DNA from: Acidobacteriota bacterium
Lineage (GTDB): Bacteria; Acidobacteriota; Vicinamibacteria; Vicinamibacterales; UBA8438
Assembly: GCA_009861545.1 (NCBI GenBank)
Contig: VXME01000067.1
Span: 124,001-188,000, forward strand
Direction of reading: 5' to 3'
Length of the DNA stretch: 64,000 nt
In this document: positions 1 through 64,000 of the stretch, piece by piece
How the letters are laid out: the number at the start of each line of letters is the position of its first letter
Position numbering within the stretch: the first letter of the stretch is position 1
Made by a program: the position numbers and the translations under genes
Notes under the pieces: model-generated
The model's database searches: none
Seen by the model: only the letters and a program-made list of their open reading frames with translations
What the model was told of the DNA's origin: nothing

Positions 1-1767
1 CTCGGTGAGGTTGCCGGTCGCGACGCCGTAGCCGAACCAGCGGCCGCCCCCCGTCACCCGCCACCGCTCGCCGAGGTTGCGCGAGATCTCGCCGAACAAC
101 GCGCGTTCGTCCACCGCCTGCGTGCCGAGGCTGTAGTACTCGACCGGCTCGGCTACGGGGCTGCCGGACAGGATCGGCGTGACGCCGGAGAACGCGGACA
201 GCCCGGGCGCGTACTCGAAGCTCGTCCCGCTGCTGTCGTACCGATTGAAGAAAACGCCGCCGACCCAGCGCCATGGACCGTCGCCGGTGGAAACCAGGCG
301 GGTCTCCCAGTTGAGCCGCTCCTCGCGCGAATCCTCCCGCGTGTAGGCGGAGAACGAGCGAAACTGCGACGTCAGGTCCGCGACCGAGATGCCGGGGTCG
401 AGGGCCTGCGCCCGCGCCAGCGCGGGGAACGTGCCGGGCAGCAGCCCCCCTATGCCGAACGCCTGGATCAGCAGGTCGGTCTGGTCGCGCTGCCCCTGCG
501 CCGAGAATCGGGAGTAGCCGGCCGCCGAGGTCAGCTCCACCGCCCCCGGCGCCCAGGTCACCTCGAGGCTCAGCAGCTCGTTTTTCCGGTCGTTGGGCTC
601 CAGGTAACGGTGCGCGGAGACGTAGCGCCCGGTGTCGAAAGACCGCGCGTGGTTGACCTGCCGCGCGCCCACCCGCTGGTCCTGCAGGTGGTAGGCGAAG
701 AGCGCGGACAGGTCCGCGGTCGCGTTCCATAAGAGGGAGAGCCGCGCTGCGAGCGTGTCCTCGGTGTTGGCGTCCGGCTCCGACCGCAGGTTCGCGGCCA
801 CCGCCTGCGGATCCGCCAGGTCCGGCTCCGGCTCGGATACGCCGGGCGTGCGGAGCAGGTAGTCGTAGTCGATGAACCCCGGATCGGCGAAGCGGTCGAC
901 GGAACCGCGCAGCGCCAGCCGGCGCTCGACCAACGGCAGGTTGAACGTGAGGCCGGCGTCCGAGCCGGGCGCCCCGCCGTGGGCCAGTGCGAACAGGTCG
1001 CCGCGGACCTCCAGCGTGCGGCGTTCGGTGTCCGGGCGGCGCGGTAGATAGCGCACCGCACCGGCCAGCGTGCCGGCGCCGTACAGCGTCCCCTGCGGTC
1101 CGAGCAGCACCTCCACCCGCTCGATGTCGTGCAGCCGGAGGTCGACCGCCAGCGGGATGTCGCCGAGGTAGGTGGCGACCCCGTTGTTGTAGTTGTTGCC
1201 CGCCGCCTCCGACCCGTTCAGCGCGTCGGTATGCAGGCCGCGCACGATGACGACGTTGCTGCCCCGCGCACCCTGATCGACGACCGTGAGACCGGGAGTC
1301 CAGCGCGACAGCTCCGTCAGGTTGTCGATCGCCCGCCGCTCGATGTCCGCGCCGGTCACCGCCGAGATGCTCATCGGCACCTGCTGCAGCGGCTCCTCGA
1401 TGCGGGTCGCGGAGACGACCACCGCCTCGTCGAACGCCGCCAGTCGGAGGGTGATGCCCGGCAGCTCCACCGGATCGGCAGCGACCTCGACCCCGTCCAC
1501 CGTCACCTCGCCGAAGCCGCTCAGGAAGACGGTCACCGTGTAGACACCTGGGGAAGGAGCGGCGAACGTGAAGCGGCCCGCGGCATCGGTCACCGTGGAA
1601 CGCGAACCCTCCGGGCCGCCGAGCAGCGTGACGGCCGCACCGGGCAGCACGGCGCCGGTCGCGTCGACGACCGTGCCGGTGAGCTGCCCCTCCTGCGCGG
1701 CGCCGGGCGCCGGCGCGGCGATGACCAGACCGAAGACGACCGCAGAAGTCAATGCGTAGCGAAGCAT
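1..1767 (-). CDS. TonB-dependent receptor with N-terminal carboxypeptidase-regulatory-like domain (3' part beyond the window)
   Basis: An open reading frame starts at the ATG at 1767-1765, preceded by a strong GAGGGGGG ribosome site, and runs off the left edge, so the C-terminal barrel strands are missing. Seen: a signal peptide (MLRYALTSAVVFGLVIAAP, cleavage near AAQ), an immunoglobulin-like carboxypeptidase-regulatory domain at about residues 25-105 (GTVVDATGAVLPGAAVTL), then a plug domain with TRIEEPLQQVPMSISAVTG, VIVRG and GPQGTLYGAGTLAGAVRYLP (about 110-240), then barrel. Family knowledge: such receptors import siderophores, glycans or other ligands across the outer membrane using TonB energy. 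The plug resembles the iron-complex receptor type that follows 'VSATR'. The substrate cannot be told. The gene is divergent from the cox operon and shares a 345-bp spacer with it. Confidence 0.9.
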   Translation of the reverse strand, partial: MLRYALTSAVVFGLVIAAPAPGAAQEGQLTGTVVDATGAVLPGAAVTLLGGPEGSRSTVTDAAGRFTFAAPSPGVYTVTVFLSGFGEVTVDGVEVAADPVELPGITLRLAAFDEAVVVSATRIEEPLQQVPMSISAVTGADIERRAIDNLTELSRWTPGLTVVDQGARGSNVVIVRGLHTDALNGSEAAGNNYNNGVATYLGDIPLAVDLRLHDIERVEVLLGPQGTLYGAGTLAGAVRYLPRRPDTERRTLEVRGDLFALAHGGAPGSDAGLTFNLPLVERRLALRGSVDRFADPGFIDYDYLLRTPGVSEPEPDLADPQAVAANLRSEPDANTEDTLAARLSLLWNATADLSALFAYHLQDQRVGARQVNHARSFDTGRYVSAHRYLEPNDRKNELLSLEVTWAPGAVELTSAAGYSRFSAQGQRDQTDLLIQAFGIGGLLPGTFPALARAQALDPGISVADLTSQFRSFSAYTREDSREERLNWETRLVSTGDGPWRWVGGVFFNRYDSSGTSFEYAPGLSAFSGVTPILSGSPVAEPVEYYSLGTQAVDERALFGEISRNLGERWRVTGGGRWFGYGVATGNLTE

Positions 1768-1829
1768 GGAGCCCCCCTCGGGAACCGGCGTCGAGGTCGG
1801 TGCCGAACGCCCGCCGCGAACCGGGAATC

Positions 1830-1871
1830 GTGATAACACGAATCTCCGCTGGCACACATTCGTTTTATCAC
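1830..1871. promoter_or_regulatory. 14-bp inverted repeat, candidate operator
   Basis: GTGATAACACGAAT (1830-1843) and ATTCGTTTTATCAC (1858-1871) are inverted copies with 13 of 14 positions matching and a 14-nt spacer. It lies 63-104 bp upstream of the TonB receptor ATG in the 345-bp divergent spacer. Placement fits a repressor or activator site for the receptor, but no regulator gene is adjacent. The rest of 1768-2112 has no gene. Confidence 0.5.
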
Positions 1872-1975
1872 GTGTCCGCGGAAACGGGCGATTCAGCGGG
1901 TCACCGCGGGGCCGCACCGTTGCCCGCGAGTCGCAGGTTGCGCCGGCCGGACCCGCCGACATAGAATTCTGCCGG

Positions 1976-2042
1976 CGCGGGCGATCCCCGACGTGAGGGG
2001 TCGTGTCGCCCGCGCAGGACACGGGAACACGATTCGAATCGC
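1976..2042. promoter_or_regulatory. cox operon upstream region: long hairpin plus 12-bp perfect palindrome
   Basis: GCGCGGGCGA (1976-1985) pairs perfectly with TCGCCCGCGC (2007-2016). An inner CCCC/GGGG pair (1987-1990 with 1998-2001) extends the structure. Just downstream, CGATTCGAATCG at 2031-2042 is a perfect palindrome. Both lie 70-140 bp before the coxA start, where a transcription-factor site or a structured leader would be. No clear -35/-10 pair was recognised. Confidence 0.4.
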
Positions 2043-2112
2043 CCCGCACGCATTCCCCACGGAACGGAGCGGGTCAGAGACAGCGTGACGCTGCACGAAA
2101 GGAGTCACGACG

Positions 2113-3933
2113 TTGGCTGACGTGACGACCACCGAGCACGCCGCCCCGGCGGCGGATGCGCACGGGCACGACGAACACGCCCACGACGACCACGGCCACC
2201 ACGACCTCGGCTTCTGGCAGACGTACGTGTTCTCCGTCGATCACAAGGTGATCGGCATCCAGTACGCCGTGACGGGGCTGCTCTTCCTGCTGTTCGGCTT
2301 CCTGCTGATGATGCTGATGCGCTGGCAGATCGCCTACCCCGGGGAGCCGATTCCCCTGATCGGCGAGTGGCTGGGCGACGAGCGGGCGCCCGGCGGCATC
2401 ATGCTGCCGGAGTTCTACAACCAGCTCGGGGCCATGCACGGCACCATCATGGTGTTCCTCGGGGTCGTGCCGCTGGCCGTCGGCGGGTTCGGCAACTTCG
2501 TGCTGCCGCTGCAGATCGGCGCGCCGGACATGGCGTTCCCGAAGCTGAACATGGCCAGCTACTGGTCGTTCTTCGTCGGCGGCGTGGTGATGTTCGCCAG
2601 CTTCTTCGTGCCCGGCGGCGCGGCGAACTCGGGCTGGACATCCTACGCGCCGCTGTCGGTCTTCGCGACCACCGGCCAGACCATGTGGCTGATCGGGATG
2701 ATCTTCCTGATCACGTCGTCGCTGCTCGGCTCGGTCAACTTCATCGTCACCACGATTCAGTTGCGCGTCCCGGGCCTGAGCTTCATGCGCCTGCCGTTCT
2801 TCGTCTGGGCGCAGCTCGTCACCGCGTTCCTCCTGCTGCTGGCCTTTCCGCCCCTCGAGGCGGCCGGCGTCATGCAGTTGATGGACCGCGTGGCGGGCAC
2901 CAGCTTCTTCCTGCCGGCCGGCCTGGTCTACGCCGACGCGCCGTGGGAGGCGACCGGGGGCGGCAGCGTGCTGCTGTGGCAGCACCTGTTCTGGTTCCTC
3001 GCGCATCCCGAGGTCTACGTCCTGATCCTGCCGGCGCTGGGCATCGTCGGCGAGATCATCGCCAACAACACGCGCAAGCCGGTGTGGGGCTACCGCGTGC
3101 TGGTCTACTCGGTCGTGTTCCTCGGCTTCATGTCGTTCGTCGTCTGGGCGCACCACATGTTCCTGACCGGCATGGGGACGACGATGAGCTCGTTCTTCCA
3201 GACGACGACGATGATCATCTCGATCCCGTCGGTCGTCATCCTGTCGGCGCTGTTCATCACGCTCTACGGCGGGTCGATCCGCTTCACGGTGCCGATGCTG
3301 TTCGCGCTGGCGTTCCTGCCGATGTTCGGCATCGGCGGGCTGACCGGGCTGCCGCTGGGCCTGTCGGCGCCCGACATCCACCTGCACGACACCTACTACG
3401 TCATCGGCCACTTCCACTACGTGGTCGCGCCGGGCACGCTGATGGCGCTCTTCGGCGGCATCTACTACTGGTTCCCGAAGGCGACCGGCCGGAAGATGAA
3501 CGACTTCCTCGGGCGGGTCCACTTCTGGGGCTCGTTCGTCTCCATCAACGTCGTCTTCATGCCGATGCTCTACCAGGGGCTGGCGGGGATGAACCGCCGG
3601 ATGTACGACGGCGGCGAGCAGTACATGATGAACGCGGACGTGCTGTGGCTGAACGAGGTGATCAGCATCGGCGCGTGGGTGCTCGGCCTGTTCCAGCTCC
3701 CGTTCATCTACAACTTCTTCCGCAGCATCAAGCACGGCGAGAAGGTGGACGACAACCCGTGGCAGGCCACGACCATCGAGTGGCAGGCGCCGTCGCCGCC
3801 GCCGCACGGCAACTTCTCGGCGCCGCCGATGGCGTACCGCGGGCCTTACGAGTACAGCGTGCCGGGCGCGGCCCGCGACTTCCTGATGCAGGGTGAACCC
3901 GATACGGCGGCGGCCGAGCAGGCCAAGGTGTAG
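2113..3933 (+). CDS. coxA: Cytochrome c oxidase subunit I (aa3-type), His-rich N-terminus
   Basis: Catalytic subunit of a haem-copper oxidase, which reduces O2 to water and pumps protons in the inner membrane; 606 aa. The start is a TTG at 2113, chosen because AAAGGAG lies 9 nt upstream and there is no nearby in-frame ATG. Seen: about 12 membrane segments, low-spin haem ligand H109, and the CuB site H298-P-E300-V-Y302 (cross-linking Tyr plus the D-channel Glu typical of the A1 group). CuB ligands H347/H348 are in VWAHHMF, and haem a3/a ligands H433/H435 are in [14 protein letters not shown]. The first 30 residues hold 8 His and many Asp, an unusual extension that could bind copper (inference). 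First gene of a six-gene operon that ends in subunit II. Confidence 0.96.
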
Positions 3934-3941
3934 CGAACGTC

Positions 3942-4532
3942 ATGGAGATTCCGTACATCGTCGAAGAACGGTCCGACACCGGGCTCAACAACGTCAAGCT
4001 CGGCATCTGGCTCTTCCTGGCGTCCGAGGTCATGCTCTTCGGCGCGCTCTTCTCGTCCTACGTGCTGCTGCGCCTGATGGCGACCGAGTGGCCGTTCGGC
4101 GTGGACGTGCTCAACGTTCCGCTCGGCACGGTCAACACCGCCGTGCTGATCGGGTCGAGCGTCACGATGGTCATGGCCTACGCGTCGCTCAAGATGGACG
4201 ACTTCGGCCGCTTCAGGTTCTGGCTGGCGTTCACCATCGTCCTGTCGCTGGTCTTCATGGTCATCAAGGGATTCGAGTACAACCACGAGTTCGAGATCGG
4301 CAACTTCCCGTGGACGAGCACCTACCTCGCGATCTACTACACGATGACCGGCCTGCACGCGCTGCACATCATCGGCGGCGTCGTCGTGAACACGTATCTC
4401 CTTCTGCCGGGCTCGAAGATGTGGAAGACGAACAAGGCGCAGTTCACGAACCGGATAGAGGCGGCCGGCCTCTACTGGCACTTCGTCGACCTGGTGTGGA
4501 TCTTCCTGTTCCCGGTGCTCTACCTGCTGTAG
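3942..4532 (+). CDS. coxC: Cytochrome c oxidase subunit III
   Basis: 196 aa and about five membrane helices, so it is the short bacterial form lacking the first two helices. Recognisable family segments are [21 protein letters not shown] near the N-terminus, the middle FEYNHEF, and the C-terminal [21 protein letters not shown]-type end. Subunit III stabilises the catalytic core and its proton uptake. It begins 8 nt after the coxA stop, so the two are probably co-translated. Confidence 0.95.
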
Positions 4533-4571
4533 GGTGGGACGGACGCGAGAACGCACAACATCGAGAGCATC

Positions 4572-4919
4572 ATGAGCGAAGACGTTCAGGCGCACATCAA
4601 GACGTACTTGAAGGTCGGCGGCGCGCTGGCCGTGCTGACAGTGATCACCGTGGCGGTGTCGTACATCGATTTCTGGGGCGTGCCGTTCGCGGTGTTCGTG
4701 GCGCTCGTCATCGCGGGGACCAAGGGCTCGCTGGTGGTCAGCTTCTTCATGCACCTCATCGAGGAGAAGAAGATGATCCTGGCGACGCTCGTGCTCACCG
4801 TGTTCTTCTTCATCGTCCTGATCTTCCTGCCGCTCCTGGGGCACGCGGACAGGCACGGCGAGTACTACACGCTGCCGAACGCCAACGCGCCGGCCGCGGC
4901 GCCGGCGGCGGGCCACTAG
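4572..4919 (+). CDS. Cytochrome c oxidase subunit IV-like (COX4_pro/CyoD family)
   Basis: 115 aa with three predicted membrane helices and the family signature KGSLVVSFFMHL between helices 2 and 3. Prokaryotic subunit IV proteins are accessory membrane subunits of haem-copper oxidases that help assembly. The C-terminus is an Ala/Pro-rich tail ending in His. It lies 39 nt after coxC in the same operon. Confidence 0.88.
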   Translation: MSEDVQAHIKTYLKVGGALAVLTVITVAVSYIDFWGVPFAVFVALVIAGTKGSLVVSFFMHLIEEKKMILATLVLTVFFFIVLIFLPLLGHADRHGEYYTLPNANAPAAAPAAGH

Positions 4920-4946
4920 CCGGATCGCGAAGACGGGAGCCGCGCC

Positions 4947-5156
4947 ATGTCGCTCCGAGCCATTCACCTCGTGTTCATCGCCGCGTCGATCCTGCTGGCG
5001 GCGTTCATGGTCATCTGGGGCGTGGCGATGTTCATGACCGAGCGCGGCGTGGCCTGGCATCTGGCGTTCGCGGCGGGATCGTTCTGCGCGGTCGTGGCGA
5101 TGGGGATCTACGCGGTGAAGTTCGTTCGGAAGACCCGCGAGATCGGGATGCACTGA
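4947..5156 (+). CDS. Small two-helix membrane protein in the cox operon
   Basis: 69 aa. Start at 4947 with GGGAG upstream. Two hydrophobic helices (about residues 6-31 and 37-58) are joined by a short loop TERGVAWH, and the tail KFVRKTREIGMH is basic. It is not assigned to a named family. The operon position between subunits IV and II suggests an accessory or assembly subunit of the oxidase (inference). Confidence 0.7.
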   Translation: MSLRAIHLVFIAASILLAAFMVIWGVAMFMTERGVAWHLAFAAGSFCAVVAMGIYAVKFVRKTREIGMH

Positions 5157-5186
5157 TCGGGCGCTCGAGGGAAAGGGAGCAGGCCG

Positions 5187-5480
5187 ATGACAGGAACCGG
5201 AGCGAAAGCCGCGCGGGTCGTTGCGCTGGCGGCGACGCTGTTCGTTCTCGCGCCCGCGGTCGCGTGGGCATGCCCGATCTGCTTCGGGGCGGATCCCGAC
5301 TCGGCGACCGGCCGCAGCGTGAACTGGGCCGTCTTCACGCTGCTCGGGGTCACCGGCGGGGTGCTGAGCGGCTTCGTCGGCTTCTTTTTTCATCTGTTGA
5401 AGCGTTCCCGGCAGGCGCTGGGAAACGATGCGGCGTTCGAGGCCGCGGTGCGGCGCGGCCAGCCCGGAGGGGAATCGTAG
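5187..5480 (+). CDS. Small exported/membrane protein with CPICFG motif in the cox operon
   Basis: 97 aa. A signal sequence ends at AVAWA and is directly followed by CPICFGADPDS, so two cysteines sit at the mature N-terminus facing the periplasm. A second hydrophobic helix (WAVFTLLGVTGGVLSGFVGF) and a basic tail follow. GGGAG lies ahead of the ATG at 5187. The CxxC next to the membrane, in an operon that builds a copper enzyme, suggests a copper-handling or redox assembly role. This is inference, and the family has no function known to me. Its stop abuts the coxB start directly. Confidence 0.72.
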   Translation: MTGTGAKAARVVALAATLFVLAPAVAWACPICFGADPDSATGRSVNWAVFTLLGVTGGVLSGFVGFFFHLLKRSRQALGNDAAFEAAVRRGQPGGES

Positions 5481-6227
5481 ATGGGTGAACTACTGGGATT
5501 GCCGATCCAGGCGTCGGAGCACGCGCCCGAGATCGACGAGATGATCGTTCTGATCCACTGGCTGATGGCGGTGCTGTTCGTCGGCTGGGGGACCTTCTAC
5601 GTCTATACCCTGATCCGGTTCCGGGCGAGCGCCAATCCGAAGGCGGACTACACCGGCGTCACGAGCCACACGTCGAGCTACCTGGAGATCGGCGTGGCGG
5701 TCATCGAGGCGGTGCTGCTGATCGGTTTCGCCGTCCCCGCCTGGGCGCACCGGGTGAACGACATCCCGCCGGAGGAAGAGGCGACCGTCGTCAACGTGAT
5801 CGGCAAGCAGTTCGAGTGGATCTCGCACTATCCGGGCCCCGACGGCCGGTGGGGGCGGCGCGACATCAGCCTCATCACGCCGACCAACAACATCGGTCTC
5901 GACCGCAGCGACCCGAACGGCGCCGACGACATCGTGTCGATCAACCAGTTGAACCTGCCGATCAACAAGCCGGTAATCATCAACCTGTCGTCGCAGGACG
6001 TCATCCACAGCTTCGGCATCGCGGAGATGCGCGTCAAGCAGGACGCCGTACCGGGTTTGCAGATTCCGGTCTGGTGGGTACCGAACGTGCTCGGTCAGTT
6101 CGAGGTCAACTGCTCGCAGCTCTGCGGTCTCGGCCACTACCGGATGCGCGGCTTCGTGACGATCATGGAGCAGGACGAGTACGACGCCTGGCTGGAGGAG
6201 GAGGCGTCCTTCCTCACCGGCAACTAG
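5481..6227 (+). CDS. coxB: Cytochrome c oxidase subunit II (CuA)
   Basis: 248 aa, starting on the base after the preceding stop codon. Two N-terminal membrane helices (about residues 20-45 and 65-90) are followed by a periplasmic cupredoxin domain. The CuA site is intact: His in VIHSFGIAEM, then CSQLCGLGHYRM giving two Cys, His and Met. The usual Glu (CSE) is Gln here; only its backbone carbonyl binds copper, so this should be tolerated. No fused cytochrome c domain follows, so electrons must come from a separate cytochrome c. Subunit II coming last in the operon is unusual; it is more often first. Confidence 0.95.
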   Translation: MGELLGLPIQASEHAPEIDEMIVLIHWLMAVLFVGWGTFYVYTLIRFRASANPKADYTGVTSHTSSYLEIGVAVIEAVLLIGFAVPAWAHRVNDIPPEEEATVVNVIGKQFEWISHYPGPDGRWGRRDISLITPTNNIGLDRSDPNGADDIVSINQLNLPINKPVIINLSSQDVIHSFGIAEMRVKQDAVPGLQIPVWWVPNVLGQFEVNCSQLCGLGHYRMRGFVTIMEQDEYDAWLEEEASFLTGN

Positions 6228-6340
6228 GAACCCGAGCACCCCAGGAAGTCTTCCAGCAAGGCGGCCCACGAAGCGCGCCGTGCCTTGCGAACGCCGCAGG
6301 CGCGTAGAGGACTGCGTCGCTATCCCGGCAGAGTCCGGCA

Positions 6341-6859
6341 TCAACCGCCGGCGGCGGCAATCGCCTCCCGGAGATCGGCGACGATCCGCTCCATCAGATC
6401 GCCCGCCTCGGATACGTCCTCCAACGCGATTCCCGCCGCCGCGTCTATCCGCTGCTGGAACGGTCCTATGGGCAGCGCGAGCTTCGCCGCGTCGATCATC
6501 GCCCGCAGGGTCTCGAGGCGAAGCTGCTGGTAACGCTGGTGCTCGGGGGAGCTGAGCTCGACCGGCAGGGCGGGAGGCCGCGGGGTCGGAGATTCCGGAG
6601 CCGGAACGGCATCGCCCGGCGCGGCGGCGCCCGAGGGATCGCCCGGCGGCGGGACGCCGGCGGACGGGTTGGCGGCCTCGGGTTCCGCAACCCGCGGCGC
6701 CGCATCGCCGGTCCCGGCGACCGGGTCGCCCCCGCCGGCCGGAGCCTCGGCCCGGCCGCAGGCGGCAACGCCGGCGCAGAACGCTGCCGCGACGACCACC
6801 AGGCCCGCCAGCAGCGCGCGGCGCGCCCCGTATCGCGCAACGTTTGCGCCGTGACTCAT
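6341..6859 (-). CDS. Hypothetical lipoprotein
   Basis: 172 aa from the ATG at 6859. The N-terminus is basic and followed by a hydrophobic segment ending in a lipobox (GVAAC-G), so it is probably a lipid-anchored envelope protein. Residues about 35-90 are a Pro/Ala/Gly-rich linker. The C-terminal about 80 residues (ELSSPEHQRYQQLRLETLR onwards) look helical. No domain recognised. It follows the foldase/DsbA gene on the same strand with a gap of about 130 bp. Confidence 0.65.
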   Translation of the reverse strand: MSHGANVARYGARRALLAGLVVVAAAFCAGVAACGRAEAPAGGGDPVAGTGDAAPRVAEPEAANPSAGVPPPGDPSGAAAPGDAVPAPESPTPRPPALPVELSSPEHQRYQQLRLETLRAMIDAAKLALPIGPFQQRIDAAAGIALEDVSEAGDLMERIVADLREAIAAAGG

Positions 6860-6987
6860 GGCCCGCGCCGGCGTCTCCTCCACGGATCGCTCCCTCGCTG
6901 CTTTCACCCGCCCGGCCCGTCGAGCGTCGCCGAACGCGACCGCTACGGTCGCGCCGCGGCTTCCGATTGCCGCCCAACCAGGCCTGA

Positions 6988-8022
6988 CTAGCGCCCGGCG
7001 GCGGCCAACTCCTCGCGGATGATCTCGACGAACGTCGCGTAGGACGCCGCGCCCAGGACCACCCGTCCGTTGAGGAACAGCGTCGGCGTCGACGACACCC
7101 CGTGGCTCATGCCGATGCGCATGTCCCGATCCACCGTCGCAGCGTGCCGGCCGCTGTCGAGGCACTCGTTGAACGCGCCCGGATCGAGCCCCAGGTCGAC
7201 GGCGTAGCCCTTCAGCGCGTCGACGTCGAGCGAGCCCTGACTGGCGAACATCGTATCGTGCAGCTCCCAGAATCGGCCCTGCTCGTGGGCGCAGTTGCCG
7301 GCCTCGGCCGCCTTGAACGCGTTCGGATGGCTCGGCAGCGGGTAGTCCTTGTAGACGAACCGGATCTGACCCTCGAACTGCTCCATCAACCGCTCCACCG
7401 TCTCGGTGGCCCGCCTGCAGTAGGGGCAGTCGAAGTCGGAGAACTCGATGAGCTCTATCGGCGCGGTGTCGGGTCCGCGCGCCGGATCCTCGGCCAGCGC
7501 CTCGACGCCGTACCGCGGCGCCTCGAGCATCACCGACACGTCGCCGGCCAGCGCCCGCAGCTCGCTCATGTAGGCATGCAGCGCCTGCAACGGCCGCTGC
7601 TGATCGAGCACGGCGCGGATCTCGGGCCGCATCTGCTCCAGGGTGCGTCCCGGGAAGCGGTCCCGGTTCCGCTCGTAGATCAGATCGATCTCCGCGTCGG
7701 TCACCTCGATCATCCGGTCCGGCAGTTCCGCTTCCAGCAGCTCGTTGCGCGTCATGCCGCGCGCGGCCGCCTCCCGCTCCACGAGCCGCTCGCCCACGAG
7801 CACGTCGAGGGCGCGCCGCCGGGTGTCGTACAGCTCCTGGAGCATCCGGAGCCGCGACGACGCGTCGTTGCGCCGCCACGCATCCTCGAGTTCGGCGAAC
7901 GTCACCGCGGCGTCGCCGATGCGGGCCACCACCGTATCGTCCCGCTGCTGGGCCGCGGCGGGCGCCGCCGCCAGAAACAGGCCGACAATCGCCGCCGATA
8001 GCCAAGTCGTTCTTGAAGACAT
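6988..8022 (-). CDS. Periplasmic SurA-like N-domain fused to DsbA-family thioredoxin fold
   Basis: 344 aa. The signal peptide ends at AAAQQ. Residues about 30-160 resemble the N-terminal helical region of SurA/peptidyl-prolyl isomerase proteins (VVARIGDAAVTFAELEDAWR). Residues about 185-344 form a DsbA-like thioredoxin fold with the redox motif DFDCPYC (C199, C202) and the cis-Pro segment SSTPTLFLNG. It probably acts on disulfides of exported proteins; the helical part may bind unfolded substrates (inference). Start chosen at the ATG at 8022 because it gives a clean signal peptide. It is divergent from the FAD oxidase gene. Confidence 0.85.
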   Translation of the reverse strand: MSSRTTWLSAAIVGLFLAAAPAAAQQRDDTVVARIGDAAVTFAELEDAWRRNDASSRLRMLQELYDTRRRALDVLVGERLVEREAAARGMTRNELLEAELPDRMIEVTDAEIDLIYERNRDRFPGRTLEQMRPEIRAVLDQQRPLQALHAYMSELRALAGDVSVMLEAPRYGVEALAEDPARGPDTAPIELIEFSDFDCPYCRRATETVERLMEQFEGQIRFVYKDYPLPSHPNAFKAAEAGNCAHEQGRFWELHDTMFASQGSLDVDALKGYAVDLGLDPGAFNECLDSGRHAATVDRDMRIGMSHGVSSTPTLFLNGRVVLGAASYATFVEIIREELAAAGR

Positions 8023-8072
8023 AAGGAGTGCACTGTACCACCGTTCCGCGACGCCCGGCCGGCGCACCTCCG

Positions 8073-8078
8073 TATAAT
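8073..8078 (+). promoter_or_regulatory. Consensus -10 box, probable leaderless promoter
   Basis: A perfect TATAAT ends 9 nt before the ATG at 8088. Transcription would start at or just before the initiation codon, leaving no room for a ribosome site. No good -35 is visible. Confidence 0.6.
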
Positions 8079-8087
8079 GCCGCCCCG

Positions 8088-9713
8088 ATGCCCTCGCACC
8101 GGATCGCGGCGCGCGCCCCCCGCGGCCAGGCGGTGGAAACGGACGTCCGCACGGACGCAGAGACCATCTCGGCGATCCTGGAGGACGCGGCGCACGTTCC
8201 GGGCGGACACGCGGCCGGGGTGGCCCGGCCGGCCACCGAGGCGGACGTCGCCGCGCTGATCGCGGGCGCCTCCCGCGTGCTGCCGATCGGCGCCCAGTCG
8301 TCGCTGACCGGCGGCGCGACGCCGATGGGCGATGTCGTGCTCGACCTGCAGCGATTCGACCGTATCGTTTCCATCGGCGCGGACGAGGTCGTGGTCCAGC
8401 CCGGTGTGCCGATCGGCGTGCTGCAGGCGGCGCTCGCGCGGGACGGCCGGTTCTATCCACCGGCGCCCACCTTCGACGGCGCGTGCGCGGGCGGCGTGGT
8501 CGCCACGAACGCGGCCGGAGCAGCCACGTTCAAGTACGGGACGACGCGCGACTGGGTGCGGGGGCTCACCGTGGTGCTGGCGACCGGCGACGTCCTCGAT
8601 CTGACCCGCGGCGAGACGACCGCCCATCCGGACGGCTACTTCGAGGTGGTCACCGGAGAAGGGGCGATCCGCGTGCCCGTGCCCACCTACCGCATGCCGG
8701 ATGTTCCGAAGTGCTCGGCCGGCTACTTCGCGGCGGCCGGCATGGACCTGGTCGACCTCTTCGTCGGTTCCGAGGGAACGCTCGGGGTCGTCACCGAGGC
8801 GACGTTCGCGGTGGTCGCACCGGCGCCGCGGGTGGCGATGGTATGGATCACCCTGCCGAGCGGAGGGGCGGCGACCGATCTGACGCGGAGGCTGCGAACT
8901 GCGGCGCGGGATGCCCGGCGCCATGGCGCGGCGCGCGGCGTCGACGTGGCCGCCATCGAGCACCTGGATGCGCGCAGCCTCGCGATCGTGCGGGAGGACG
9001 GGGTGGCGCGGCGGCACCAGGTGGCGGCGCCGGACGATGCGCAGGCGGCCCTGCTCGCGCAGGTCGAGCTGCCGCCGGGAGCCGCGCCGACGCCCGGTGC
9101 GGCCTATGACGAGATCGGCGGCGCCCTCGCCGGCGACGCGCCGGATACGCCGCTCGTGCGACTCTGCCGGCTGCTCGCGGATGCCGGTGTGCTCGACGAC
9201 GCGGAAATCGCGCTGCCCGGCGACCGGCGGCAGGCGCACCTGACCGCGATGCGCGAGGCGGTGCCGGAGGGCGTCAACCGCCGCGTCGGCGAGGCGAAGC
9301 GCGGGAACGCCGCCATCGAGAAGACCGCGGCGGACATGATCGTGCCGTTCGCACGGTTCGACGAGAGCCTGGCGTTCTTCCACCGGTCGTTCCATGCACG
9401 CAGTCTCGACTACGCCATCTGGGGCCATATCTCGGACGGCAACGTTCACCCCAACGTGATTCCCGCTACGATGGAGGACGTGATGCGCGGCAGGCAGGCC
9501 ATCCTGGAGTGCGGGCGGGAGATCATCAGCCTCGGCGGCTGCCCGCTCGCCGAGCACGGCGTCGGCCGCAACCCGGTCAAGCAGTCGCTGCTCCGGGAGC
9601 TGTACGGTGCGGAGGGCGTCGCGCAGATGCGCGCCGTGAAGGCCGCGCTCGACCCGCACGGCAAGCTGGCGCCGGGTGTCCTCTTCCCGGCCGCCGCGGA
9701 CGGGATGGCGTGA
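8088..9713 (+). CDS. FAD-linked oxidase (GlcD/D-lactate dehydrogenase family)
   Basis: 541 aa from the ATG at 8088. The N-terminal FAD-binding PCMH domain holds the family motif LPIGAQSSLTGGATP, with VVQPGVPIGVLQ and VGSEGTLGVVTEATF further on (residues about 60-260). The C-terminal FAD-oxidase domain ends with DYAIWGHISDGNVHPN and CPLAEHGVGRNPVKQ, which carry the metal/substrate histidines. Such enzymes oxidise 2-hydroxy acids (glycolate, D-lactate) and pass electrons to a quinone or cytochrome. The exact substrate is unknown and no GlcE/GlcF partner is nearby. The stop overlaps a possible ATG of the next gene (TGATG). Confidence 0.9.
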   Translation: MPSHRIAARAPRGQAVETDVRTDAETISAILEDAAHVPGGHAAGVARPATEADVAALIAGASRVLPIGAQSSLTGGATPMGDVVLDLQRFDRIVSIGADEVVVQPGVPIGVLQAALARDGRFYPPAPTFDGACAGGVVATNAAGAATFKYGTTRDWVRGLTVVLATGDVLDLTRGETTAHPDGYFEVVTGEGAIRVPVPTYRMPDVPKCSAGYFAAAGMDLVDLFVGSEGTLGVVTEATFAVVAPAPRVAMVWITLPSGGAATDLTRRLRTAARDARRHGAARGVDVAAIEHLDARSLAIVREDGVARRHQVAAPDDAQAALLAQVELPPGAAPTPGAAYDEIGGALAGDAPDTPLVRLCRLLADAGVLDDAEIALPGDRRQAHLTAMREAVPEGVNRRVGEAKRGNAAIEKTAADMIVPFARFDESLAFFHRSFHARSLDYAIWGHISDGNVHPNVIPATMEDVMRGRQAILECGREIISLGGCPLAEHGVGRNPVKQSLLRELYGAEGVAQMRAVKAALDPHGKLAPGVLFPAAADGMA

Positions 9714-9733
9714 TGGAACGGGGAAGGAACCCG

Positions 9734-10123
9734 ATGGGCCGGTTTCTCGTCAACTGGCTGACCAACGGCGTGGCGCTCGGCGCCGTCGCCTGGATCCTGC
9801 CCGGGGTGACGATCGCCTCGCTGCCCGCCCTCGCGGTGGCGGCGGTAGTGCTGGGCGTGGTCAACACGATCGTCAAGCCGGTGCTCGTCGTGCTGACGCT
9901 GCCGCTGACCGTGATGACGCTCGGCGTCTTCTACCTCATCGTCAACGGCGTCGCCTTCGCCCTGGCCGCCTGGATCGTGCCGGGCTTCGAGGTCCGGTCG
10001 TTGGGGTGGGCGATTCTCGGCGCGGCGCTGGTCGGGCTGGTATCGATGTTCATCGGCGGCTTCCAGCAGCCGCCGTCACGTACCCGGATCGACGTGATCG
10101 ACGTGACGGCCCGCCGGGACTGA
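9734..10123 (+). CDS. YvlD-like membrane protein (phage-holin-superfamily IV annotation)
   Basis: 129 aa with four hydrophobic helices and the family pattern FLVNWLTNGVALGAVAWILPG, VVNTIVKPVLVVLTLP and IVPGFEV. Databases label this family 'phage holin', but it is widespread on chromosomes without phage genes and none are visible here, so a lytic role is not implied. Start: the ATG at 9734 has GGAAGGA at good spacing. An upstream in-frame ATG at 9713 overlaps the previous stop and would add seven residues. Convergent with copA. Confidence 0.85.
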   Translation: MGRFLVNWLTNGVALGAVAWILPGVTIASLPALAVAAVVLGVVNTIVKPVLVVLTLPLTVMTLGVFYLIVNGVAFALAAWIVPGFEVRSLGWAILGAALVGLVSMFIGGFQQPPSRTRIDVIDVTARRD

Positions 10124-10144
10124 CGCGAACCCGCCCGGGGCGGT

Positions 10145-12775
<2,631 letters not shown>

Positions 12776-12830
12776 CGCCTCTCCGGTCAGGATAGCAGCG
12801 GAAGGACCGGGCGGTCGTGGCGGGAGCGCC

Positions 12831-14018
12831 TCACAGCTCCCGCAGAGCCGTCGCCACGGGCAGCCGCGCCGCCCGGATGGCGGGGAAGAGGCCCCCGAAG
12901 AAGCCCATCACGACGGCCCACGCGATGCCCTGGACGAGCAGCGCGGGAGTGACCGCGAAGGCGAACGCCACCTGGCTGAAGGTCTGCCAGTTGATGGTGG
13001 CGGTCTGGTAGCCGTTGAAGCCGGCGTAGGCGAGCACCCCGCCGATGACGCCGCCGGTCACGCACAGCGCCACCGACTCGACCATCACCGAGATGACCAC
13101 CGGCAGGCCGCCGAAGCCGAGCGCGCGAAGCGTCGCGATCTCGCGCGTCCGCGCCGCGACGGCCGTGTACATCGTGTTGATGCCGCCGAACACCGCGCCG
13201 ATGCCCATCAGGAGCGCGATCACCGTGCCGATGCCGGTGATGATGCCGGTGATGGCCTCGGACTGTCCCGAGTAGTAGTCGTCCTCGCGCTCGACCATCA
13301 CATCCAGCCGCGGGTCGGTCGTCAGCGCGTCCTTGAACGCGTCGAAGTCGCCGGCCGAGTCGAGCTTCGCGTAGACCGACTGGAACGTGTCGCCGCGGCG
13401 GTAGGCGGGCTGCAGCACGCGGGCGTCGCACCAGATCTCCGACTCGGCGATGGTGCCGTCCGCCTCGAAGATGCCGACCACCTCCCACGTGCTCTCGCCC
13501 CAGCGCTGGGTCGAGCCGAGATCGATGCCCGCGAACTGGTTGGCCGCGCTGCGGCCGACGATGATCTCGTTGGTGCCGGGCCGGAAGATGCGGCCCTCGA
13601 CGATGCGGATCTCGTCGCGGACCCGGAACGCGGCCGGCTCCACGCCGCGCAGCGGCACGTTGGCCGGGGACCCGGTGCTCCGCTTGGGCACGTCCACCAC
13701 CACGAACAGCTCGGCCGAGGCGACCGGACCGCCGTCGCCCCGCTGCACGCCGGGCGCGTCCTTGACGATGCGGGTGGTGGCGAGCGTGATGCCGCTGCTC
13801 AGCTCGGAGTCGCTCCCGCCACGCATGACGATCGCCGTGTCGGGCGAGCCGGCGCCGGTGAGCGCGGCCCGGAACCCCTCGGCGATGGAGAGCACCGCCA
13901 CGAAGACGATGACCACCCCCGTCACGCCGATGACGGCGACGACCGACGAGCCGGCCCGCTGGGGCAGGGTGCGCAGGGTGAGCGCGGTGACCGTGAACAC
14001 CTGGGAGAAGAACCGCAT
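12831..14018 (-). CDS. ABC transporter permease, MacB/FtsX family (second permease)
   Basis: 395 aa. N-terminal helix, a large periplasmic domain (about residues 45-270), then three C-terminal helices with the FtsX pattern [19 protein letters not shown] and the ending [11 protein letters not shown]. Such permeases do not move substrate through the membrane but transmit ATPase motion to a periplasmic adaptor (MacB-like). It starts 3 nt after the stop of the upstream permease, with GGAAGGTG as ribosome site. It lies in a four-gene operon with an adaptor and an ATPase. Confidence 0.9.
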
Positions 14019-14020
14019 CG

Positions 14021-15168
14021 TTACACCTTCCGCAGCGCGTCGACGATGCGCAGCCGCGTCGCCAGCAGCGCCGGCACCGCGCCGGCCGCGAACCCGAGCA
14101 GAACGACCATCACGCCGCCGATCACCAGATCGCGGGTGGGAAACAGGAACACCGCCAGGAAGCCGCCCGTCGGGTCGCCCAGACCGATCAGCAGCCAACC
14201 GACCCCCAGTCCTACCGTCCCGCCGGCGACGGCCAGCGCAAGCGACTCGATCAGCACCAGCATCAGCACGCGCCGGTCGGTGAAGCCGAGCGTCTTCAGG
14301 ACCGCCAGCTCGTTCGTCCGCTCGCGGATCGACTGCGCCATGGTGTTGGCGGTGATGACCAGGATCGTGAAGAAGACGGCGGCCAGGATCGCGGTCACGA
14401 TGGCGCCGATGTTGCCGATCTGATCGGCGAAGCCCTGCAGGAACGCCTGCTCGGTGGAGGTCCTCGTCTCGGCCGGGGAATTGGCGAAGCGGGTGTCGAT
14501 GGCTGCGGCCACCTCCGCGGACCGCGCGGGATCGTCGACGCGGATCACGTACTGGCCCACGAACCGCGCGCCCTGGTCGTTCGCCTCCATCAGGTACTCG
14601 TGGTGGAAGAGCATCGTCGACGTGTCGTAGCCCTCCGTGCCCGCCTCGTAGATGCCGTCGATGGTGAACTCCCAGGTCGGTCCGCTCCGCGTGCGGAAGA
14701 TCGTTCCCTCGATCGGGATCCGGTCGCCCACCTCCCAGCCGAAGCGGTCCGCCGTCACCCGCCCCACGATGGCGCCGGTGCGGTTGCGCAGCCACGCATC
14801 GCGCTCCGCGTCGCTCAGCACGATCTCGGGATACAGGCGCAGGTAGCTCTCGGCGTCGACCGCGAACTGTGCGAAGAAGTTGCGCGGGTCCTGGTAGATG
14901 CCGCCGAACCAGGACATGTGGCTGATGTCGGCCACCCCGTCGACGGCGGTGATGCGGCCCAGGTAGCTCTCCGGCAGCGGCTGGATGAGCGACACCTTGT
15001 GGATCACCAGCATGCGGTCCGCGCCGGCCACCGAGACGCCGGTGCCGAACGCCAGGCGGATGGCGGCCAGGTAGGCGAACAGGACGAACGCCACGACGAT
15101 CGACAGCACCGTGAACAGCGTCCGCGCCCTGCGGCGGAACAGGTTCTTCCAGACGAGCGGCAGGAACT

Positions 15169-15172
<4 letters not shown>
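14021..15172 (-). CDS. ABC transporter permease, MacB/FtsX family (first permease)
   Basis: 383 aa with the same layout as its downstream neighbour: the N-terminal KNLFRRRARTLFTVLSIVVAF, a periplasmic domain, and three C-terminal helices with RERTNELAVLKTLGFTDRRV and the ending RLRIVDALRKV. Its ATG overlaps the ATPase stop (ATGA), so the genes are translationally coupled. The two permeases probably form a heterodimer with the ATPase (inference). Confidence 0.92.
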
Positions 15173-15864
<692 letters not shown>

Positions 15865-15997
15865 GGTTCTCACGCATGCCGTGCGCCTCCGGCGTCGAGG
15901 GTGTCGGTCGCGGCTTCAATCTGCAATACGCGTCGAGCGTGCGATTCGTTACAGGCCCGTGCTCCGTCCCCGGGCGACGGGTCGCCGGGTCCGACGG

Positions 15998-17224
15998 TCA
16001 GTCGGCGGCCACGCGGTCGCCGTCGGCGAGCTCCGCCGGCCCCTCGGTCACCACCCGCTCGCCGGCCGCGACCCCGGCCAGCACCTCGACGTCGCCGCCG
16101 TCCTCGAGGCCGGTGGCGACGGCGCGCCGCTCGACCGTGTCCCCGCGGGTGACGAAGACCACCTGCGTCCCCCCGTCGTTGCGCAGCGCCTCCGCCGGTA
16201 CCCACAATCGCGGCGGGGCATCGGTGACGGCCACCTCCGGCGGCGGCCCGGCCTCGAGAAACGCCACGTTGATGCCCATGTCCGGCAGGATCCGGGGATC
16301 GCCCAGCTCGTCGAACGCGATCCGCACCAGGACCGTCGCGCGCTGGCGGTCGGCGGCGGGAATCGTCGTGATGACACTGGCCGGGATCTCCCAATCGGGG
16401 TAGGCGTCGAGGGTGGCCACCACGCGCTGTTCCGGAGAGACGCGGTTGATGTAGCTCTCGTTGACGTCGACCTCGATCTCCAGAGACGACATGTCGACGA
16501 TGGTGCAGACGCCGGTGCGCGTGAAGCCGCCGCCTGCGCTCACCGGCGAGATCATCTCGCCCGGCTGGGCGTCCTTGGAGATGGCGACGCCGCTGAAGGG
16601 CGCCCGGATGACGGTGTCCTCCAGCGCCGTCCGCCGCACGTCGATCTCGCGCTCGGCGACCACGACCTGCTCGCGCTGGTTGCCGATGCGCGCCCGGAGA
16701 AAGTCGACCTCGGCCTGCGCCGCGTCGAGGTCGGCCTGCCCGATCAGGCGCTGTTCCAGAAGACGGCGCTGGCGGTCGAGGTCGAGCCGCGCCTCTTCGT
16801 ACCGCACCTCCAGCTCGGCCAGCGCACCCCGCGCCGCGCCGAGCTGCGCCTCGGCCAGCGCGAGGTAGGACCGCTCCGTGGTGTCGTCGAGCCGGGCCAG
16901 GACCTGCCCCTCGGCGACGGCCATCCCCTCCTCGACGAGTACTTCGACGATGCGCCCGGTGACCTTGGACGAGACGGTCGACTGCAGGCGCGCGGTCACG
17001 TAGCCGGAAGCGTTCAGCACCGTCGGCTGGCCGTCGGCGGCCACGGTCCGGCGCACCGCCGCCGTGCTCACGACGGGAATCCGGGCCTCTTCCCACCAGC
17101 GCCAGCCCGCGGCGGCGCCGGCCCCCATGACGACGAGAAGCAGCACCAGCGAGACGATTCGGCCCACCCAGGATCGGCCGCCCCGCGACCGGTCGATCTT
17201 CAGTTCGTCGAGTGACGCTGCCAT
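15998..17224 (-). CDS. Membrane fusion/periplasmic adaptor protein (HlyD/MacA family)
   Basis: 408 aa. One N-terminal membrane helix (about residues 23-45), a lipoyl/barrel-sandwich part (GYVTARLQSTVSSKVTGRI, about 70-110), a coiled-coil hairpin (about 115-205, with QRRLLEQRLIGQADLDAAQA), then beta-barrel and membrane-proximal domains to the C-terminus (GERVVTEG). It links the ABC permeases to an outer-membrane channel. No TolC-like gene is in the operon, so a shared one must be used. First gene of the exporter operon; the substrate is unknown. Confidence 0.92.
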   Translation of the reverse strand: MAASLDELKIDRSRGGRSWVGRIVSLVLLLVVMGAGAAAGWRWWEEARIPVVSTAAVRRTVAADGQPTVLNASGYVTARLQSTVSSKVTGRIVEVLVEEGMAVAEGQVLARLDDTTERSYLALAEAQLGAARGALAELEVRYEEARLDLDRQRRLLEQRLIGQADLDAAQAEVDFLRARIGNQREQVVVAEREIDVRRTALEDTVIRAPFSGVAISKDAQPGEMISPVSAGGGFTRTGVCTIVDMSSLEIEVDVNESYINRVSPEQRVVATLDAYPDWEIPASVITTIPAADRQRATVLVRIAFDELGDPRILPDMGINVAFLEAGPPPEVAVTDAPPRLWVPAEALRNDGGTQVVFVTRGDTVERRAVATGLEDGGDVEVLAGVAAGERVVTEGPAELADGDRVAAD

Positions 17225-17481
17225 GGATGCTCGCGATCTGTAGTGGCTCTGCCCTGATGATACGCGCCGGAAGCGCCCTCGATGACAAGCGTGGCGCCGC
17301 CGGACGCCCGCGGTCGTTTCGACGGGCGGGGAGGCCGTCAGGTTCCCCGCGGCGGTCCTTCCGCAGCGGACCGCACGTGCATCGAGACTCCCGTCTGGTG
17401 TAGATTACCCTGCCGGTCGACAAGAACCCTGGACAAACCACGGCCGGGTAGGGTAGATCATCGGTAATCCCCTCCGACTCC

Positions 17482-17964
17482 ATGTCGAGGAAATACCGTC
17501 AGCAAGGGTACCAGGACGACGAGCGCCAGCGCCCGGAGCGCACTGGCGAGCGCAAGCCGAAGGGTGACGGACGCCCGCGGCGCGGATACGGTCCGCGCGA
17601 GCCGCGGGTGGTGAACATGCCGGCCTTTCGGGAGGTGCTGAAGTGCGCCCGTTGCGGCGCGTCGCTGTCCTCGTCGATTCGCTTCGACACGCAGTGCGCC
17701 AAGTGCGCGGCCGATCTCCATAGCTGCGCGCAGTGCACCTGGTTCGACACGAGTCGGACGCGGGAATGCGCGCAGCCGATTCCGAAGCGGGTTTCCCCGA
17801 AGGACGCCCGCAACAGTTGCACCTTCTTCGAGGCGCGGGTGACGGTGGAGCGCGAGACCCATTCGAGCGTGGCGGCGCCGCCGTCGGCCGCGCCGGCGGC
17901 AAGACGACCGCCCAGCCCCGCCGCGGCGAGCGCGCGGCAGGCGTTCGACGACCTGTTCAAGTAG
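17482..17964 (+). CDS. Small zinc-ribbon protein of unknown function
   Basis: 160 aa. The N-terminal 45 residues are highly basic (Lys/Arg-rich). The middle holds three CxxC pairs (LKCARC, TQCAKC, HSCAQC) and two more Cys (RECAQP, NSCTFF), consistent with two zinc sites. The C-terminal 40 residues are Ala/Pro-rich linker ending FDDLFK. The basic tail plus zinc ribbon suggests nucleic-acid or ribosome contact, but no function is known to me. The upstream 257 bp (17225-17481) hold no other gene. Confidence 0.72.
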   Translation: MSRKYRQQGYQDDERQRPERTGERKPKGDGRPRRGYGPREPRVVNMPAFREVLKCARCGASLSSSIRFDTQCAKCAADLHSCAQCTWFDTSRTRECAQPIPKRVSPKDARNSCTFFEARVTVERETHSSVAAPPSAAPAARRPPSPAAASARQAFDDLFK

Positions 17965-18004
17965 ACCTGCCGCCACCCGGCCGAATCCGGCCCGCATACC
18001 GAAG

Positions 18005-18640
18005 ATGTACTCCCCCGGCGCAGCCACCGACCTTCAGCGGCGTCTCGAAGCCTTGTCCTCGCCGGTGAGGCTGGTCTTCTTCACGCAGACCTTCGGGTGC
18101 GACACGTGCCTGCCCGCACGGCAGGCGGCCGACCGGATTGCCGCGCTCTCGGAGCGGGTCACGGTCGAGGAGCACAACCTCGTGCTCGACCGCGAGCAGG
18201 TCGCGGAGTACGGCGTCGAGTGGGCGCCGGCGCTGGCGATCGCCGGAACGCAGGACGTGGGCATACGCTACTACGGCGTACCCGACGGCTACGAGATCGT
18301 GTCGCTGGTGGACGCCATCGAGATCGCCGGCGGCGGCGGTCCCCCCCTGAGCGACGAGACCCTCGACGCGCTCGACGCCCTCGACCGGGACGTGCATCTG
18401 CGGGTCTTCGTCACGCCGACCTGACGGTTCTGTCCCCAGGCGGTCAGCCTGGCCTGGCGTCTTGCGGCGGCGAGCCCGCACGTGACGGCCTCGGTGATCG
18501 ATGCGACGTCGTTCCCGGATCTCGCCCAACGCTACCTGGTGACCGGCGTTCCGAAGACGATCGTCGGCGACGGGGCGGAGATCATGGGCGCCGTGCCCGA
18601 GGCCGACCTCGTGGCGCAGGTTCTGCAGGCCGGCGCATGA
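18005..18640 (+). CDS. Probable selenoprotein: two-domain thioredoxin-fold (PDO/glutaredoxin-like) protein with UxxC motif
   Basis: 211 aa if UGA at 18422-18424 is read as selenocysteine. Domain 1 (residues about 20-115) is a thioredoxin fold with C32-D-T-C35 and a cis-Pro in WAPALAI. Domain 2 begins HLRVFVTPT, where the family has C-x-x-C. Here residue 140 is UGA, followed by R-F-C143-P-Q, then a normal fold with cis-Pro TGVPKTIV. The frame stays open 71 codons after UGA to the stop at 18638-18640, which overlaps the next ATG (ATGA). A hairpin of SECIS type starts 11 nt after UGA. Tandem thioredoxin folds of about 220 aa match protein disulfide oxidoreductases, cytosolic redox enzymes. The alternative, a nonsense mutation, is less likely given the hairpin and coupling. 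No sel genes are in the window. Confidence 0.82.
18425..18457 (+). promoter_or_regulatory. Candidate bacterial SECIS element
   Basis: After UGA come 11 nt, then CCAGGC (18436-18441), loop GGTCA (18442-18446) and GCCTGG (18447-18452): a perfect 6-bp stem. The bacterial SelB-binding element needs an apical loop with a leading G (GGU in E. coli fdhF) about 16-37 nt after UGA. Here the loop starts 18 nt after, as in fdhF. The bulged U of the E. coli element is not evident. Confidence 0.72.
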
Positions 18641-19320
18641 TCTCCCGGGGCGCCGGCGGCGCCCCGGACGCCACGTCGCTTCCGCCTCGGATCTTCGCCG
18701 CCCGGTCGACGCGGAGCGGCCCGACGGGGCGGCGCGTAGAAGCCCTCCGGCGCGGGTTGCTCGTGGCGGCGTGCAGCCTGGCGCTGCCGCCCGCGGGCAT
18801 GGCGCAGACCGCCGTGGAGCCTCGGCCCCGGCTCGAGATTTCCGGCGGTCTCAGCTCCATCGACGGGGATGCGGTCGTCGACGGCCACGGCGCGGGCTGG
18901 ATGTTCGGCGCCGGCTGGCGCGCGACGGCGCGGCTGGCGATGGTCATGGAAGCGGGCAGCAACCGCCTCCGGGGAGACACGGACCTGCTGCACCTCACCG
19001 CCGACTTCCACCAGCTCATGGCGGGCGCACGCTTCACCTTCGGCGGCGGACGCCTGCGGCCGTTCGCGCAGGCGCTCTTCGGCGGGTCGCGCATCGACTA
19101 CGCGGCGTCCGCGAGCTACCCCTTCGACACCCTCGGCGTGTTCGACGAGACCCGCTGGGCCTGGCAGATCGGGGGCGGCGGCGACATCCCCCTGACGTCG
19201 ACCTACTCGCGCCGGCTCCTGCTGCGTCTCGGCGTGGACTTCCGCCGCGTGCGGACGTTCGCGCCTCTCGGCCAGGCTCGCCTGCACGCCGCTCTCGCGT
19301 ACGGGTTCCTGCACCGCTAG
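18637..19320 (+). CDS. Outer-membrane beta-barrel protein (porin-family like)
   Basis: 227 aa. The ATG overlaps the stop of the redox gene (ATGA), so translation is coupled. A long basic leader is followed by a hydrophobic signal (LLVAACSLALPPAGMAQ). The mature part has alternating strands with Gly/aromatic patterns (FGAGWRATARLAMVMEAGSNR, FAQALFGGSRIDYAAS) typical of eight-stranded barrels of the OmpA/OmpX or opacity type. A specific function is not recognised. It is followed by an intergenic palindrome. Confidence 0.72.
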   Translation: MISRGAGGAPDATSLPPRIFAARSTRSGPTGRRVEALRRGLLVAACSLALPPAGMAQTAVEPRPRLEISGGLSSIDGDAVVDGHGAGWMFGAGWRATARLAMVMEAGSNRLRGDTDLLHLTADFHQLMAGARFTFGGGRLRPFAQALFGGSRIDYAASASYPFDTLGVFDETRWAWQIGGGGDIPLTSTYSRRLLLRLGVDFRRVRTFAPLGQARLHAALAYGFLHR

Positions 19321-19322
19321 GC

Positions 19323-19348
19323 GTCTGCGCCGTAGAGACGGCGTAGAC
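19323..19348. repeat. Intergenic palindromic element, copy A
   Basis: GTCTGCGCCG (19323-19332), loop TAGAGA, CGGCGTAGAC (19339-19348): a 10-bp stem with one G-T pair, three bases after the barrel gene stop. Closely similar elements lie at 45666-45692 and 61643-61667. No T-tract follows, so it is not a standard terminator. Confidence 0.6.
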
Positions 19349-19419
19349 TCCTCCCAGCATGACCACGAGGTCGCTGCAGGCCCGCGGGGTTGCAAGGAAC
19401 GGGCCGGTCACTTAATCTT

Positions 19420-19435
19420 CGGGTAGACGTACCCG
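19420..19435. promoter_or_regulatory. Inverted repeat in the UPF0182 leader
   Basis: CGGGTA-GACG-TACCCG is a perfect 6-bp inverted repeat (16 bp total), 52-67 bp before the ATG at 19487. It may be an operator or a leader hairpin. Confidence 0.3.
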
Positions 19436-19486
19436 TAGCGGCCGAACGGGCTGCCGCACCTGATATCCCGGAAGGACGATCCACTC

Positions 19487-22183
19487 ATGCCGACGAGACT
19501 CGCGGTCGCGCTGGCGGCGCTGGTTCTCTTCGTCGCGCTGCCGGCGCTGGCCGAGCTGTACACCGAATGGCTCTGGTTCGGCGAGGTCGAGTACCAGAGC
19601 GTCTTCCTCAAGAGCCTGGCGATGCGGTGGCTGCTCGGGGCGGCCGCCTTCGTGCTGGCGTTCCTCGTGCTGTACGGGAACCTGCGCCTGGCCGTGAAGC
19701 GCGCCCGGCGCCCCTACGTGGTGTTCGCCGGCGGCGGGGACCTGCAGCCGATCGTGCTCGAGCGCCGGCATCTGGCCTGGCTGGCCCTGGGCGCCTCGGG
19801 ACTGGCCGCGCTCTTCATCGGCGGAGTGGCTTCCAGCCAGTGGCTGCTGGTGCTGCAGTACCTGGAGGCGACGCCGTTCGGCCAGGCCGATCCGCTGATC
19901 GGACGCGACGCCGCGTTCTACATCTTCACGCTGCCGTTCCTCGACTTCGTCCGGCTCGGCCTGTTCGCGGTCGTCGTGTTGGCGGCGGTCGGCGGGGCTG
20001 CGGCCTACGTGGTCTCCGGAGAGATTGCCGTCCAGCCGGACGGAATCCAGGTGGGCGAGCAGGCACGGCGGCATCTGCTGATGCTCGGCGCGGCCGTCTT
20101 CCTGCTGTTCGCCTGGGCCGCGTACCTGGACATGCCGCGTCTGCTGACGACGCCGGCCGGCATCGTGCATGGCGCGTCGTACGTCGACGTGGCGGTGCGC
20201 CTGCCGGTATTGCGCATCCTCATGGCGGTGTCGGTGTTCGCGGCGGGCGCCTGCGTCTACGGGGCGTTCGCGGGCAGCACCTGGCCGGTGGCTGCCGTGA
20301 CCGGTGTGTATCTGTTCGTGTGGATCGGCGGCGGCGGAACCGCGACGGCGCTGCAGCGTCTCGTGGTCACGCCGGACGAACAGCAGAAGGAGGCGCCGTA
20401 CATCGCCCACAACATCGCGGCGACGCGCACCGCTTTCGACCTCGACGTGGTCGAGGAGCGGCAGGTGTCGGGCGACGCTCTCCTGACCATGAACGACATC
20501 GAGAACAACGCCGAGACGATCAACAACGTCCGGCTCTGGGATCACCAGCCGCTGCTCGACACGTTCGGGCAGATCCAGGAGATCCGCACGTACTACGAGT
20601 TCGCGTCGGTCGACAACGACCGCTACGTCGTCGACGGCGAGTACCGCCAGACCATGCTGTCGAGCCGCGAGATCAACTCGGACAGCCTGCCGAACCGGTC
20701 GTGGGTGAACGAGCGCCTGCAGTACACGCACGGTTTCGGCGTCGCGCTCGGCCCCGTCAACCAGGTTACGGAGGAGGGCCTGCCGGTCCTGTTCATCCAG
20801 GACCTGCCGCCCACCTCGCAGACCGACCTCGCCGTCGATCAACCGAGCATCTACTTCGGCGAGCTGTCCAACGACTACGTGCTCGTCAACACGAACACCG
20901 ACGAGTTCCACTACCCGCAGGGCGACGACAACGTCTCCACCCGTTACGACGGCGCCGGCGGGGTGGAGATCGGCGGTGTGCTGCGCCGGCTGCTGCTCAG
21001 CCTCCGCTTCCAGTCCTACGAGATCCTCGTCAGCGGCCAGCTCAACCCCGACAGCCGCGTCATCTTCCACCGCAACATCTCGGACCGGGTGGCCACCATC
21101 GCGCCGTTCCTGCGCTACGACGCCGACCCGTACCTGGTGATCGCGGACGGGCGGCTCTACTGGATGCGCGACGCCTACACGGTCTCCGGCAACTATCCGT
21201 ACTCGACGCCGGTCGGCAACGGCATCAACTACATCCGCAACTCGGTGAAGATCGTCATCGACGCCTACAACGGCGACACGATCTTCTATCTGGCCGAACC
21301 GGACGATCCGCTCGGCGTCACGCTCGGGAAGATCTTCCCGGACCTGCTGCAGCCGCTCGACGAGATGCCGGAGGCGTTGCGGAGCCACATCCGCTATCCG
21401 GAAGGGATCTTCTCGCTGCAGACGTCGATGTACTCCACGTTCCACATGACCAACCCCTCGGTCTTCTACAACCGCGAGGACCAGTGGGAGGTGCCGGTCA
21501 TCGACAACGAGCAGATGGAGCCCTACTACACCATCATGCGGCTGCCGGGCGAGGAGCGGGCCGAGTTCATCCAGATGCTGCCGTTCACGCCGCGCGGCAG
21601 GAACAACCTGGCCGCCTGGATGGTGGCGCGCAGCGACGGCGAGAACTACGGCAAGATGCTCGTCTTCCAGTTCCCCAAGCAGAAGCTGGTGTTCGGGCCG
21701 TCGCAGATCGTCGCGCGCATCAACCAGGACCAGGAGATCTCGCCGCAGATCACGCTCTGGAACCAGCAGGGCTCGGAGGTGATCCAGGGTACGCTGCTCG
21801 TCATTCCGATCGAGGAGGCGCTGCTCTACATCCGGCCGCTGTACCTGCGGGCGTCGGGCGGCCGCATCCCCGAGCTGACGCGTGTGGTCGTCGCCTACCA
21901 GAACCAGATCGTCATGGAGGAAACGCTGGACGCCGCGCTGGCGCGGCTGTTCGGCGAGCCGGGGCTGCCGGCCGCGGCGCCTCCGACGACGCTGGTCGCG
22001 GACGTGTCGGGATCGACGGCGGCTCCGGCAGCACCCCGGAACGGATCGCTGGCCAGCCAGGCGCAGGATCACTACACGCGCGCGATCCGGGCCCAGCGCA
22101 GCGGCGACTGGGCGCTGTACGGCCGCGAGCTCGAGCAGCTCGGCGAGGTGCTCGAGGAGCTGCGGGCCGAGAGCGAGAACTGA
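19487..22183 (+). CDS. UPF0182 family membrane protein
   Basis: 898 aa. About seven N-terminal helices (residues about 1-310, starting with VALAALVLFVALPALAELYTEWLWFGEVEYQSVF) are followed by a large soluble, probably periplasmic, region with the family segments PYIAHNIAATRTAFDLD, INNVRLWD, FGQIQEIRTYYEF and NYIRNSVKIVIDAYNGD. The C-terminal 70 residues are a linker and a helix-rich tail (ARLFGEP, SQAQDHYTRAIRAQRSGDW) like that in other members. Function is unknown across the family. GGAAGGA lies upstream of the start. Confidence 0.92.
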   Translation: MPTRLAVALAALVLFVALPALAELYTEWLWFGEVEYQSVFLKSLAMRWLLGAAAFVLAFLVLYGNLRLAVKRARRPYVVFAGGGDLQPIVLERRHLAWLALGASGLAALFIGGVASSQWLLVLQYLEATPFGQADPLIGRDAAFYIFTLPFLDFVRLGLFAVVVLAAVGGAAAYVVSGEIAVQPDGIQVGEQARRHLLMLGAAVFLLFAWAAYLDMPRLLTTPAGIVHGASYVDVAVRLPVLRILMAVSVFAAGACVYGAFAGSTWPVAAVTGVYLFVWIGGGGTATALQRLVVTPDEQQKEAPYIAHNIAATRTAFDLDVVEERQVSGDALLTMNDIENNAETINNVRLWDHQPLLDTFGQIQEIRTYYEFASVDNDRYVVDGEYRQTMLSSREINSDSLPNRSWVNERLQYTHGFGVALGPVNQVTEEGLPVLFIQDLPPTSQTDLAVDQPSIYFGELSNDYVLVNTNTDEFHYPQGDDNVSTRYDGAGGVEIGGVLRRLLLSLRFQSYEILVSGQLNPDSRVIFHRNISDRVATIAPFLRYDADPYLVIADGRLYWMRDAYTVSGNYPYSTPVGNGINYIRNSVKIVIDAYNGDTIFYLAEPDDPLGVTLGKIFPDLLQPLDEMPEALRSHIRYPEGIFSLQTSMYSTFHMTNPSVFYNREDQWEVPVIDNEQMEPYYTIMRLPGEERAEFIQMLPFTPRGRNNLAAWMVARSDGENYGKMLVFQFPKQKLVFGPSQIVARINQDQEISPQITLWNQQGSEVIQGTLLVIPIEEALLYIRPLYLRASGGRIPELTRVVVAYQNQIVMEETLDAALARLFGEPGLPAAAPPTTLVADVSGSTAAPAAPRNGSLASQAQDHYTRAIRAQRSGDWALYGRELEQLGEVLEELRAESEN

Positions 22184-22284
22184 GCGAGAGTCCCACCCGT
22201 GCCGCAGAATGACGGCGGGACGGGTCCGTCCGCATCTACTGTTGCTATCCGTTCGGAGGCGCATTCGCAGGGGGGAAACACGAC

Positions 22285-23601
22285 ATGAAGAGCCTGCATC
22301 GCACCATGCCAATCATTCTGGCCGTCGGCGCCCTCGCCGTTCCGGCGGCGTGCGGCGGCGAGCCGGAACAGGTCGAGCCGACGCCCGGGCTGACCGCCTT
22401 CACCGGCGCGCGGCTGATCATCGGCGACGGCGAGACCATCGAGAGCGGCACGATCGTGGCCCGGGACGGCGTCATCGAAGCGATCGGGGCAAGCGACGCG
22501 ATCTCGGTGCCCGAGGGCGCCTCCGCGGTGGATCTGAGCGGCAGGACGGTGACGCCGGGGCTGGTCAACGCCCACGGGCACGTCAACGACGTCGTCGGCC
22601 TCGAAGCCGACCCGTCGTTCTACACCGAGGAACACGTCGTGAACCAGCTCGCGCTCTATGCGCGCTACGGCGTCACCACGGTCGCCAGCCTCGGCGGCGA
22701 CGGACCGGAAGCCATCACCGTGCGCGACCGCGAGGGACCCGACCTGAAGCACGCGCGCATCCGCGTCGCCGGTCCGATCGTCGTCGCCGACACGCCGGAG
22801 CAGGCGGCCGAGCAGGTAAACGCGGCGGCCGACATGAACGTCGATTTCATCAAGATCCGCGTCGATGACAACCTCGGCGCCACGCGGAAGATGACCCCCG
22901 AGGTCTATCAGGCGGTCATCGACACGGCGCACGAGCGCGACCTCATGCTCACCGCGCACATGTACTACCTCGACGACGCCAAGGGACTGATGAAGGCCGG
23001 GGCGGACTTCCTCGCCCACAGCGTCCGCGACGTCGACGTCGACCAGGAGCTGATCGACCTGCTGACCGCCAGCGGCGTGTGCTATTGCCCGACGCTGATG
23101 CGCGAGGTCTCGACCTACGTCTACGAGGAGCGGCCGGACTGGTTCGACGAAGAGTTCTTCCTGAGGGATGTCGACCCGCAGGTGATTGCGGCGCTCGAGG
23201 ACCCGGAGCGGCAGGAGAGAACCCGCAACAGCCGCAGCGCACAGACCTACAAGGCGCAGCTCCCGACCGCGATGCGCAACGTCAAGGCGCTCCACGACGC
23301 CGGGGTGCGGATTGCGATGGGCACCGACACGGGTCCGGCCGCCCGCTTCCAGGGCTACTTCGAGCACGGGGAGCTCGACCTGATGGTCGAATCCGGGCTG
23401 ACGCCGATGCAGGCGATCATCGCCTCGACCCGCGACGCCGCTGCCTGCCTCGACCTGGAACGGGTCGGGACGCTCGAGGCCGGCAACTTCGCCGACTTCG
23501 TCGTCTACACCGCGAACCCGGCCGAGGACATCCGCAACAGCCGCACGATCGAGTCGGTCTGGATCGCGGGCAACAAGGTACCGGGGGTGGCGGTAGACTG
23601 A
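22285..23601 (+). CDS. Exported amidohydrolase-family lipoprotein
   Basis: 438 aa. Signal with lipobox (VPAAC-G). The metal-dependent amidohydrolase core has VTPGLVNAHGHV (two metal His), VDFIKIRVDD (position of the carbamylated Lys), MLTAHMYY, FLAHSVRD and IAMGTDTGP (catalytic Asp), then the C-terminal EAGNFADFVVYTANP barrel-return strand. Related enzymes are imidazolonepropionase-like or prolidase-like hydrolases; the substrate is unknown. The ribosome site AGGGGGGAAA is strong. Anchored in the envelope. Confidence 0.88.
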   Translation: MKSLHRTMPIILAVGALAVPAACGGEPEQVEPTPGLTAFTGARLIIGDGETIESGTIVARDGVIEAIGASDAISVPEGASAVDLSGRTVTPGLVNAHGHVNDVVGLEADPSFYTEEHVVNQLALYARYGVTTVASLGGDGPEAITVRDREGPDLKHARIRVAGPIVVADTPEQAAEQVNAAADMNVDFIKIRVDDNLGATRKMTPEVYQAVIDTAHERDLMLTAHMYYLDDAKGLMKAGADFLAHSVRDVDVDQELIDLLTASGVCYCPTLMREVSTYVYEERPDWFDEEFFLRDVDPQVIAALEDPERQERTRNSRSAQTYKAQLPTAMRNVKALHDAGVRIAMGTDTGPAARFQGYFEHGELDLMVESGLTPMQAIIASTRDAAACLDLERVGTLEAGNFADFVVYTANPAEDIRNSRTIESVWIAGNKVPGVAVD

Positions 23602-23720
23602 TCCCGCGCCGTTGCCCTCGGCGACCCGGCTCGCGCATGGGACGGCGAGCAGGGTTGCCGGCGCAGGCGATGGACGCAGTTCAGGTCACCATGCCCCGCG
23701 GTTCCTGGTACGCTTAGTCC

Positions 23721-24551
23721 GTGCGGCAGGTCGAAGGCTCCATCGTCTGCGCCGAGTGCGGCCGGCTCGTCGGCATCAACGAGGAACGCTGCCCGTACTG
23801 CGGCGCGTGGCGCCCCGGCCTCTTCGGGTGGGCCCCGTTCCTGCGCTCGCTGGTCGGCGCCCGGCTCGATCTGATCGTCCTCATCACCGGCGCCTGCCTG
23901 ACGCTCTACGCCCTCGCGCTTCTGCTGCAGCCGGAAGCGATCTTCGCGTCAACGGGCTTTCTCTCGATTCTCTCGCCCGGGGGCCGCGCCCTCTACCAGC
24001 TCGGCATGACCGGCGGCGTCGCGTGGGAGCTCGGCTGGTGGTGGACGCTGCTGACCGCCACCTACCTGCACGGCGGCCTGCTGCACATCGCCTTCAACGT
24101 GATGTGGATCCGCAACCTCGGGCCGGCGGCGGCCGAGGTCTACGGCCCCGCCCGGACGTTCGTGCTGTTCAACGTCGCCGCCGCCTCGGGGTTCCTGCTG
24201 TCGAACGAAATGTCCGGCGCGCCGACGATAGGCGCCTCGGGAGCCATCTTCGGGCTGCTCGCGGCGCTGATCGTCTACGGCCGCAAGCGGGGCAGCTCGG
24301 TGATGACGCAACAGCTCTGGCAGTGGGCAATCATCCTCGGCATCTTCGGCTTCATCGTGCCGAGCGTGAACAACTGGGCGCACGGCGGCGGCTTCGCCGG
24401 CGGCTGGATCGCGGCGCACCTGATGGGTTTCAGCGACGAGCACCGGGAGAGCACGCGGGTCCTGGTGGCGGCGCTCGCCCTGATTGCCGTCACCGCGGTA
24501 GGAATCGCGCTGTCGTTCTACAACGTGACGGGCATTCTGCTCGCCGAGTAA
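23721..24551 (+). CDS. Rhomboid-family intramembrane serine protease with N-terminal zinc ribbon
   Basis: 276 aa from GTG at 23721. TACGCT at 23709-23714 lies only 6 nt before GTG and could be the -10 of a leaderless transcript. Residues 10-27 hold a CxxC...CxxC zinc ribbon (C10, C13, C24, C27). Six or seven helices follow with rhomboid motifs: HGGLLHIAFNVMWIRN, catalytic Ser173 in GASGAIFG, and His221 in NNWAHGGGFAGG. It cleaves membrane proteins within the bilayer. The zinc ribbon would sit in the cytosol and may recruit substrate (inference). Confidence 0.9.
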   Translation: MRQVEGSIVCAECGRLVGINEERCPYCGAWRPGLFGWAPFLRSLVGARLDLIVLITGACLTLYALALLLQPEAIFASTGFLSILSPGGRALYQLGMTGGVAWELGWWWTLLTATYLHGGLLHIAFNVMWIRNLGPAAAEVYGPARTFVLFNVAAASGFLLSNEMSGAPTIGASGAIFGLLAALIVYGRKRGSSVMTQQLWQWAIILGIFGFIVPSVNNWAHGGGFAGGWIAAHLMGFSDEHRESTRVLVAALALIAVTAVGIALSFYNVTGILLAE

Positions 24552-24563
24552 GAGAAGCGGCAC

Positions 24564-25838
24564 TCATTCCGCCACCGGCGCGCGGCGGGAACGGCGGCGC
24601 CCCCGTCGCCGCCGGCGGCGCGGCGCCCGCACGCCGTGGGAGACGAGATCCCGCCAGCGCGCGAGCGCCTCGGAATCCTCTCCGTGGATCTCCAGCCAGG
24701 TCAGCGCGTCGGGCAGGCTGGCCCGTGCGAGGATGCCCCGTATCCGGCGCGGCGGCAGACCGGGATCCCTGAGCAGCGGCTGCAGCGACAGCACCTGTCG
24801 CAGGTGCTCGACGTCGCGCCGCGCGACCGGCAGGTCGCCCAGCGAAACGCGCAACGAGGCGCCGCGCGGATCGCGCCGGGGCGGCGTCAGGTCGATCTCC
24901 TGGACGGGCGCCACCAGACTGCCCAGGAGAATCGCGTTCGAGAGCGCATCGGGCGCCGCGTCGAACCGCGCCCGGTAGGCGTCGAGCGCCTCCAGCGAAC
25001 GCCACAACGCGGCCGACCGCGGGCGGTTGACCTCCGGGGCGATGTGGCGCAGCAGCCCGGTCCGCGACAGCCGCTTGAAGATGCGGGCCGCGACGCCGCT
25101 CCGCAGCAGCTTGTACATCTCCTCGACCAGCCGCGCGGGGGACGCGTTCCTTATCTCCGCGCGCTGCCGGGCGATGCCTTCCCGGACCGGCCCGTGGAGC
25201 CGGAAATCGAGCCGTGCGGCGAACGCGACGGCCCGCAGCATCCGGACCGGATCCTCGACGAAGCGCTCGTCCGGATCGCCGATGCAGCGGATGAGCCGGC
25301 GGCGGAGATCCGCCATCCCGCCGACGTAGTCGATGACCGCGAAGGTATCGATGTCGTAGAAGAGCCCGTTGATCGTGAAGTCGCGGCGGAAGGCATCCTC
25401 CTCGGGGGTCCCGAAGGTGTTGTCGCGCCGTATCGGCGGTCGCGCGCGTCGGCCGCCGCGCGTGACGGAGGACGGCGCGTCCGGCTCCGGCTCGCGGCCC
25501 GCGGCAGCGCGGGCGGGCGCCGCGTCCGGCGGAACCTGGCGGCGGAACGTCGCGACCTCGATCGTCTTGTTCCCGAACTTGACGTGCGCCAGCCGGAAGC
25601 GCCGGCCGATGATCCAGCAGTTCCGGAAGATGCGCTTGACCTCGTGCGGATGGGCCGACGTGCCGATGTCGAAGTCCTTCGGGCGCCGGTCGAGCAGCAG
25701 GTCGCGTACCCCGCCGCCCACCAGGTAGGCGGTGTGGTTGAACTTTCGCAGGCGGTACAGGACCTTCAGCGCGTCGGGATCGATCCGCTGCCGCGAGATC
25801 GCGTGGTTGGCGCGGGAGATGACGGTCGGAGCGACCAC
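24564..25838 (-). CDS. pcnB: Poly(A) polymerase / tRNA nucleotidyltransferase family (PcnB-type)
   Basis: 424 aa from GTG at 25838; no in-frame ATG is near. Nucleotidyltransferase motifs: AYLVGGGVRDLLLDRRPKDFDIG (Gly-Gly plus DxD metal site, residues about 37-60) and EEDAFRRDFTINGLFYD (about 147-163). Then the RNA-binding and neck domains (DPVRMLRAVAFAARLDF, RLVEEMYKLL). The very basic C-terminal tail (RAPRRRRRRGRRRSRRAP) and an Ala/Arg-rich insertion at about 103-143 match PcnB rather than CCA enzymes. It adds 3' A-tails to RNAs for decay. Convergent with the rhomboid gene (12-bp gap). Confidence 0.88.
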   Translation of the reverse strand: MVAPTVISRANHAISRQRIDPDALKVLYRLRKFNHTAYLVGGGVRDLLLDRRPKDFDIGTSAHPHEVKRIFRNCWIIGRRFRLAHVKFGNKTIEVATFRRQVPPDAAPARAAAGREPEPDAPSSVTRGGRRARPPIRRDNTFGTPEEDAFRRDFTINGLFYDIDTFAVIDYVGGMADLRRRLIRCIGDPDERFVEDPVRMLRAVAFAARLDFRLHGPVREGIARQRAEIRNASPARLVEEMYKLLRSGVAARIFKRLSRTGLLRHIAPEVNRPRSAALWRSLEALDAYRARFDAAPDALSNAILLGSLVAPVQEIDLTPPRRDPRGASLRVSLGDLPVARRDVEHLRQVLSLQPLLRDPGLPPRRIRGILARASLPDALTWLEIHGEDSEALARWRDLVSHGVRAPRRRRRRGRRRSRRAPVAE

Positions 25839-25918
25839 TACTTCCGTCGCCTCGACGCAACGTCCTCCGGCGACCCGAATCGACCGACGCGCGGGCGGGA
25901 CATGAGACCACCGGCATT

Positions 25919-26061
25919 GTAGCGGCTGGGGAGCCCGTGGTGCAGCCGTGCCGCTACGGCGCTAGCGCCCCGAACGCCTCGCTGGCTCGGCGTCTCGGCC
26001 CATCCCCTCCGCTCCATGACCCTGCGCCGCAGAACTCCGCTGCGCTGCGTTCTGCGGCGCA
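25919..26061. repeat. Cluster of intergenic palindromes, including copy D-like element
   Basis: Three structures lie in the 262-bp spacer between pcnB and the decarboxylase. GTAGCGGC/GCCGCTAC pair (25919-25926 with 25950-25957). GGCGCTAGCGCC at 25958-25969 is a perfect palindrome. TGCGCCGCAGAA (26023-26034) pairs perfectly with TTCTGCGGCGCA (26050-26061) across a 15-nt loop. The last shares CTGCGCCGCAGAA with the palindrome at 45666. No gene is seen here. Confidence 0.6.
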
Positions 26062-26067
26062 AGCTCG

Positions 26068-26104
26068 TAGAATGAAGGAAGGCCGATTCAACGATACGGC
26101 GTGA
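26068..26104 (+). promoter_or_regulatory. -10-like box and possible 10-codon leader frame overlapping the decarboxylase start
   Basis: TAGAAT at 26068-26073 resembles a -10 box. An ATG at 26072 opens a 10-codon frame (MKEGRFNDTA) whose TGA at 26102-26104 overlaps the GTG start at 26101 (GTGA). It could couple initiation at a start that otherwise lacks a well-spaced ribosome site; unproven. Confidence 0.3.
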
Positions 26105-27753
26105 CCGAACGACCCTACCACGCGCGACTGGCCCGGATGCGGGACGCCTTCCCGGCGCCCGTATCGGACCGGATGCACGACGCCTACTTCGTCTTCTCCA
26201 TCCTCCGGGCGCTCGATGCGGTCGACGACCTCAAGTCCGAGGTCCCGCTCCTCGGCCGGCCGCGCGCGCTGGACTACGCGGCGGCGGAGCAGGCCGTCCT
26301 CGGCGAGGAGGGGCGCAGCGTCGAAGAGGTGGCGCACCTGCTGGTCGACCAGCTCGAGGGCATGCCCATCTGGGGGCATCCGCGAACGCAGATCAACGTC
26401 GTTCCCCCGCCGTCGATCCCGAGCGTGATCGGATCGCTGCTGCCGGCCATCTACAACCCGAACCTGGTCTCCGACGACACGTCGTACGGCCTCATGCTGA
26501 CCGAGGCGGCGGCTACCGCGATGGTGTCCCGGCTCGTCGGCTACGACGCGGCGCGGGCCGCCGGCGTCTTCACCTTCGGCGGTACCGGGACGGTGCTCTA
26601 CGGCGCGAAGCTGGGCATCGAGAAGGCGTTTCCCGACGCGATGGACAACGGCGTTCCCGCCGGCGGCGTGATCCTCGCTTCGTCCCAGAGCCACTACTGC
26701 CGGCTGAACGTCGCCGGCTGGCTCGGTCTCGGCGAGAAGAGCGTCGTCGAGGTGCCGACCCACCTGCAGAACGACATCCGCATCGACCGGCTGGAGGCCG
26801 CCGCCCGCGAGGCGCTCGACCAGGGCCGGCGCATCGTCGCCCTGGTGGCGACGATGGGCACGACCGATGCGTTCGGCATCGACGACCTCGAGGCCATCGC
26901 CGACCTGCGCGACCGGCTGGTCGAGGACTACGGTCTCGGCTACACGCCGCACGTGCATGCCGACGCGGTCATCGGCTGGGCGTGGTCCGTGTTCAACGAC
27001 TACGACTTCGAGCAGAATCCGCTCGGCTTCCGCCCCCGCACGGTGCGGGCGCTCGCCGCGGCGCGGAGGCGCATCTCGAAGCTGCACCGCGCCGACTCGA
27101 TCGGCATCGACTTCCACAAGACCGGCTTCACGCCGTACGTCTCCAGCCTGTTTCTCGCCCGCGACCGGGCCGACATGCAGCTCCTCGTCCGTGGCCGGGA
27201 GCAGATGCCCTACCTGTTCCAGAGCGGCGAGCGCCACCCCGGGGTGTTCACGCTGGAGACGTCGCGGGGCGCTTCCGGCGTGCTCGCCGCGTACGCCAAC
27301 CTGCAGCTCTTCGGGCAGGTCGGCCTCCGCGTCCTCCTCGGCCATCTGGTCGAGATGGCCGAAGCGTTGCGCGAGCACCTCGAAGGGCACGACTCGACCA
27401 CCGTGCTCAACGACGACGGCGTCGGCACGGTGACCGTCTTCCGGGTCTATCCCGACGGCGTGGACACGTGGACCGTAAAGGACCGCGAGCGAACGGACCC
27501 CGGCGCGCGCGAGGAGCTGCTGCGGCACAACGACTACAACCGGCGGCTGTTCCGGTATCTCTACGACCGCGCGATGCGCGGCGAGGGCGTGCACATCTCG
27601 ATGACCGACTGCTATCGGGAGACCGACTACGGCGAGCCGATGGTCGGCCTGAAGAGCTTCATCCTGTCCCCGTTCATCGATGAGCAGGACGTCGAGCAGC
27701 TCGTCCGGGACATCCTCGACGCGCGGCGGGCGATTCGGGAGGAGACGTCCTGA
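26101..27753 (+). CDS. PLP-dependent group II decarboxylase family protein
   Basis: 550 aa from GTG at 26101. PLP-fold motifs: INVVPPPSIPSVIGSLLPAIYNPN, FTFGGTGTVLYGAKLGIEKA, SHYCRLNVAGWLGLG, MGTTDAFGIDDL, VHADAVIGWAWS (Asp to the pyridine nitrogen) and GIDFHKTGF with the Schiff-base Lys340. Similar to glutamate, diaminobutyrate and aromatic amino-acid decarboxylases, but with an extended active-site region, so the substrate is not assigned. Ends with REETS. Spacing to the next gene is about 200 bp with its own operator, so it is probably monocistronic. Confidence 0.88.
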   Translation: MTERPYHARLARMRDAFPAPVSDRMHDAYFVFSILRALDAVDDLKSEVPLLGRPRALDYAAAEQAVLGEEGRSVEEVAHLLVDQLEGMPIWGHPRTQINVVPPPSIPSVIGSLLPAIYNPNLVSDDTSYGLMLTEAAATAMVSRLVGYDAARAAGVFTFGGTGTVLYGAKLGIEKAFPDAMDNGVPAGGVILASSQSHYCRLNVAGWLGLGEKSVVEVPTHLQNDIRIDRLEAAAREALDQGRRIVALVATMGTTDAFGIDDLEAIADLRDRLVEDYGLGYTPHVHADAVIGWAWSVFNDYDFEQNPLGFRPRTVRALAAARRRISKLHRADSIGIDFHKTGFTPYVSSLFLARDRADMQLLVRGREQMPYLFQSGERHPGVFTLETSRGASGVLAAYANLQLFGQVGLRVLLGHLVEMAEALREHLEGHDSTTVLNDDGVGTVTVFRVYPDGVDTWTVKDRERTDPGAREELLRHNDYNRRLFRYLYDRAMRGEGVHISMTDCYRETDYGEPMVGLKSFILSPFIDEQDVEQLVRDILDARRAIREETS

Positions 27754-27833
27754 TACGACGATTCCCGTTCTACGCACGCGTCGCGTTTCCGGCATGCTCC
27801 GCCGGCACGGGCAAGGGCGGAGACACGGGGACG

Positions 27834-27881
27834 GTATTTCGTGCCTGCACGAAATACAAGAGAGCGAAACGCGCGTACAAT
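27834..27881 (+). promoter_or_regulatory. Perfect 24-bp palindrome and -10 box upstream of the TonB receptor
   Basis: GTATTTCGTGC (27834-27844), CT, GCACGAAATAC (27847-27857): an 11-bp perfect inverted repeat with 2-nt spacer. TACAAT at 27876-27881 is a good -10, placing the palindrome over the -35 region. This is the geometry of a dimeric regulator site controlling the receptor gene at 27963. Confidence 0.65.
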
Positions 27882-27962
27882 GCACCCGATGCTCGTCCTC
27901 GCCGGCGCGGCATCTCCGAGCCGGGGCACGTGTCCGGGGCCCCGCCCACGTGGGAGCGAATG

Positions 27963-30900
27963 ATGAAAATCACACTGATGGTGGCATCCCTGTTGGCGGC
28001 GCCGCTCGCCTCCGCGGCGCAGGACGGCGGCATCTCCGGTGCGGTGACCGACGACACCGGCGGCGTGTTGCCCGGCGTGACCGTCGAGGCGTCGAGCGCC
28101 GCGCTGCCGGGCCCTCGTGTGGCCTTCACCGACGGTGACGGGGTCTACAGCCTCACGGCGCTGCCCCCCGGCGGCTACGTCGTCACGTTCACCCTGCCCG
28201 GCTTCGAGCGGGCGGAGCGGGAGGTGGAACTGGCCGCGGGGGTCACCGCCACGATAGACGTCGACCTGGCCCTCGGCGGGCTCTTCGAGGAGGTCACCGT
28301 CTCGGTCACCGGCACCGCCATCGAGGCGCCGGCCATCAACATGCCCCACGCGGTGACCGTGGTCAGCCGCGAGACGCTGGAGCAGCAGGGAGCGACGCAG
28401 CTCGTCGATCTCTTCCGCAACCTGAACGTCAGCCACGGCGTGGTCGGCGAGCGGAACAGTTGGTACAACTCCAATCAGCCGTCGACCCTCACCGAGAACG
28501 TGGCCAACGTCAACCTGCGCGGCCTGGGCGCCTCGCGAACGCTCGTGCTGATCAACGGGCGGCGCCACGTGCCGGTGCCCGCGCGCCTGATCGGCGGACG
28601 CTTCGTCGACGTCAACACGATCCCGGCCATCGCCGTCGGCCGGCTCGAGGTGATGAAAGAGGGAGCCTCGGCGACGTACGGGTCCGACGCGGTCGGCGGC
28701 GTCGCCAACTTCGTGACGCGCAGCGACTTCCGGGGCTTCGAGTTCAACGTCGCGCACGACTACTTCGACAGCGGCGGCGATACCACGGTCGCCGGCATCT
28801 GGGGCGGCCGGATCGGCAACTCCAGCGCCGTCTTCTCCGCGGAACGGGTCGGCCGGCAGGAGTTGCAGATGGAGGACCGTCCGTGGACGCTCGACCGCCT
28901 GAGCACGCACGTCGGCGGCAACCGCGCCGGCTGGTCGAGCCTGGGGAACCCCGGCACGTTCGCGGTCGGGGCGCCGACGCCGTGGACCGCCGACGTCTTC
29001 GATCCCCGCTGCACGGACTTCGGCGGCCAGGACGAGGGCTGGACCTGCCGCTTCCGCTACGCGCCCTACGACAACCTGATCGACGAGCAGGAGCAGACGC
29101 GCGCGTTCGCCGAGATCAACGGTCCCCTGAACGACCGGACGAACTACCACATCGAGGGGCTCTGGTCCGACGCCGTCATCCCGAACTGGTACACGACGCC
29201 GTCGTACCCGCCCTTCCCGCTGACGAGCACCACGATCATGGAGGTGGCGGCCGACCACCCGGGACGGCAGCAGTTCTGCTCGAGCTACGCGGGTGACGGA
29301 AAGGCCGATCCGATGGGCGCCTGCCTGGGCGATGCCCCGTGGTACCTGAACGGCCGCCCGTTCGGCAACTCCGGCCCCGGGCGCCGGCTGCGGCGCGAGT
29401 CCCGCACCGCGCGGATCGCCGCCTCGGTCGACGGCGACTTTCTGATGGGCGGGCGGAACGCCAACTGGGACGTCGGCATGAGCTACTCGCGGGCGCAGGG
29501 CAACCTGAACCTGCCGGCGGTCTACACCGACCGGATCTACCGCTCGTTCCGCGGCTTCGGCGGACCCGACTGCGGCGTCGGGGTGATGGCGGACCGCAGT
29601 TCCCCGGCGGGCATGACGCTGGGGCCGCTCGGCGGCGCGGTGGCGGGCCAGGGGCCCTGCATGTACTACAACCCGTTCAGCAACGCCATCCAGCGCTCCG
29701 ACCAACCGGGCGCCCCGTTCCGGAACACGGACAATCCGGACTACGTCCCCGCCCTGGCGAACCCCGAGGCGCTGCGGCTGTGGCTCAACGAGGAAGTGGA
29801 CCTGGTCAGCACCACCGACCTGTTCGTGGCCGACGCCACGCTGAGCGGCAACCTCGTCGAGAACGTGGCGGACTTCGCCGTCGGGTACCAGTACCGCGGG
29901 ACGCACGCGGACGGCGATCCGAACGATCCCGGGGACGTCACCCGGAACCCGTGTCCGGTGGCGGGCGACATGGACTGCCCGGCGGGCGTCCGGTTCGGGC
30001 CCTACCTTTTCACCAACGTCCACCGGCCCTACGCCGCGGACCAGCAGGTGCAGCGGCTGTTCGGCGAGCTGGCCCTGGGCCTCGGCCCCCGCGTCGACAC
30101 CCAGCTCGCGGCCAACTACGAGTTCTACAACGTGGCCGGGAGCCGCGTGAACAGCTTCGACCCCAAGGTCGGCTGGCGCATCCAGGCGGCGGAAAACCTG
30201 CACTACTCGCTGGCGTTCCGCGGCTCGGTGCAGACCACCTTCCGGACGCCCTCGCTCGACGACCTGAACACCAGCCCGCTGACGACGCTGGAGTGGATCA
30301 ACGAAACCGGCGCCTACCAGGCCGTCGACCGCTTCGGACGCACGGACCTGCTCCCCGAGCGCGCCTTCACCTACAACGCAGGGACGGTGCTGTTCCTCGA
30401 GGGGGGTGTCGAGGCCACCGTCGACTACTGGCACTACGACTTCGACAACGTGATCGGCTCGATGCCCTACGACGCCATCACCAGCCTCTACGCCAGCGAC
30501 GACCCGGCCACCCGCGCGGCGGTGTCGCCGTTCATCATCTGTCCCGGCGGGCGCGCCTCGGACCTGGCCCCCGCGGATCGGTGCATCGCCCAGAACCTGC
30601 AGCGCATCCAGATCGACCTGGTGAACTGGCCGGGGCTCACCACCTCGGGCGTCGACACCCACTTCGCGGCCCGGACCGACGCGGGGCCGGGGCAGTTCTC
30701 GGCGACCTGGGACTCCACCTACACGCTCGGCTACAACACCAAGGAGCTGCTGCTGGAGGGCGCGGACCTGGTCCTCTACGCGGAACGGGAATCCGCCGGC
30801 TACCTGAACTTCGCCCATCCCATCGCGGTGCCGCTGCCGCGCTGGAAGAGCCGCTGGTCGGGCTCCTACGCCTGGAGCAACTACACGCTCGCGAGCTATC

Positions 30901-31151
30901 TGAGCTACATCTCCTCCTACGAGGACCGGGGGGACAACACGACCGCGCCGATCATCGACCCGTTCCTCACCTGGGACGTGAGCTTCCTGTGGCGCTTCCC
31001 GGGCAGCGGGATGAACCTGACCCTCTACGCGATGAACCTGACCGGGCAGATTCCGCCCTGGGCCAACATCGAGCAGTCCTACGACGGGTTCACGCACGAC
31101 CCGAAGGGCCGCCGGGTCAAGATGGCGCTGAGCTGGCGCTTCGGGGGCTGA
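27963..31151 (+). CDS. TonB-dependent receptor, large, with carboxypeptidase-regulatory-like domain
   Basis: 1062 aa. Two ATGs are adjacent (27960, 27963); the second has GGGAG at 6-nt spacing and is preferred. The signal peptide ends at ASAAQ. The regulatory-like domain spans residues about 22-110 (ISGAVTDDTGGVLPGVTVEA). The plug (about 115-245) has NVNLRGLGASRTLVLINGRRH and ATYGSDAVGGVANFVT, the type seen in receptors next to peptide/sugar utilisation genes. The barrel ends in the C-terminal LSWRFGG. It carries several Cys-containing extracellular loops (QQFCSSYAGDG, GPDCGVG, NPCPVAGDMDCPAG) that may form disulfides. It stands alone, with no adjacent utilisation genes, and the ligand is unknown. 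Confidence 0.92.
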   Translation: MKITLMVASLLAAPLASAAQDGGISGAVTDDTGGVLPGVTVEASSAALPGPRVAFTDGDGVYSLTALPPGGYVVTFTLPGFERAEREVELAAGVTATIDVDLALGGLFEEVTVSVTGTAIEAPAINMPHAVTVVSRETLEQQGATQLVDLFRNLNVSHGVVGERNSWYNSNQPSTLTENVANVNLRGLGASRTLVLINGRRHVPVPARLIGGRFVDVNTIPAIAVGRLEVMKEGASATYGSDAVGGVANFVTRSDFRGFEFNVAHDYFDSGGDTTVAGIWGGRIGNSSAVFSAERVGRQELQMEDRPWTLDRLSTHVGGNRAGWSSLGNPGTFAVGAPTPWTADVFDPRCTDFGGQDEGWTCRFRYAPYDNLIDEQEQTRAFAEINGPLNDRTNYHIEGLWSDAVIPNWYTTPSYPPFPLTSTTIMEVAADHPGRQQFCSSYAGDGKADPMGACLGDAPWYLNGRPFGNSGPGRRLRRESRTARIAASVDGDFLMGGRNANWDVGMSYSRAQGNLNLPAVYTDRIYRSFRGFGGPDCGVGVMADRSSPAGMTLGPLGGAVAGQGPCMYYNPFSNAIQRSDQPGAPFRNTDNPDYVPALANPEALRLWLNEEVDLVSTTDLFVADATLSGNLVENVADFAVGYQYRGTHADGDPNDPGDVTRNPCPVAGDMDCPAGVRFGPYLFTNVHRPYAADQQVQRLFGELALGLGPRVDTQLAANYEFYNVAGSRVNSFDPKVGWRIQAAENLHYSLAFRGSVQTTFRTPSLDDLNTSPLTTLEWINETGAYQAVDRFGRTDLLPERAFTYNAGTVLFLEGGVEATVDYWHYDFDNVIGSMPYDAITSLYASDDPATRAAVSPFIICPGGRASDLAPADRCIAQNLQRIQIDLVNWPGLTTSGVDTHFAARTDAGPGQFSATWDSTYTLGYNTKELLLEGADLVLYAERESAGYLNFAHPIAVPLPRWKSRWSGSYAWSNYTLASYLSYISSYEDRGDNTTAPIIDPFLTWDVSFLWRFPGSGMNLTLYAMNLTGQIPPWANIEQSYDGFTHDPKGRRVKMALSWRFGG

Positions 31152-31263
31152 CGGGCGTTTCACGTGCGGGCAGGTCGGACGATCCGCCGCGGCCGATTGT
31201 CGGGAAACATTTTGCAATCTTCATCCAATAGACCGCACAAGGGGGCTTTCTCTATAAAGATTT

Positions 31264-31269
31264 GATAAT
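31264..31269 (+). promoter_or_regulatory. -10 box, probable leaderless promoter
   Basis: GATAAT ends 9 nt before the ATG at 31279, the same spacing as TATAAT before the gene at 8088. The preceding 30 bp are AT-rich relative to the window (TCTATAAAGATTTG). Confidence 0.45.
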
Positions 31270-31278
31270 CTTGCGGTC

Positions 31279-32919
31279 ATGGCCTCCGTTCCGAGGATTG
31301 GAGACATCCCACAGCAGCTCTCACCGAAGGAATTCTGGGACCTGTTCGGGCATCTCGAGCACGCCGGGCTCGACTTCAAACGCGGCGTGCCGGCCGATAT
31401 TCGCGACACGATCGCGGCCATGGCCATGACCCATGGTGGATTGATCGTTCACGGGGTCGATGATCGGCGTCTGCTCGTCGGCTGTCCGCTCTCGCAGAAC
31501 ACCCAGGATCGAATCACGCGCATCGCGGCCGAGTGCGGGGTGGACGTACAGCTCCTGGCGCTTGCCGTCGACGACTTGGAGCTGACCCTCTGCGCGGTGC
31601 CGGAAGTGCGCGGCCGGATTGTCACTACTCCCGACGGCCGGCTGCTCCGGCGCGTGGGCGGCGACTCGCAACCCTTGCGCGGGGACGCGATGGCCCGGTT
31701 CGTTCGCGAGCGCGAACATCGAGCGGGCGAGGACGAACCTCTCGCGGTCGTCGATCTGTCGGCCTTCGACATCGCAGCCGTCAATCAGGCGCTCACGGCG
31801 GATGGACGGCCGGCAGTGAAGCGGGATGGCATCGAGCGGGCGCTGACCGACCTCGGCGTCGCCGTCGCCTCGTCACCGCCGCTGGAATCGCGTGTCCTGC
31901 GGGCCGCACTGGTGCTCTTCGCGTCCGAGCCGCAGCCGCAGGTCCGCGGAGCGGCGGTGCAGCTCGTGCGCCGCACGGGGGTCGGACCCGGTCCCGGTCC
32001 TTCCTCCGCGCGCGAGGAGTGCTCCGGTCCGCTGGCCGAAACCGTCGACTGTTGTCTGGGCTTCCTGGCCGCTCACACTCGGCAGTTCGAGACCGTTACC
32101 GGCTCGCGGCGCGAAGCGCTGCCCGAGTATCCCGAACCGGTGCTGCGCGAGGCGATCGTCAACGCGCTGGCGCATCGCGACTACGGCCTGACCGGCGCGA
32201 CGGTGGACATCACCGTCTGGGACGATCGCATCGAAGTGCGCAGTCCGGGATCGCTGCCCGGACACATCACCCTCGGCAACATGCGCGCGGAGCACTACAG
32301 CCGGAACCCGCGCATCATGCGGGTATTGAAGACGCTGGGACTCGTGGAAGAGTACGGCGACGGCATCGATCGCATGTACCGGGAGATGGAGGCTCGACTG
32401 CTGGAGCCCCCGGCCTTCGAGGCCACCGCGAGTTCGGTGACCGTGACGCTGCGGAACCGCATGCTGGTCGATGTCGAAGACCAAGTCTGGCTGAACCAGC
32501 TCGGACGAGACGACGTGACAGCCGGCGAGCGCCGCGCGCTGGTCGCCGCCCGGCGCGAGGGCGCCGTCACGCCGCGCGAACTGCGCGGCATGCTGCCGGA
32601 AACCGATGTCGATACGGTGCTCGCACAGTCGGTTGCGAAAGGACTGTTGACGCGTGTCGGTCGCCGCGGCGGAAGCCGCTACGTGCTGTCGGACGCGATG
32701 GTCCGTCTGGTGGGCAGTCCCGGAATGGCGAAGCAGAACCGGAAGCGGCAATCGCTGCTCGACGAAATCCGCCGACGGGGAAGCCTCTCCACGACCGAGG
32801 CAGCCACTGTGCTGGACGAGGCACCCGCTTTCGCCCGCGGGATGCTGAACGAGCTCGTGCGCGTCGGACTGGCACGGGCCGCCGGCAAAACTCGAGCGCG
32901 GAGATACTACCTCCGGTGA
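31279..32919 (+). CDS. Schlafen/AlbA_2-type putative DNA-binding protein with GHKL-like ATPase domain
   Basis: 546 aa. Residues about 10-150 resemble the Schlafen AlbA_2 domain (LDFKRGVPADIRDTIAAMAMTHGGLIVHGVDD). Residues about 270-385 match the C-terminal ATPase-like domain of 'RecG-like' AlbA proteins (YPEPVLREAIVNALAHRDY, NPRIMRVLKTLGLVEEYGDGIDRM). The C-terminus holds two winged-helix-like segments (GAVTPRELRGMLPETDVDTVL and RRGSLSTTEAATVLDEAP). Such proteins occur as transcription regulators and in defence islands. It faces the methylase/nuclease operon, with its 3' end 179 bp from that operon's last gene. Role here inferred. Confidence 0.82.
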   Translation: MASVPRIGDIPQQLSPKEFWDLFGHLEHAGLDFKRGVPADIRDTIAAMAMTHGGLIVHGVDDRRLLVGCPLSQNTQDRITRIAAECGVDVQLLALAVDDLELTLCAVPEVRGRIVTTPDGRLLRRVGGDSQPLRGDAMARFVREREHRAGEDEPLAVVDLSAFDIAAVNQALTADGRPAVKRDGIERALTDLGVAVASSPPLESRVLRAALVLFASEPQPQVRGAAVQLVRRTGVGPGPGPSSAREECSGPLAETVDCCLGFLAAHTRQFETVTGSRREALPEYPEPVLREAIVNALAHRDYGLTGATVDITVWDDRIEVRSPGSLPGHITLGNMRAEHYSRNPRIMRVLKTLGLVEEYGDGIDRMYREMEARLLEPPAFEATASSVTVTLRNRMLVDVEDQVWLNQLGRDDVTAGERRALVAARREGAVTPRELRGMLPETDVDTVLAQSVAKGLLTRVGRRGGSRYVLSDAMVRLVGSPGMAKQNRKRQSLLDEIRRRGSLSTTEAATVLDEAPAFARGMLNELVRVGLARAAGKTRARRYYLR

Positions 32920-33098
32920 ACCCGGAACCAGTCGTTGCCGCGGCGGACGAGAGAGACACCACCGACGTCAGCCGGTAGGCTCTCCGAGCCCGGTCATGAG
33001 GCTGGCGCGCGGTCCTCCGGTCTCGTTCGTACGACTGCAACGCGTCCTCGACGTTCCCGTTCCTGCCAGCACCTGCCCGAGCGACACCGCGTCCACCA

Positions 33099-33701
33099 TC
33101 AGTCACCGCTATTTTCTTCCTGCTGCTGCATGGATCGGAATAGCCGACGCCGTTCAGCTTCGTTCCTATACCTCGCCCACTTTCTGTGTTCCTCGCACGC
33201 CTCACGGATTGCTCTATCTCTTCGTGATTCAGGATCCCACAAATGCAATCGTAGCGATCGCTGCAGTGCATCGCCATCCCGCATATCCAATAGCGCCTTA
33301 CCCCGACCGGCGTAGCCATTCCGCCGCCACCATGAACTAAACTCGGCCTCAACACGTAGTGTTCTTAGCGGTATTTCCTCGTGCCGAACAGCGTCATACC
33401 ATCGGATACCGCCTGCTGTAGGTATGACGCCTATTTGGATTGACTGACCAGTCTTCATTGATGGATGTCCAAACGGCGGCAACACCTTACCATCCACCCA
33501 AATGTGGACGACAACGTCGCGAGCTGGCCGACCGCTATGCTGTTCCAGGTAGAGCCCCAGACTATAGTCTCCATTATCTCGCTGCCTGATGTTGACGTTG
33601 ATACTCGTCGCGATATTAGTCCATGCAATACATGCCGAAATACTCGTCGCGACTGCTGTTGCGAACAAGAACAGTGTATCCATGCTCTGCAATTCCTTCA
33701 T
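33099..33701 (-). CDS. Membrane-anchored protein of unknown function, last gene of the methylase/nuclease operon
   Basis: 200 aa from ATG at 33701; a second ATG at 33683 would also do. One N-terminal helix (TLFLFATAVATSISACIAW) is followed by a beta-rich domain (YSLGLYLEQHSGRPARDVVVHIWVDG, about residues 48-130) and a charged, helical C-terminus (RDRAIREACEEHRKWARYRNEAERRR). No family recognised. The start lies 9 nt after the preceding small gene's stop with GGAGGGG between. By eye the DNA is markedly less GC-rich than the rest of the window (near 50-55%), suggesting recent acquisition. Confidence 0.65.
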   Translation of the reverse strand: MKELQSMDTLFLFATAVATSISACIAWTNIATSINVNIRQRDNGDYSLGLYLEQHSGRPARDVVVHIWVDGKVLPPFGHPSMKTGQSIQIGVIPTAGGIRWYDAVRHEEIPLRTLRVEAEFSSWWRRNGYAGRGKALLDMRDGDALQRSLRLHLWDPESRRDRAIREACEEHRKWARYRNEAERRRLFRSMQQQEENSGD

Positions 33702-33709
33702 CCCCTCCG

Positions 33710-33883
33710 TCAGCTGCACACCAGCCAGACGGCGATCAGAAACGCCGCCGGCACTCGCCGGCACGGAATCCCCCAGCGGCGTCGCCTCCGGGGACCGGTG
33801 CTGCGTTGATCCAGGTGGTCCCCAATCGCGAGGAGCCGCGTGTCGACCACCAAGACGGCGACGATGAACGTGAGCTGGGGCAT
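33710..33883 (-). CDS. 57-aa small membrane protein
   Basis: The frame from ATG at 33883-33881 to TGA at 33712-33710 gives a hydrophobic start (MPQLTFIVAVLVV), a basic middle (GPRRRRRWG) and a second short hydrophobic stretch (PAAFLIAVWLVCS) at the C-terminus. The ATG overlaps the stop of the preceding peptide gene (TGATG) and the next gene's ribosome site follows the stop at once. This coupled arrangement is the main support. No homologue known to me. Confidence 0.5.
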   Translation of the reverse strand: MPQLTFIVAVLVVDTRLLAIGDHLDQRSTGPRRRRRWGIPCRRVPAAFLIAVWLVCS

Positions 33884-33981
33884 CACGCCACATCGTAACG
33901 ATCAGCGTGGATGTTAAGCAACGCGATGGCGGCCCATAGACAGCCGATTCCGGCATTTGCGATCAGCGCGGTCCACATCAT
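33883..33981 (-). CDS. 32-aa single-helix membrane peptide
   Basis: The ATG (33981) overlaps the nuclease stop codon (ATGA). The product is one hydrophobic helix (MMWTALIANAGIGCLWAAIA) with a short polar tail (HADRYDVA). The stop overlaps the next ATG. Real if the coupled chain nuclease-peptide-peptide-anchor is an operon; too short for confidence on sequence alone. Confidence 0.45.
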   Translation of the reverse strand: MMWTALIANAGIGCLWAAIALLNIHADRYDVA

Positions 33982-34769
33982 GTGCGCCGCCGGTACGCAG
34001 CCAGATCCTCGTCCGTCAACTCGCTTGGGTCTACCAGCTTGTAGTGGCTTTCCCGAAGGATCTTCACCTCGTCCCCGATCTTCTCGAAGGCGAAGAGCGC
34101 AATCACGTTGGCGCGCATGAACTGCGCGGCCACGGGACGACACACGAGCGCAGGGAATCTGGATTCACAAAGCGCCGTGTCCTGCTCGATCTGCACGATG
34201 TTCAGCGTGTCGCTTCCGCCCTTGGCCTGGACCGGAATGACGTAATGGCAGCCCCTCGCGTCGACCCCGACGTACAGCTCGTCCGTCTCTACTTGGCCGA
34301 TGTCGGGCACGGTTGTCCGCAGATGGTTCTGGAGCGAGTAGCACGTGATGCCCAGGAAGATGTCGATGAGCCGGTTGTACCGCACTCTGGCCAGCAGGGC
34401 CTGCTCGTCTCCAAGGGCGTACATCGCGACGACGCCGGGCGTGGCATCCGGCACCTTCGTGAACGCCATCTGCTCGTTCGGGGCGAGCCGAATCGGTCGC
34501 GTCAGGACGAAGCAGTATCGACCCCGTCCTGCACCTCGGATGATCCACTCGTGGCCCTCGGTGGCAGTAGCCTGGATGGACTCGGGCAACGTCCTTCGAT
34601 ACCGCGCGCTGTAGACGACGTCGCCGACGTTGCTCGGGGCCGGGACACCGCGCCGCTCGGCGGCTGCCGCGATATCGGGTCTCTCGAAATCGACCCGCGC
34701 CATTCCCTTCTCGAACTTGGAAAGGAAGATCTCCTCGATGATGGCGGCGTAGGCGCTCGATTTGGACAT
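33978..34769 (-). CDS. Probable PD-(D/E)XK restriction endonuclease
   Basis: 263 aa from ATG at 34769; an in-frame GTG at 34784 is an alternative. The motif TDELYVGVDARGCHYVIPVQAKGG contains acidic D163/E164 and, after a beta-strand, Q181-A-K183, matching a PD-(D/E)XK core of the ExK/QxK kind. Upstream residues (IIEEIFLSKFEKGMARVDFER) are helical. It lies 30 bp downstream of a DNA methyltransferase on the same strand, the usual layout of a type II restriction-modification pair. Recognition sequence unknown. The stop overlaps a small membrane-peptide gene. Confidence 0.75.
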   Translation of the reverse strand: MSKSSAYAAIIEEIFLSKFEKGMARVDFERPDIAAAAERRGVPAPSNVGDVVYSARYRRTLPESIQATATEGHEWIIRGAGRGRYCFVLTRPIRLAPNEQMAFTKVPDATPGVVAMYALGDEQALLARVRYNRLIDIFLGITCYSLQNHLRTTVPDIGQVETDELYVGVDARGCHYVIPVQAKGGSDTLNIVQIEQDTALCESRFPALVCRPVAAQFMRANVIALFAFEKIGDEVKILRESHYKLVDPSELTDEDLAAYRRRT

Positions 34770-34799
34770 GGCGGGAAAAGCCACTCAGGACACGGCGCA

Positions 34800-36128
34800 T
34801 CAGCCGGGCCAACGGAGCCGGACGACTTCCTCACGCAGTTGCTGACGGCTGGCCGTGGCAATCCGCGTCCGGAACAGGTCGATTGCAGTCAGCTCGTAGC
34901 CGAGGCGCTGGGCGAGCTCGCCGAGGATCCGGCCGGTCCGAATCATCACTCGCAGGTACGAGGCCTGGTCGCCGACGACGTACGCAAGTCTCGCGCCGGG
35001 ACGCAGACGACTCCGCAGGCCGGACAGGTGCCGGACCATGCCGCCGAAGTACAGCTTCGTGACCCGCGCGTACTGGCGCTCGAAGCCGGACGTCTTGCCC
35101 AGCTCGACCCGGCGCTCCTCGATGCGCCGGGCGATGCGCTGTATGCCCTCGTGCTCGGCGACGAGGGCGTCGTCGGTGTCCGCCTTGTAGACGCTGCGCG
35201 TGTTCGACCGCACGAGGCCCTGCTTCAGGCCGCGCAGCTCCTGCCTGCTCCGGACTAGACCAAGCAGCACGCTCTCCAGCCGGGTCGTCCGCGTGTAGTC
35301 CTTCTCGTTGGGATACGGCGGAGACGTGATCACCGCGTCGATGGACGACGGCTCCAGCAGCTCTTCCGCCGCACGCGAGTCCGCCAGGTGCACCGTGGCC
35401 TCGGTCCCCGCCCGTGCCTTCAGCGCCGCGAGGTCATCGCCCATCTTGCGGACTCGCTCGAGCCACGGCCCGGTGACCGGGGCGTCCTCCCGCACCTTTC
35501 CGACGCCCACCTCCGGTCCGAAATACAGGTTGCCGATGCCCGAGACGAGCGCCGTCGCCAGAGCGAGCCTCTCATGCTCGCGGACAGCCTCGTCGCGATG
35601 CTGCTCCAGCGTGTCGAGCAGCACGAGCGTCTTGTGGAGCGGCAGCGGGCTGATCGAGTTCTTCAGCAGAAGACTCAGCAGTTCGGGGGACAGTGTCCGG
35701 AGCTCGGCGGTCCGCCGCCCTTCCGTCTGGAACAGCGGCGCCACGCCGAGGTCGTCGATGCCGTCCTCGTGGAGCCTCGTCAGCGCCCGGTCGGCGACTT
35801 CCCCGGCGTGCGAGAGAAGCGCCTCTGGGTCGACGCTCCAGTCCACCTTGGTCCGGCTCGCGAAACCGGCCATCGGATTGCGCTCGATGCCGACGCTCGG
35901 GATGCCGAGCTTCTTGCACTCGACCAGCGTCGTGCCGGTGCCGCAGAAGGGATCGAGAACCCGTTGCGAGGAATCCACCCCGAAGGTGTCGAGGTAGTCG
36001 CGCACCAGGTGCGACGGGAAAGAGAGGACGAAGCGGTACCAGTCGTGAACGGCGCGGTCCTCGGGGCGCAGCCGGTTCCGTTCCGGAGCGCTCTTGCCGC
36101 GGGCCCGCGTTGCGGTGACGCCGGTCAC
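34800..36128 (-). CDS. DNA methyltransferase (N4-cytosine/N6-adenine type)
   Basis: 442 aa from GTG at 36128, which overlaps the glycosyltransferase stop (GTGA); no ATG lies nearby. Motif I is DPFCGTGTTLVE (residues 59-70) and the catalytic motif IV is TSPPYPN (268-274), separated by a helical region of about 200 residues. AdoMet motif I therefore precedes motif IV, an alpha-like order. The segment SPPYPNEKDYTRTTRLES resembles methylases found beside type II nucleases. It would protect host DNA against the downstream PD-(D/E)XK enzyme. Target base not decidable from sequence. Confidence 0.85.
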   Translation of the reverse strand: MTGVTATRARGKSAPERNRLRPEDRAVHDWYRFVLSFPSHLVRDYLDTFGVDSSQRVLDPFCGTGTTLVECKKLGIPSVGIERNPMAGFASRTKVDWSVDPEALLSHAGEVADRALTRLHEDGIDDLGVAPLFQTEGRRTAELRTLSPELLSLLLKNSISPLPLHKTLVLLDTLEQHRDEAVREHERLALATALVSGIGNLYFGPEVGVGKVREDAPVTGPWLERVRKMGDDLAALKARAGTEATVHLADSRAAEELLEPSSIDAVITSPPYPNEKDYTRTTRLESVLLGLVRSRQELRGLKQGLVRSNTRSVYKADTDDALVAEHEGIQRIARRIEERRVELGKTSGFERQYARVTKLYFGGMVRHLSGLRSRLRPGARLAYVVGDQASYLRVMIRTGRILGELAQRLGYELTAIDLFRTRIATASRQQLREEVVRLRWPG

Positions 36129-37570
36129 GTGGACTGCTCCTCCGACAGGGGCGAGAAGTCCAGCAGTACCCAGCGGGCGCCCTCGACCACGGTCCGACCC
36201 GATCGTCCGGCCGCGGCGAGATCCGCGAGGAGATCCCGGTCGCACAGCAGCAGGCGCGACGGATGATTCAGCGCGGCCGCTACCGCCGCGTCCGCATCCG
36301 GCGCCGGGGTTGCCAGCCTGCGCTCCGCGTAATACAGCAGCGGGTTGGCATGCTCCCAGAAGCGCCGGCCGAGGTAGGGCAGCGGTTCCTCGGTCGCCAC
36401 CCGCTCCTGGATCAGCTCCGCGTGCCGCTTGAACGGCCCGTTCAGGTCGCGCGTGAGGGCCGCCGGCGACACGACGAACGTCGCGGCCGCCGCCAGCGCC
36501 ACGGCGGGGACGACCCGGGTAGCGAGATGGCGCTCGACAGCCGGGAGCGCGCGTTGCAGCCAGAGGCTGGCGCACAGGGCCAGCGGGGGCAGAATCGGGT
36601 AAAGGTAGCGTGGCGACCTCGCAGCCGACAGGCTGTACAGCAGGATCGGCAACAGCGCCCACGCGACGAGCAGGGCCTCCTCCGCCGTCCACCGGCGACG
36701 ATTCCGGACGAGGACGATGCAACCGAGCAGCCCCGGGATGACGATCGGCTGGTAGTGCTGGAGCAGGATCAGCGGATAGCCCAGCACCGCCGACAGCGGA
36801 TCGAACCCCGCGCCCGCGCGCGACCCGATCTCGCCCCAGTAGTGCGCCCAGACCGCCTGCGGGCCGATGGTCAGACCCTGGTGAATCGTCCAGGACGCGC
36901 CGAGCCCCATCCCGAGGGCGATGCCGGCGCAGAGCCATCCGGCGCGGCGCGGACGCCACTCCGGATGGAGGCATGCCAGGGCCATGATGGGCACGGCCAG
37001 CAGTCCCAGCACGCTCTTGGTCAGGATGGCGCCGGCCAGCGGCAGGGCGATCGCCAGATGGAGCCACGGCCGCCGGCGGCCCTCGATGAACAACAACAGC
37101 GCCGACGAGGTCCAGAACGCCAGGGGCAGGTCCAGCATGCAGCCGCGCGCGCCGTTCACGAAGATCGGACTGATGACGAGGAGCGCGGCGGCCGAGAGCG
37201 CGGTCCGCCGGTCGACCAGCCGTTGGCCGATCCGGAAGGTCAGCAGCAACGTGGCGACGGCCATGAGCAGCGACGGCAGGCGCGCCGCGAGGTCGCCCTC
37301 GCCCAGCACGCGAAACGAGACCGCCAGCAGCCAGAAGTGCAGCGGCGGGTTCTGAAACGCGGGCTGCCCCGCCCACGTCACCGTGAACGAGCCGCCGCCG
37401 CGAGCCATCTCGACACCCTTGCGGGCGTAGAAGGCGTCGTCGAGGGAAGGCAGGCTCAGGCCGGACATGCCGGCGGCGAAGAGGGCGGTTGCGCTCGCGA
37501 GCAGGACGATCACCGTCGCGAGCGAGCGGGGTCGCGTCGATGGGCGAGCGGCCGGCGACGGCGCCGTCAC
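36125..37570 (-). CDS. ArnT/PMT-type membrane glycosyltransferase
   Basis: 481 aa from GTG at 37570, one base after the ankyrin gene stop. About eleven helices. The family acidic motif in the first loop is PSLDDAFYARKGVEMA, followed by FQNPPLHFWLLAVSFRVLGEGDLAARLPS, matching dolichyl/undecaprenyl-phosphate-sugar glycosyltransferases (GT39/GT83). A soluble C-terminal domain of about 130 residues follows. It transfers a sugar from a lipid carrier to an envelope acceptor. Its overlap with the methylase start is probably incidental to island insertion (inference). Confidence 0.85.
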   Translation of the reverse strand: MTAPSPAARPSTRPRSLATVIVLLASATALFAAGMSGLSLPSLDDAFYARKGVEMARGGGSFTVTWAGQPAFQNPPLHFWLLAVSFRVLGEGDLAARLPSLLMAVATLLLTFRIGQRLVDRRTALSAAALLVISPIFVNGARGCMLDLPLAFWTSSALLLFIEGRRRPWLHLAIALPLAGAILTKSVLGLLAVPIMALACLHPEWRPRRAGWLCAGIALGMGLGASWTIHQGLTIGPQAVWAHYWGEIGSRAGAGFDPLSAVLGYPLILLQHYQPIVIPGLLGCIVLVRNRRRWTAEEALLVAWALLPILLYSLSAARSPRYLYPILPPLALCASLWLQRALPAVERHLATRVVPAVALAAAATFVVSPAALTRDLNGPFKRHAELIQERVATEEPLPYLGRRFWEHANPLLYYAERRLATPAPDADAAVAAALNHPSRLLLCDRDLLADLAAAGRSGRTVVEGARWVLLDFSPLSEEQST

Positions 37571-37571
37571 G

Positions 37572-39062
37572 TCACTCGTCGGCGCCGAGCTCGCGCAACC
37601 GCGCCGCGATCTCCGGTTGCGTCGACCGCAGGCCGTTGCTGCCGATGACCGGCAGGCTGGTCTCGGCCAGGACCAGCGGCGTCTGGCCGCGGTCGTTGAA
37701 CGCGTCGAGGTCCGCGCCTTGCGCCGCGAGCAGATCGACGACCGATGCAAAGCCGGTCCGAACGGCGTCGTGGAGCGCCGTGTTGCCCCGATCGTCGGCC
37801 TGGTTCACGTCGACCCCGAGGTCCAGGATGGTGCGGGCGAGATCCAGGGTCAACCGCTCCTGGTCGATGCGGTCCATGTGGTCGTCGGGCGCGTCCACGC
37901 GGTTGCGCCGGTCCTCCTGGGAGATCTGCGGCACGCCCATGGCCGCCTTCAGCGCGGACCAGCGGCTGGACGGCGACACCCGCGGATCGGCGCCCCGTGC
38001 GGCCAGCATGCGGAGGATCTCCAGCTCGCCGTAGCGCGCGGCCAGCCAGAACGCGTTGGCGCCGACGGCCTGGTGCCGGATGCTGAAGTCGGCGCTGAAC
38101 CGGCGGCCCGGGGTACCCCGCTCGACGACGGCGTCCACGTCCGCGCCGTGCTCGAGAAGCGCCGCGGCCAGCTCGGCCTGGCTGCGCAGCGTGGCGGCGT
38201 GCAGCGCCGTGTAGCCGGCGTCCGCCGCGTTCGGGTCGGCGCCCTGCTCGAGCAGGTAGACGCCGAGTGGACCGTGGCCGCTGTGAGCGGCGATGACCAG
38301 GGCGCTGGTGCCCGCCGCCGCGACGTCGTCGACGTCGGCGCCGGCCGCGACCAGCGCGCGCGCCGTCTCGACGTCGCCGTTGCGCGCCGCGAAGAGCAGC
38401 GCGGTCGAGCCGCCGTGGTTCTTGCGGAAGTTGCCGCTCGTGTTGGTGTTGCCGGCGGTGTTCTCGAGCTGCTCCCAGACCCGCGTGCGGGCGTGCACGT
38501 TCGCACCCCGCGCGGCCAGCAGGCGCACGACATCGGCGTGCTGCTGGGCTGCCGCCCACATCAGCGCCGTCTGGTGGCGTTCGTACTCCACCGCGTTCAC
38601 GGCGGCGCCACGGTCGACGAGCAGTTCCACGACCCGCACGTTGCCGCTCCGGGCGGCGCTCATCAGCGGGGTCTCGCCCATCCGCAAGGTGACGTTCGGG
38701 TTGGCGCCGGCCTCGAGGAGTATCCCGACGACAGGGGCGCTGCCGTGCCCCGCGGCCAGCCACAGCGGCGTGGCGCCGAGCGCGTTGGCGGCGTTGACGT
38801 CCGCGCCCGCCTCTATCAGCAGTGCCGCCGCCTCGACATCGCCGCGGTGCGCGGCCCAGTGGAGCGCGGTCGCCCCGTCGCCCTGCGAATCGTCGGGGTC
38901 GGCATCCGCCGCGATCAGACCGCGCGCGGCGGCGAGGTCGCCCGTCCGGACCGCCGCAATCAGGTCCGGCTCGGCGAGCGCGTGCGCGAACGTCGCTGTC
39001 GCCAGCAGGAGAGCGGCCGCGACCGCTGACACGAAGCCTTGCGTCGAGGATCTGTGAGCCAT
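37572..39062 (-). CDS. Exported ankyrin-repeat protein
   Basis: 496 aa. A signal peptide ends near FAHALAE. About ten ankyrin repeats follow (for example GATALHWAAHRGDVEAAALL, GETPLMSAARSGNVRVVELL, GNTALHDAVRTGFASVVDLL) with a less regular stretch at about 190-215 and 335-400. Ankyrin proteins bind other proteins; periplasmic members are common in this group. TAGCAT (RC of 39070-39075) lies 7 nt before the ATG and could give a leaderless mRNA. Confidence 0.9.
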   Translation of the reverse strand: MAHRSSTQGFVSAVAAALLLATATFAHALAEPDLIAAVRTGDLAAARGLIAADADPDDSQGDGATALHWAAHRGDVEAAALLIEAGADVNAANALGATPLWLAAGHGSAPVVGILLEAGANPNVTLRMGETPLMSAARSGNVRVVELLVDRGAAVNAVEYERHQTALMWAAAQQHADVVRLLAARGANVHARTRVWEQLENTAGNTNTSGNFRKNHGGSTALLFAARNGDVETARALVAAGADVDDVAAAGTSALVIAAHSGHGPLGVYLLEQGADPNAADAGYTALHAATLRSQAELAAALLEHGADVDAVVERGTPGRRFSADFSIRHQAVGANAFWLAARYGELEILRMLAARGADPRVSPSSRWSALKAAMGVPQISQEDRRNRVDAPDDHMDRIDQERLTLDLARTILDLGVDVNQADDRGNTALHDAVRTGFASVVDLLAAQGADLDAFNDRGQTPLVLAETSLPVIGSNGLRSTQPEIAARLRELGADE

Positions 39063-39177
39063 GCGGGGAATGCTACCGCAGTCGGGGCCTCATTGCATTC
39101 CCGAACTGCGTGACGGACTTGTCCCCTCCAACCGCGGTGCGACGCCCGGCCGTGGAGCGGCGCACGGCGCCGGATCG

Positions 39178-41775
39178 TCAGAACGAGACGGTCGCGGTCA
39201 TCGAGATCGTCCGCGGCGCGCCGAGCCAGGCGGCGTTCTCGGTGATGGCCGACAGGTACGCCTTGTCGAACAGGTTGTTCGCCACGATCGAGAACTCCGC
39301 CGACCGGAGCAGATCGCTCACCGCCTCGCCCGAGAAGCTGATGTAGGCATCCACCAGCCAATAGGCATCCGCGTACCAGTCCGCCAGCAGGCTGACGCGC
39401 CGCGGCGACGTGTACTTGGCGGTCAGGCCCGCCCCGAGCGGACCGCTGCGGTCGAGCGAGACGACCCACATCCGATCCGGCACGCCGGTGACGTCGGCCC
39501 CCGCCACGATGCCCTGGTTCGCGTCGACGAGCGGATCGCCGCTGCCGAGGTACTCCGAGTCGTTGAACGTGTAGGCCGTGTAGAACGAGGTGCCGCGCGG
39601 CATCTGCACCGTCGCCGACAGCTCGACCCCGCTCGTGTCGATGCCACCCGCGTTGAAATAGGCGCCGCCGCCCGGGATGAGGTAGTTGGGACCGGCCGCC
39701 GTCTGCGGGCCGAGGTAGAAGATCCGGTTCTCGAAATCAATCGTGTACCACGTGGCTCCCAGTGCGAGCCGATCCGCGGCATACTGCAGCCCGACATCGA
39801 TATTCGAGGCCGTCTCGGGCTCGAGCATATCCAGGCTCCGGCCCGGCACTTCAAGCAGCGTGGCGCTGATTGCCTTGAAATTCTCGGCATAGCCCGCGAA
39901 CAGGTCCAGACCCTCGACCGGCGTCTCGTACGTCACGCCGCCGGAGAAGAGCAGGTCGGAATCCGAATCGACCTCCAGCCTCGGATCCACGTTGAACAGA
40001 TCCTCGCGCGACACGCCGACCAGGTACTGCTTGACGCCGCCGCTCAGGGCGAACGGCCCGGCGAAGATCGTCTCCTCCACGTACCACTTGAAGACGTGCT
40101 GCGGGAACTGCCAGTCGTACTGCTGCCAGTAGGGCTGCTCGTTCCAGTTGAAGCTGAGCGTCGGGTCCAGAATCTGGTGCCAGTCCCGGCCCAGATCCCG
40201 CCGGGTGTTCTCGTACCAGATGCCTGCGCGCAAGGCGCTGCCCGCGGCCCCGACGGTGGCGAACCACTCCTCGTCGAGCGTCACCCCGACGCGGTCCTTC
40301 CCATAGTGGCTGTGGCGGTACGACTGCACCGCGGTGGCGCCCGGGTGGCAAGCCGGGTCGACGGCAGGGCCGCCCGAGCCGTAGTAGTTGAAAATGTAGG
40401 ACGACGTACACCCGGCCATCGGTCCGACGGCGGCGCCGTCGGGGCTCACGAAGCGGATCAACCCGAGTTGCGAGCCGCCCTGGACGGGCGCCCCGCCCAT
40501 CAACTCCGATTCCGGGCCGCCGTGGTCGTCGGTGACATCGGCGATGAAGGGAGGCAGCCAGTCGCCGCGGCCTCGGTTGCGGTGAAAATAGCCCCCCAGG
40601 CTCAGCGAGGTCACGTCGCTGAACGACCAGTCCGCCTTCAGGTAGCCGAACGTGTTGTTCCGCCGCGTCTGCCAGCCCGGCCGGTAGAACTGGTTCAGGT
40701 ACGGCACGCCGGGCCACTCGCCGACCAGGCGGTCCCAGCGCGGGTTGGCCCGGAAGTCGGCCTCGCTGTAGAGCCGCTGGTAGACGTCCTCGTGAATGCT
40801 GTCGTACGAGACGTAGCTGGTGAGGTCGAGGCGTCCGTGCGACGACACGAGCTTCGCCGCGACGTGCTCCCGCTCGTTCCGCGCGGAACCTTCGACCCAG
40901 TCGGTCGCCTCCTGACGGACGGCGGCGATCCACGCCCGCGTGTCGCGGCCGAACAGCGGTCCGGTGTCGACCCGCATCGCGAATCGCTGCCCCTCGTTCT
41001 CGCCGAGCGTGGTCGACGCGGTGTAGCTTCGCTCCGCCGCCGGATCGTCCGTCAGGTACTCGAACGTGCCGCCCAGCGCCTCGACCGACCGGGAGGCGAT
41101 GTCGGCCGTGCCCTGCGACACCTCGACGCCGCCGAGGTTCATCGGGTCGATGAAGCGGTTCGCCTTGGCGCCGCCCCAGTAGTCCGACGTGCCGTTCGGG
41201 AAACCGTCGATGGTTGTCCCGATCTGCACTTCGGTGAGGGTTACCTGGAAGCCGCGCATGGCGACGTTGCTCGACCAGTCGTCGAACCCGTACGCGTCCC
41301 CCTCCTGGACGGACACCCCGGGGAGGTTGTCCACCACCGACGTCACCGCGGTGATGTTCGACTGTTGCATCATCATCGGCTCGGCGACGACGTTGCGTGC
41401 GAAGATGCGGGGCTCCTCGGCGACGACGCTGACCGTCTCGAGCAACCGCTCGATCTCCAGCACGAGAGAGACCGTCTCGGTGGCGTCGGCCTGCACGGTG
41501 ACCGCGATCTCGGCCGCGGCGAAACCGGGCAGCGCGGCCGTGACGATGTACTCACCCGCTGGCAGCGCGGCGAAGACGAAGCCACCCGTCGCGTCGGTCA
41601 CGCTCTCACGCTGCCCCGCGTCGCCCGTTGCCGTCACCACGACGCCGGGCAGGGCGCCGCCCGCCGCGTCGGCCACCGTGCCGTCGATTGCACCGGCGGA
41701 CTGTCCGGACGACAGCGACGGCAGCAGCACCATCGCGGCTGCAGCGACGAACCGATGGATCGCATTCCCTGTCAT
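39178..41775 (-). CDS. TonB-dependent receptor with carboxypeptidase-regulatory-like domain
   Basis: 865 aa from ATG at 41775. The signal peptide ends at SLSSGQS. The regulatory-like domain is at about residues 28-110 (IDGTVADAAGGALPGVVVTATG). The plug has SVVDNLPGVSVQEGDAYGFD, VAMRGFQ and GVEVSQGTADIASRSVEALGGTFEYL, as in ferric-siderophore-type receptors. The barrel ends with the C-terminal SMTATVSF (terminal Phe, as needed for BAM recognition), with NNLFDKAYLS before it. Divergent from the DUF1592/DUF1552 operon across an 86-bp spacer. Ligand unknown. Confidence 0.92.
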   Translation of the reverse strand: MTGNAIHRFVAAAAMVLLPSLSSGQSAGAIDGTVADAAGGALPGVVVTATGDAGQRESVTDATGGFVFAALPAGEYIVTAALPGFAAAEIAVTVQADATETVSLVLEIERLLETVSVVAEEPRIFARNVVAEPMMMQQSNITAVTSVVDNLPGVSVQEGDAYGFDDWSSNVAMRGFQVTLTEVQIGTTIDGFPNGTSDYWGGAKANRFIDPMNLGGVEVSQGTADIASRSVEALGGTFEYLTDDPAAERSYTASTTLGENEGQRFAMRVDTGPLFGRDTRAWIAAVRQEATDWVEGSARNEREHVAAKLVSSHGRLDLTSYVSYDSIHEDVYQRLYSEADFRANPRWDRLVGEWPGVPYLNQFYRPGWQTRRNNTFGYLKADWSFSDVTSLSLGGYFHRNRGRGDWLPPFIADVTDDHGGPESELMGGAPVQGGSQLGLIRFVSPDGAAVGPMAGCTSSYIFNYYGSGGPAVDPACHPGATAVQSYRHSHYGKDRVGVTLDEEWFATVGAAGSALRAGIWYENTRRDLGRDWHQILDPTLSFNWNEQPYWQQYDWQFPQHVFKWYVEETIFAGPFALSGGVKQYLVGVSREDLFNVDPRLEVDSDSDLLFSGGVTYETPVEGLDLFAGYAENFKAISATLLEVPGRSLDMLEPETASNIDVGLQYAADRLALGATWYTIDFENRIFYLGPQTAAGPNYLIPGGGAYFNAGGIDTSGVELSATVQMPRGTSFYTAYTFNDSEYLGSGDPLVDANQGIVAGADVTGVPDRMWVVSLDRSGPLGAGLTAKYTSPRRVSLLADWYADAYWLVDAYISFSGEAVSDLLRSAEFSIVANNLFDKAYLSAITENAAWLGAPRTISMTATVSF

Positions 41776-41861
41776 GTAGAGGTAGATTGACACGCGATCC
41801 GGCATCGGACAAGCTATACGGACGTACACGTCAATCAGCGGTCGGAGGGAGCCGACGGACG
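41776..41861. promoter_or_regulatory. Divergent promoter region
   Basis: On the plus strand TTGACA (41787-41792) is a perfect -35 and TATACG (41815-41820) a fair -10, but the spacing of 22 bp is too long. On the minus strand TATAGC (41818-41813) and TTGACG (41834-41829) occur. GGAGGGAG lies about 10 nt before the plus-strand ATG. Which elements are used is unclear. Confidence 0.3.
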
Positions 41862-44333
41862 ATGTCTCACGCTCGCGTGCCGTCGTTGTCTGCGTTCGTA
41901 GTCGCGGCCGCGTTTGCCGCGCTGTTTCCCCTGTCGGCGTCCGCCGAAGGGGCCGGCGCGCAAGCGGGACCCGCCGGTGAGGGCGAGGCGCTGCTGCAGC
42001 AGACCATCGGCCGGTACTGCGCCACGTGCCACAACGACCGGCTGCAGACCGCCGGACTCGTCCTGACCGGCCTCGACCTCTCGGAGGTCGGCGCCCACGC
42101 CGAGACGTGGGAAAAGGTCATCACCAAGCTCCGGACGCGGACGATGCCGCCTGTCGGCCGGCCGCGTCCCGCCGCGGAGACCTACGACACGCTGGCCGGC
42201 TGGCTCGAGACCGAGATCGACCGGTTGGCCGCCGCGGGGCCGAATCCGGGACGCACCGAGGCGTTCCACCGCCTGAACCGCGCCGAGTACGGCAACGCCA
42301 TCCGCGATCTGCTGGCGCTCGACGTCGACGTGGCCGAGCTGCTGCCGGCCGACGACTTCGACGAGTACGGCTTCGACAACATGGCGGACATCCTGACCGT
42401 GTCGCCCGCGCTGATGGAGCGTTATCTCTCGGCGGCGCGCAAGATTGGCCGCCTGGCAGTGGGTGAGACGCCGCTCGGACCGGCCACCGATACCTACGAC
42501 GTGCCGATTCTCCTGATGCAGGACGATCGGATGGGCGACGACGTGCCGTTCGGCTCGCGGGGCGGCATCGGCATCCGCCACTACTTTCCGGTCGACGGCG
42601 AGTACGACGTCGAGATCCGGCTGCACCGCAACTACGTGAACTACGTGCGCGGCATGGGCTCGCGCCACGAGCTGGAGGTCCGGCTGGACGGCCAGCTCGT
42701 GCGCTCGTTCGTGTTCGGCGGCGAGGAGCCCGAGGGTATCCAGGCGCCGGCCAGCTACGGCGGGAACCAGTTCGGCGACCCGGCGTGGGAAGAGTACATG
42801 CTCTACGCCGACGCCAACATGCGCGCGCGGTTCCAGGCGACGGCGGGGCCGCACGTGGTCAGCGTGGCGTTCGTCCGCCGGTTCACGGAGCCGGAAGGGG
42901 TGCTGCAGCCGCGCCAGAGCATCTTCGCGGTCGCCGTCAACGAGATGCGCGACGGCAACGCCGCGGTCGAGCACGTCGCGGTCGGCGGGCCGTACGTCAG
43001 CACGGGACCGGGCGAGACCCCGGCGCGGCAGGCGCTGTTCACCTGCCGGCCGGTCAGTGACGCGACGGCGGACGAGGAAGCCTGCGCCCAGGAAATCCTG
43101 TCGTCGCTGGCGCGCCGCGCCTACCGGCGGACGCTGGAGGCGGAAGATGTCGCGACCCTGATGGACTTCTACCGGGCGGGGCGCGACGGCGGCAGCTTCG
43201 ACTCGGGCATCCAGCTCGCCCTCGAGCGCGTGCTCATCTCGCCGGACTTCCTCTTCCGGGTCGAGCGCGATCCGATCGACATCCGGCCGGGCGCCTCCTA
43301 CGCGCTGAACGACACCGCGCTGGCGTCGCGGCTGTCGTACTTCCTCTGGTCCAGCGGACCGGACGACGAGCTGCTCGACCTCGCCGAGCAGGGCCGGCTC
43401 AGCGACCCGGAGGTCCTGGCGCAGCAGGCGCGGCGGATGCTCGCCGACCCGCGCTCGAAGGAGCTGGTTCGCAACTTCGCCGGGCAGTGGCTCTACCTGC
43501 GCAACCTGCGCGGCGTGGTGCCGGACGCGGTGGTGTTCCCCGAGTTCGACGAGAACCTGCGCGACGCCTTCCTGCAGGAGACGGAGCTGTTCTTCGAGAG
43601 CCTCATCCGCGAGGACCGCAGCGTCCTCGACCTGCTGGGCGCCGACTACACCTACGTCAACGAGCGGCTCGCCGAGCACTACGGCATCCCGAGCGTGTAC
43701 GGCAGCCAGTTCCGGCGCGTGACGTTGCCGCCCGACGTGGCCGAGCGCCGCGGCGGCATCTTCGGCCACGGCAGCCTGCTGACCGTGACGTCGTATCCCA
43801 ACCGGACGTCGCCGGTGCTGCGCGGCAAGTGGGTGCTGGCGAACATTCTCGGGACGCCGCCGCCAGCGCCGCCCGCCGACGTGCCGGATCTGCCCGACCG
43901 GGGCGAGGACGGCCGCGCCGCCACCGTTCGGGACCGCTTGCAGCGGCACCGCGAAAGCCCCGCCTGCTCGGTCTGCCACGCGCCGATGGACCCGCTCGGG
44001 CTGGCCCTGGAGAACTACGACGCGGTGGGCAAGTGGCGCGAGACCGGCGAGGCGAACCTGCCGATCGATGCGTCCGGCAACCTGCCCGACGGCACCGCGT
44101 TCGAGGGCCCGACCGGCCTGCGCTCGCTGCTCCTCGAGCGGCGCGAGCAGTTCATGGGCACCTTCACGGAGAAGCTCCTCGCGTATGCGCTCGGGCGGGG
44201 GCCGGAGTACTACGACCGGCCCACCGTACGCGCCATCACCCGTTCGGCCGCCTCTGAGAACTACAGCTGGTCGTCAATCATCACCGGAATCGTGCAGAGC
44301 ACGCCGTTCCGCATGCGGAGGTCAGAATCATGA
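41862..44333 (+). CDS. DUF1592-family planctomycete-type cytochrome protein (DUF1587/1592/1588/1585)
   Basis: 823 aa. A signal peptide ends at SASAEG. Residues about 50-60 hold a haem-c-like site YCATCHNDRL. Then DUF1587 (FHRLNRAEYGNAIRDLLALD), a carbohydrate-binding-like beta domain (about 200-370), DUF1592 (LARRAYRRTLEAEDV, YFLWSSGPDDELLDLA), DUF1588 (YGSQFRRVTLPPDVAERRGGIFGHGSLLTVTS) with a second CxxCH (SPACSVCHAPMDPLGL), and DUF1585 at the C-terminus. Such proteins pair with DUF1552 proteins; the function is unproven but a periplasmic redox role is likely. The stop overlaps the next ATG (ATGA). Confidence 0.92.
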   Translation: MSHARVPSLSAFVVAAAFAALFPLSASAEGAGAQAGPAGEGEALLQQTIGRYCATCHNDRLQTAGLVLTGLDLSEVGAHAETWEKVITKLRTRTMPPVGRPRPAAETYDTLAGWLETEIDRLAAAGPNPGRTEAFHRLNRAEYGNAIRDLLALDVDVAELLPADDFDEYGFDNMADILTVSPALMERYLSAARKIGRLAVGETPLGPATDTYDVPILLMQDDRMGDDVPFGSRGGIGIRHYFPVDGEYDVEIRLHRNYVNYVRGMGSRHELEVRLDGQLVRSFVFGGEEPEGIQAPASYGGNQFGDPAWEEYMLYADANMRARFQATAGPHVVSVAFVRRFTEPEGVLQPRQSIFAVAVNEMRDGNAAVEHVAVGGPYVSTGPGETPARQALFTCRPVSDATADEEACAQEILSSLARRAYRRTLEAEDVATLMDFYRAGRDGGSFDSGIQLALERVLISPDFLFRVERDPIDIRPGASYALNDTALASRLSYFLWSSGPDDELLDLAEQGRLSDPEVLAQQARRMLADPRSKELVRNFAGQWLYLRNLRGVVPDAVVFPEFDENLRDAFLQETELFFESLIREDRSVLDLLGADYTYVNERLAEHYGIPSVYGSQFRRVTLPPDVAERRGGIFGHGSLLTVTSYPNRTSPVLRGKWVLANILGTPPPAPPADVPDLPDRGEDGRAATVRDRLQRHRESPACSVCHAPMDPLGLALENYDAVGKWRETGEANLPIDASGNLPDGTAFEGPTGLRSLLLERREQFMGTFTEKLLAYALGRGPEYYDRPTVRAITRSAASENYSWSSIITGIVQSTPFRMRRSES

Positions 44334-45664
44334 TCATCACCAGGAAGGCGATTCCCCGCCGTACCGTGCTGCGCGGTCTGGGCGCCTCGCTCGCGCTGCC
44401 GTTGCTCGACGGCATGGTCCCGGCGGCCGCGGCGATGCGCAACACCGCGGCGGCCCCGATCAAGCGCTACGGCGTCGTCTACGTCCCGAACGGGATGATG
44501 ATGAACCACTGGACGCCGAAGACCGAGGGTCTTGGTTTCGAGTTCCCGACGGTCATGAAGCCGCTGGAGCCGTTCCGCTCCTACGTCCAGGTCCTGTCGG
44601 GCATGCACGGCGTCGACAGCGAGGGCCCCCACGCCCGCTCCTCGACGCGGTTCCTGACCGGCGTGCCCTCGAAGCCGGACAACGGCTCGGACCTGCTGGC
44701 GGCGGTCTCGGCGGACCAGATCGCCGGGCGCGTCCTCGGGCGCGAGACGCAGCTCGCCACCCTGGAGCTGGCCATCGACGGCCGCGACTTCGCCGGATCC
44801 TGCGACGACGGCTTCAGTTGCGCCTACACGAACACGATCGCGTGGGCCAACGATACGACGCCGCTGCCGATGGAGAACAACCCGCGAGTCATCTTCGAGC
44901 GGCTCTTCGGCGACACCGGCAGCACCGACCCGGCCGTCCGCCGGGCGCGGCTCCGCAAGGACGCCAGCCTCCTCGATTCGGTGACCGAGCGGGCCGGCGA
45001 TCTCGCGCGGCAGATCGGACCGGGCGACCGCGCCAAGCTGGGGCAGTATCTCGACGCCGTCCGCGACGTCGAGCGGCGAATCCAGATGGCCGAGTCGCAG
45101 AGCGACCGCGAGCTGCCGGTGGTCGATCAGCCGGCCGGCGTCCCGGGGACCCTGGGCGAGCACGCCAGGCTGATGTTCGACCTGCAGGCGCTGGCCTTCG
45201 AAACCGACCTGACCCGCGTGACCACTTTCATGATGGGCCGCGAGATCACCGGCCGGACGTACGCCGAGATCGGGGTGCCCGACGCGCACCACCCGATCTC
45301 GCACCACCAGCGCGACCCTGCCAAGCTGGCGAAGCTGACCAAGATCAACCAGTACCACGTGCAGCTCTTCTCGCAGTTCCTGGAGCGGCTGAAGTCGACT
45401 CCGGACGGCGACGGGACGCTGCTCGACCACTCGATGATCGTCTACGGCGCCGGCATGGCCGACAGCAACACGCACGGCTCGCAGAACCTGCCGATCCTGC
45501 TCGCGGGACGCGGCGCGGGAACCGGCGGCCGTCACATCAAGTACTCGCCGGACACGCCGCTGGCCAACCTGCACGTCACGCTGCTCGACAAGCTGGGCGT
45601 ACCGGTCGAGTCGCTCGGCCACGCCACCGGCAAGCTGCGGCTCGACCCGCTCGCCGCCCTCTAG
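44330..45664 (+). CDS. DUF1552 family exported protein
   Basis: 444 aa. A Tat-like leader (IPRRTVLRGLGASLALPLLDG) is followed by the family body: KRYGVVYVPNGMMMNHWTPK, SGMHGVDSEGPHARSSTRFLTG, MMGREITGRTYAEIGVPDAHHPISHH and LLDHSMIVYGAGMADSNTHG. The fold belongs to a sulfatase/alkaline-phosphatase-like group by its His/Asp-rich motifs (inference). It is the constant partner of DUF1592 proteins and is translationally coupled here. Confidence 0.9.
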   Translation: MIITRKAIPRRTVLRGLGASLALPLLDGMVPAAAAMRNTAAAPIKRYGVVYVPNGMMMNHWTPKTEGLGFEFPTVMKPLEPFRSYVQVLSGMHGVDSEGPHARSSTRFLTGVPSKPDNGSDLLAAVSADQIAGRVLGRETQLATLELAIDGRDFAGSCDDGFSCAYTNTIAWANDTTPLPMENNPRVIFERLFGDTGSTDPAVRRARLRKDASLLDSVTERAGDLARQIGPGDRAKLGQYLDAVRDVERRIQMAESQSDRELPVVDQPAGVPGTLGEHARLMFDLQALAFETDLTRVTTFMMGREITGRTYAEIGVPDAHHPISHHQRDPAKLAKLTKINQYHVQLFSQFLERLKSTPDGDGTLLDHSMIVYGAGMADSNTHGSQNLPILLAGRGAGTGGRHIKYSPDTPLANLHVTLLDKLGVPVESLGHATGKLRLDPLAAL

Positions 45665-45665
45665 G

Positions 45666-45692
45666 AGTCTGCGCCGCAGAACGGCGTAGACT
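45666..45692. repeat. Intergenic palindromic element, copy B
   Basis: AGTCTGCGCCG (45666-45676), loop CAGAA, CGGCGTAGACT (45682-45692): an 11-bp stem with one G-T pair, two bases after the DUF1552 stop. Nearly the same as the elements at 19323 and 61643. Confidence 0.65.
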
Positions 45693-45721
45693 TCCAGTCA
45701 GGCCCGTCCGACGCGACATCC

Positions 45722-45752
45722 AGGGCCGGTGCTCCTCGGGGGCGCCGGCCCT
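45722..45752 (+). terminator. Strong hairpin, possible terminator before the cobyric acid synthase gene
   Basis: AGGGCCGGTGC (45722-45732) pairs with GCGCCGGCCCT (45742-45752), 11 bp with one G-U, 9-nt loop, followed by TCTTG. The T-tract is weak, so termination may be partial. No B12-box was seen. Confidence 0.5.
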
Positions 45753-45800
45753 TCTTGCGTTCCGGATACGCCCATCCGCTCTCGCCGGGAGTCTCTCTCC

Positions 45801-47351
45801 ATGACCGCGCGCGCCCTGATGATCCAGGGCACCGGCTCCAGCGTCGGCAAGTCCCTCCTCGTCGCGGGACTGTGCCGGCTCGCCCGCCGGCGCGGCATCC
45901 GCGTCGCGCCGTTCAAGCCGCAGAACATGTCCAACAACGCGGCGGTCTGCGTCGACGGCGGCGAGATCGGGCGCGCGCAGGCCCTCCAGGCCCGAGCCGC
46001 CGGACTGGAACCGCGGCGCGACTTCAACCCCGTGCTCCTGAAGCCGCAGACCGACCGCGGCGCGCAGGTCGTGTTGCAGGGGCGTGTCCTGGGCACCTGG
46101 GACGCGAAGGAATACCCGGCGGTGCGCGCCCGGCTCCGGGCATCCGTCCTGGAGAGCTTCCAACGCCTGACCGCCGACTACGAGCTCATCCTGGTCGAAG
46201 GGGCAGGCAGTCCCGCGGAGGTGAACCTGCGGCCGAACGATATCGCCAACATGGGCTTCGCGCGCGCCGCCGGGGTGCCGGTCTGTCTGGTTGGCGACAT
46301 CGATCGCGGCGGGGTGATCGCTTCCCTCGTCGGCACGCAGGCCGTGCTGGATCCGGAGGACGCCGACCTGATCGTGGGATTCGTGGTGAACCGGTTCCGG
46401 GGCGACCCGGCCCTGTTCGCCGACGGCTTGGCGTTCATCGAGCGCCGCACCGGATGGCGATGCTTCGGCTTGGTCCACTGGCTGCCCGCCGCCGGAAGTC
46501 TGCCGGCCGAGGATTCCGCGTCCGTTCCGCTGGACGCCTTACGCGAGACCGCCGACGGTCGAGGAACCGGCATGCGGCGGCGTGGCGCGCCCCGTGCTGG
46601 CGAGGGTGTTCCTCGCGACGCGTCCGCCGGGCTCCTGCGCATCGTCGCGCCGAAGCTGTCGCGCATGGCCAACTTCGACGACGCCGACCCGTTGCGTCTC
46701 GACCCCGGCGTCGACTTCCGTTTCGTGCCGCCCGGCCTTCCCCTACCACGCGACGCGGACGTCGTGGTGTTGTTCGGCACGAAGTCGACGGTCGGCGAGC
46801 TCGCATTCCTGCGCGCCCAAGGGTGGGATCACGACACCATCGCGCATGCCCGCAGTGGCGGGCGCCTCCTCGGCGTGTGCGGCGGCTATCAGATGCTGGG
46901 CCGCCGCGTTCGGGATCCGGAGGGCGTGGACGGTCCGGCCGGCACGGCCGACGGCCTCGGTCTGCTGGATGTCGAGAGCACGATGGCAGGCGACAAGATT
47001 GTACGCCGGGTGCGGGGACGCTGTGCGCTCGGCGGCGAGCCGGTGTCCGGGTACGAGATCCACATGGGCCGCGCCGAGGGGCCGGATCTCGCGCGGCCGA
47101 TGCTGCATCTCGACACCGGCGCCGAGGGAGCGCGCGACGAGAGCGGTCGCGTGGAGGGAACCTGTCTGCACGGCCTGTTCGCCAACGACGCCTGGCGCCG
47201 GTCATGGCTCGCCCGCGCGGGGAGCGGGACCGACACGTCCTGGCGCTACGACGTCACGATAGACCGCGCGCTCGACGACATCGCAACCGATCTCTCCACG
47301 ATGCTCGACACGGAGGCGCTACTCGCCGCGGCACGTACTCCAATCTCGTGA
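45801..47351 (+). CDS. cobQ: Cobyric acid synthase (adenosylcobyric acid amide synthase)
   Basis: 516 aa. The P-loop-like N-terminal domain has MIQGTGSSVGKSLLVAGLCRL, PFKPQNMSNNA and EGAGSPAEVNLRPNDIANMG. The C-terminal class I glutamine amidotransferase domain has the nucleophile Cys360 in LLGVCGGYQMLG and GYEIHMG. The catalytic His is in GTCLHGLFANDAWR. It amidates four carboxylates of adenosylcobyrinic acid in B12 synthesis. No other cob genes lie next to it, and no B12 riboswitch was found in 45665-45800. A linker of about 30 residues (DGRGTGMRRRGAPRAGEGV) between domains is longer than usual. Confidence 0.93.
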   Translation: MTARALMIQGTGSSVGKSLLVAGLCRLARRRGIRVAPFKPQNMSNNAAVCVDGGEIGRAQALQARAAGLEPRRDFNPVLLKPQTDRGAQVVLQGRVLGTWDAKEYPAVRARLRASVLESFQRLTADYELILVEGAGSPAEVNLRPNDIANMGFARAAGVPVCLVGDIDRGGVIASLVGTQAVLDPEDADLIVGFVVNRFRGDPALFADGLAFIERRTGWRCFGLVHWLPAAGSLPAEDSASVPLDALRETADGRGTGMRRRGAPRAGEGVPRDASAGLLRIVAPKLSRMANFDDADPLRLDPGVDFRFVPPGLPLPRDADVVVLFGTKSTVGELAFLRAQGWDHDTIAHARSGGRLLGVCGGYQMLGRRVRDPEGVDGPAGTADGLGLLDVESTMAGDKIVRRVRGRCALGGEPVSGYEIHMGRAEGPDLARPMLHLDTGAEGARDESGRVEGTCLHGLFANDAWRRSWLARAGSGTDTSWRYDVTIDRALDDIATDLSTMLDTEALLAAARTPIS

Positions 47352-47367
47352 CGGCAGGCGACCACTC

Positions 47368-47730
47368 TCACGGGTCGGCCGGGGATGCGCCGGGACGTGC
47401 AAGCAACTGCAGCAACGTGTCCATGCGCTGGTTCAGCATGTCCATGCGGCCGCCGAGCTCCGCCCGCGTGGCGTCGATACGCTGATTGAGCTCTTCCCGC
47501 GTGTCGTCGATGCGCTTCCCCAGCTCCGCATGCGTGGTGTCGATGCGCTTTCCCAACTCCGCCCGCGTGGTGTCGATGCGCTTTCCCAACTCCGCATGCG
47601 TGGTGTCGATGCGCTTCCCCAGCTCCGCATGCGCGGCATCGTTCCGCCTCTCGTAGCTCGCGTGGATGCGCCAGACACCGAGCAGCACGGCGGCACCAGT
47701 CAACACGACCGACAGGATTTCCAGGTTCAT
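47368..47730 (-). CDS. Small membrane-anchored coiled-coil protein with hendecad repeats
   Basis: 120 aa from ATG at 47730. One N-terminal helix (ILSVVLTGAAVLLGVWRI) is followed by about seven 11-residue repeats of the type AELGKRIDTTH/R, a right-handed hendecad coiled coil, ending QLLARPGASPADP. Such short anchored coiled coils are common in bacteria near envelope or toxin genes, but no function can be given. Convergent with cobQ (16-bp gap). The repeats are tandem at DNA level. Confidence 0.72.
   Translation of the reverse strand: MNLEILSVVLTGAAVLLGVWRIHASYERRNDAAHAELGKRIDTTHAELGKRIDTTRAELGKRIDTTHAELGKRIDDTREELNQRIDATRAELGGRMDMLNQRMDTLLQLLARPGASPADP
47458..47655 (-). repeat. 33-bp tandem repeat array (six units)
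   Basis: Units start at 47458, 47491, 47524, 47557, 47590 and 47623, each 33 bp with a core like CGATGCGCTTTCCCAACTCC. The three from 47524 to 47622 differ at only a few bases; the outer ones are diverged. Unit length is in frame (11 codons), so copy-number change would keep the reading frame. Confidence 0.88.
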
Positions 47731-47936
47731 CGTCAGCCCTCCACCTCACGCACGGCGCGGCGTCGGCACAAACGAGGCCAGGGCGCGCCCGGTGCGCGGC
47801 ATGGGGGTTTCCGGGAGCGGGGCGACGGAACCGCCGCTCATTCCACTATAGCGCAAGACCGTGGAGCGGTGGCGGCTTGGTGCCCGCGAGACTCCCGATG
47901 CGACCCGCAGGGCCGCACCGCGGCCGCAAGGTCGCG

Positions 47937-50648
47937 CTATTGCAGCGTCGCGAGCTCCACGGCCGTCACCGGCTCGGAAGGGCCATGGAAGATGGCATTG
48001 AATAGGAGCTTGAACGTCGCCCGGGTCTGGGTGCGGAAGGCGATCTGGCTGCCCATCGTGACGGCCGTGCCGCGGCCCACCTCGAAGGCGACGACATTCG
48101 CCCGCTCGCGCAGGAACTCGTCGCCCAGCAGCCAGCCGCTCGCCACCATGTCGTCGTCGTCGGGATAGCGCGAGACCACCTCGGCCGGGATGTCGAAGCC
48201 GGGCAGGAGCTGGTAGGCCTGATCGAACCGGAAGAAGACCGGCCAGGTTTCCGGCATGCCGTAGCCGACCGGATGCCGCGGGTTGTACTCCTGCTTGAGC
48301 AGGGTGCCGGGCGAGAAGAAGAGCGACGTCGGATCGACGACCCGGCTGCGCAGGGTCCGGGAGAGCTCCGCGGAACTGCGGAAGACATCCCGCAACCGCC
48401 GTTCGACCTCGCCGAGCGTAATGCGAGTCGGGCCCCCGCGGTTGCCGTAGCGGGCGGGCAGGCCGCGGGCCGGCAACACCGGCTCGATCGGCAGGTCCAG
48501 CAGTCGCCGGGCGGCGGCGACGGCCGAGCCGAGGGCGATCAGCGTTCCGCCGTCCTCCTCCACCCACCGGCGCAGCTTGCGCCAGCCCGCTTGACCCACC
48601 CCGTACGCCCAGCGCCAGGACTCGTCGTGCCGGTCCGGGCTCAACCCCCGGATGATCCGCGTGCGGCTGGTGCCGGAGGGAAGCACGATGACGTCGTACC
48701 GGTCCGCGAGATCGCCCTCGAAGTCCAGGGACGAGACCACCGCGTGATCGAGCTCGTACTGCTCGAACAGCCACATCATCCAGCCGCCCGGCATGTTGTT
48801 GGCGACCCGCCAGAGTCCGACGCGCGTCGGCTCGCGCAGGCGATGGCCGTCCACGCGGGGTGCACGGTCGACCGCCGTCACGACGAGGCCGGTCTCTTCC
48901 GCCACCTGCTCGAGGATCCGCTCGGCATCGTCCGCGGGTGGTACCAGCCACGTGCCCGGCGCGTGCTCGCGGGCGTTCGACTCGAACCGGCCGGCAGCCC
49001 GGTACACGGGAATCCCCGCCGCCTGCAGCCGCGCCGCGGCCAGAAAGCCGGCGTTCGACGAGGGCGGGACGGCATAGCCCCAGTCCGGCCGCGCGGGCAG
49101 CGGGGTCCGCCGCGGCTCGATGGTCTCCAGCAACGTCAGGTCGGCAGCGACCGGCTCGTCGACCTGGTCGACGTCGACGCCCATCAGCATGCCGAGCGTG
49201 TGCCCCGTGACGTCGTAGGGCGGGATGGGCGGTCCGCCCGGGTAGTGGCGCAGATCGGGATAGACCTGCTTCTCGAGCATCGTCTTGGCGAAGGCGCCGT
49301 ACGGCTGCGCGAGCCGGATCACCCACGACCCGGCCGGGTAGTCCTTGCCGCCGGCGCTGAACGCCGACCGCGCCCGGTGGATTTCGACCTCGCCGAAGTG
49401 GAGGATGTCCAGCAACTCGTAGGCGGCGAACGGGTCCCGCTGGACCGCCGGCACGACGAACGCGTAGGGCGCCTCGTCGCGGTCGACCCAGTCGCGGTGC
49501 ACGCGGTGGAAGTTCTCCATCCAGCGCGTGCGGTACGTCGCCATGTTCTCGAGCGCGGCGAAGGTCGCAATCTCGCCGTATTCGACGATGTCGCGCAGGC
49601 GCCATACGGGCGAGTCGTACGGCACGGGGAAGTTGGTCCGCACCTCCTGCGGGCCCAACGGCCGGCCGGGGCCCCGCGGGTTGACGTAGGGATCGGCGAG
49701 GTTGGCGCTGGCGATCTCGGTCAGAATGCGCGGCTGGCCGTGATAGACCATGTACTGGCGCGCCGGCGTCCACAGGTCGTACTGGTCGCTGGAGATGATC
49801 CCCTTCTTGCCCTCGGCGATCAGCGCCGACGCCATCGCCCGGCCGATCTGCGCCTGCCCCTCCAGCAGGAGGGGATGGATGTTCGGGTCGTGGGGATCCT
49901 TGTACGGCGGAACGAACATCCGCGCGCCGCGCGGACCCATCTGGTGCATGTCGTGCGTGATCTGCGGCCTGTAGTCCCGGTGGATGTCGATGGCGAGCCG
50001 CGTCTCCTTCTGCGTGAACATGAACCAGTCGCGGTTGTCGTCGTGGCCGGTATAGCGCTGGTAGAGGTCGGGATAGACCCGGTTGAGACGGGTGTTCTCG
50101 GTGGCGTACCAGTGGTCCTCCACGAGGATCTGGCCGTCCGGGTTCTGCGACGGCACCAGCAGCACGACGGTGTTGTCGAGAATCTCGCGAATCTCCGGCG
50201 ACTCCTCGGTCGCCAGCCGATGGGCGATGTTGATGACGGTCTGCCCGGTGCCGACCTCGGTCGAATGAATCATGGCGTACAGGAAATAGAACGGAACGCC
50301 CTCCCGCGCCAGCGCCCGCGCCCGACCTTCCGACAGCCCCCGCGGGTCGGCCAGCCGGTGGTTGATCTCGATCAGCCGGTCGAGGCGATCGAGGTTCTCG
50401 CGTGAGCTGAACCTCGCCAGCACGTACGGATTGCCGTCGGTAGTCGTCCCGCGGTGCTCGTACTCCACCCGGTCCGTGCGATCCGCCAGGAGCTGCAGGT
50501 ACTCGAGCACCTTCGGGTACCGGGCCAGCTCGCTGTCGGCGCCGATCTCGAACCCGAAGTACTGCGCGGGCGTCGGCACGGCCTGTGCACCGGCCGTGGC
50601 GGGAAGGACGAAGAGCAACGCGACGACCGCGAGCAGGCGGATTGGCAT
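47937..50648 (-). CDS. Exported M14-family zinc carboxypeptidase-like protein
   Basis: 903 aa from ATG at 50648 (GGAAAG upstream). The signal peptide ends at AGAQA. Residues about 30-330 are M14-like: GTTTDGNPYVLARFSS, the zinc pair in YAMIHSTEVGTGQ (HxxE), LLVPSQNPDG, and DIHRDYRPQITHDMHQMG for the third ligand. The remainder includes a region resembling a class I amidotransferase fold (VIVLPSGTSRTRII, about 650-700) of the kind fused in many acidobacterial M14 proteins. Probably a periplasmic or secreted peptidase. Divergent from the exported methyltransferase gene. Confidence 0.87.
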   Translation of the reverse strand: MPIRLLAVVALLFVLPATAGAQAVPTPAQYFGFEIGADSELARYPKVLEYLQLLADRTDRVEYEHRGTTTDGNPYVLARFSSRENLDRLDRLIEINHRLADPRGLSEGRARALAREGVPFYFLYAMIHSTEVGTGQTVINIAHRLATEESPEIREILDNTVVLLVPSQNPDGQILVEDHWYATENTRLNRVYPDLYQRYTGHDDNRDWFMFTQKETRLAIDIHRDYRPQITHDMHQMGPRGARMFVPPYKDPHDPNIHPLLLEGQAQIGRAMASALIAEGKKGIISSDQYDLWTPARQYMVYHGQPRILTEIASANLADPYVNPRGPGRPLGPQEVRTNFPVPYDSPVWRLRDIVEYGEIATFAALENMATYRTRWMENFHRVHRDWVDRDEAPYAFVVPAVQRDPFAAYELLDILHFGEVEIHRARSAFSAGGKDYPAGSWVIRLAQPYGAFAKTMLEKQVYPDLRHYPGGPPIPPYDVTGHTLGMLMGVDVDQVDEPVAADLTLLETIEPRRTPLPARPDWGYAVPPSSNAGFLAAARLQAAGIPVYRAAGRFESNAREHAPGTWLVPPADDAERILEQVAEETGLVVTAVDRAPRVDGHRLREPTRVGLWRVANNMPGGWMMWLFEQYELDHAVVSSLDFEGDLADRYDVIVLPSGTSRTRIIRGLSPDRHDESWRWAYGVGQAGWRKLRRWVEEDGGTLIALGSAVAAARRLLDLPIEPVLPARGLPARYGNRGGPTRITLGEVERRLRDVFRSSAELSRTLRSRVVDPTSLFFSPGTLLKQEYNPRHPVGYGMPETWPVFFRFDQAYQLLPGFDIPAEVVSRYPDDDDMVASGWLLGDEFLRERANVVAFEVGRGTAVTMGSQIAFRTQTRATFKLLFNAIFHGPSEPVTAVELATLQ

Positions 50649-50721
50649 CTTGAGCTTTCCTGCTGTGGAATCCCGTCGACGGATGAGCAAGGCAGGATAC
50701 CATGCGACCTGGAGGCCGATT

Positions 50722-52140
50722 TTGACGAGACGCACCCCGTGGTGGACAGCCCGTGTCGGCGTCGTGATTGCGTATCTGGCCGCCGGCTGGCTCGCCGCTC
50801 CGGCCCTCGCCCAGGACGAGCGAGCGGCACGGCACCGCGTGCCGGCCGAGTTCATGAGCTACCTCGGCGCCGACTGGCTCGAGCGGCCCGAGCGCGTCGA
50901 GCAGGAGCAGCCCGAGCGCGTCCTCGACACGATGGGCCTGGCCCCGGGCGATGTCGTCGCCGATGTCGGGTGCGGCTCGGGCTACTACGCGCGGCGCATG
51001 GCACGGCGGGTGCAGCCGGGCGGCAGGGTGTATTGCCAGGACATCCAGCCCGAGATGCTCGACATCATGCGGCAGCGGGCGGCGGACGAGGGGGTGACCG
51101 GCATCGAGGCGGTTCTCGGCACGCCGACCGACCTGAGGCTGCCGGCCGGCGCGTTCGACTGGATCATCATCGCCGACGTCTACCACGAGATGTCCGATCC
51201 CGAGCCGATGCTGGCCGGTATCCGGCGTGCGCTCGCGCCCCGCGGCCGGGTCGCGCTGATCGAGTACCGCGTGGAGGACGGGACCGGCGACCAGATCAAG
51301 GCGGACCACGCGATGTCGGTGCGGCAGGTGCTGCTGGAATGGAAAGCGGCCGGTTTCGAGCTGGTCGCGTTGCACGACTTCCTGCCGAGCCAGCACCTGT
51401 TCTTCTTCCGCGCGGCCGACAACGGGGCAGCAGGCGTCGCCGCCGCGGGAAGGGCGGCGGCGGGTGCCGCTGCCGGAAGCGATGCAGGCGGCGGGGCGGT
51501 GCTCGCCGACCACGACCTGGTCGACGCCATCGATTCCGGTCTCGTGGAGGTCGAGGCCCGCGGCGCCGGCGTGGAAGCCGTGACCCTGCGCATTCGCCGC
51601 ACCGGCAACGATCCCATCGTCATCACGTCGCCGGCAGCCACCTACTTCGATGCCGAGGACGCACGCGACATGATTGCCCGCCGCGACGGCTGGGTGGTGC
51701 TCGACGACGACGGCTGGCGCGAGTGGACGCTCCGCGCGGTCGGCCGGCAGCGCGGCCTGGAACCGCCGGGGACCGGCGACCGGCTCGCCGTCCGGCCGCC
51801 GTCGACCGCGCCGGTCATCGAGGATCTCCTGCTGGAGATCCAGGCGGGAACGTACACCGTCTCGAACTCGCCCTTGCTCTACCCGCCGCGCACGCCGGTG
51901 ATGGAACAGGCCGCCGTCTGGATCGTCGATGGCGACGCCGATTACGCGGAGATGGCGCCGCACATCGCCGGACCGATGCTGCCGGCGCAATACGCCGCCG
52001 CCTTCGCCCTGATCTTCGTCGACCGGGTCGGCGTCGACGTCACCCGCCGCCGCGTGTGGGCGGATCGCGAGCAGGTGTTCGGCCGGCTGCGCGACCAGGG
52101 CCTGCGCGTCTGGTACCAGTTGAAGACGCGCGGCCGCTAG
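50722..52140 (+). CDS. Exported class I SAM-dependent methyltransferase-like protein
   Basis: 472 aa. Start chosen at TTG 50722 because GGAGG lies 6 nt upstream and it yields a proper signal peptide (MTRRTPWWTARVGVVIAYLA..., cleavage near LAQDE). An upstream ATG at 50683 would give a poor leader. The Rossmann domain has VVADVGCGSGYYARRMA (AdoMet motif I), YCQDIQPEMLDIM and FDWIIIADVYHEM (about residues 70-215). After an Ala/Gly linker, a second domain of about 200 residues is unknown. An apparent export signal on a methyltransferase is odd, since AdoMet is cytosolic; the segment might be a membrane anchor instead. Confidence 0.82.
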   Translation: MTRRTPWWTARVGVVIAYLAAGWLAAPALAQDERAARHRVPAEFMSYLGADWLERPERVEQEQPERVLDTMGLAPGDVVADVGCGSGYYARRMARRVQPGGRVYCQDIQPEMLDIMRQRAADEGVTGIEAVLGTPTDLRLPAGAFDWIIIADVYHEMSDPEPMLAGIRRALAPRGRVALIEYRVEDGTGDQIKADHAMSVRQVLLEWKAAGFELVALHDFLPSQHLFFFRAADNGAAGVAAAGRAAAGAAAGSDAGGGAVLADHDLVDAIDSGLVEVEARGAGVEAVTLRIRRTGNDPIVITSPAATYFDAEDARDMIARRDGWVVLDDDGWREWTLRAVGRQRGLEPPGTGDRLAVRPPSTAPVIEDLLLEIQAGTYTVSNSPLLYPPRTPVMEQAAVWIVDGDADYAEMAPHIAGPMLPAQYAAAFALIFVDRVGVDVTRRRVWADREQVFGRLRDQGLRVWYQLKTRGR

Positions 52141-52205
52141 CGTCACCTCGTCGCCGTCGTCGAGAATGCGGTCGATGGGATGCTTCGGGTCATGGCTTCC
52201 TCCAA

Positions 52206-54275
52206 TCAGAGTACGGTCGTGACCTTCAGGAACAGCGTGTGGCCCTGGTCGGAGCGCTGGCCGAACGCCGCCGTGCCGCGCTGGTAGGCGACCTGGATGG
52301 TCCCGAACGGCGGGCGATAACGGTAGACGAAGACCGCCTGCACGTTGCGGCGGTCGATGACCGAGTTGGTCTGCAGGAACACGCGCAGGAACAGGTCGGG
52401 CGTGAAGAACCGGCTGGCGCGGACCACGTGGATCCAGGTGCCGCCGCCGGGGTCCGGATCGAGCGTCAGCCGCTGGAGCTCGTACTCGGTCGAGGTCCGG
52501 TCGGTGAGCTTGTACTGCGCGACGGCGCTGGCGAGCACGAAGTCCGCGTCGAAGTTGCGTCCGGTCGACACGCCGCCGCGGAAGGACTGGTAGGACCGCG
52601 TGTTGTAGCCGATCTCGACGCCGGCCTGCCGGTTGCGGAAGTCCCGCTCGAAGCGCTTGAACTCTTCGGTGTGCCGCGCCGTCGTCGTCCAGCGGTTGCG
52701 GAAATCCACGGAGATCGACTCGTCCATCTGCCAGCTCCGGAGGATTCCCGTCTGTCCCCAGTAGACGTCGTAGGCGGAGTCGTACTGGATGCGTTCGACC
52801 CGTCCTGCGGGCAGCCACAGGGTCTTGTTGAGGGCCGCGTCCACCTCCCGCCGGTCGTCGTCGACGATGAAGCCGATCGCGTTGACGTTGTCGGCGAGGC
52901 GGTCGCCCAGGTGCGTGTAGCCGACGTGGAAATGGGCGGTCGCGGAATCGTAGGAAGGGCGGACGAAGAACGCGCCGGACCCCTGGGAGTACTGCCCGTA
53001 GCTGTGGACGAACTGGCCGGTCAAGCCCCAGTTCTCCGTGAAGTACAGGCTGGCGTCGCCGCCGACCGAGCCCTGGTTCAGGCCCTCCAGCGTCCGGTTG
53101 GATAGCAGGACGCCGATGTTCGATCGCGCCGCCACGTCCCGCTGCACCCGCGCCACCGCGTAGCCGGCGCTGCTGCCGGCGGCCAACGGGTCGGCCCGCG
53201 TCGCCAGCACGTGCATGGCCCACGGACCCTGCTTGCCGAGGAGCTTGCCGCCGCCCTCTATATCCGCGATGCGGCGCGAGTAGAAGGTCCGGATGCGCTG
53301 GTTGAAGAGCTCGCCGCCCTCGAGAAAGAACTGCCGTTTCTCGGCGAGCGAGACCTCGAACCGCGTCAGGTTGACCAGCTCCTGGTCCGCCTCGATCGTC
53401 GCGAAGTCGGGGTTGACCGTGCCGTAGGCGGACAGGTGCGGCGTGACGGCGTAGCGCACGTGCAGTCCGACGGCCCCGAGCGGGGACTCGCGCTCCTGGG
53501 CGCGGGAGAGGGCGTACGGAATCACCTGGTGGCGGCGCGACTGCCGCGGGACGTCGAGTCCGACCAGCGTGCCCGCCATCGACAGCCGCGCCCAGTAGTC
53601 GACCGGCCCGGCCCAGAAGGTGCGCTCCAGGGATCGGCGCCGGCTGCGGCCGAAGTTGATGCCCCAGGTCACGTCGTCGCCCGCCCGGTACTGGATCGAC
53701 GTCAGGGGGATCGCGATCTCGGCCGACCAGCCGTAGTCGGTGCGCTGCGCCCGCGAGCGCCACGGCGCGTCCCAGGCGCCGTCGCTGCTGCCGCCGTCCT
53801 CGGCGATGCGGCCGTCGGCCTGCGTCCCGAGCCCGTTCACCATGAAGTAGTAGCCGGTCCGCCGGTCGTGAAAGGTATCCAGGAAGATCTGCACCGAGTC
53901 GTCGTTCCAGATCGGGTCGTCGCGTTCGATCATCTGGGACAGCGGGGGCTCGGGATCCCAGGCCTGAAATCCCGCGTAGAGGAACTCGTCGTCGTAGAGG
54001 ACGTGGACCACCGTAGGCAGCTCGGCGGGCGCGCCCCTCTGCGGCTGGAACTGCAGGAAGTGCTCGGCCCGCGCCGCGCCCTGCCATTCGCGCTCGGTGA
54101 CGTGGCCGTCGATGTCGGGCGGCTGTGCGGCGCGCCGGGCCGGGATGCTGAACTCGTCCGCGGCCGTCGCAGGTCGAGGCCCGGCCACGGCCGAAGCGAG
54201 CAGAAGCGCGACCGCCGCCGCGCGCGGCGTGTGCCGGAACCAGGACTTCACCCGCGGAATGATCCCGGCCCGCAC
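52206..54275 (-). CDS. DUF5916/CBM9-like exported protein with C-terminal barrel
   Basis: 689 aa from GTG at 54275; a second GTG at 54251 (MKSWFRHTPRAAAVALLLAS) would give a more typical signal peptide. After the signal, a CBM9-type domain (about residues 45-240: PDIDGHVTEREWQGAARAEHF, DSVQIFLDTFHD) precedes the DUF5916 region with FFLEGGELFNQRIRTFYSRRI, GGKLLGKQGPWAMHVLATRAD and barrel-like strands up to the ending FLKVTTVL. This family is outer-membrane associated and of unknown role. Divergent from a small gene across a spacer holding a perfect palindrome. Confidence 0.88.
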   Translation of the reverse strand: MRAGIIPRVKSWFRHTPRAAAVALLLASAVAGPRPATAADEFSIPARRAAQPPDIDGHVTEREWQGAARAEHFLQFQPQRGAPAELPTVVHVLYDDEFLYAGFQAWDPEPPLSQMIERDDPIWNDDSVQIFLDTFHDRRTGYYFMVNGLGTQADGRIAEDGGSSDGAWDAPWRSRAQRTDYGWSAEIAIPLTSIQYRAGDDVTWGINFGRSRRRSLERTFWAGPVDYWARLSMAGTLVGLDVPRQSRRHQVIPYALSRAQERESPLGAVGLHVRYAVTPHLSAYGTVNPDFATIEADQELVNLTRFEVSLAEKRQFFLEGGELFNQRIRTFYSRRIADIEGGGKLLGKQGPWAMHVLATRADPLAAGSSAGYAVARVQRDVAARSNIGVLLSNRTLEGLNQGSVGGDASLYFTENWGLTGQFVHSYGQYSQGSGAFFVRPSYDSATAHFHVGYTHLGDRLADNVNAIGFIVDDDRREVDAALNKTLWLPAGRVERIQYDSAYDVYWGQTGILRSWQMDESISVDFRNRWTTTARHTEEFKRFERDFRNRQAGVEIGYNTRSYQSFRGGVSTGRNFDADFVLASAVAQYKLTDRTSTEYELQRLTLDPDPGGGTWIHVVRASRFFTPDLFLRVFLQTNSVIDRRNVQAVFVYRYRPPFGTIQVAYQRGTAAFGQRSDQGHTLFLKVTTVL

Positions 54276-54303
54276 CGTCGGCGGTCAAACGCCGCCCGGT
54301 CTG

Positions 54304-54319
54304 CTAGGGATTTCCCTAG
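54304..54319. promoter_or_regulatory. Perfect 16-bp palindrome, candidate operator
   Basis: CTAGGGA-TT-TCCCTAG is a 7-bp perfect inverted repeat in the divergent spacer, 29 bp upstream of the DUF5916 start and 53 bp before the small gene at 54372. It has the CTAG ends typical of some regulator sites. Confidence 0.5.
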
Positions 54320-54371
54320 TTCCCACCACTTGGCGGCCGGGACTACCGTGAAGGACGTGGGGAGGTTACCG

Positions 54372-54599
54372 ATGTCCAAGATACTGACCTCAGCCGATCC
54401 GCCGGCCGCACCGGCGCGGTGCTACGTCTACTGGCGGGCGCCATCCGGGTTCTGGACGCGACGCGTCGCGGTGGAGAAGATCGACCGGCCGTGGTGCGCC
54501 GGTATCGACGGCGTGCGGCGGCGGCAGTCCCCGGCGAGAGCCGCGCCCGTGTCCCACACGCGGCGGCACGCGCCCGGCGGCGGACACGCCGGCGTGTGA
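54372..54599 (+). CDS. Small protein of unknown function
   Basis: 75 aa with a good ribosome site (GGGGAGG, about 7 nt before ATG). The N-terminal half has CYVYWRAPSGFWTRRVAVEK and a second Cys (PWCAGID). The C-terminal half is Arg/Pro/His-rich and low in complexity. It could be a real small basic protein or a chance frame; the ribosome site favours the first. Confidence 0.4.
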   Translation: MSKILTSADPPAAPARCYVYWRAPSGFWTRRVAVEKIDRPWCAGIDGVRRRQSPARAAPVSHTRRHAPGGGHAGV

Positions 54600-54674
54600 T
54601 CCGGACCGCACCCGCGGCACAGGCCGGCACGAGCTGTAGACCCGCGGGTGCCCAGTCCGGAGGCCGCCGGCAGG

Positions 54675-57074
54675 TCACTCGTTTCGCAGCGCGGCGGCGG
54701 TGTCGAGACGCACCGCTCGTCGCGCCGGCAGGTCGCAGGCCAGACCCCCGGCTGCCAGCAGAACAACCAGGCTCACACCCAGCGTCGCGGCGTCGTGCGG
54801 TGCGACCCCGTACAACTGGCTTGCCAAGAGCCTCATCAGCGGCACGGCGGCAGCCAGCCCCACCAGCGCCCCGGCAGCCACGAGCCGCATCCCCTGTCCG
54901 AGCACCATCCGCCGTACGGAGGTCTCGCGTGCGCCGAGCGCCACCCGGATCGCCAGCTCGCGGGTTCGTTGCCCGACGGCCAACATCAGGACGCCGTACA
55001 GCCCTGCCATCGCCAGGATCAGCGTGACCAGCGCGAGAAGACCGGAGAGCAGCGCCGGCGCCCGCCAGCGATCCAGCGATTCCTCGACGCGCTCGCTCAG
55101 GGTGCTCACATCGCTCAACGGCGCAGCCGGGTCGAGGTCGGCCAGCACCCGCCGAACGTGCTGCAGCATGACGCCCGGATTCGCCGGCGCGCGGGCGTGA
55201 ATGAACACGCGCGGGAAGAACCGCTGCGCGAGCGGGAGGTAAGCCAGTGGCCGGGCGGGTTCCGCCAGCGCGCCGTAACGCACGTCGTCCACCACGCCGA
55301 TCACGGTCCGATCCCCGCCGCTCCGCGGAAACGCGAGCACGCGCCCGACTGCCGTGCGGCCGGGCCAGAGACGCTCCGCCAGGGTGCGATTGACCACCGC
55401 GACGGGCGCGGACTCGGCACGATCCTCCGAGGTGAACTCCCGGCCCTCCAGCACGGCGATGCCCAACGTGCGGAAATAGTCCCCGGAGACCACGTTCCCC
55501 GAGACTTCCATCGAGGTCCCCGGGGTCTCCACCGCGACGGACAACTGAAAGACGCTGAGCGGGGTGTGCCACCCGAGCGCCGCCGAGGTGACCAGCCCGC
55601 CGGTCCGCAACTCGTCGAGGAGTCGTCGATAGAGGACATGCCCCTCGGCTGCCGCGTAGCCGGCGGTGTGAAGCTGCGCGACCAGGATGTCCCGCGGGAC
55701 GAATCCGGGCGGCGTCGACGCGACGCCGTGGGCGCTGCGCAGCAGAAGCCCCGCGGCGACCACCAGGACACCGGACACCGCGACCTGCATGGCGACCAGC
55801 GCGGCCTGGCGTCCGCCGCGGCCCGTCACCCTGGGATTCGGCGCCGCCGGGAGCGCCGGTGGCCGCCCCGCCGTCATCAGCAGCACGCCGAGGCAGACGA
55901 TCACCCAGGCCGCGCCGGCGACGGCCAGCATCCAGAGCACAACGCCCGTGTCCAGGGATACGGCCGGCCCCAGCGGCGCCAGTTGCGGCAACGTCGAGAC
56001 GACCGGCCCCACCCATCGCAATGCCATCGACGCGGCGAGCACGCCGGCGCCTACCAGTACCAGCATCTCGGCGGCGAACGGACGAACGAGGGCGAGGCGC
56101 GACGCCCCCAGCGCCCGCCGCACCGCCAGCTCGTGCGCCTGCTCGGCGCCACGCGTCAGCAGCAGCAGGACCAGGTTGCTGCAGGCGGCAAGGAGAAAGA
56201 TCCCCGTGATCAGCACCAAGAGAGTCAGGAACCGGGTGGCCTCCCGGTGATACTCGGGACCGAGCCGGGCGTGATTGAGCGGCCGGGCGACGAACCGCCA
56301 GTCCTCGGTCCGGGCGGCGGCCACGTCGGCGGGCAAGCGAGCCTTGGCGAGCGCCGCCAGGACCGCGGCGTCGCCGCGGGACGTGGACGGGAACAGCCTT
56401 CCCACCGTGTGCAGCCAGCGCGCCGCCGGGCCGAGGAGAATGCCGGCGCTGTCGGGCAGGAGTTGGGACAACGCCGACACGGGAACCCAGAAGTCCGGCT
56501 CGTGGGCCGGACCGGGAAGCGGGTTGGCGGCGATGCCGACGACCGTGAACGCTTGCGGCCCCAGGCGCACGGTGCGCCCGACGAGCTCGGGGTCCCGGCC
56601 GAATTGCGACGTCCAGGCGCGGTGGGACACGACGGCCACGGCCGCGGCGGCGGCCGGGTCGTCGTCGGGTGGAGCCAGCAGCCGGCCGTGCGCCGGCGCC
56701 GCCCCCAGCACCGTGAAGAAGTTGCCGGACACGAGTGCGACGTTCACCCGGGTCGGGGCGCCTCCGGCAACGAGCGTGAAGTCGAACGGTCCGAAGGTCG
56801 CGAGCGAGAACGCCTGCGCCCCCGCGGCGCGCAACTGCAGGTACTCGGGATGGCTCAGCGGGGAGAAACGACCGTCGTCGAACCGCAGCTGCAGCGTGAA
56901 GAGCCGCTCCGAGTCGGCCAGGTCGAGCGGTCGCCAGAAGTGCCGATCCACCGTCGACAGCACGACGGCGGGGATGCTGAACGCGAGCGCCAGCGTCAGC
57001 ACGACGGTTGCCGCAAACGCGCGGCGGCCGGCCAGCGAACGCAACGCGCGGCGGAGATCACCCGGCACGGCCAT
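54675..57074 (-). CDS. ABC permease of the ADOP/MacB type (acidobacterial duplicated orphan permease)
   Basis: 799 aa. Duplicated FtsX layout: N-terminal helix (FAATVVLTLALAFSIPAVVL), MacB-like periplasmic domain (about residues 50-270), three helices with EQAHELAVRRALGASRLALVRPF, then a second helix, periplasmic domain (ending near LSERVEESL) and three helices with RTRELAIRVALGARETSVRRMV and the ending LDTAAALRNE. No ATPase lies nearby, the reason the family is called orphan. The family is typical of Acidobacteriota and supports the lineage call. Its substrate and role are unknown. Confidence 0.9.
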   Translation of the reverse strand: MAVPGDLRRALRSLAGRRAFAATVVLTLALAFSIPAVVLSTVDRHFWRPLDLADSERLFTLQLRFDDGRFSPLSHPEYLQLRAAGAQAFSLATFGPFDFTLVAGGAPTRVNVALVSGNFFTVLGAAPAHGRLLAPPDDDPAAAAAVAVVSHRAWTSQFGRDPELVGRTVRLGPQAFTVVGIAANPLPGPAHEPDFWVPVSALSQLLPDSAGILLGPAARWLHTVGRLFPSTSRGDAAVLAALAKARLPADVAAARTEDWRFVARPLNHARLGPEYHREATRFLTLLVLITGIFLLAACSNLVLLLLTRGAEQAHELAVRRALGASRLALVRPFAAEMLVLVGAGVLAASMALRWVGPVVSTLPQLAPLGPAVSLDTGVVLWMLAVAGAAWVIVCLGVLLMTAGRPPALPAAPNPRVTGRGGRQAALVAMQVAVSGVLVVAAGLLLRSAHGVASTPPGFVPRDILVAQLHTAGYAAAEGHVLYRRLLDELRTGGLVTSAALGWHTPLSVFQLSVAVETPGTSMEVSGNVVSGDYFRTLGIAVLEGREFTSEDRAESAPVAVVNRTLAERLWPGRTAVGRVLAFPRSGGDRTVIGVVDDVRYGALAEPARPLAYLPLAQRFFPRVFIHARAPANPGVMLQHVRRVLADLDPAAPLSDVSTLSERVEESLDRWRAPALLSGLLALVTLILAMAGLYGVLMLAVGQRTRELAIRVALGARETSVRRMVLGQGMRLVAAGALVGLAAAVPLMRLLASQLYGVAPHDAATLGVSLVVLLAAGGLACDLPARRAVRLDTAAALRNE

Positions 57075-57153
57075 CGATCATGCCGGTGCCGTCGATGCCG
57101 CGCAAAGGTTGTTCGGCAACTTTAGTTTTGGCCGAACTCGACAAATTCGAGAG

Positions 57154-57903
57154 TCAGGCCGCGGCCGGCGCCGCACGCCCGAACTTCCGCCGGTAGTACC
57201 GGGTCCAGACGACTATGGCCGGAATGCCAACGGCCGTCGGCAGGATCCACGGCACGATGGCCAGCGGCCCCGCGAGCTCGTAAGCCCACACGCGCTGCGC
57301 CCCGAAGACGATGAACGCGGTGTGGAAGGCAATGCCGCCCCCGAGCATCGACCCGAGGTGGCTGTAGAACCAACTCATGTGCTCCGCCCCCGGGTTGCGC
57401 ATCAGCCGCAGCATGCTCGATCCCGTGAAGAGACCGATGGGGCTCAGCCCCAGCAAGATGGGCGAGCTGTCGGACCACACCCCCAGCGCGAACGCGATGA
57501 CGGCGACGCTGCCGCCGATGGACGCCCAGGCGAGCGCTTCGTGGAAGGGCGTTCGGAGCGTCTCGGGCGACTTTCTTGTCGCTACCACGCGAATCGCGTG
57601 CCGCACCGTGGCGAAGGTCACCACCCCGAGATAGCCGAGAAAGACCGCGAAGCCGTAGAGGTCGGGCCGGTCTGCGAAAGCGATGCCCTGCGCCTGATAG
57701 GAGACGACCCGCCCCACCGACACGGTGACCGCCGAAACCGTCACGACGTAGGCGCAGTAGGTGAAGACGCTGCCGGCGTACACGTGCAGCCGGCCGCCCT
57801 TGCGGGCCAACACCGGGATCCAGAACGCCGCCAGGCCGACGAACCCGGTGGCGACGTGCGCCAGGACGAGAGCGTTCATCACCAGGGCCGCGATGGTCGT
57901 CAT
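57154..57903 (-). CDS. Multi-helix membrane protein (DUF2306-like)
   Basis: 249 aa, about seven helices, with His residues in membrane loops (LAHVATGFVGLAAFWIPVLARKGGRLHVYAG, HMSWFYSHLGSMLGGGIAFHTAF). The 'GGRLHxxAG' start resembles DUF2306 proteins. The ATG overlaps the PadR gene stop (ATGA), so it is probably the regulator's target operon partner. Function unknown. Confidence 0.75.
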   Translation of the reverse strand: MTTIAALVMNALVLAHVATGFVGLAAFWIPVLARKGGRLHVYAGSVFTYCAYVVTVSAVTVSVGRVVSYQAQGIAFADRPDLYGFAVFLGYLGVVTFATVRHAIRVVATRKSPETLRTPFHEALAWASIGGSVAVIAFALGVWSDSSPILLGLSPIGLFTGSSMLRLMRNPGAEHMSWFYSHLGSMLGGGIAFHTAFIVFGAQRVWAYELAGPLAIVPWILPTAVGIPAIVVWTRYYRRKFGRAAPAAA

Positions 57904-58517
57904 GCCGGATCCTCCTGCTGTTCTAGCGATTCGTCGTGCGGTGCCGAAGCCGCACCGCGCGTACCTGCCAGGCGGCGGTCGATCGCCTCCAGCGTCTCGT
58001 CGCACCAGGCCACCTTCGACCCGATGGAGTGAATGCCCATCCGGAGCGCCGCGAACTGGTGGAACCCCGCGTCGCTGTAGCGCTCCGGCGCATCGCCGTA
58101 GGCGGCAATCACGTCCCGCTCCACCGCCCACAGTTGGGCAAGCCAGCGCGAGAGGTGGTCGCGGAGCGCCGTCATGAACGCGCGGGTCTCGTGGAGGTCG
58201 CCGACCGCGTCCATGAAGTAGAGCTGGGCGAGGTAGGCGAACCGCTCCGTGCCGACGGCGGGACCGCCGCGCAGCCAGCGCAGCAGCTCCGCGCGGCCCT
58301 CCTCCGTCAGCGTGTAGACCTTGCGGTTCGGCCCCTTCGGCGACGGCTCGAGCCGGCTGCGGAGCATCCGCCGCTGCTCCAGGCGCTTGAGGGTGGGGTA
58401 GATCTGGCTCAGCTCGGCGGACCAGAAGTGCCGCACGCTCTCGCTGAACGCGTTCTTGAGGTCGTAGCCGGTGGCCGGCTCGCGGAGCAGGCCGAGGAGG
58501 ATGTGGTCGAGGCTCAT
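57900..58517 (-). CDS. PadR-family transcriptional regulator
   Basis: 205 aa. The N-terminal winged helix matches PadR: SLDHILLGLLREPATGYDLKNAFSESVRHFWSAELSQIYPTLKRLEQRRML and KVYTLTEEGRAELLRWL (residues 2-85). The C-terminal helical dimerisation and ligand domain is at about 90-180 (Vir_reg-like), followed by an acidic tail. PadR proteins are repressors released by phenolics or drugs and usually control their own operon. An AT-rich promoter with repeated elements lies just upstream. Confidence 0.92.
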   Translation of the reverse strand: MSLDHILLGLLREPATGYDLKNAFSESVRHFWSAELSQIYPTLKRLEQRRMLRSRLEPSPKGPNRKVYTLTEEGRAELLRWLRGGPAVGTERFAYLAQLYFMDAVGDLHETRAFMTALRDHLSRWLAQLWAVERDVIAAYGDAPERYSDAGFHQFAALRMGIHSIGSKVAWCDETLEAIDRRLAGTRGAASAPHDESLEQQEDPA

Positions 58518-58524
58518 GCGGCTA

Positions 58525-58567
58525 TATCAATGCAGACATAGCAACTATATAAAGGCAGGCATAGCGT
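58525..58567 (-). promoter_or_regulatory. PadR operon promoter/operator region
   Basis: The most AT-rich stretch nearby. On the minus strand TATAGT (58549-58544) fits a -10. On the plus strand GCAGACATAGC (58532-58542) and GCAGGCATAGC (58555-58565) are direct repeats with 10 of 11 matches, 23 bp apart, flanking the -10. They are plausible autoregulatory sites. The remaining 58568-58703 shows no gene. Confidence 0.5.
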
Positions 58568-58703
58568 GTCAAGCGGGGTCGGCGGCCCGTCCCACAATCC
58601 TCGAATCGGCTACGATTGCCGACAGCCATCCGGTGATCGAGCCGGCGTTGCGGAAGGCCCAGGCCAGGAGCATCGGGGCCGGCGACCTTCCGCAGGCAAG
58701 GGG

Positions 58704-59714
58704 TTACGGCTCCAGGTGCACTTCGGCGAGCGCGATCCCCCGCTCGCCGGCGACCGCGTACAGGAAGTAGACGCGGCCGTCCTCCTCGAAGATCGCCGGG
58801 TCGCGCAACTGGTTCACCGGGACGTTGATGGCGCCGCCGCGGGACGGCTCCACCGGCAGGTCCGCGCCCTCCCAGGGCCGCTCCGGGCGCAGGACCTCCA
58901 CCCGCCCGGTCGCCCTCCAGTCCCGCCAGTCGCCGGACAGGTCGATGCTCGCCAGCCACACCCGCTCCGGCGCGTCGCCCCGCTCGGTCCAGAAGACGTA
59001 CAGCCGGTCGCCCCGCTGCAGCAGGGCCGAATGCCGCATGTTCGGGTTGAACAGGCTCGGTCCCTCCTCGAAGCCGGTCAGGCCGTCGTGCGAGCGGTAC
59101 ATCACGCCCGGCATGGCCAGCGCATACCAGTAGCCGTCGTGCGGGAAGGCGCGGAAGTACGGCCGGCCGAGGATCTCCGGACGCGCTTCGAAGTGCAGCC
59201 CGTCCTTCGAAACCGCCGCGCGGGTGACCTGGGGGCCGCGCTCCCGCCCGTGGACGTACATCACGATCTCCTGCCGCTCATCGACGACGTGCACGTCCGG
59301 CGACGCGATGTGCGCGTACGCCCCTGCCGGGTTCGGCGAGTCGGCGCCGCAGGGCGGGCAGGTGGCGGGGAAGTGCGACTGCTCGATCTGCAGCGTTCCC
59401 GGCTCGTGCATCGTCCACGGTCCGGCGAGGTCGTCCGCGTAGGCGAGCCGGATGTAGATGCCGCGGTGATCGGCGAAGTACAGGTAGTAGCGGCCGAGGG
59501 GATTCTCCACCCAGTCGGGCACGCGAATCAGCGACGGCCCGGCGATGTTGCTCCCCATCCGTCCGTCCATGTCGGGAGCGATGATGGGACGATCGAGCAG
59601 GCGCTCGATGCGGATGGTCTGCGCCGCGGCCGGCTGAGGCGCTGCGGCAAGCAGGACGATCGTCGCCGGCGCGAGGACCGCGAGACCGTGGGATAGTCGC
59701 TGTATCGAACGCAT
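58704..59714 (-). CDS. Exported five-bladed beta-propeller protein (glycosidase-like, GH43/GH32/DUF type)
   Basis: 336 aa from ATG at 59714 (GGAGAG upstream). The signal peptide ends at PAAAQ. The mature start IERLLDRPIIAPDMDGRMGSNIAGPSLIRVPDW, then YYLYFADHRGIYIRLAYADDLAGPW, AHIASPDVHVVDERQEIVMYVHG and LRDPAIFEEDGRVYFLYAVAGE are typical of the furanosidase/levanase-like propeller, with acidic residues at the blade starts. Activity unproven; one of the usual catalytic acids is not certain. First gene after a SoxCD pair on the same strand (55-bp gap). Confidence 0.75.
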   Translation of the reverse strand: MRSIQRLSHGLAVLAPATIVLLAAAPQPAAAQTIRIERLLDRPIIAPDMDGRMGSNIAGPSLIRVPDWVENPLGRYYLYFADHRGIYIRLAYADDLAGPWTMHEPGTLQIEQSHFPATCPPCGADSPNPAGAYAHIASPDVHVVDERQEIVMYVHGRERGPQVTRAAVSKDGLHFEARPEILGRPYFRAFPHDGYWYALAMPGVMYRSHDGLTGFEEGPSLFNPNMRHSALLQRGDRLYVFWTERGDAPERVWLASIDLSGDWRDWRATGRVEVLRPERPWEGADLPVEPSRGGAINVPVNQLRDPAIFEEDGRVYFLYAVAGERGIALAEVHLEP

Positions 59715-59768
59715 GACGTCTCTCCTCGCCGTCCGGCCGCGTGCCGGGCCCGGCGTGTTCTGCAACGG

Positions 59769-60341
59769 CTACCGGGCGGCGATGTCCGGGCGCGGGTCGG
59801 GCACGAACCCGTCCCGGTTCGGCATCTCGATGCGCGGCAGCGCGGCGGCATCGATCCGATCGTCCTCGCCGACGAGATCGTTGAGGAACAGCACGTAGGC
59901 GACGGCGCCGTACACTTCGTCCGCCGTCAGCGATCCGGGCTGGTTGAACGGCATGGCGCGGTACACGTAGTCCCACAGCGTCGTGGCCGCCGGCCAGTAG
60001 CTGCCCACGGTCTTGCGCGCCTCGTTGGTCGCCAGCGAGTCCCGTCCGCCGGCCAGCCGGTCGTCCGGCCCCTCCGTGCCGGTCGGGCCGTGACACGCGG
60101 CGCAACGGCGCTCGTACACCGCCCTTCCGGCGGCCGCGGTGGCCCCGCCGGGCGGCAGCTCGACGCCTGCGGGTCCCACGATGGCCCCCCAGCCGGCGAT
60201 GTCCGCCGCCGTCGCCGGGCGTCCCAGCCCGAGTGTCTGCGCCCCGGCTCCAGCGACGCACAACACCGCGCACAGAAACAGCCCGACTGCCGCGCGGGTC
60301 GGTCCGGGGAATGCGGCGCCCGGTTCGCCCCCCCTACACAT
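59769..60341 (-). CDS. Monohaem cytochrome c, SoxD-like subunit
   Basis: 190 aa. N-terminal signal (about residues 15-35). Class I haem site C80-A-A-C83-H84 and a probable axial Met130 in YRAMPFNQPGSL; the C-terminal tail DGFVPDPRPDIAAR is typical of SoxD-type cytochromes. It overlaps the SoxC-like gene by 8 bp, so it is probably its electron acceptor, passing electrons on towards a cytochrome oxidase. Confidence 0.85.
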   Translation of the reverse strand: MCRGGEPGAAFPGPTRAAVGLFLCAVLCVAGAGAQTLGLGRPATAADIAGWGAIVGPAGVELPPGGATAAAGRAVYERRCAACHGPTGTEGPDDRLAGGRDSLATNEARKTVGSYWPAATTLWDYVYRAMPFNQPGSLTADEVYGAVAYVLFLNDLVGEDDRIDAAALPRIEMPNRDGFVPDPRPDIAAR

Positions 60342-61569
60342 CGACGTTCTCCACGGCGCCGTCGCGGGCGACGCGCCAGCCCTGGATGGCGTTGTTGTGG
60401 TAACTGGACCGCGTGCCGCGTACCGCGATCAACGCCGCGCGGGTCGGCTGGACGTCGCCCGTCTCGTCGATGCAGCGCGACGCCAGGACGGTCTCCGCGC
60501 CGTCCCAGCGCCAGTCGAAGCGGAACCGCGTATGCGCGAGCGGCAGCACCGGATCCTGCAGCCGCGCCGCGGCCCACGACCGGCCGCCGTCGGTCGACAC
60601 CTCGACCCGGGCGACGCGGCCGCGGCCGGACCAGGCCAACCCGCTGATCTGATGGAAGCCGGGACCGGCGAGCCGCTGCCCGCCGGAGGGCCGGGTGATG
60701 ACCGACTTGGCGTCCATGACGAACGTGTACTGCCGCGCCGCGCCGTTCGGCATCAGGTCGGTGTACTTCGCGGTCTCTTCGCGGGTCAGGTACGACCGGT
60801 CGACGACTCGCAGCCGGCGCAGCCACTTGATCGAGATGTTGCCCTCCCAGCCCGGGATCAGCAGCCGCAGCGGATAACCCTGGGCCGGCCGCAACGCCTC
60901 GCCGTTCTGCCCGTAGGCCACCAGCGTGTCGTCGAGCGCCTTGTCCAGAGGCACGCTCCGGGTCATCCGGCAGGCGTCGGCTCCCTCGGCCACGAGCCAC
61001 GCGGCGTCGCCCCGCACCCCCGCCTCGGCGAGCAGCACCGACACCGGCACCCCCGTCCACTCGCCGCAGCTCGTCATGCCGAACGCCGCCTGCGCGTCGG
61101 TGTCCGGCGCGGCCGGCGACCACTTGATGCGGCCGTTCCCGGAGCACTCGACGAAGCGGACGCGGGTGACCGCCGGCATGCGCCGGAGGTCGTCCATCGA
61201 GAAGACCAGCGGCCGTTCGACGAGCCCGTCGACCAGCAGTCGGTGACCGGACGGATCGATGTCGGGAATCCCGGCGTGATGCCGCTCGAAGTGCAGCGCC
61301 GACGGGGTGATGGCGCCGTCGAGATCCTGGAGCGGCGTCAGGCTGCCCGCGGCCTGCTCGTAGCGCGACCCGCGCACGCGGCGCAGCGCCGTCTCGAATC
61401 TCGACCGCTCGCCGTAGCCGCTCACGCCGGCCCCGAGCCGCCGGCCGGACGATCCCTGTCCCGCCGCGGTCCCCGGTGCGACTACCGCCGCGGCCGAGCC
61501 GAGCGCGGCCGCCTTCAGGAAGCCGCGCCGGCTGTGCGCCAATCCGGCTCGTGTCTGCTCGCCTGGCAT
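60334..61569 (-). CDS. soxC: SoxC-like sulfite/sulfane dehydrogenase, molybdopterin subunit
   Basis: 411 aa. Twin-arginine leader SRRGFLKAAALGSAAA. Molybdopterin domain: SALHFERHHAGIPDIDPSGH, LVDGLVERPLVFSMDDLRR, RFVECSGNGR with the Mo-ligand Cys142, GEWTGVPVSVLL, GYPLRLLIPGWEGNISIKWL. The C-terminal dimerisation domain has VEVSTDGGRSWAAARL. In the Sox pathway SoxCD oxidises the sulfane sulfur on SoxY; stand-alone relatives oxidise sulfite. No soxXYZAB genes are in the window, so a sulfite dehydrogenase role is equally possible. Confidence 0.9.
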   Translation of the reverse strand: MPGEQTRAGLAHSRRGFLKAAALGSAAAVVAPGTAAGQGSSGRRLGAGVSGYGERSRFETALRRVRGSRYEQAAGSLTPLQDLDGAITPSALHFERHHAGIPDIDPSGHRLLVDGLVERPLVFSMDDLRRMPAVTRVRFVECSGNGRIKWSPAAPDTDAQAAFGMTSCGEWTGVPVSVLLAEAGVRGDAAWLVAEGADACRMTRSVPLDKALDDTLVAYGQNGEALRPAQGYPLRLLIPGWEGNISIKWLRRLRVVDRSYLTREETAKYTDLMPNGAARQYTFVMDAKSVITRPSGGQRLAGPGFHQISGLAWSGRGRVARVEVSTDGGRSWAAARLQDPVLPLAHTRFRFDWRWDGAETVLASRCIDETGDVQPTRAALIAVRGTRSSYHNNAIQGWRVARDGAVENVDV

Positions 61570-61642
61570 CGGGTCCTCCTCCCAAGCACTCGAAGATCCA
61601 GTTCGCCGCCGGCCGCCGGTCGAGCGTCTGCTCCGCCCCGTG

Positions 61643-61667
61643 AGTCTGCGCCGCGGGAACGGCGCAG
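61643..61667. repeat. Intergenic palindromic element, copy C
   Basis: AGTCTGCGCCG (61643-61653), loop CGGGAA, CGGCGCAG (61660-61667): 8-bp stem. The left arm is identical to copy B, the right arm has diverged. It lies in the 160-bp spacer between the hydrolase and soxC genes. Confidence 0.5.
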
Positions 61668-61729
61668 CCCCCCAGGGGGGTCAAGCCCCGTTTGGGCGGC
61701 AAACGGAGCCGCAGGGGACGATTGTCGGG

Positions 61730-62770
61730 CTACTGCTGGCGTCCCTCCCCTCCCGCCTCGATCGCCGCGGTGGCGAAAAAGCGGATCAGCTCGGCGTTGA
61801 CGATGTCCGGGACCTCCTCGTGGGGGTTGTGGCCGACGTTCGGGATGAGAAACACCTCCCCGTTGGGGAGGATCCCGGCGGCCCGCCGCGCGTTGTCGGG
61901 GAACTCCGGCCCGTCGATCTCGCCGCCGAGGATGAGAGTCTTCGCCTCGATATGCGGCCAGTCGTCGACGACCGTATCCATGGAGCGCAGGTTGCCGCCG
62001 AGACGGCGCACGTAGGCGAGCCGCGGCCAGTCGCCGCTGAGCCGCTGGCCGTGCCGGATCCGGAGGTGGTCCAGGAACGCCGGTTTCCACTCCACGTAGC
62101 GCCGCGTGTCGGTCCGCACGTCCGCCTCGTAGGCGGCCTGCAGATCCGGATCGGCGTCGATTCCGCCGTCGAACGGATTGAATCCGCGGCCGGGGCGCCT
62201 GTCGGTCAGGCCGACCTGGTTGATGGTGACCAGGTGCGTCGTCTTCTCCGGGTAGAGGAAGGCGAAGCGCGTCGCCATCTGCCCGCCGATCGAGTGCCCG
62301 ACGATGGCCGCCTGCTCGATGCCAAGGTGCTCCATGAGGCGGGCCGTGTTCGAGGCGTGCAGGCTCATGCTGTACGGCAGGATCGGCTTGGACGACTTGC
62401 CCCAGCCGAGCCGGTCCTTGACGACGACCCGGTAGCCCGCCTCGGTGAGCGCCTCGATCTGGCTCTTCCAGTACCAGCCGTAGTAGCTGCCCCCGTGGTG
62501 GAAGACGACGGCGCGGCCGTTCGCCGGACCCGCGGGCGCGACGTCCATGTAGGCGATCCGCACATCCTGGCCGAAGACCCGGAAGTTCATGAACTCGACC
62601 GGATGCGGATACTCGAAGCCTTCCAGGTTGATCGAGATCGGCCCCCACTCGGCGGGCGGCTCGGGCGGCGGATGATGAGACTGCGCAGAGACCGCGCCCG
62701 GGACGAGGGCCAGCACGGCGACGAGCAACAGCGCGACACGCGCGCGTGAAACGGGGCGTTCTATCGTCAT
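61730..62770 (-). CDS. Exported alpha/beta hydrolase
   Basis: 346 aa from ATG at 62770 (GGGAGG upstream). The signal peptide ends at AVSAQS. Alpha/beta-hydrolase motifs: VVFHHGGSYYGWYW (oxyanion region), nucleophile Ser in AAIVGHSIGGQMATR, acid in LGGEIDGPEF, and catalytic His in PNVGHNPHEE. The position fits epoxide hydrolase, haloalkane dehalogenase or peptidase S33 relatives; with Ser as nucleophile an esterase or peptidase role is more likely. Substrate unknown. Confidence 0.87.
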   Translation of the reverse strand: MTIERPVSRARVALLLVAVLALVPGAVSAQSHHPPPEPPAEWGPISINLEGFEYPHPVEFMNFRVFGQDVRIAYMDVAPAGPANGRAVVFHHGGSYYGWYWKSQIEALTEAGYRVVVKDRLGWGKSSKPILPYSMSLHASNTARLMEHLGIEQAAIVGHSIGGQMATRFAFLYPEKTTHLVTINQVGLTDRRPGRGFNPFDGGIDADPDLQAAYEADVRTDTRRYVEWKPAFLDHLRIRHGQRLSGDWPRLAYVRRLGGNLRSMDTVVDDWPHIEAKTLILGGEIDGPEFPDNARRAAGILPNGEVFLIPNVGHNPHEEVPDIVNAELIRFFATAAIEAGGEGRQQ

Positions 62771-63011
62771 TGATCCTCCCTGTCGCTGCATGGTTGCCAT
62801 GCTAGCCCGAAAACCGTCGCACCGTGGCTCCGATCGCCGCCCAACCCGGCCTGCCCGGGAGTCCGCACCGGTTCTCGGCGCCGACTCCCGGCACCGGGTC
62901 CCGTCCGGCGTCGGGACGACGAAGTCCAAGGGGCTTGCGAACGGAGGCGGCCTGCGCCATCATGGGCGCTTCGGGACAATACGACGTCAACCTCCCAGGA
63001 GGGGTTTTGAG

Positions 63012-64000
63012 ATGAACAACTGTCTTCGAGTGTTCGCCACGGTGCTCGCGGTCGCTCTGCTGGCCTACGGGCCGGCGTTCGCCCAGAGCCAGTCGGGGAG
63101 CGCCCCGGCCGCGGATCCGGTCTGGGAGATGCCCCGCCTGGCGGACGGCCAGCCCGACCTGCAGGGGTACTGGACCACCCAGACCTTCACGCCGATGGAA
63201 CGCCCCGAGTACCTGGGCGACCAGGCGTTCTACACCGAGGAGGAGTTCGCGCTGCTGCAGTCGCAACTGACGGTCGACGGAGCCGACCCGCTGGCGCGCT
63301 TCGCCATCGAGATCGAGGACCCGGAGGAGCGTGCGCGGGCGCTCGACCAGACGCACCGCGACGAGAGCTACGTGCACTACGACAATGCCATCTGGCTCGC
63401 CACCCCGGTGCCGAAGGGGTTGTCGACCCGGCGCACCTCGCTGATCATCGATCCGCCGAACGGCCGGATCCCCCCGCGCAACGCACAAGCCGAGGCGCGG
63501 GCCGAAGCGCGGCGTGCGGCGCGCGGCGACCGGGGGGCCTTCGACGGCTACGAGCTGCGACCGCACGGCGAGCGCTGCCTGAACTACCGCTACAACGCGC
63601 CGCCGATGCAGCCGCCCTCGTACAACGACATCCACCAGATCTTCCAGACGCCGACGCACATCGTGATCTTCACCGAGCAGAGCACCAACGGGCCGCGGAT
63701 CATCCCGATCGACGGACGGCCGCCCATGTCGGAGAAGATCCGCCAGTGGCCGGGCGACTCGCGCGCGCGCTGGGAGGGCGACACCCTGATCATCGAGAGC
63801 AGCCACTTCAACGACAAGAACGCGTGGCAGGGATCGAGCAGCGGCCTGAAGGTGGAGGAACGCTTCACCCGCGTGGCGGACGACCGGATCCACTTCACGT
63901 TCACGGTTGAGGACCCGGCCACCTGGGATCAGCCGTGGAGCGCCGAGGTCCCGCTGACGACCACCGAGGGTCCGATGTTCGAGTACGCCTGCCACGAGGG
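63012..64000 (+). CDS. Exported acidobacterial protein of unknown function (3' end beyond the window)
   Basis: 329 codons are visible from ATG at 63012 and no stop is reached. The signal peptide ends at PAFAQSQ. The mature part starts with DPVWEMPRLADGQPDLQGYW, a motif repeated in many acidobacterial and proteobacterial secreted proteins, then APPMQPPSYNDIHQIFQTPTHIVIF, SRARWEGDTLIIESSHFND and VEERFTRVADDRIHFTFTVEDP. A His/Cys pair (ACHEG) begins at the edge. Function unknown. GGAGGGG precedes the start but can fold with CCTCC at 62991-62995. Confidence 0.85.
   Translation, partial: MNNCLRVFATVLAVALLAYGPAFAQSQSGSAPAADPVWEMPRLADGQPDLQGYWTTQTFTPMERPEYLGDQAFYTEEEFALLQSQLTVDGADPLARFAIEIEDPEERARALDQTHRDESYVHYDNAIWLATPVPKGLSTRRTSLIIDPPNGRIPPRNAQAEARAEARRAARGDRGAFDGYELRPHGERCLNYRYNAPPMQPPSYNDIHQIFQTPTHIVIFTEQSTNGPRIIPIDGRPPMSEKIRQWPGDSRARWEGDTLIIESSHFNDKNAWQGSSSGLKVEERFTRVADDRIHFTFTVEDPATWDQPWSAEVPLTTTEGPMFEYACHE

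Follow-up and report, generated by a model that had tools for sequence, protein, structure and literature searches.

A probable type II restriction–modification pair beside a variable slot in a broken monooxygenase gene of a Vicinamibacterales bacterium

Organization of the locus

Five consecutive open reading frames lie on the minus strand between positions 33099 and 36128 of the window, the 64,000-nucleotide stretch of DNA analysed here. The first (36128 to 34800, GTG start) encodes a DNA amino-methyltransferase of 442 aa, the modification enzyme, and its start overlaps the stop codon of an upstream glycosyltransferase gene as GTGA. The gene for a type II restriction endonuclease of 263 aa follows downstream (34769 to 33978) after a gap of 30 nt. 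Its stop runs into a 32-aa frame (33981–33883) as ATGA, which in turn overlaps a 57-aa frame (33883–33710) as TGATG. The last frame, of 200 aa (33701–33099), follows a gap of 8 nt with the Shine–Dalgarno-like sequence CGGAGGGG. The frames and their overlapping junctions are thus as given in a preliminary description of this DNA, which had also noted the close spacing of the 200-aa frame but put the gap at 9 nt. Scans for promoters, terminators and Rfam families found nothing.

Beyond the 200-aa frame lies a gene on the plus strand (31279..32919) for a protein of Schlafen/AlbA_2 plus RecG C-terminal type (PF13749, E = 2e-22; PF04326, E = 3e-5). Copies that are 83–90% identical occupy the same site in two genomes of the same genus, denoted G183 and G185. 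At the other end, a PMT_2-type glycosyltransferase gene (36125–37750, minus strand) sits between the methylase gene and an ankyrin gene. It is absent at this site in G183 and G185, where the methylase and ankyrin genes are nearly adjacent.

The whole region had been described as low in GC. This holds for the 200-aa frame (33099–33701, 52.6%) and the 32-aa frame (33883–33981, 56.6%); the 57-aa stretch (68.4%), the nuclease gene (63.1%) and the methylase gene (68.9%) are nearer to the window mean of 69.8%.

The methylase–nuclease pair

The methylase carries the signature sequences DPFCGTGTT (motif I) and TSPPY (motif IV) and matches both PF01555 (E = 4e-10) and the PADLOC profile MTase_II (E = 3e-38). 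The nuclease matches the PADLOC REase_II profile PDLC03404 at E = 1e-115 over residues 3–260 of 263, nearly its full length. Its AlphaFold model has a pLDDT of 88.8, and the best hits of a structure search with this model include PD-(D/E)XK proteins, though weakly matched (E of 3e-3 against the PDB, TM-scores near 0.25). The fold is probably PD-(D/E)XK. D170, A182 and K183 are invariant and Q181 is nearly so; D170 together with QAK183 is the candidate active site.

When bacteria and archaea were scanned at one genome per species, relatives of the nuclease proved to be encoded at 36 loci, which belong to Acidobacteriota, Planctomycetota, Chloroflexota, Bacteroidota, Cyanobacteriota and other phyla. 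At 35 of them the nuclease is directly preceded by the same methylase (47–91% identity to that of the window), within 75 nt in most; at the remaining locus (L032, Actinotignum) the upstream methylase shows C5-type motifs, as read by eye. The genes downstream of the nuclease vary from locus to locus, and none of the 36 loci holds a relative of the 57-aa or the 200-aa product. We therefore regard the methylase and the nuclease as an ordinary two-gene type II restriction–modification system, with the other frames standing apart from it, and assign this reading a probability of about 0.88. The restriction–modification layout proposed in the preliminary description is borne out by the REase_II and MTase_II matches and by the conserved pairing.

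In such a system the methylase would mark a base within the recognition site and the nuclease would cut incoming DNA that lacks the mark. The modified base is probably cytosine, because related nucleases are guarded either by an SPPY amino-methylase, as here, or by a C5 methylase. A literature search on the plasmid-borne homologue described below found no characterization of its recognition site.

The pair takes several other forms among the relatives. At L032 (3696–4991) and L122 (271–1521) a member of the nuclease family stands with a C5-cytosine methylase in place of the amino-methylase, as though methylases were swapped around a conserved nuclease. A single open frame encodes a methylase–nuclease fusion of ∼ 720 aa at L010 (2135–4288) and L015 (3621–5780). 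At L066 (7495–7970), L069 (3677–4371) and, near 5001–5790, L031, L029 and L035, the nuclease is frame-broken or truncated next to a full-length methylase, as if restriction had been lost and modification kept; assembly errors may explain some of these breaks.

Remnants of a monooxygenase gene downstream of the nuclease

The product of the 32-aa frame has a single match among the 36 loci, the start of an FAD-dependent monooxygenase at L031 (TALIVGAGIGGLSAAIALRN). Intact homologues of this enzyme, of ∼ 385 aa, are encoded in the same bacterial family (PF01494, E = 8e-22). Residues 1–21 of the monooxygenase correspond to positions 33919..33981 (minus strand), 67–76% identical to the intact homologues, and make up most of the 32-aa frame; G183 has a counterpart in the corresponding position downstream of its nuclease gene. 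With a query of only 21 residues, this segment reaches E values of 0.03–0.2 in a scan of the whole window. A second remnant, corresponding to about residues 300–328, lies directly after the 200-aa frame at 33014..33100 (minus strand). Its frame is broken, and it is 85% identical at the DNA level over 85 bp to the genes at L031 and L114 (E about 1e-20 in the window). Both ends of the enzyme are thus represented by homologous pieces, on the same strand and in the right order, with the reading frame destroyed.

On these alignments the 32-aa frame reads as the decayed N-terminal FAD-binding motif of a monooxygenase, a call that leans in part on where it lies and on its counterpart in G183. The preliminary description had taken the product for a membrane peptide; its hydrophobicity is shared by the matching segment of an intact monooxygenase homologue. 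The 32-aa frame overlaps the nuclease gene simply because the stop of the latter extends into what was once the start of the monooxygenase gene.

Two further observations concern the same gene. Eighteen bases at 32961–32978 (plus strand) are identical to the final codons of the monooxygenase gene and lie on the opposite strand to the other remnants, which hints at a local rearrangement or at chance. In another genus of the family (L031, 2752–3423; L114, 887–2044) an FAD monooxygenase gene, oppositely oriented, adjoins the same pair at its methylase end, so that the association between monooxygenase and restriction pair recurs there in a different arrangement.

The 57-aa frame between the remnant and the 200-aa frame is doubtful as a gene. 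Its product has no homologues, with chance-level matches only (193 genomes), and a comparison of both this product and the DNA of 33700–33980 across the class returned only short or arginine-rich chance matches. Its sole support is a host-like codon-position GC, and this counts against our main explanation, which leaves the frame unexplained. Independent support for the 32-aa and 57-aa frames as genes was found for neither, and the 32-, 57- and 200-aa products all match no family in Pfam, NCBIfam, PADLOC or PHROGs.

A variable slot in genomes of the same genus

G183 and G185 share the flanks of the window locus, namely the Schlafen/AlbA gene at one end and, at the other, the nuclease, methylase and ankyrin genes. 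What lies between nuclease and Schlafen/AlbA gene differs in each: G183 carries the Septu genes ptuA (frame broken) and ptuB, G185 a dGTPase gene, a 297-aa frame that belongs to no known family, and a gene for a GNAT protein, and the window the 200-aa orphan. Pieces of the monooxygenase persist in all three, covering residues 1–72 in G183, 26–44 and 58–350 (with gaps) in G185, and 1–21 and about 300–328 in the window. Downstream of the nuclease a broken gene houses a variable slot, which lies outside the restriction system. We suggest that the monooxygenase gene downstream of the nuclease was broken by insertion, although a search for direct repeats marking such an event found nothing convincing, and that the gap from the restriction pair to the Schlafen/AlbA gene became a place where foreign genes come and go. 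The cargo in the window would be the low-GC orphan for a probably membrane-anchored protein of 200 aa, where the sister genomes carry Septu or dGTPase.

The 200-aa frame and alternative explanations

The 200-aa frame probably represents a genuine gene, an orphan that was acquired horizontally. Its open length was equalled in only four of 1000 dinucleotide shuffles, and its GC3 is 0.52, compared with 0.80–0.95 in the neighbouring large genes. One hydrophobic N-terminal helix is predicted, and the product is probably membrane-anchored. A second start codon (M7, 33683) is preceded by AAGGA; the protein may begin here, in which case it would have 194 aa and open with the hydrophobic helix. Single-sequence folding reached a pLDDT of 48, at which structure matches are meaningless. 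A set of matches in the phylum (E = 4e-4 to 9e-3 over 396 genomes) was rejected as chance-level, often being interrupted by stops.

Alternatively, the frame could be no gene at all, and its open length an accident in foreign DNA that is non-coding or decayed. In favour of this, no relatives of its product were found in the class, the phylum (about 590 genomes), plasmids, phages or IMG/VR viral contigs, and the codon-position signal is small (GC of 0.58/0.47/0.52 at the three positions). The shuffling result speaks against chance opening, as does the plausible anchor that the protein would have at its N-terminus if begun from the second start, with AAGGA before it. We consider this explanation unlikely, though it deserves to be kept in mind.

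The orphan could also be an independent single-gene defence effector or toxin-like gene, anchored in the membrane, which shares a hotspot with Septu and dGTPase and acts apart from the restriction pair. Known defence genes in the same slot of the sister genomes, the foreign composition of the frame and the hydrophobic N-terminal helix are consistent with this. However, the protein has no homologue, family or confident fold, and the slot in G185 also contains genes of no known defence family, so that location is weak evidence. A defence role argued from location is possible but unsupported, and we regard the specific proposal as improbable.

The preliminary description had joined all five frames into one membrane-linked restriction cassette, whose anchored protein would position the nuclease or sense envelope events with the help of the small peptides; the shared strand, tight overlaps, Shine–Dalgarno-like sequence and hydrophobic stretches in the 32-, 57- and 200-aa products speak for it, but neither the 36 related loci nor G183 and G185, which share its flanks, contain this chain. 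The small frames are not conserved, the 32-aa frame is enzyme debris and the composition of the 200-aa frame differs from that of the pair, and we give the proposal very little credence. No relative of the anchored protein, whether beside the methylase or apart from it, was found in any search. Where a pseudogene follows a real gene pair, short hydrophobic frames and tightly overlapping starts and stops can be mistaken for an operon of several genes.

Comparison with known systems

Under our preferred reading, a two-gene restriction–modification system next to a variable slot, the pair itself does not differ from other type II systems of the PDLC03404 type, in which a full-length methylase gene is directly followed by a full-length nuclease gene; what sets the locus apart is the decayed gene and orphan frame that come after. 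Small mobilizable enterobacterial plasmids, mostly of 4–5 kb, carry a homologue of the nuclease at 55% identity. On the one inspected, the ColE1-like Klebsiella plasmid pB1019 (NC_019988), the methylase is again directly upstream but is a C5-cytosine enzyme (PF00145) unrelated to the amino-methylase of the window; the nuclease gene is followed by replication genes, not by membrane genes. That one nuclease family is partnered by an amino-methylase in the window and by a C5-cytosine enzyme on the plasmids suggests a common cytosine target.

Compared with the intact FAD-dependent monooxygenase (PF01494), the gene is destroyed in this genus, and in the window its N- and C-terminal pieces flank the cargo in order while the middle is missing. 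The cargo in the window is unrelated to Septu (PtuA/PtuB) and to dGTPase, the defence genes that fill this slot in the sister genomes. The locus thus offers a small variable slot beside a restriction–modification pair in Vicinamibacterales, in which the presence of Septu and dGTPase in sister genomes makes the unexplained cargo worth a test.
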